This document shows positions 1 through 12,540 of a stretch of DNA of 12,540 nucleotides, piece by piece (positions within the stretch are counted from its first letter, which is position 1; each line of letters begins with the position of its first letter). The stretch lies in the NCBI GenBank assembly GCA_005879255.1, contig VBKY01000275.1:1-12540 (forward strand). Reading direction: 5' to 3'. The notes beneath the pieces were generated by a model that did not search any database, was not told where the DNA came from, and saw only the letters and a list, made by a program, of their open reading frames with translations. The position numbers and the translations under genes are program-made. The stretch is from Deltaproteobacteria bacterium. Lineage in GTDB: Bacteria > Desulfobacterota_B > Binatia > UBA9968.

Positions 1-66
1 TCGGGAGACAACTATATCATAGTTATATAGCTATGCATAAACGTTTTTATACGATTTTTTCACAGC

Positions 67-131
67 TTCCCCTTTTGTCAAAGGGGGATTTTGCACTGGA
101 AGAAAAATTTCTCCTCTTTGAAAAAGAGGGG
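67..131. repeat. Intergenic repeat with two short hairpins
   Basis: Two stem-loops lie in tandem. The first (67-88) has arms CCCCTTT and AAAGGGG around a TGTC loop. The second (111-131) has arms CCTCTTT and AAAGAGG around GAA. Both are followed by GGGGA-type purine runs and a GATTTT-like tail (85-92 and 136-146), so they look like two diverged units of one family. Repeats of this general look are common between genes in Proteobacteria and related phyla. There is no gene in 1-160; the first 40 bases are AT-rich with a small inverted repeat (10-24, AACTAT/ATAGTT). Confidence 0.6.
102..131 (-). terminator. Possible intrinsic terminator of the OsmC gene
   Basis: Read on the minus strand, the 7-bp hairpin at 131-111 starts 30 nt after the OsmC stop codon. 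It is followed by AAATTTTTCT, giving a five-T run at 107-103. The stem is short and only moderately GC-rich, and the T run starts 4 nt after the stem, so termination is plausible but unproven. The hairpin belongs to a repeat and may be used as a terminator only by chance. Confidence 0.35.
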
Positions 132-160
132 TCAGGGGAGATTTTCCTGAGCACTCCGGA

Positions 161-694
161 TCACCCATACGTCCGCTCGTCGATCTTCTGCCCGTTGTGC
201 ATTACAGTTACTTCTATGCGCGCGGCGCGGGCGAATGTCACGAAGGCAGCGCAATGCTCGCTCGCCCGAGCGACAATTTTTTTCACTTCTTCCGACGGAT
301 TTGGACTGTCGATGGTCACCATAAAAGTCGCGCGCTCGAACCCGCCTTTACGCGACGAGTCGCCTTGCGCCAAGTAGCCGGAGATCTCGCATTCAAGGTT
401 CTCCAGCCGAACGTCGGCGAGCGCGGCGCTTTTCACGCACCACACTTGGTGACACATCATGATACCCGCCAAAAAATAACGCAGCGGTGCCGGCCCCGCA
501 TCGGTACCGCCGGCCGATTCCCGCTCGTCAGAGATGAAAACATGGCCCTCGACGCTGGCGCGAAATTGCAGATCGTGGAGCGCTTTGGATTTGACAGTCG
601 TAACCGGCCGAACGGGCTGTCCCGCGGTCCTAGTCCCTCGCTCTTCGAGCTGGCGCTGCACCAGCTGTTTCATACTCGGATTGATTGATAACAT
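161..694 (-). CDS. OsmC/Ohr family thiol peroxidase-like protein
   Basis: A cytosolic protein of 177 residues in the OsmC/Ohr fold, which reduces organic hydroperoxides with a pair of cysteines. The conserved stretch GPAPLRYFLAGIMMC (about 67-81) ends in the peroxidatic cysteine C81. The second cysteine is C148 in EHCAAF. The 67-residue spacing matches classical OsmC (C59/C125 in E. coli, from memory). C86 and C102 are extra. The first ~45 residues are a basic, poorly conserved extension, longer than in typical OsmC (~140 residues). The start at 694 is chosen because AGGAGGAG lies just upstream of it; an in-frame ATG 12 codons further upstream has no such site. The gene is alone on its strand, 322 bp downstream of the M29-like gene. 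Detoxification of a specific substrate cannot be read from the sequence. Confidence 0.87.
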   Translation of the reverse strand: MLSINPSMKQLVQRQLEERGTRTAGQPVRPVTTVKSKALHDLQFRASVEGHVFISDERESAGGTDAGPAPLRYFLAGIMMCHQVWCVKSAALADVRLENLECEISGYLAQGDSSRKGGFERATFMVTIDSPNPSEEVKKIVARASEHCAAFVTFARAARIEVTVMHNGQKIDERTYG

Positions 695-1016
695 GCTCTC
701 TCCTCCTAGCTTCCTTCTCTGCGGGGTCAATTCCCCACAGCGTGCTGCGTTGAACTAATTTCCTTTCCGAAGATCGTCATTCCCGCATGCTTTAAGCGGG
801 AATCCAGGCGAAACCGGAGCTGGACCCCCGATTAAAACATTCGGGGGTGACGGCTTTGGGAATCGCGTGTCATTTCGACCCTTCGTCAAGCTCAGGTAAA
901 CACCGGAAGAAACTTTTTTATCATGCGCATTCGGATGATGGATCTAAGCCCGTCACTTGGCGCTCTTTGCGTCCTTGCGCGAGTGATTTTTTTTCCGATT
1001 CGGTTGCGAGTATGGT
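695..1016. other. Intergenic region rich in repeat relics
   Basis: No coding signal is seen here. Besides the palindrome at 775-861 it holds a motif at 871-894 (CATTTCGACCCTTCG... AAGCTCAG) and a motif at about 954-984 (CTTGGCGCTCTTTGCG...) that resemble short interspersed sequences often found between genes in deltaproteobacterial and other environmental genomes. Two long T runs (915-919 and 987-994) are present, but neither follows a convincing hairpin on the minus strand. No clear promoter for the OsmC gene was found. Confidence 0.5.
775..861 (+). repeat. REP-like palindromic repeat, copy 1
   Basis: An element of about 87 bp with inverted ends: it opens CGTCATTCCCG and the palindrome closes CGGGGGTGACG (842-852). 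Two inner hairpins are visible: ATTCCCG(C)...(G)CGGGAAT at 779-803 and CCCCCGA...TCGGGGG at 825-847. A second copy at 9182-9269 has the same order and orientation. The two agree almost base for base in the right half (about 820-852, TGGACCCCCGATT through GGGTGACG) and differ more in the left hairpin. This is the layout of REP/BIME-like elements. Confidence 0.75.
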
Positions 1017-2081
1017 TCAGACCTTGATTTCACCGTTCTCACAAACGACGATATTGTCGTCGACGATCACTGTCACCCGAGCAATGATTCCCTCTAATCT
1101 CAGCGTGCTGAACACTCGCTTGCTCGGATCGTCGGTAAAGGTGTAACGATCCGGCCCGGTGCCGATGCCGAAATGCATTGAGCCGTAGCATTTTTTGTCG
1201 CTTCGCATAATGCCGGCGCGCGGCGGACACTTTTTATTGGTCCCTAGTCCCATCTCGCCGCCCACGGAATATGAGTCTGCGTCGCCGTATTTTTGCAAAT
1301 ACGTTTTGACTTGTTGGGCCTCGAGACCGCCGGTAAAATCGATGACCCGACCGTCCTTGATCGTGAGTTTCACCGGATCTTTCCAAATCCCGGCAGGATA
1401 ATGCGCGGTCGTATCCCAAACCACCGTTCCGTTGGCCGTGCCCGGAAGTGGCTCAACGTGGATTTCTCCGTAAGGCCATGTTCCTCCTCCAAGATGCTGA
1501 CCATCTCTCTGAAATGGCAGCTTGGCAGCCCTGTTGAAGTGGAAATCTTTGGGGTAGCCGGAAATATCCGCGGTAAAATCGGTGCCGTACTCGGAGAGCA
1601 GGCGGATTTTTTTGCCGCGGTCGTAAATGGCGCCGATTCGCTTGTGCAGCTCGACCATTTCTTTGATATCGTCCCACGACGCCGTGCCGCCGCCCTCGGT
1701 GAGAATCTCCACCGTGTTTTCTTCCATCAGCCAGATCGGAATCCGACCTGCCTTGCGAATGGAACGCAGGCCGGGGGTTCCACTATTCATACATGTGGTT
1801 GTCAGAGCAGCGACGCCGTTGCAGGCCTTGGCCGCTTCGATGGCGGCAGGATGAGGATCGCAGCAATGATAGGGAAGCTTGGGAAACAAACACAAAGCCG
1901 GCGAGCCGCCCTTCTCGTTCACGACGGCCATGAATGCCTGCCAAACCAGCGGGTCCATGCTGTCATCGGTCATCACCAGTACCTTGTCACCCGGTTGAAT
2001 CTGTTGCAGTGGGGTCTGTAGATATTTCATCAGAGCGATGATTTTGGTTGCAGGTACGCCGTAGCGTTCAGTCATAACCAT
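1017..2081 (-). CDS. M29 aminopeptidase / NicX-fold protein
   Basis: A protein of 354 residues resembling the family that holds M29 (aminopeptidase T-type) peptidases and 2,5-dihydroxypyridine 5,6-dioxygenase (NicX). It has no signal peptide. The family landmarks run in order: GEIHVEPLPGTANGTVVWD (205-223) with E206, GGEMGLGTN (274-282) with E276, and GSMHFGIG (300-307) with H303. The last metal-binding motif, normally HxD in SRIHxD, aligns with TLRLEG, giving R328-x-E330. Start at 2081: GAGGAGG lies 6 nt upstream; a second ATG two codons in would be 12 nt away. The start is 18 nt after the stop of the binding-protein gene, so the two are almost surely co-transcribed. A ring-cleaving or peptidase role is inferred from the fold only. 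The altered ligand motif makes the reaction uncertain. Confidence 0.75.
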   Translation of the reverse strand: MVMTERYGVPATKIIALMKYLQTPLQQIQPGDKVLVMTDDSMDPLVWQAFMAVVNEKGGSPALCLFPKLPYHCCDPHPAAIEAAKACNGVAALTTTCMNSGTPGLRSIRKAGRIPIWLMEENTVEILTEGGGTASWDDIKEMVELHKRIGAIYDRGKKIRLLSEYGTDFTADISGYPKDFHFNRAAKLPFQRDGQHLGGGTWPYGEIHVEPLPGTANGTVVWDTTAHYPAGIWKDPVKLTIKDGRVIDFTGGLEAQQVKTYLQKYGDADSYSVGGEMGLGTNKKCPPRAGIMRSDKKCYGSMHFGIGTGPDRYTFTDDPSKRVFSTLRLEGIIARVTVIVDDNIVVCENGEIKV

Positions 2082-2099
2082 AAGAAACCTCCTCGTTAG

Positions 2100-3119
2100 T
2101 TAAGAATTTTTTTTGACATAGCGGTATTTCAACGGATCCCACCTTTGCGCCACCAATTCTTCGTAAGCCCGTTTCACAAAACTAAAGTCGTAAACCTGGT
2201 CCACGGTTACATCCTTACCTTTCGGTTGCGCGCCGGCCATGCGCATTTGTTCCTTTACTCTTTCGAGATTCGTGGCCATCACCTCTTCGGTGGCTCGGCC
2301 GGCCTGGGCGCTCTCTGATGCCCGTCCAATCCGTTCTTCCCAAATCTCTTTGACCTCAGCCTCATCCGATAGCGCCAGCGCTTCCATCAAGAACTTTATC
2401 GTTTCGGGATTTCGGTACCAGAATAGTTGCCCCTTGAGCGTCGCTCTGACGACGCGGTAGACCTCGTCGGGTAACTCCTTGATCCTCGAGTCGGTGGTGC
2501 ACAAACCGGGACTCAGAGAAGAAATATAATCTCCGCTGTAGGCCAGCATGCGGTAACCTTTCGCCTGCGCGCGCTTGACCTGTTCATAGGACAGCATCGT
2601 GGCATCGACCGAGTCGGTCAGCAATGCGTTGAGCCGGAGATTGGCCTCGCCAAAGACCCTCAATTTAATGTCGGCAATAGGAACTCCGGTCCTGGCCAGG
2701 AGATCCTTCATGATCAGGAACGCGTTGCCTGAGAAATCTGAGATGGCAACCGTTTTACCAGGCAGTTGCTTGAGGCTGGAGATTTTCGGCGAGCTAACCA
2801 GGTACTGCGCCGGCTTGTCGGCGTTATTGAGTATAGTCTTCAGGCGCGCGCCGTTGAGAATCGCCGGCAGAACATTGGCATTCGTATAGCCGACACTGCC
2901 GCCGATGAGCGCTTGGCTTGCGATGGTTCCGCGGGTCACAACGACTTCGGCCTTGACGCCTTCTTCACGATAAAAGCCCAAGCGCTCGGATATTACAAAG
3001 GGAAGCATCGACTCCCCTGCGCCCTTTGCCGAGAACATGATTTTCTTTAACGGCTGAGCGTCGACGCTGGAGACGAAAACGAGAAAAAGCATCACTGCGA
3101 CAAAAGCGATCGTTTTCAT
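2100..3119 (-). CDS. NMT1/THI5-type ABC transporter substrate-binding protein
   Basis: A protein of 339 residues predicted to be exported to the periplasm. The signal peptide is K2, a hydrophobic core at 4-17 (IAFVAVMLFLVFVS) and a likely cut after VDA (21). The mature part starts LKKIMFSAKGAGESMLPFVISERLGFYREEGVKAE, the usual opening of NMT1/SsuA-like proteins. The hinge and second lobe follow: LKQLPGKTVAISDFSGNA, then ALLTDSVDATMLSYEQVKRAQAKG. The ligand may be an aromatic, pyrimidine-like or sulfonate-like compound; it cannot be fixed from sequence. The start at 3119 is chosen because the signal peptide begins there; the frame stays open 33 codons upstream without coding character. The Shine-Dalgarno is weak (GAGGT about 10 nt upstream). 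No permease or ATPase gene is near, so it is an orphan binding protein paired with the M29-like gene downstream. Confidence 0.88.
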   Translation of the reverse strand: MKTIAFVAVMLFLVFVSSVDAQPLKKIMFSAKGAGESMLPFVISERLGFYREEGVKAEVVVTRGTIASQALIGGSVGYTNANVLPAILNGARLKTILNNADKPAQYLVSSPKISSLKQLPGKTVAISDFSGNAFLIMKDLLARTGVPIADIKLRVFGEANLRLNALLTDSVDATMLSYEQVKRAQAKGYRMLAYSGDYISSLSPGLCTTDSRIKELPDEVYRVVRATLKGQLFWYRNPETIKFLMEALALSDEAEVKEIWEERIGRASESAQAGRATEEVMATNLERVKEQMRMAGAQPKGKDVTVDQVYDFSFVKRAYEELVAQRWDPLKYRYVKKNS

Positions 3120-3196
3120 TTTCAGCTCTGACCTCGGCTCATGACCTGCTTTTCTGCTTCGTGATATTGCTTGGATGTTAGCCGAGCTGTACCGAT

Positions 3197-3225
3197 GCTT
3201 TAGTGAATGTTCAGCCACATGTCAA
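3197..3225 (-). promoter_or_regulatory. Candidate promoter for the binding-protein/M29 pair
   Basis: On the minus strand TTGACA (3225-3220), a perfect -35, is followed after 17 nt by TAAAGC (3202-3197), a poor -10 matching 3 of 6 positions. It would give a leader of about 70 nt before the ATG at 3119. Confidence 0.3.
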
Positions 3226-3256
3226 AGGTTAAGCCGCTCTGTTCCAAGTTGACATG
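3218..3256. promoter_or_regulatory. Dyad spanning two divergent -35 boxes
   Basis: CATGTCAA (3218-3225) and TTGACATG (3249-3256) form a perfect 8-bp inverted repeat with a 23-bp spacer. The arm centres are 31 bp apart, close to three helical turns. The arms contain the two TTGACA hexamers that point in opposite directions. It could be a shared operator or only two back-to-back -35 boxes. Confidence 0.3.
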
Positions 3257-3276
3257 ATGTCCCGTTACTCGATATT
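3249..3276 (+). promoter_or_regulatory. Candidate promoter for the alpha/beta hydrolase
   Basis: TTGACA (3249-3254) is followed after 16 nt by GATATT (3271-3276), 4 of 6 matches to TATAAT. It would give a leader of about 95 nt before the ATG at 3379. Confidence 0.4.
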
Positions 3277-3378
3277 CCTTTTTGAAACGAAACGCGAGCG
3301 TGTGCGCGAGAGTTTTGCGCGGTTGCGGTAGCTCGTGTGATCTATGGTTTCATGACCAGTGCGCTGGGAGGACTAGCA

Positions 3379-4110
3379 ATGTCAGTCTGGGAACGTGGCG
3401 AGCTTTCGATTTATTACGAAACCCATGGTTCGGGGTTTCCGCTGTTGCTCATCGCCCCCGGGGGCATGAACTCGGTGATCGGCTTCTGGAACCGAGCGGC
3501 GTTTAACCCGATCGAAATCTTCTCCAGGGAATACTGGGTTATCGCCATGGACCAACGCAATGCCGGTAGGTCGAAGGGCCCGCTCGACTTGACCGATCCG
3601 TGGGGCAGCTACGCGGAAGATCAGCTTGGGCTGATGAACCATTTGGGCATCGAGCGATTCCATGTGCTCGGTTGCTGCATAGGATGCTCGTATGCGCTTA
3701 GATTGATCCAGCGCGCGCCCGAGCGGGTGGTCGCCGCGGTGATCGAGCAGCCGATCGGCGTCTCCGACGAGAACCGCAACGTCCTGGCCAAAAACCTCTA
3801 TGGTCGATGGGCCGAGGAACTTCCCAAGCAGCGGCCTGAACTTGAACCGGAAAAAGTGGCAGCGTTCGGCAAGCGCATGTTCACCGGCGATTTTGTCTTC
3901 AGTGTGACCAGAGAGTTCGTCAAAGGTTGCGACACCCCGATGATCGTTATGCCGGGCAACAACCTGGACCACCCGCGAGTGATCGGCAACGAGATTGCGG
4001 CGTTGGCGCCGAACTCAGAACTCATTCCGGAATGGCGCCATCCGCCGGAGCTCGTCCCGCCCGCGGTAGCGCGTATAAAAAACTTTCTCAAAACCCATAC
4101 GCCAAGCTAG
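3379..4110 (+). CDS. Alpha/beta hydrolase with cysteine nucleophile
   Basis: A cytosolic protein of 243 residues with the alpha/beta hydrolase fold. The oxyanion-side loop is PLLLIAPGGM (21-30) and the strand VIAMDQRNAGRS (54-65) is typical of the superfamily. The nucleophile elbow reads V-L-G98-C99-C100-I101-G102-C, so the nucleophile position is C100 instead of the usual serine, as in dienelactone hydrolases. Late in the chain are MPGNNLDHP, with D197 the likely acid, and EWRHPPE, with H221 the likely base. The start at 3379 follows GGGAGG 7 nt upstream; two earlier in-frame ATGs (3337, 3352) lack a site. It is divergent from the binding-protein operon. Its stop lies a few bases before a palindromic repeat. 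The substrate is unknown; a lactone or ester is the natural guess. Confidence 0.85.
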   Translation: MSVWERGELSIYYETHGSGFPLLLIAPGGMNSVIGFWNRAAFNPIEIFSREYWVIAMDQRNAGRSKGPLDLTDPWGSYAEDQLGLMNHLGIERFHVLGCCIGCSYALRLIQRAPERVVAAVIEQPIGVSDENRNVLAKNLYGRWAEELPKQRPELEPEKVAAFGKRMFTGDFVFSVTREFVKGCDTPMIVMPGNNLDHPRVIGNEIAALAPNSELIPEWRHPPELVPPAVARIKNFLKTHTPS

Positions 4111-4649
4111 GAAAAAGCTCGAAACTCGAAATCCGAAATTCGAAACTCGAAACAAATCCAAATGATCAAAATTCACAAAGTTCCAAACAGATTCGATTCG
4201 GATCGAGGTTTTCAAACTTCTCAGATTTTAGACTTATTTGACTTGGAGTTTGTTTCGGATTTCGGTGCGCCGGTAAAAAAAACCGGCAAGGTGTTGTGAA
4301 TGAAAGTTTCATACGGTGAAGGATTAGCGATCCGCACCGGCTCCGAGTCATGCATCGGCGTTCGCAAGGGCGCAGGTGAAGCGTTGACAGGGGTACGTAT
4401 AGGCCAGGTATTGAGCCGCGAAATTGAAACCCCACCGTGGAAACGGTGGCTACTTCGGGGTGCCGACGCTGTCGAAATATGCGGAAGGCAAAACTGGGGG
4501 CGTCGATATCGCGAGACGCTTTTGGACTCCGCGCGGTCTGAGACCCTGTGCATGCACGTAAGCACCTTGAGCGGGAACCGGGAGATCCTGTGTCTGTCTG
4601 GGGAAGAGAAAACCCCAGACCGCATCGGGAAGTCTAAGGACGCACGCCG

Positions 4650-4928
4650 ATGATACACGGGCATGGGAAGTCGGACAGCTCCATAGTACCGACAAAGCCG
4701 CCGAACGAGGTCGAGCCTGAGGCCAAGGAGCTGGTGGAGGGAAGGGGGCTGGCCAAGGGGAATTTGCTTGAGCGTAACATGTACCGGGCACAGAGCCGGC
4801 AAGGCATGTCCAGCGCGCTTGAGCGGATACGTCAAGCGGGGATGAAGGATGGGAATGAACGTTGTTATCATTCTTACTTTTCTGCCAGCATTGGCGTTAT
4901 TACCCAAGGCAAGAGCCGGATGCAGTAA
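4650..4928 (+). pseudogene. N-terminal stub of group II intron reverse transcriptase/maturase
   Basis: The first ~70 residues match the N-terminus of intron-encoded proteins: GKSDSSIVPTKPPNE (6-20), LVEGRGLAKGNL (28-39), YRAQSRQGMSSALERIRQA (45-63), then KDGNER. In full-length proteins this is followed by RFTALLHH and the reverse transcriptase domain. Here it breaks into unrelated residues and reaches a TAA at 4926-4928, inside the loop of domain V. No YADD box, maturase (X) or endonuclease domain is left. The deletion joint lies between about 4860 and 4910. Confidence 0.88.
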
Positions 4929-4985
4929 TTCTGCACGTCCGGATCCGTGCGGGGGGCCGCCCGCGAGGGCGGTTTCTACCGCGAC
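4913..4985 (+). ncRNA. Group II intron domains V and VI
   Basis: Domain V (4913-4945) has a 9-position lower helix, GAGCCGGAT against GTCCGGATC, with the catalytic AGC triad at 4914-4916, a two-base AC bulge, and an upper helix GCAG/CTGC. The loop is TAATT, so it is 33 nt with no GNRA tetraloop, unlike the familiar 34-nt form. Domain VI has the hairpin CCGCCC-GCGA-GGGCGG and a pyrimidine strand TTTCTACC in which A4978 is the likely branch point. The basal pairing is GTGCGG with CCGCGAC. Confidence 0.85.
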
Positions 4986-5021
4986 AGCTTCGGATTTCGG
5001 ATTTTGATTGGAGACCTAGGC

Positions 5022-6173
5022 ATGAAAAATGGCTTTAAAATTTTTGACACCGACACGCATGTTCGCCCCTCACTAGAAACGCTCGAGCCGTACTATGATG
5101 CAAGCGTGCGTGCGCGCTTGCCCGAGCTCGAGCCGTACAAAAGGGAGAACCGGCGCGAGGTCGAAGGCATGGTCGTCGGCCGCCATTCCTATTCGCTCGG
5201 AGAGCGCGTCGCATACTCTCGCTTGCTGGGCAAAGCCGAGCCAGAGCCCGGGCACTTCGCGCCGAGGTCAAAGTACATGGGGACACGTCATGCGACCAAG
5301 GGGGCGATCGATGACGATGCCGGCGCGCGTCTGCGTGACATGGATGAAGAAGGTGTCGACGTTCAGTTCCTCATCGGTGGAGCGGCAAACAGCGGACCGC
5401 TTAAGGACCATGAACTCGATGTCGGCTTCATGCGAGCCTACAATCGGTATCTGCACGATTTTTGCGGCAAGGCGCCGCATCGTCTGAAGGCGGCGCCGCC
5501 GGTGGCACTCGACGCGGTCGAGGAGTGCGTCGAAGAAATCAGACGCTGGGGCAAAGAGCCGTGGATGGTCGGCATTCTGCCGCAGTCACGCAACGACATA
5601 CCGCTGGATCATCCCGTGATGGAGCCGGTTTGGAAGGCCTGCGCGGACATGGGAATCGCCGTTGTTTATCACAGCCATTACGCCGGACCGCCTTACTTCC
5701 CCGGTTATCTCGATTTGTGGGCAAACGCTTTTCTCGGGCGCTCGGCGGCTCATCCATGGGGCGCGATGCGCGCAATCGGATCGTTCATCGGAGCCGGCAT
5801 CATGGAGCGCTACAAATCGCTGCGCTTCGGCATCCTGGAGAGCGGTTGTGGTTGGCTGCCCTTCTGGAGCCGGAGACTTGATGATCAAGCGGAGTACGTC
5901 TTAGGTAGCGTACCCGAGTTGGAACACAAGATCAGCGAGTACATGACCGGCGGCAGATTCTTCTCGAGCATCGAGATGTCGGAAGGCCAAGACATGATCG
6001 AGATGGTGATAAATTTCCTCGGTGAGGATGTGCTAATGTATGCCTCGGATTACCCACACTTCGAATGTCGCTTTCCAAACTCTGTAGACTATTTCTTCGG
6101 TTGGAATCTTCCCGACGAAGTGCGGCGCAAGCTGTTGTGGGACAACCCGGTGCGGTTTTACGGTGAGCCGTAG
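5022..6173 (+). CDS. Amidohydrolase_2 family metal-dependent hydrolase
   Basis: A protein of 383 residues in the amidohydrolase_2 (ACMSD-like TIM barrel) family, whose members hydrolyse or decarboxylate aromatic-derived acids with a divalent metal. The metal-site landmarks run in order: DTDTHVRP (9-16) with D11-x-H13, MEPVWKACADMGIAVVYHSH with H217, the strand LRFGILESGCGWLPFW with E273, and VLMYASDYPHFEC with D343. The C-terminus, LLWDNPVRFYG, is the usual family ending. There is no signal peptide. The start at 5022 is chosen because GGAG lies 8 nt upstream and the family begins there; a naive upstream start at 4947 would lie inside intron domain VI. The ribosome site comes directly after the split repeat. 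The MmgE/PrpD gene follows 228 bp later. The exact substrate is not deducible. Confidence 0.9.
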   Translation: MKNGFKIFDTDTHVRPSLETLEPYYDASVRARLPELEPYKRENRREVEGMVVGRHSYSLGERVAYSRLLGKAEPEPGHFAPRSKYMGTRHATKGAIDDDAGARLRDMDEEGVDVQFLIGGAANSGPLKDHELDVGFMRAYNRYLHDFCGKAPHRLKAAPPVALDAVEECVEEIRRWGKEPWMVGILPQSRNDIPLDHPVMEPVWKACADMGIAVVYHSHYAGPPYFPGYLDLWANAFLGRSAAHPWGAMRAIGSFIGAGIMERYKSLRFGILESGCGWLPFWSRRLDDQAEYVLGSVPELEHKISEYMTGGRFFSSIEMSEGQDMIEMVINFLGEDVLMYASDYPHFECRFPNSVDYFFGWNLPDEVRRKLLWDNPVRFYGEP

Positions 6174-6401
6174 GGAATTTGACGAAGATTTTAGCCGCCA
6201 AGAACGCAAAGAAAAGAGAACAAAACTCGAAGCACGAAGTCCGAAATTCGAAACAAATCCAAATGATCAAAAAGCACAAATTTCCAAACAAGCTCGTTTC
6301 AGATTTCGATTTTTGGATTTCGAATTTGAGTGCTGCGGTTTGTTTCGGATTTCGAGCTTCGGATTTCGGATTTTGATAGGAAGCGGGCTTGGAGGATCAC
6401 A
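6174..6401. other. Leader region of the MmgE/PrpD gene
   Basis: Besides repeat copy B (6218-6379), bases 6188-6217 read TTTAGCCGCCAAGAACGCAAAG..., a short interspersed sequence often seen between genes in environmental genomes and related to the motif near 954-984 on the other strand. No clear promoter hexamers stand out. GGAGG (6391-6395) is the ribosome site of the next gene. Confidence 0.5.
6218..6379 (+). repeat. Dispersed palindromic repeat, copy B (intron-free site)
   Basis: The left arm is AACTCGAAGCACGAAGTCCG, then CGAAACAAATCCAAATGATC (6249-6268), shared with copy A. The centre has diverged from copy A. The right arm, TTTGTTTCGGATTTCG (6339-6354) followed directly by AGCTTCGGATTTCGG (6355-6369), is the empty form of the intron target. 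The arms are largely reverse complements of each other, so the transcript could fold into a long imperfect hairpin. It ends 22 nt before the ATG of the MmgE/PrpD gene. Confidence 0.85.
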
Positions 6402-7742
6402 ATGGGAAAAACTGAAACGACGCTCGCGAAGTTTGCACTCGACTTCCCAACACAGGATATTCCAGCCGATGTCATGCATCTGGCCAAGCGCTGCGTGATG
6501 AATTCCTGCGGCGTCGCGCTGTATGCGACCCTGGACCCAGCTATCGATATTCTGCTCGATTTCTTGCGCGCGGAAGGCTGTGCCGCCGAAGCAACCGTGA
6601 TCGGCAAGGGATTCAGAACCTCGCCGCAAAATGCGGCCCTGGCGAACGGCTTTCTCGGCCATCTCGAGGACTACGATGATACACACACCACCGTGATTCA
6701 CCCCACCGCGCCTATTTTCCCCGCTGCCCTGGCGCTCAGCGAGGGGCGGACGGTTAGCGGAAGAGACTTACTTGGAGCGTTCGCCATCGGCGTAGAGGTT
6801 GCCTGTCGTATTGGGCTGGTGATTTACGCGCACTTCAGGGAAGGAGCGGCGCATTGGCACATCACTAACACATGCGGCGTACTCGGCGCCGCCGCTGCTG
6901 CGGGTCGTTTGCTCAAGCTCACCGAGCAGCAGATGGTTTATGCTTTCGCTATTGCAGGCACGCAAGCCTCGGGTGTCCGCGAAGTGTTCGGTTCCATGTG
7001 CAAGCCTTTTCATGCCGGTAAAGCCGCCCAGAACGGAGCAGTCGCGGCGATGCTCGCTCAGCGCGGCTTCACCGGCACCGATGGCATCTTCGAAGGCGAG
7101 CGCGGCTTGGTCGGCGTGATGGCTACGGGCCACGATATTACTGAGGCCACCAAAGATCTCGGCAGCCGTTGGGAATTACCTCAGACTGGGCTCAAGCCAT
7201 ACGCCTGCGGCCAGGCGAACCACGGATTTCTCGACGCGGTGCTTGCTCTCAGAAAGAAAAGCGGCGTCTCGCCACAGACCATCAAGCACATGCAGGGAAG
7301 CGTGCAACAGTTCGCGCCTGCGCTGGTGCGGCGGCGCCATCCGCGCACGGGCCTCGAATCGAAGTTCTGCTACTATCACTCGATGGCTGTGGCGATGATC
7401 GACGGGCAAGCGCTGCCGGCGCAGTTCACCGACGCGCGCGCTCTTGACCCTGCCGTCGGAGCGCTTAGGAACCGCATTGATTTCAGCGAAGACCCGTCGC
7501 TATCCCGCCGCGCCGCGGTTGTAACTCTCGAGCTAAGCGACGGCACTACCTATACAGAGACGATCCAGCACCCAACCGGGACGCCCGGGAATCCGATGAG
7601 CGACGCGATGGTCCAGGAAAAATTTAACGGCCTTGCAGCGGCGGCGCTCGGTGCCGAAAAAGCGGAAAAGGCGCAACGCGCGCTCTGGGAAATAGACAAG
7701 CTCTCGGACGTGCGCGAGGTGATGCCGTTTCTGACGAAATGA
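6402..7742 (+). CDS. MmgE/PrpD family protein
   Basis: A cytosolic protein of 446 residues in the family of 2-methylcitrate dehydratase, cis-aconitate decarboxylase and iminodisuccinate epimerase. The landmarks run in order: NGFLGHLEDYDDTH (82-95), HPTAPIFPAALAL (100-112), HWHITNTCGVLGAAAAAG (151-168), FGSMCKPFHAGKAAQNG (196-212), FEGERGL, and LKPYACGQANH (264-274). The residues known to form the active site in the decarboxylase have likely counterparts in D92/D93, H100, K201, K265 and H274. Length is normal for the family. The start at 6402 has GGAGG 6 nt upstream. The chemistry is probably dehydration, decarboxylation or epimerisation of a polycarboxylate; which one cannot be told. The neighbouring amidohydrolase and binding-fold genes suggest a catabolic module. 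Confidence 0.92.
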   Translation: MGKTETTLAKFALDFPTQDIPADVMHLAKRCVMNSCGVALYATLDPAIDILLDFLRAEGCAAEATVIGKGFRTSPQNAALANGFLGHLEDYDDTHTTVIHPTAPIFPAALALSEGRTVSGRDLLGAFAIGVEVACRIGLVIYAHFREGAAHWHITNTCGVLGAAAAAGRLLKLTEQQMVYAFAIAGTQASGVREVFGSMCKPFHAGKAAQNGAVAAMLAQRGFTGTDGIFEGERGLVGVMATGHDITEATKDLGSRWELPQTGLKPYACGQANHGFLDAVLALRKKSGVSPQTIKHMQGSVQQFAPALVRRRHPRTGLESKFCYYHSMAVAMIDGQALPAQFTDARALDPAVGALRNRIDFSEDPSLSRRAAVVTLELSDGTTYTETIQHPTGTPGNPMSDAMVQEKFNGLAAAALGAEKAEKAQRALWEIDKLSDVREVMPFLTK

Positions 7743-7866
7743 GCGGCGAGAATTTTGCTCTCTTTGCTTGTTAGTTGCTACGATTGCAACTATCGGAAAA
7801 GCAGGGTAAACGAGAATCTAACTGTTCATCAAAGATATCCTTACCTTCCTTTTACGGAGGTGCGTT

Positions 7867-8778
7867 ATGGCTTATCCGAAAATCAAAATGGAAAAACCCA
7901 GCGTGTATAACGGCTTGGATTGGCTCGTCGCACTGGACGAGGGCTTGTTTGCGAAAGAGGGGCTGGAGGTTGAACTGGTCGCGCATGGTGGCGAACGAGA
8001 AACCAACGTTAACGTCACGGACTGGAACAAGGTGCGCTCCAACGCCGGCCATGCGGAGGCTGTGGAACGCGGATCGGCAAATATCTTCAACGCCTGTGAA
8101 TGGGGCAATTATCGTAGATCGCAGGATACGGCAGTCGGTTGCCGGCAGCTTGGCAGGCGGGCGTCGATTGTCGCCGGCGCGGTTGCGGTGCCGCCGGATT
8201 CCGACATTTATACGCCACAGCAGTTGGCTAATAGAACTATCGCAGTGCCTTTTCATGCCGGGACGCATTACCTGACGCTGCAATTGCTGGAAGGCTTCGT
8301 GCCGCGCGACATGATCAAACTCGTCAGCAGCGGGCGGCCCTCGGAACGCTACAGAGCGATGATGAACGGCACGGTAGATGCCTGCAGCGTCCGTGAACCC
8401 TGGATTACGGTTGCCGAGAAGAACGGCTGCCGGCTGATTGTCCAAGGGTTTTACAATGGCACGGACACAGCGACACCGGAAATCAGCGTAGAAGCCTATG
8501 CTGCGATCAATCGGGCGCTCAGTGAGGCTGTACGCCGGATCAACGCGAACAAACGCGGATACCTGCACTACTTCATTGACAACGAGAAGGGAGCGGAGGT
8601 GAAAACATTGACCACCGACGACTTCAATCTCAACCGGATCGTGTTCATCGAGCCTGGAAAACCTATTCCTGAAGAGCAGTTAATGCGAACCTACCAGTGG
8701 ATGGTGAGTTGGAATCTGATCGATGAGGGCCATGAAGTTCAGGATCTCGTCAACACTCAGGTCATGGCACCGGCATAG
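7867..8778 (+). CDS. NMT1/THI5-like substrate-binding-fold protein without signal peptide
   Basis: A protein of 303 residues of the periplasmic-binding-protein type II fold. The start MAYPKIKMEKPSVYNGLDWL, then VALDEGLFAKEGLEVELV, matches the opening of NMT1-like proteins, and YTPQQLANRTIAVPFHAGTHYLTLQLLEG plus RAMMNGTVDACSVREPWITVAEKNG form the second lobe. The start at 7867 is firm, with GGAGGT 5 nt upstream. The N-terminus has no hydrophobic stretch and no signal peptide can be recovered upstream in frame. It may therefore stay in the cytosol, like the enzyme relatives with this fold (4,5-dihydroxyphthalate decarboxylase, THI5). THI5's cysteine-rich motif is absent. It lies 124 bp after the MmgE/PrpD gene on the same strand and may be its partner. 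Function unassigned. Confidence 0.82.
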   Translation: MAYPKIKMEKPSVYNGLDWLVALDEGLFAKEGLEVELVAHGGERETNVNVTDWNKVRSNAGHAEAVERGSANIFNACEWGNYRRSQDTAVGCRQLGRRASIVAGAVAVPPDSDIYTPQQLANRTIAVPFHAGTHYLTLQLLEGFVPRDMIKLVSSGRPSERYRAMMNGTVDACSVREPWITVAEKNGCRLIVQGFYNGTDTATPEISVEAYAAINRALSEAVRRINANKRGYLHYFIDNEKGAEVKTLTTDDFNLNRIVFIEPGKPIPEEQLMRTYQWMVSWNLIDEGHEVQDLVNTQVMAPA

Positions 8779-9181
8779 TTTCTCTTTCCTAAGATTATAG
8801 ATGACGGGCCGGCAGAAACGCTGGAATCGGTTGAACGATTTGATCGCCGCCGGATCGAACGCTACTCTCGCGCTTGCCAATCCAATTGTCGAGCGGATCA
8901 AAGGTTTTTGAACGTTTTGAACCTTGAACCATTGAGCGTCTCGACATCCGCCTGCTTGCCATGCTTCGTCCCGAAGAGAGTCGAAGACGGCGGCAACCGC
9001 GCCTATTGCGGCTGGAGCGCGCTCGGCTTCCGCTGAAACCTAAACGTTGGGCACATGAAGGCATCAACAAAGGTGCACCTTAAAAGGTTTCTGTGGGTTG
9101 GATACTGCTTCAGTTTAATCACTGCGGGTTTGATGCCCGCGGCTTGCTGAGTAAAGAGCGATTCCCAGACCTCTTAGAGTC

Positions 9182-9269
9182 CGTCATTCCCGAATGCTTC
9201 TATCGGGAATCCAGGCGAGAACGGAAACTGGACCCCCGATTAAAACATTCGGGGGTGACGCCTTTGGGA
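9182..9269 (+). repeat. REP-like palindromic repeat, copy 2
   Basis: The second copy of the element at 775-861, in the same orientation. It has ends CGTCATTCCCG and CGGGGGTGACG (9250-9260), the same two inner hairpins, and a nearly identical right half. The left hairpin differs (CGAATGCTTCTATCGGG against CGCATGCTTTAAGCGGG), with changes on both sides of the stem that keep pairing, which suggests the fold is conserved. Confidence 0.75.
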
Positions 9270-9302
9270 TGAATTTTGCGAAACTGAACCTCTACCTCTG
9301 GG

Positions 9303-9332
9303 TTGATAGGGCGTCATTTGTTATACGATAAC
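9303..9332 (+). promoter_or_regulatory. Weak promoter candidate with an operator-like palindrome
   Basis: TTGATA (9303-9308) and GATAAC (9327-9332) are spaced 18 nt apart and are a weak -35/-10 pair. The palindrome GTTAT-ACG-ATAAC (9320-9332) overlaps the -10. TTGTTATACGA (9318-9328) fits TNGTNNNACNA, the operator pattern reported for FCD-type GntR regulators. No regulator gene is in the window. Confidence 0.25.
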
Positions 9333-9396
9333 CGATGCCCAGCCTTTAGTTTGGGTCCAGATCGACGGCAATCTACGGGAATTGAGGCATAAGAAT

Positions 9397-10818
9397 ATGG
9401 CTGAAAAAAGCAACGTTGAAATTGGTGGGAAAATTTCTCGCCGCACGGCGCTTCGCAATATTTCTCTGTTTGGAGTGGGTTTGCCAATGGCTCAGATTAT
9501 AGGAGAGGGCAAGCTTCACGGGCAGACATCGGAATCCAAACCGGGAGGAGTCATGGTTGCCAAGCCGATATTTTCTGTTGCCGAGCGCGGCCGCCGGTGG
9601 GAAGCGGTGCGGCGGATCATGGCAAAGCCGCAGTGGAACCTGGACGCGCTGCTCGCACCTTCGAACGGCGATGGCGCGTATCCTCGCTACTTGACTCAAA
9701 TCGGCGGCCGTGGCGGTTCTGCGGATGTTGTTCTCCCGCGTGACTCTTCCAAGCCGGTCTATGCGTTCACCGGGTCGGGCCGCAACAAAAGCTTTTGGTC
9801 GAAGCGACTCACATCGTGGACCTCAGACGGAAAACTCGTCATCAACGACGGCGAAGGTTCCAAGCCGGTCGTGGAGCAACTCAAAGCCTTGGGGCTCAAT
9901 AAACCAGGGACGCGCATCGGTGTCGCCAAGCTTACCGGCAGCCGCTTCGATCCAGAGGGAATGGTTTCGGCGACCTATTTGGACAATCTAAAATCGGCTT
10001 TGCCGGGGGTTATGTTTCTCCCGGTTGAGAAATGGGGTTCAGATTCAGGCCCCATCGATGAGCCGGCGATGGTCAAGAGCGCGGAAGAACATGACGCGAT
10101 CCGACGCTGTGTGGCCGCGGGAGAAAAAGCGATTGAGACAATCGCCCGGGTAGCGCGTTCCTCGGCCAAACAACAAGCCGACATATGGTTTCCAACTTTT
10201 ACGGCGATGTTCGCGGAGACCGGCGAAGATCCGACTCGCCTGTCGATCTCGCTCGATGAAGCTTCGAATTCCACCCTCGGCGCTCCGGTGGATGACCCGT
10301 TGAAAGCAGGACAAATCATCAGCCAGGAGATCGATGCGACGGTGCAAGGCTATCGAGGGCAGGTCAATCATTCGATCTTTGTCGGCGGGGCCAACACGCC
10401 GGGATTCAATTACTACAAATCCGCTATGGAGGTCGCCATCAAGACGCTGCTCGACTCGATCGCCTTCATCGTACCGGGCAAAACTACCTGCGGACAACTC
10501 GTCGATCACTACGCTGCCACTGTGGGCAAGCTCAACTCTGATGATCAATCAGGCGTCGTCCTGCACAGCAGTGGTATCGGTAACCTGTCGCGGCCCCGCT
10601 TAGGGCCGGCAAATTCCCGGGGCGATTCCGACATCGTTCTGGTTCCAGGAATGACGTTCGACTTCAAGCCCGCCATCAGATTAAAACGGAATGTCAGCGA
10701 AGATGTCCGGCGGGAAAACCGCACCGTGCAGATCGGTGAACATTATCTGATCACGGACAAAGGTGCGGTCCGCTTGGGGAAAAGAGAGCTGAAGCCGATC
10801 ACAACGGAAGCGGTATAG
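9397..10818 (+). CDS. Tat-exported M24 (creatinase/Xaa-Pro peptidase fold) protein, metal ligands missing
   Basis: A protein of 473 residues. The N-terminus has a twin-arginine signal: S14-R15-R16-TALRN and a hydrophobic stretch ISLFGVGLPMAQII (22-35). A creatinase-type N-terminal domain spans about 60-220 and a pita-bread domain about 225-450. The five M24 metal ligands seem changed. The two Asp align with E311 and Q322 (around QEIDATVQGYRGQVNH). The His of HGIG aligns with S392 (SSGIG), the first Glu with about R399, and the last Glu of MxFxxEP with K424 (GMTFDFKPAI). It is therefore not a normal metallopeptidase; it may act without metal, as creatinase does, or be a binding pseudoenzyme. 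The start at 9397 has GAGG 9 nt upstream. It stands alone and converges on the Bat genes. Confidence 0.83.
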   Translation: MAEKSNVEIGGKISRRTALRNISLFGVGLPMAQIIGEGKLHGQTSESKPGGVMVAKPIFSVAERGRRWEAVRRIMAKPQWNLDALLAPSNGDGAYPRYLTQIGGRGGSADVVLPRDSSKPVYAFTGSGRNKSFWSKRLTSWTSDGKLVINDGEGSKPVVEQLKALGLNKPGTRIGVAKLTGSRFDPEGMVSATYLDNLKSALPGVMFLPVEKWGSDSGPIDEPAMVKSAEEHDAIRRCVAAGEKAIETIARVARSSAKQQADIWFPTFTAMFAETGEDPTRLSISLDEASNSTLGAPVDDPLKAGQIISQEIDATVQGYRGQVNHSIFVGGANTPGFNYYKSAMEVAIKTLLDSIAFIVPGKTTCGQLVDHYAATVGKLNSDDQSGVVLHSSGIGNLSRPRLGPANSRGDSDIVLVPGMTFDFKPAIRLKRNVSEDVRRENRTVQIGEHYLITDKGAVRLGKRELKPITTEAV

Positions 10819-10976
10819 ATAAGAATCGCCGTGCCAAGCAAAGAAGAAGATGACCACGAAGGAGGTCACGAAGAAGAGAAAAAGAGCTTAAGCACAAAGT
10901 ACGCAGAGATCTTCTATTTCAAACTCTTCCCTCAGCGATCTCGGCGCCTCGGCGGTGCAATCTCACGACAGAGACA
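10819..10976. other. Convergent intergenic spacer
   Basis: Between two converging genes. It contains GACCACGAAGGAGGTCACGAAG (10851-10872, in part a small inverted repeat GACC/GGTC) and a stretch at 10890-10960 resembling the AGCACAAAGTACGCAGAG and CTCGGCGCCTCGGCGGTG filler seen between genes of many environmental bacteria. No convincing hairpin with a T run was found for either strand. Confidence 0.45.
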
Positions 10977-11957
10977 CTAAGAAACTTCGATGAAATAGGG
11001 GATCGCGCGCAGGGCCACGCTGGCGGCGAGGAGACCGAGAGACGCCATCGCGAAGGGATAAAACCATGGGATTTGTTTGTCCAGTGTTTTTACCAGAAAC
11101 GTTCCCTTTTCGGTCTTGTTGATATCCGAGTAGGCGTTTTCAAGCTGGTGCGCGTCACGCACGTCGTAATACTTTCCACCGGTTCCTTCCACGGCGGCGA
11201 TCAATCTCGGCGCGTCGCGCACTTTTTCCACTTCAACGCCGATGAAGTGAATCTTGAATTTGTCCTGTATCGCCCGGGCGATGGCCTGGTAAGGGTCGCG
11301 TCCGGTGTTGTTCTCGCCGTCGGTTAGCACGACCATCACTTTTCCCTTGTCGGCTCCCTTGCCGTCACGCGCTTGTTTGCTGGCTAAGTCGAGAGAAGTT
11401 AGAATTCCTTCGCCAATTGCGGTTTGTCCTTCGCCGGCGAGAGTCTTGTTATCGACCATTTGCAAATAGCGCGTTACGTAGGATTCATCGAAGGTCATCG
11501 GCGCCACGACGTAGCCATTTTCAGAAAACACCACGACTGCCAATCGGTCGTCTTGCCGCCGTTGCAGGAAGTTAGCCATCGCTCCCTTGACGGCTTCGAG
11601 ACGGCTCTTTTCTTTGCTCTTGATCCCTTGCCTTTGCCGTTCCAACGCGCCCTTGAGATCAATGGGTTCCTGCATGCTGGACGACAGATCCATGACCAAG
11701 ATGATATCGAGGCCCTGTTTTGCCACAAGTCGTTCCGCGTACGGCAGCACAGGATCGAGCAGGGCGACCAGCAGAAACCCCAGCGCCATAAACTCGAAAA
11801 ACTTTGGCAGATATACCAGGCCGGAAGCCGGTCGAATGCGCGTTTTTAGATAAAGCAAGAGGGGATGCGTGAAGTAACTCTTCCGCCTTCGCCAGCGAAT
11901 CGCCAAAATAAGAAAAATGAGCGGAATGAAAATCCAGATCAGGTCGAGGAATTTCAT
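10977..11957 (-). CDS. BatA-like von Willebrand factor A membrane protein
   Basis: A protein of 326 residues of the Bat (Bacteroides aerotolerance) type. Transmembrane segments lie at about 4-20 and 55-70 near the N-terminus and 297-318 at the C-terminus, so the VWA domain (about 84-285) should face the periplasm. The MIDAS metal site is complete: D90-L-S92-S-S94, T179 in GQTAIGEG, and D213 in LTDGEN. Such proteins act with MoxR ATPases and DUF58 proteins in envelope or stress functions that are poorly defined. The ATG at 11957 is 3 nt after the stop of the upstream gene, whose last codons (AAGGGA) supply the ribosome site, so translation is probably coupled. No BatB-like gene follows; this is the last gene of the operon on this side. 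Confidence 0.9.
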   Translation of the reverse strand: MKFLDLIWIFIPLIFLILAIRWRRRKSYFTHPLLLYLKTRIRPASGLVYLPKFFEFMALGFLLVALLDPVLPYAERLVAKQGLDIILVMDLSSSMQEPIDLKGALERQRQGIKSKEKSRLEAVKGAMANFLQRRQDDRLAVVVFSENGYVVAPMTFDESYVTRYLQMVDNKTLAGEGQTAIGEGILTSLDLASKQARDGKGADKGKVMVVLTDGENNTGRDPYQAIARAIQDKFKIHFIGVEVEKVRDAPRLIAAVEGTGGKYYDVRDAHQLENAYSDINKTEKGTFLVKTLDKQIPWFYPFAMASLGLLAASVALRAIPYFIEVS

Positions 11958-11960
11958 TTT

Positions 11961-12540
11961 TCATCCCTTGAGACGCGCGCGATCAGCAAACTTGCCGAGA
12001 TCTCCCTGGACTTCATCACGCCAGCGCTTGCCCAACTCGGAGCCCTGCGGACTATAAAGCACCTGCTCGCACCGCTCCAGCACGGTTTTCACCGGAGCGC
12101 TCAAGCCGTTTTGTCCGCGGTGTATCAATACGCCCTCGATCTCTTCGGGGGTCAGACCTGAGGTATCGATTTCCAGCGACTCGTTCAGATAGTTGCGCAC
12201 GAATTGGGACACCTCGCCATAGTAACGGAGCTGATCTTCGGTGGACTCTCTGCCGATCCCTTGCGCTTTGCGCACGAAGTCCCGAAGCATCCGCTGTCGA
12301 GCGCGCCGGCTGAGACGACGTCGCACGGGCTTTTCCTCATGCGACGCGGCCCACAGGCGACGGGCCAACTGGATCAAAACGAAAGCCATTCCCGCAAGGC
12401 CGAGGGCAAACGGAACGATCCACATCTGAGGATTGATTTGCCAGATGTCCCTGCTATCACGCGGTTTCAAGTTGTCGGTGGTTAATGTAGAACGGAGACC
12501 AACTTTGGTCACCGGCACTGAGAAAGATTCCGCGAGAGTA
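11961..12540 (-). CDS. BatD/DUF4381-like membrane protein, C-terminal part (runs off the window)
   Basis: At least 193 residues are visible. The frame is open to the right edge, so the true start lies outside; the GTG at 12518 is internal or unlikely, as upstream codons (TLAESFS) read on naturally. Counted from that GTG, a pre-membrane segment with LKPRDSRDIW (18-27) is followed by one transmembrane helix at about 33-53 (WIVPFALGLAGMAFVLIQLA), a very basic cytosolic stretch (VRRRLSRRARQRMLRDF), and a helical C-terminal domain with YYGEVSQFVRNYLNESLEI, then GLTPEEIEGVL. That last pattern is the one seen in BatD/DUF4381 C-termini. It probably works with the BatA-like protein encoded 3 nt downstream. 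The exact family assignment is moderate. Confidence 0.72.
   Translation of the reverse strand, partial: TLAESFSVPVTKVGLRSTLTTDNLKPRDSRDIWQINPQMWIVPFALGLAGMAFVLIQLARRLWAASHEEKPVRRRLSRRARQRMLRDFVRKAQGIGRESTEDQLRYYGEVSQFVRNYLNESLEIDTSGLTPEEIEGVLIHRGQNGLSAPVKTVLERCEQVLYSPQGSELGKRWRDEVQGDLGKFADRARLKG

Follow-up and report, generated by a model that had tools for sequence, protein, structure and literature searches.

How a group II intron came to reside inside one copy of a dispersed repeat, and what it may still be able to do there, is the question raised by the 12,540-nt stretch of DNA analysed here, called the window throughout. The reading we favour, with a probability of about 0.85, is that the intron entered a repeat copy guided by its EBS sequences, and that in-frame loss of its reverse transcriptase (RT) left a small ribozyme within what is presumably the leader of a gene. 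The intron is delimited by the following features:

4265..4985 (721 nt), plus strand: group II intron, ORF largely deleted; Rfam matches, unique join of the flanks, EBS/IBS pairing
4303..4546, plus strand: match to Rfam group-II-D1D4-6; covariance model
4911..4985, plus strand: domains V and VI, with branch-point A4978; covariance model, 35.8 bits, below the gathering score of 40

The first-pass annotation had placed a group II intron at these positions, with the same ends and branch point, and its identity and coordinates are confirmed. The core matches RF02005 with 184.9 bits (E 7.8e-55, gathering score 49). A covariance-model check for domains V and VI also found them: the RF00029 (Intron_gpII) match, below gathering as listed (E 0.00045 over the window), covers the model over its full length, 1-77, with A4978 as the bulged A, followed by 7 nt to the 3' end. 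Group II introns start with GUGYG and end with AY; the element starts with GTGCG at 4265 and ends with CGAC, the final AC being at 4984-4985. The folded RNA is more stable than 20 of 20 dinucleotide shuffles (z -3.86). Joining the flanks, 17 nt from the left and 23 nt from the right, yields 40 nt identical to 6338-6377, in a second, uninterrupted copy of the repeat, as had been proposed. The uniqueness of this join held as well. When 300 x 250 (75,000) boundary pairs were scanned with 12+12 nt joins, the pair 4265/4985 gave a join present at 6343, in that second copy, and was the only non-trivial one. The pairs 4254/4988 and 4266/5000 are trivial self-matches, due to the short TTCGGATTTCG period of the flanks themselves.

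The repeat hosting the intron is represented twice in the window:

4109..4264, plus strand: copy A upstream of the intron, with left arm, spacer and the beginning of the right arm; aligned with copy B and 30 copies from 12 genomes, outer boundary approximate
4986..5012, plus strand: copy A downstream of the intron, with the remainder of the right arm; 96% identical to 6355-6381
6210..6381, plus strand: copy B, uninterrupted; insertion point 6354/6355, with 6338-6377 equal to the joined intron flanks

Copies A and B can be aligned along their length, and are 78% alike over the 104 nt to the left of the insertion site; at this level of identity they are not the product of a fresh duplication. 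Copy B had been described as the empty site. It is indeed uninterrupted, but it is a paralogous copy of the repeat, not an orthologous allele. An orthologous empty site was not found via the amidohydrolase and PrpD genes of the region, and the best homologues of the gene downstream of the intron within the 35 genomes of the order of the nearest relatives are only 53% identical. A second dispersed repeat, CGTCATTCCCG...CGGGGGTGACG, occurs in the window at 775-861 and 9182-9269, 8.4 kb apart, the copies being 86-92% alike.

The host repeat, about 155 bp long, is dispersed and has inverted, separated arms. With a threshold of E 1e-8, 12 of the 35 genomes of the relatives' order have copies (up to 23 candidates scored per genome), and the view that two elements, an intron and a truly dispersed repeat, are nested in the window is thereby borne out. 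The arms, about CTCGAAATCCGAAATTCGAAACAAA and TTTGTTTCGGATTTCGA..TTCGGATTTCGG, flank a variable spacer in an alignment of 26 copies, made of copy B and 25 of the 30 copies fetched; the remaining 5 were dropped, the match not spanning the element. The consensus fold comprises 19 pairs over the 26 copies, three of them with a double change, and its covariation term is -0.34 kcal/mol. This term is small and does not prove that an RNA structure is under selection; the element is therefore described simply as an inverted repeat. Most of the copies (25/30) lie outside predicted ORFs of at least 90 aa. Inverted arms, and many, mainly intergenic copies, are traits of REP, REPIN and MITE-type elements.

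The distribution of the family was monitored by using a 31-nt core of the right arm, allowing at most 1 mismatch. Within the class, 10 of 148 genomes contain the core, every one of them from the relatives' order (reversed control, 0), with as many as 30 matches in a single genome. Of 395 genomes sampled from the whole phylum, 27 have it too, and these do not overlap with the 148 class genomes, which rules out that the repeat is order-specific; no match was found in 377 genomes of a second phylum. Five of the phylum loci (L170-L174) have similar arms, except for a diverged left arm in L170 and an interrupted one in L173. Such patchy spread of the core across the phylum would suit a mobile element. 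Some copies (L175-L180, from genomes G275 and G280, and L107) have a short GC-rich insertion (some 12-16 nt, approximately GGTCCGCGGGGCCTCT) after an arm sequence TTTCG, near a motif resembling the IBS1 of the intron. Two subfamilies of the repeat split just 3' of the intron insertion point, GAGCTTCGG versus GATATTCGG, and both window copies read GAGC. No description of the repeat was found in the literature by searches with sequence strings and words, judged by titles and listings. The family is potentially undescribed, on weak evidence, and represents the more open part of the case.

Whether the intron was directed to the repeat can be approached by looking at the sequences through which group II introns would recognize their 5' exon. 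These are in the window:

4259..4264, plus strand: IBS1 ATTTCG, 5' exon, in the repeat arm; 6/6 pairs with EBS1 CGAAAT
4473..4478, plus strand: EBS1 CGAAAT, in a terminal loop; assigned by pairing and loop position
4252..4258, plus strand: IBS2 GTTTCGG, 5' exon, in the repeat arm; 7 pairs, including 2 G-U, with the proposed EBS2
4424..4430, plus strand: proposed EBS2 TTGAAAC; assigned by pairing with IBS2, placed post hoc

The EBS1 loop is flanked by GCCGAC and GGAAGGC. EBS1 (CGAAAU) and the proposed EBS2 (UUGAAAC) would together pair with the 13 nt GTTTCGGATTTCG directly 5' of the intron. The 13-nt target lies in the right arm, the most conserved arm of the repeat, and is found unchanged in 17 of the 26 aligned copies, window copy B included; in 15 of the 26 it is followed by the same A.

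The pairings were evaluated over six introns (the window intron, L037, L040, L049, L064 and L069), five of which start with GTGCG and one with GTACG. L064 misses part of domain I, and the distance from its 5' end to EBS1 is 103 nt, compared to 172-197 nt in the others of the set. For EBS1-IBS1, the true assignment of introns to exons scores first among 720 permutations. For EBS2-IBS2 the rank is 102/720 with a broad window, and 1/720 with a window narrowed afterwards to the 12 nt following a conserved CGAAA-like motif. The latter window was picked after viewing the window intron and L049, and the EBS2/IBS2 pairing is for this reason only suggestive. A test on nine introns, in which none of 100000 permutations scored as high as observed and L075 pairs poorly, was set aside because the ends of L051, L070 and L075 had been chosen by eye. 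A related intron, in genome G272, is 85% identical to the window intron over 586 nt; its corresponding loop contains TGAACT and the exon before it terminates in AGTTCA, sequences which differ from those of the window and match each other. The match of EBS1/IBS1, and more weakly of EBS2/IBS2, to the repeat, having changed together relative to this cousin, gives independent support to the reading of a group II intron nested in the repeat. Since its RNA guide sequences match the repeat, the repeat looks like the chosen landing site of the intron. Six related introns (L035, L036, L064, L072, L074, L076) are preceded by 5' exons ending in ...TCC, which hints at another shared type of target.

Further intron copies at the equivalent site in other members of the repeat family, which the first-pass annotation had named as supporting evidence, were not found, either among 34 junction stretches or at loci of related introns. 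The 34 stretches, retrieved by scanning genome contigs for the 5' junction, contain no intron at the site; each was inspected over the 60 nt that follow the site and screened for a domain V motif, and 12 of the 34 were analysed by Rfam as well. Thirteen of them correspond to one conserved coding site, mostly from Mesorhizobium. Viral contigs gave 0 matches each for the left arm of the repeat, the domain V pattern and the repeat core, and in the two viral contigs matching the junction the sequence that follows is not an intron start. A looser junction pattern returned 31 matches in 22 of 148 genomes, all with 2 mismatches (reversed control, 3). Seven of these, which have GGTCCGCG in common, were retrieved and proved not to be introns; for the remaining 24, only the matched strings were inspected. 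No repeat was found at the visible junction of 38 loci matching the intron, many of which are overlapping or repeated fetches of the same intron, and some of which are cut by the end of their contig, so that a single junction, or neither, is visible. Within the class, 16 of the 148 genomes contain relatives of the intron, at different sites; up to 3 candidates per genome were scored at this level, up to 15 in the order, and all in the family. No other intron having been found in the repeat, the data support one guided insertion rather than a family of insertions.

A single occupied copy is also what would be seen had the repeat been merely where the intron fell in an ectopic move. Relatives inserted at many unrelated sites, the mainly intergenic location of the repeats, and a related intron in G270 whose end is separated by about 72 nt from a copy of the repeat, the shortest such distance seen, fit with this chance landing. 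Yet 13 contiguous exon nucleotides pair with EBS2 and EBS1, which is not expected at a poorly matched ectopic site, and we regard such an origin as very unlikely. It is also quite unlikely that the intron was carried into copy A passively, along with a moving repeat, or by recombination from another occupied copy. The repeat is multi-copy and patchily spread over the phylum, and copies A and B, at 78% over 104 nt, do not look freshly duplicated, as this route would allow; it is opposed by the failure to find any other occupied copy in the searches described above. Guided entry into the repeat arm is the preferred reading.

What remains of the protein encoded by the intron is a single feature:

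4650..4928, plus strand: remnant RT ORF, an in-frame fusion of about 67 codons from the N-terminal end and 15 from the C-terminal end; alignment with relatives, stop lost

The frame spans 92 codons and ends inside domain V at 4928, the original stop being lost. An internal in-frame deletion is visible by comparison with the introns of G272 and G270, and about 410 codons are gone. The RT had been reported as cut after about 70 residues; most of it is indeed lost, but by an internal deletion which kept the last 15 codons or so. The window intron has no intact reverse transcriptase/maturase. For reference, relative L050 encodes a group II reverse transcriptase/maturase of 491 aa (TIGR04416, 347.7 bits, cut-off 300). 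Because only about 67 and 15 RT codons remain, the window intron should depend on a maturase from elsewhere, and any mobility would be in trans. Related introns with no RT frame between the core and domain V were found at L051/L058 and L055 (G279), L054 (G270) and L056 (G277); one RT-less relative is complete at 665 nt, the others are only partly delimited. The presence of several ORF-less introns within one order is unusual. A bolder proposal would have the ORF-less intron adapted, through EBS1 and EBS2 changing jointly, to a multi-copy landing pad formed by an inverted-repeat family whose arm is almost identical across the phylum, and which it would colonize in trans by means of the maturases of resident cousins; we consider it unlikely. 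That the arrangement is an assembly chimera, or collapsed contig sequence, is barely credible, as the boundaries are consistent with splicing, the guides match the flanks, and the RT fragments are joined in frame.

The intron has the same orientation as the gene located at its right:

5022..6173, plus strand: downstream gene, Amidohydro_2 family, start codon presumed; profile match and ORF

It ends 36 nt before the presumed start of the amidohydrolase at 5022, in what would be the 5' untranslated leader. The repeat copies lie among genes transcribed from the same strand, encoding an alpha/beta hydrolase, the amidohydrolase and MmgE/PrpD. No sigma-70-like promoter was seen at 4000-6500. In the scenario we propose, the intron would have reverse-spliced into one repeat copy, directed by EBS1 and EBS2 to 13 nt of the right arm, as the matching sequences suggest. 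According to the alignment with relatives, the RT would have lost about 410 codons by in-frame internal deletion, either before or after insertion. The compact ribozyme left behind would sit in sense orientation in the presumed amidohydrolase leader. Given transcription and the aid of a maturase supplied by a related intron, it could be removed by splicing, which would re-form the repeat; no mobility is expected of it alone.

The locus offers a clean example from nature, a single contig being enough to read the ends of the intron, its target and its guide pairing. It also links a retroelement with a family of repeats recurring across a phylum. Should the repeat be a true landing pad, it would show how introns shelter in dispensable multi-copy DNA.

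Each element of this nested case has a precedent, and similar nestings are already known. REPs are short palindromes; compared to those of Pseudomonas putida, the window repeat is about 155 bp long, has separated arms, and is matched by the intron guides. In the portions of the P. putida KT2440 report considered here, a group II intron is associated with REP elements (2/9), and the likeness lies in the coupling of a group II intron to a dispersed intergenic palindromic repeat (PMC1525189). RmInt1 of Sinorhizobium meliloti has its natural target in ISRm2011-2, an insertion sequence of the IS630 family. As far as the source sections concerned go, it resembles the window intron in having a target within a multi-copy mobile element, and in fragments that persist after decay, but RmInt1 is multi-copy, has a working protein and an IS as host, whereas the window intron is single and has lost most of its RT (PMC5894124). 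ORF-less introns are called rare in bacteria in the passages of a review used here, and an order with several ORF-less relatives is for this reason useful for studying protein loss (PMC4424553). A parallel in protein loss is provided by the TeI3 introns of Thermosynechococcus elongatus, described, in the excerpts of the work relied upon, as ORF-less elements, some residing in ISEL1, with a driver protein acting in trans (PMC2882425). Both there and in the window intron the ORF has been deleted leaving N- and C-terminal remnants; in contrast, TeI3 features 17 copies sharing one deletion, while the window holds one copy, with an in-frame deletion and a helper that is only presumed (PMC2882425).
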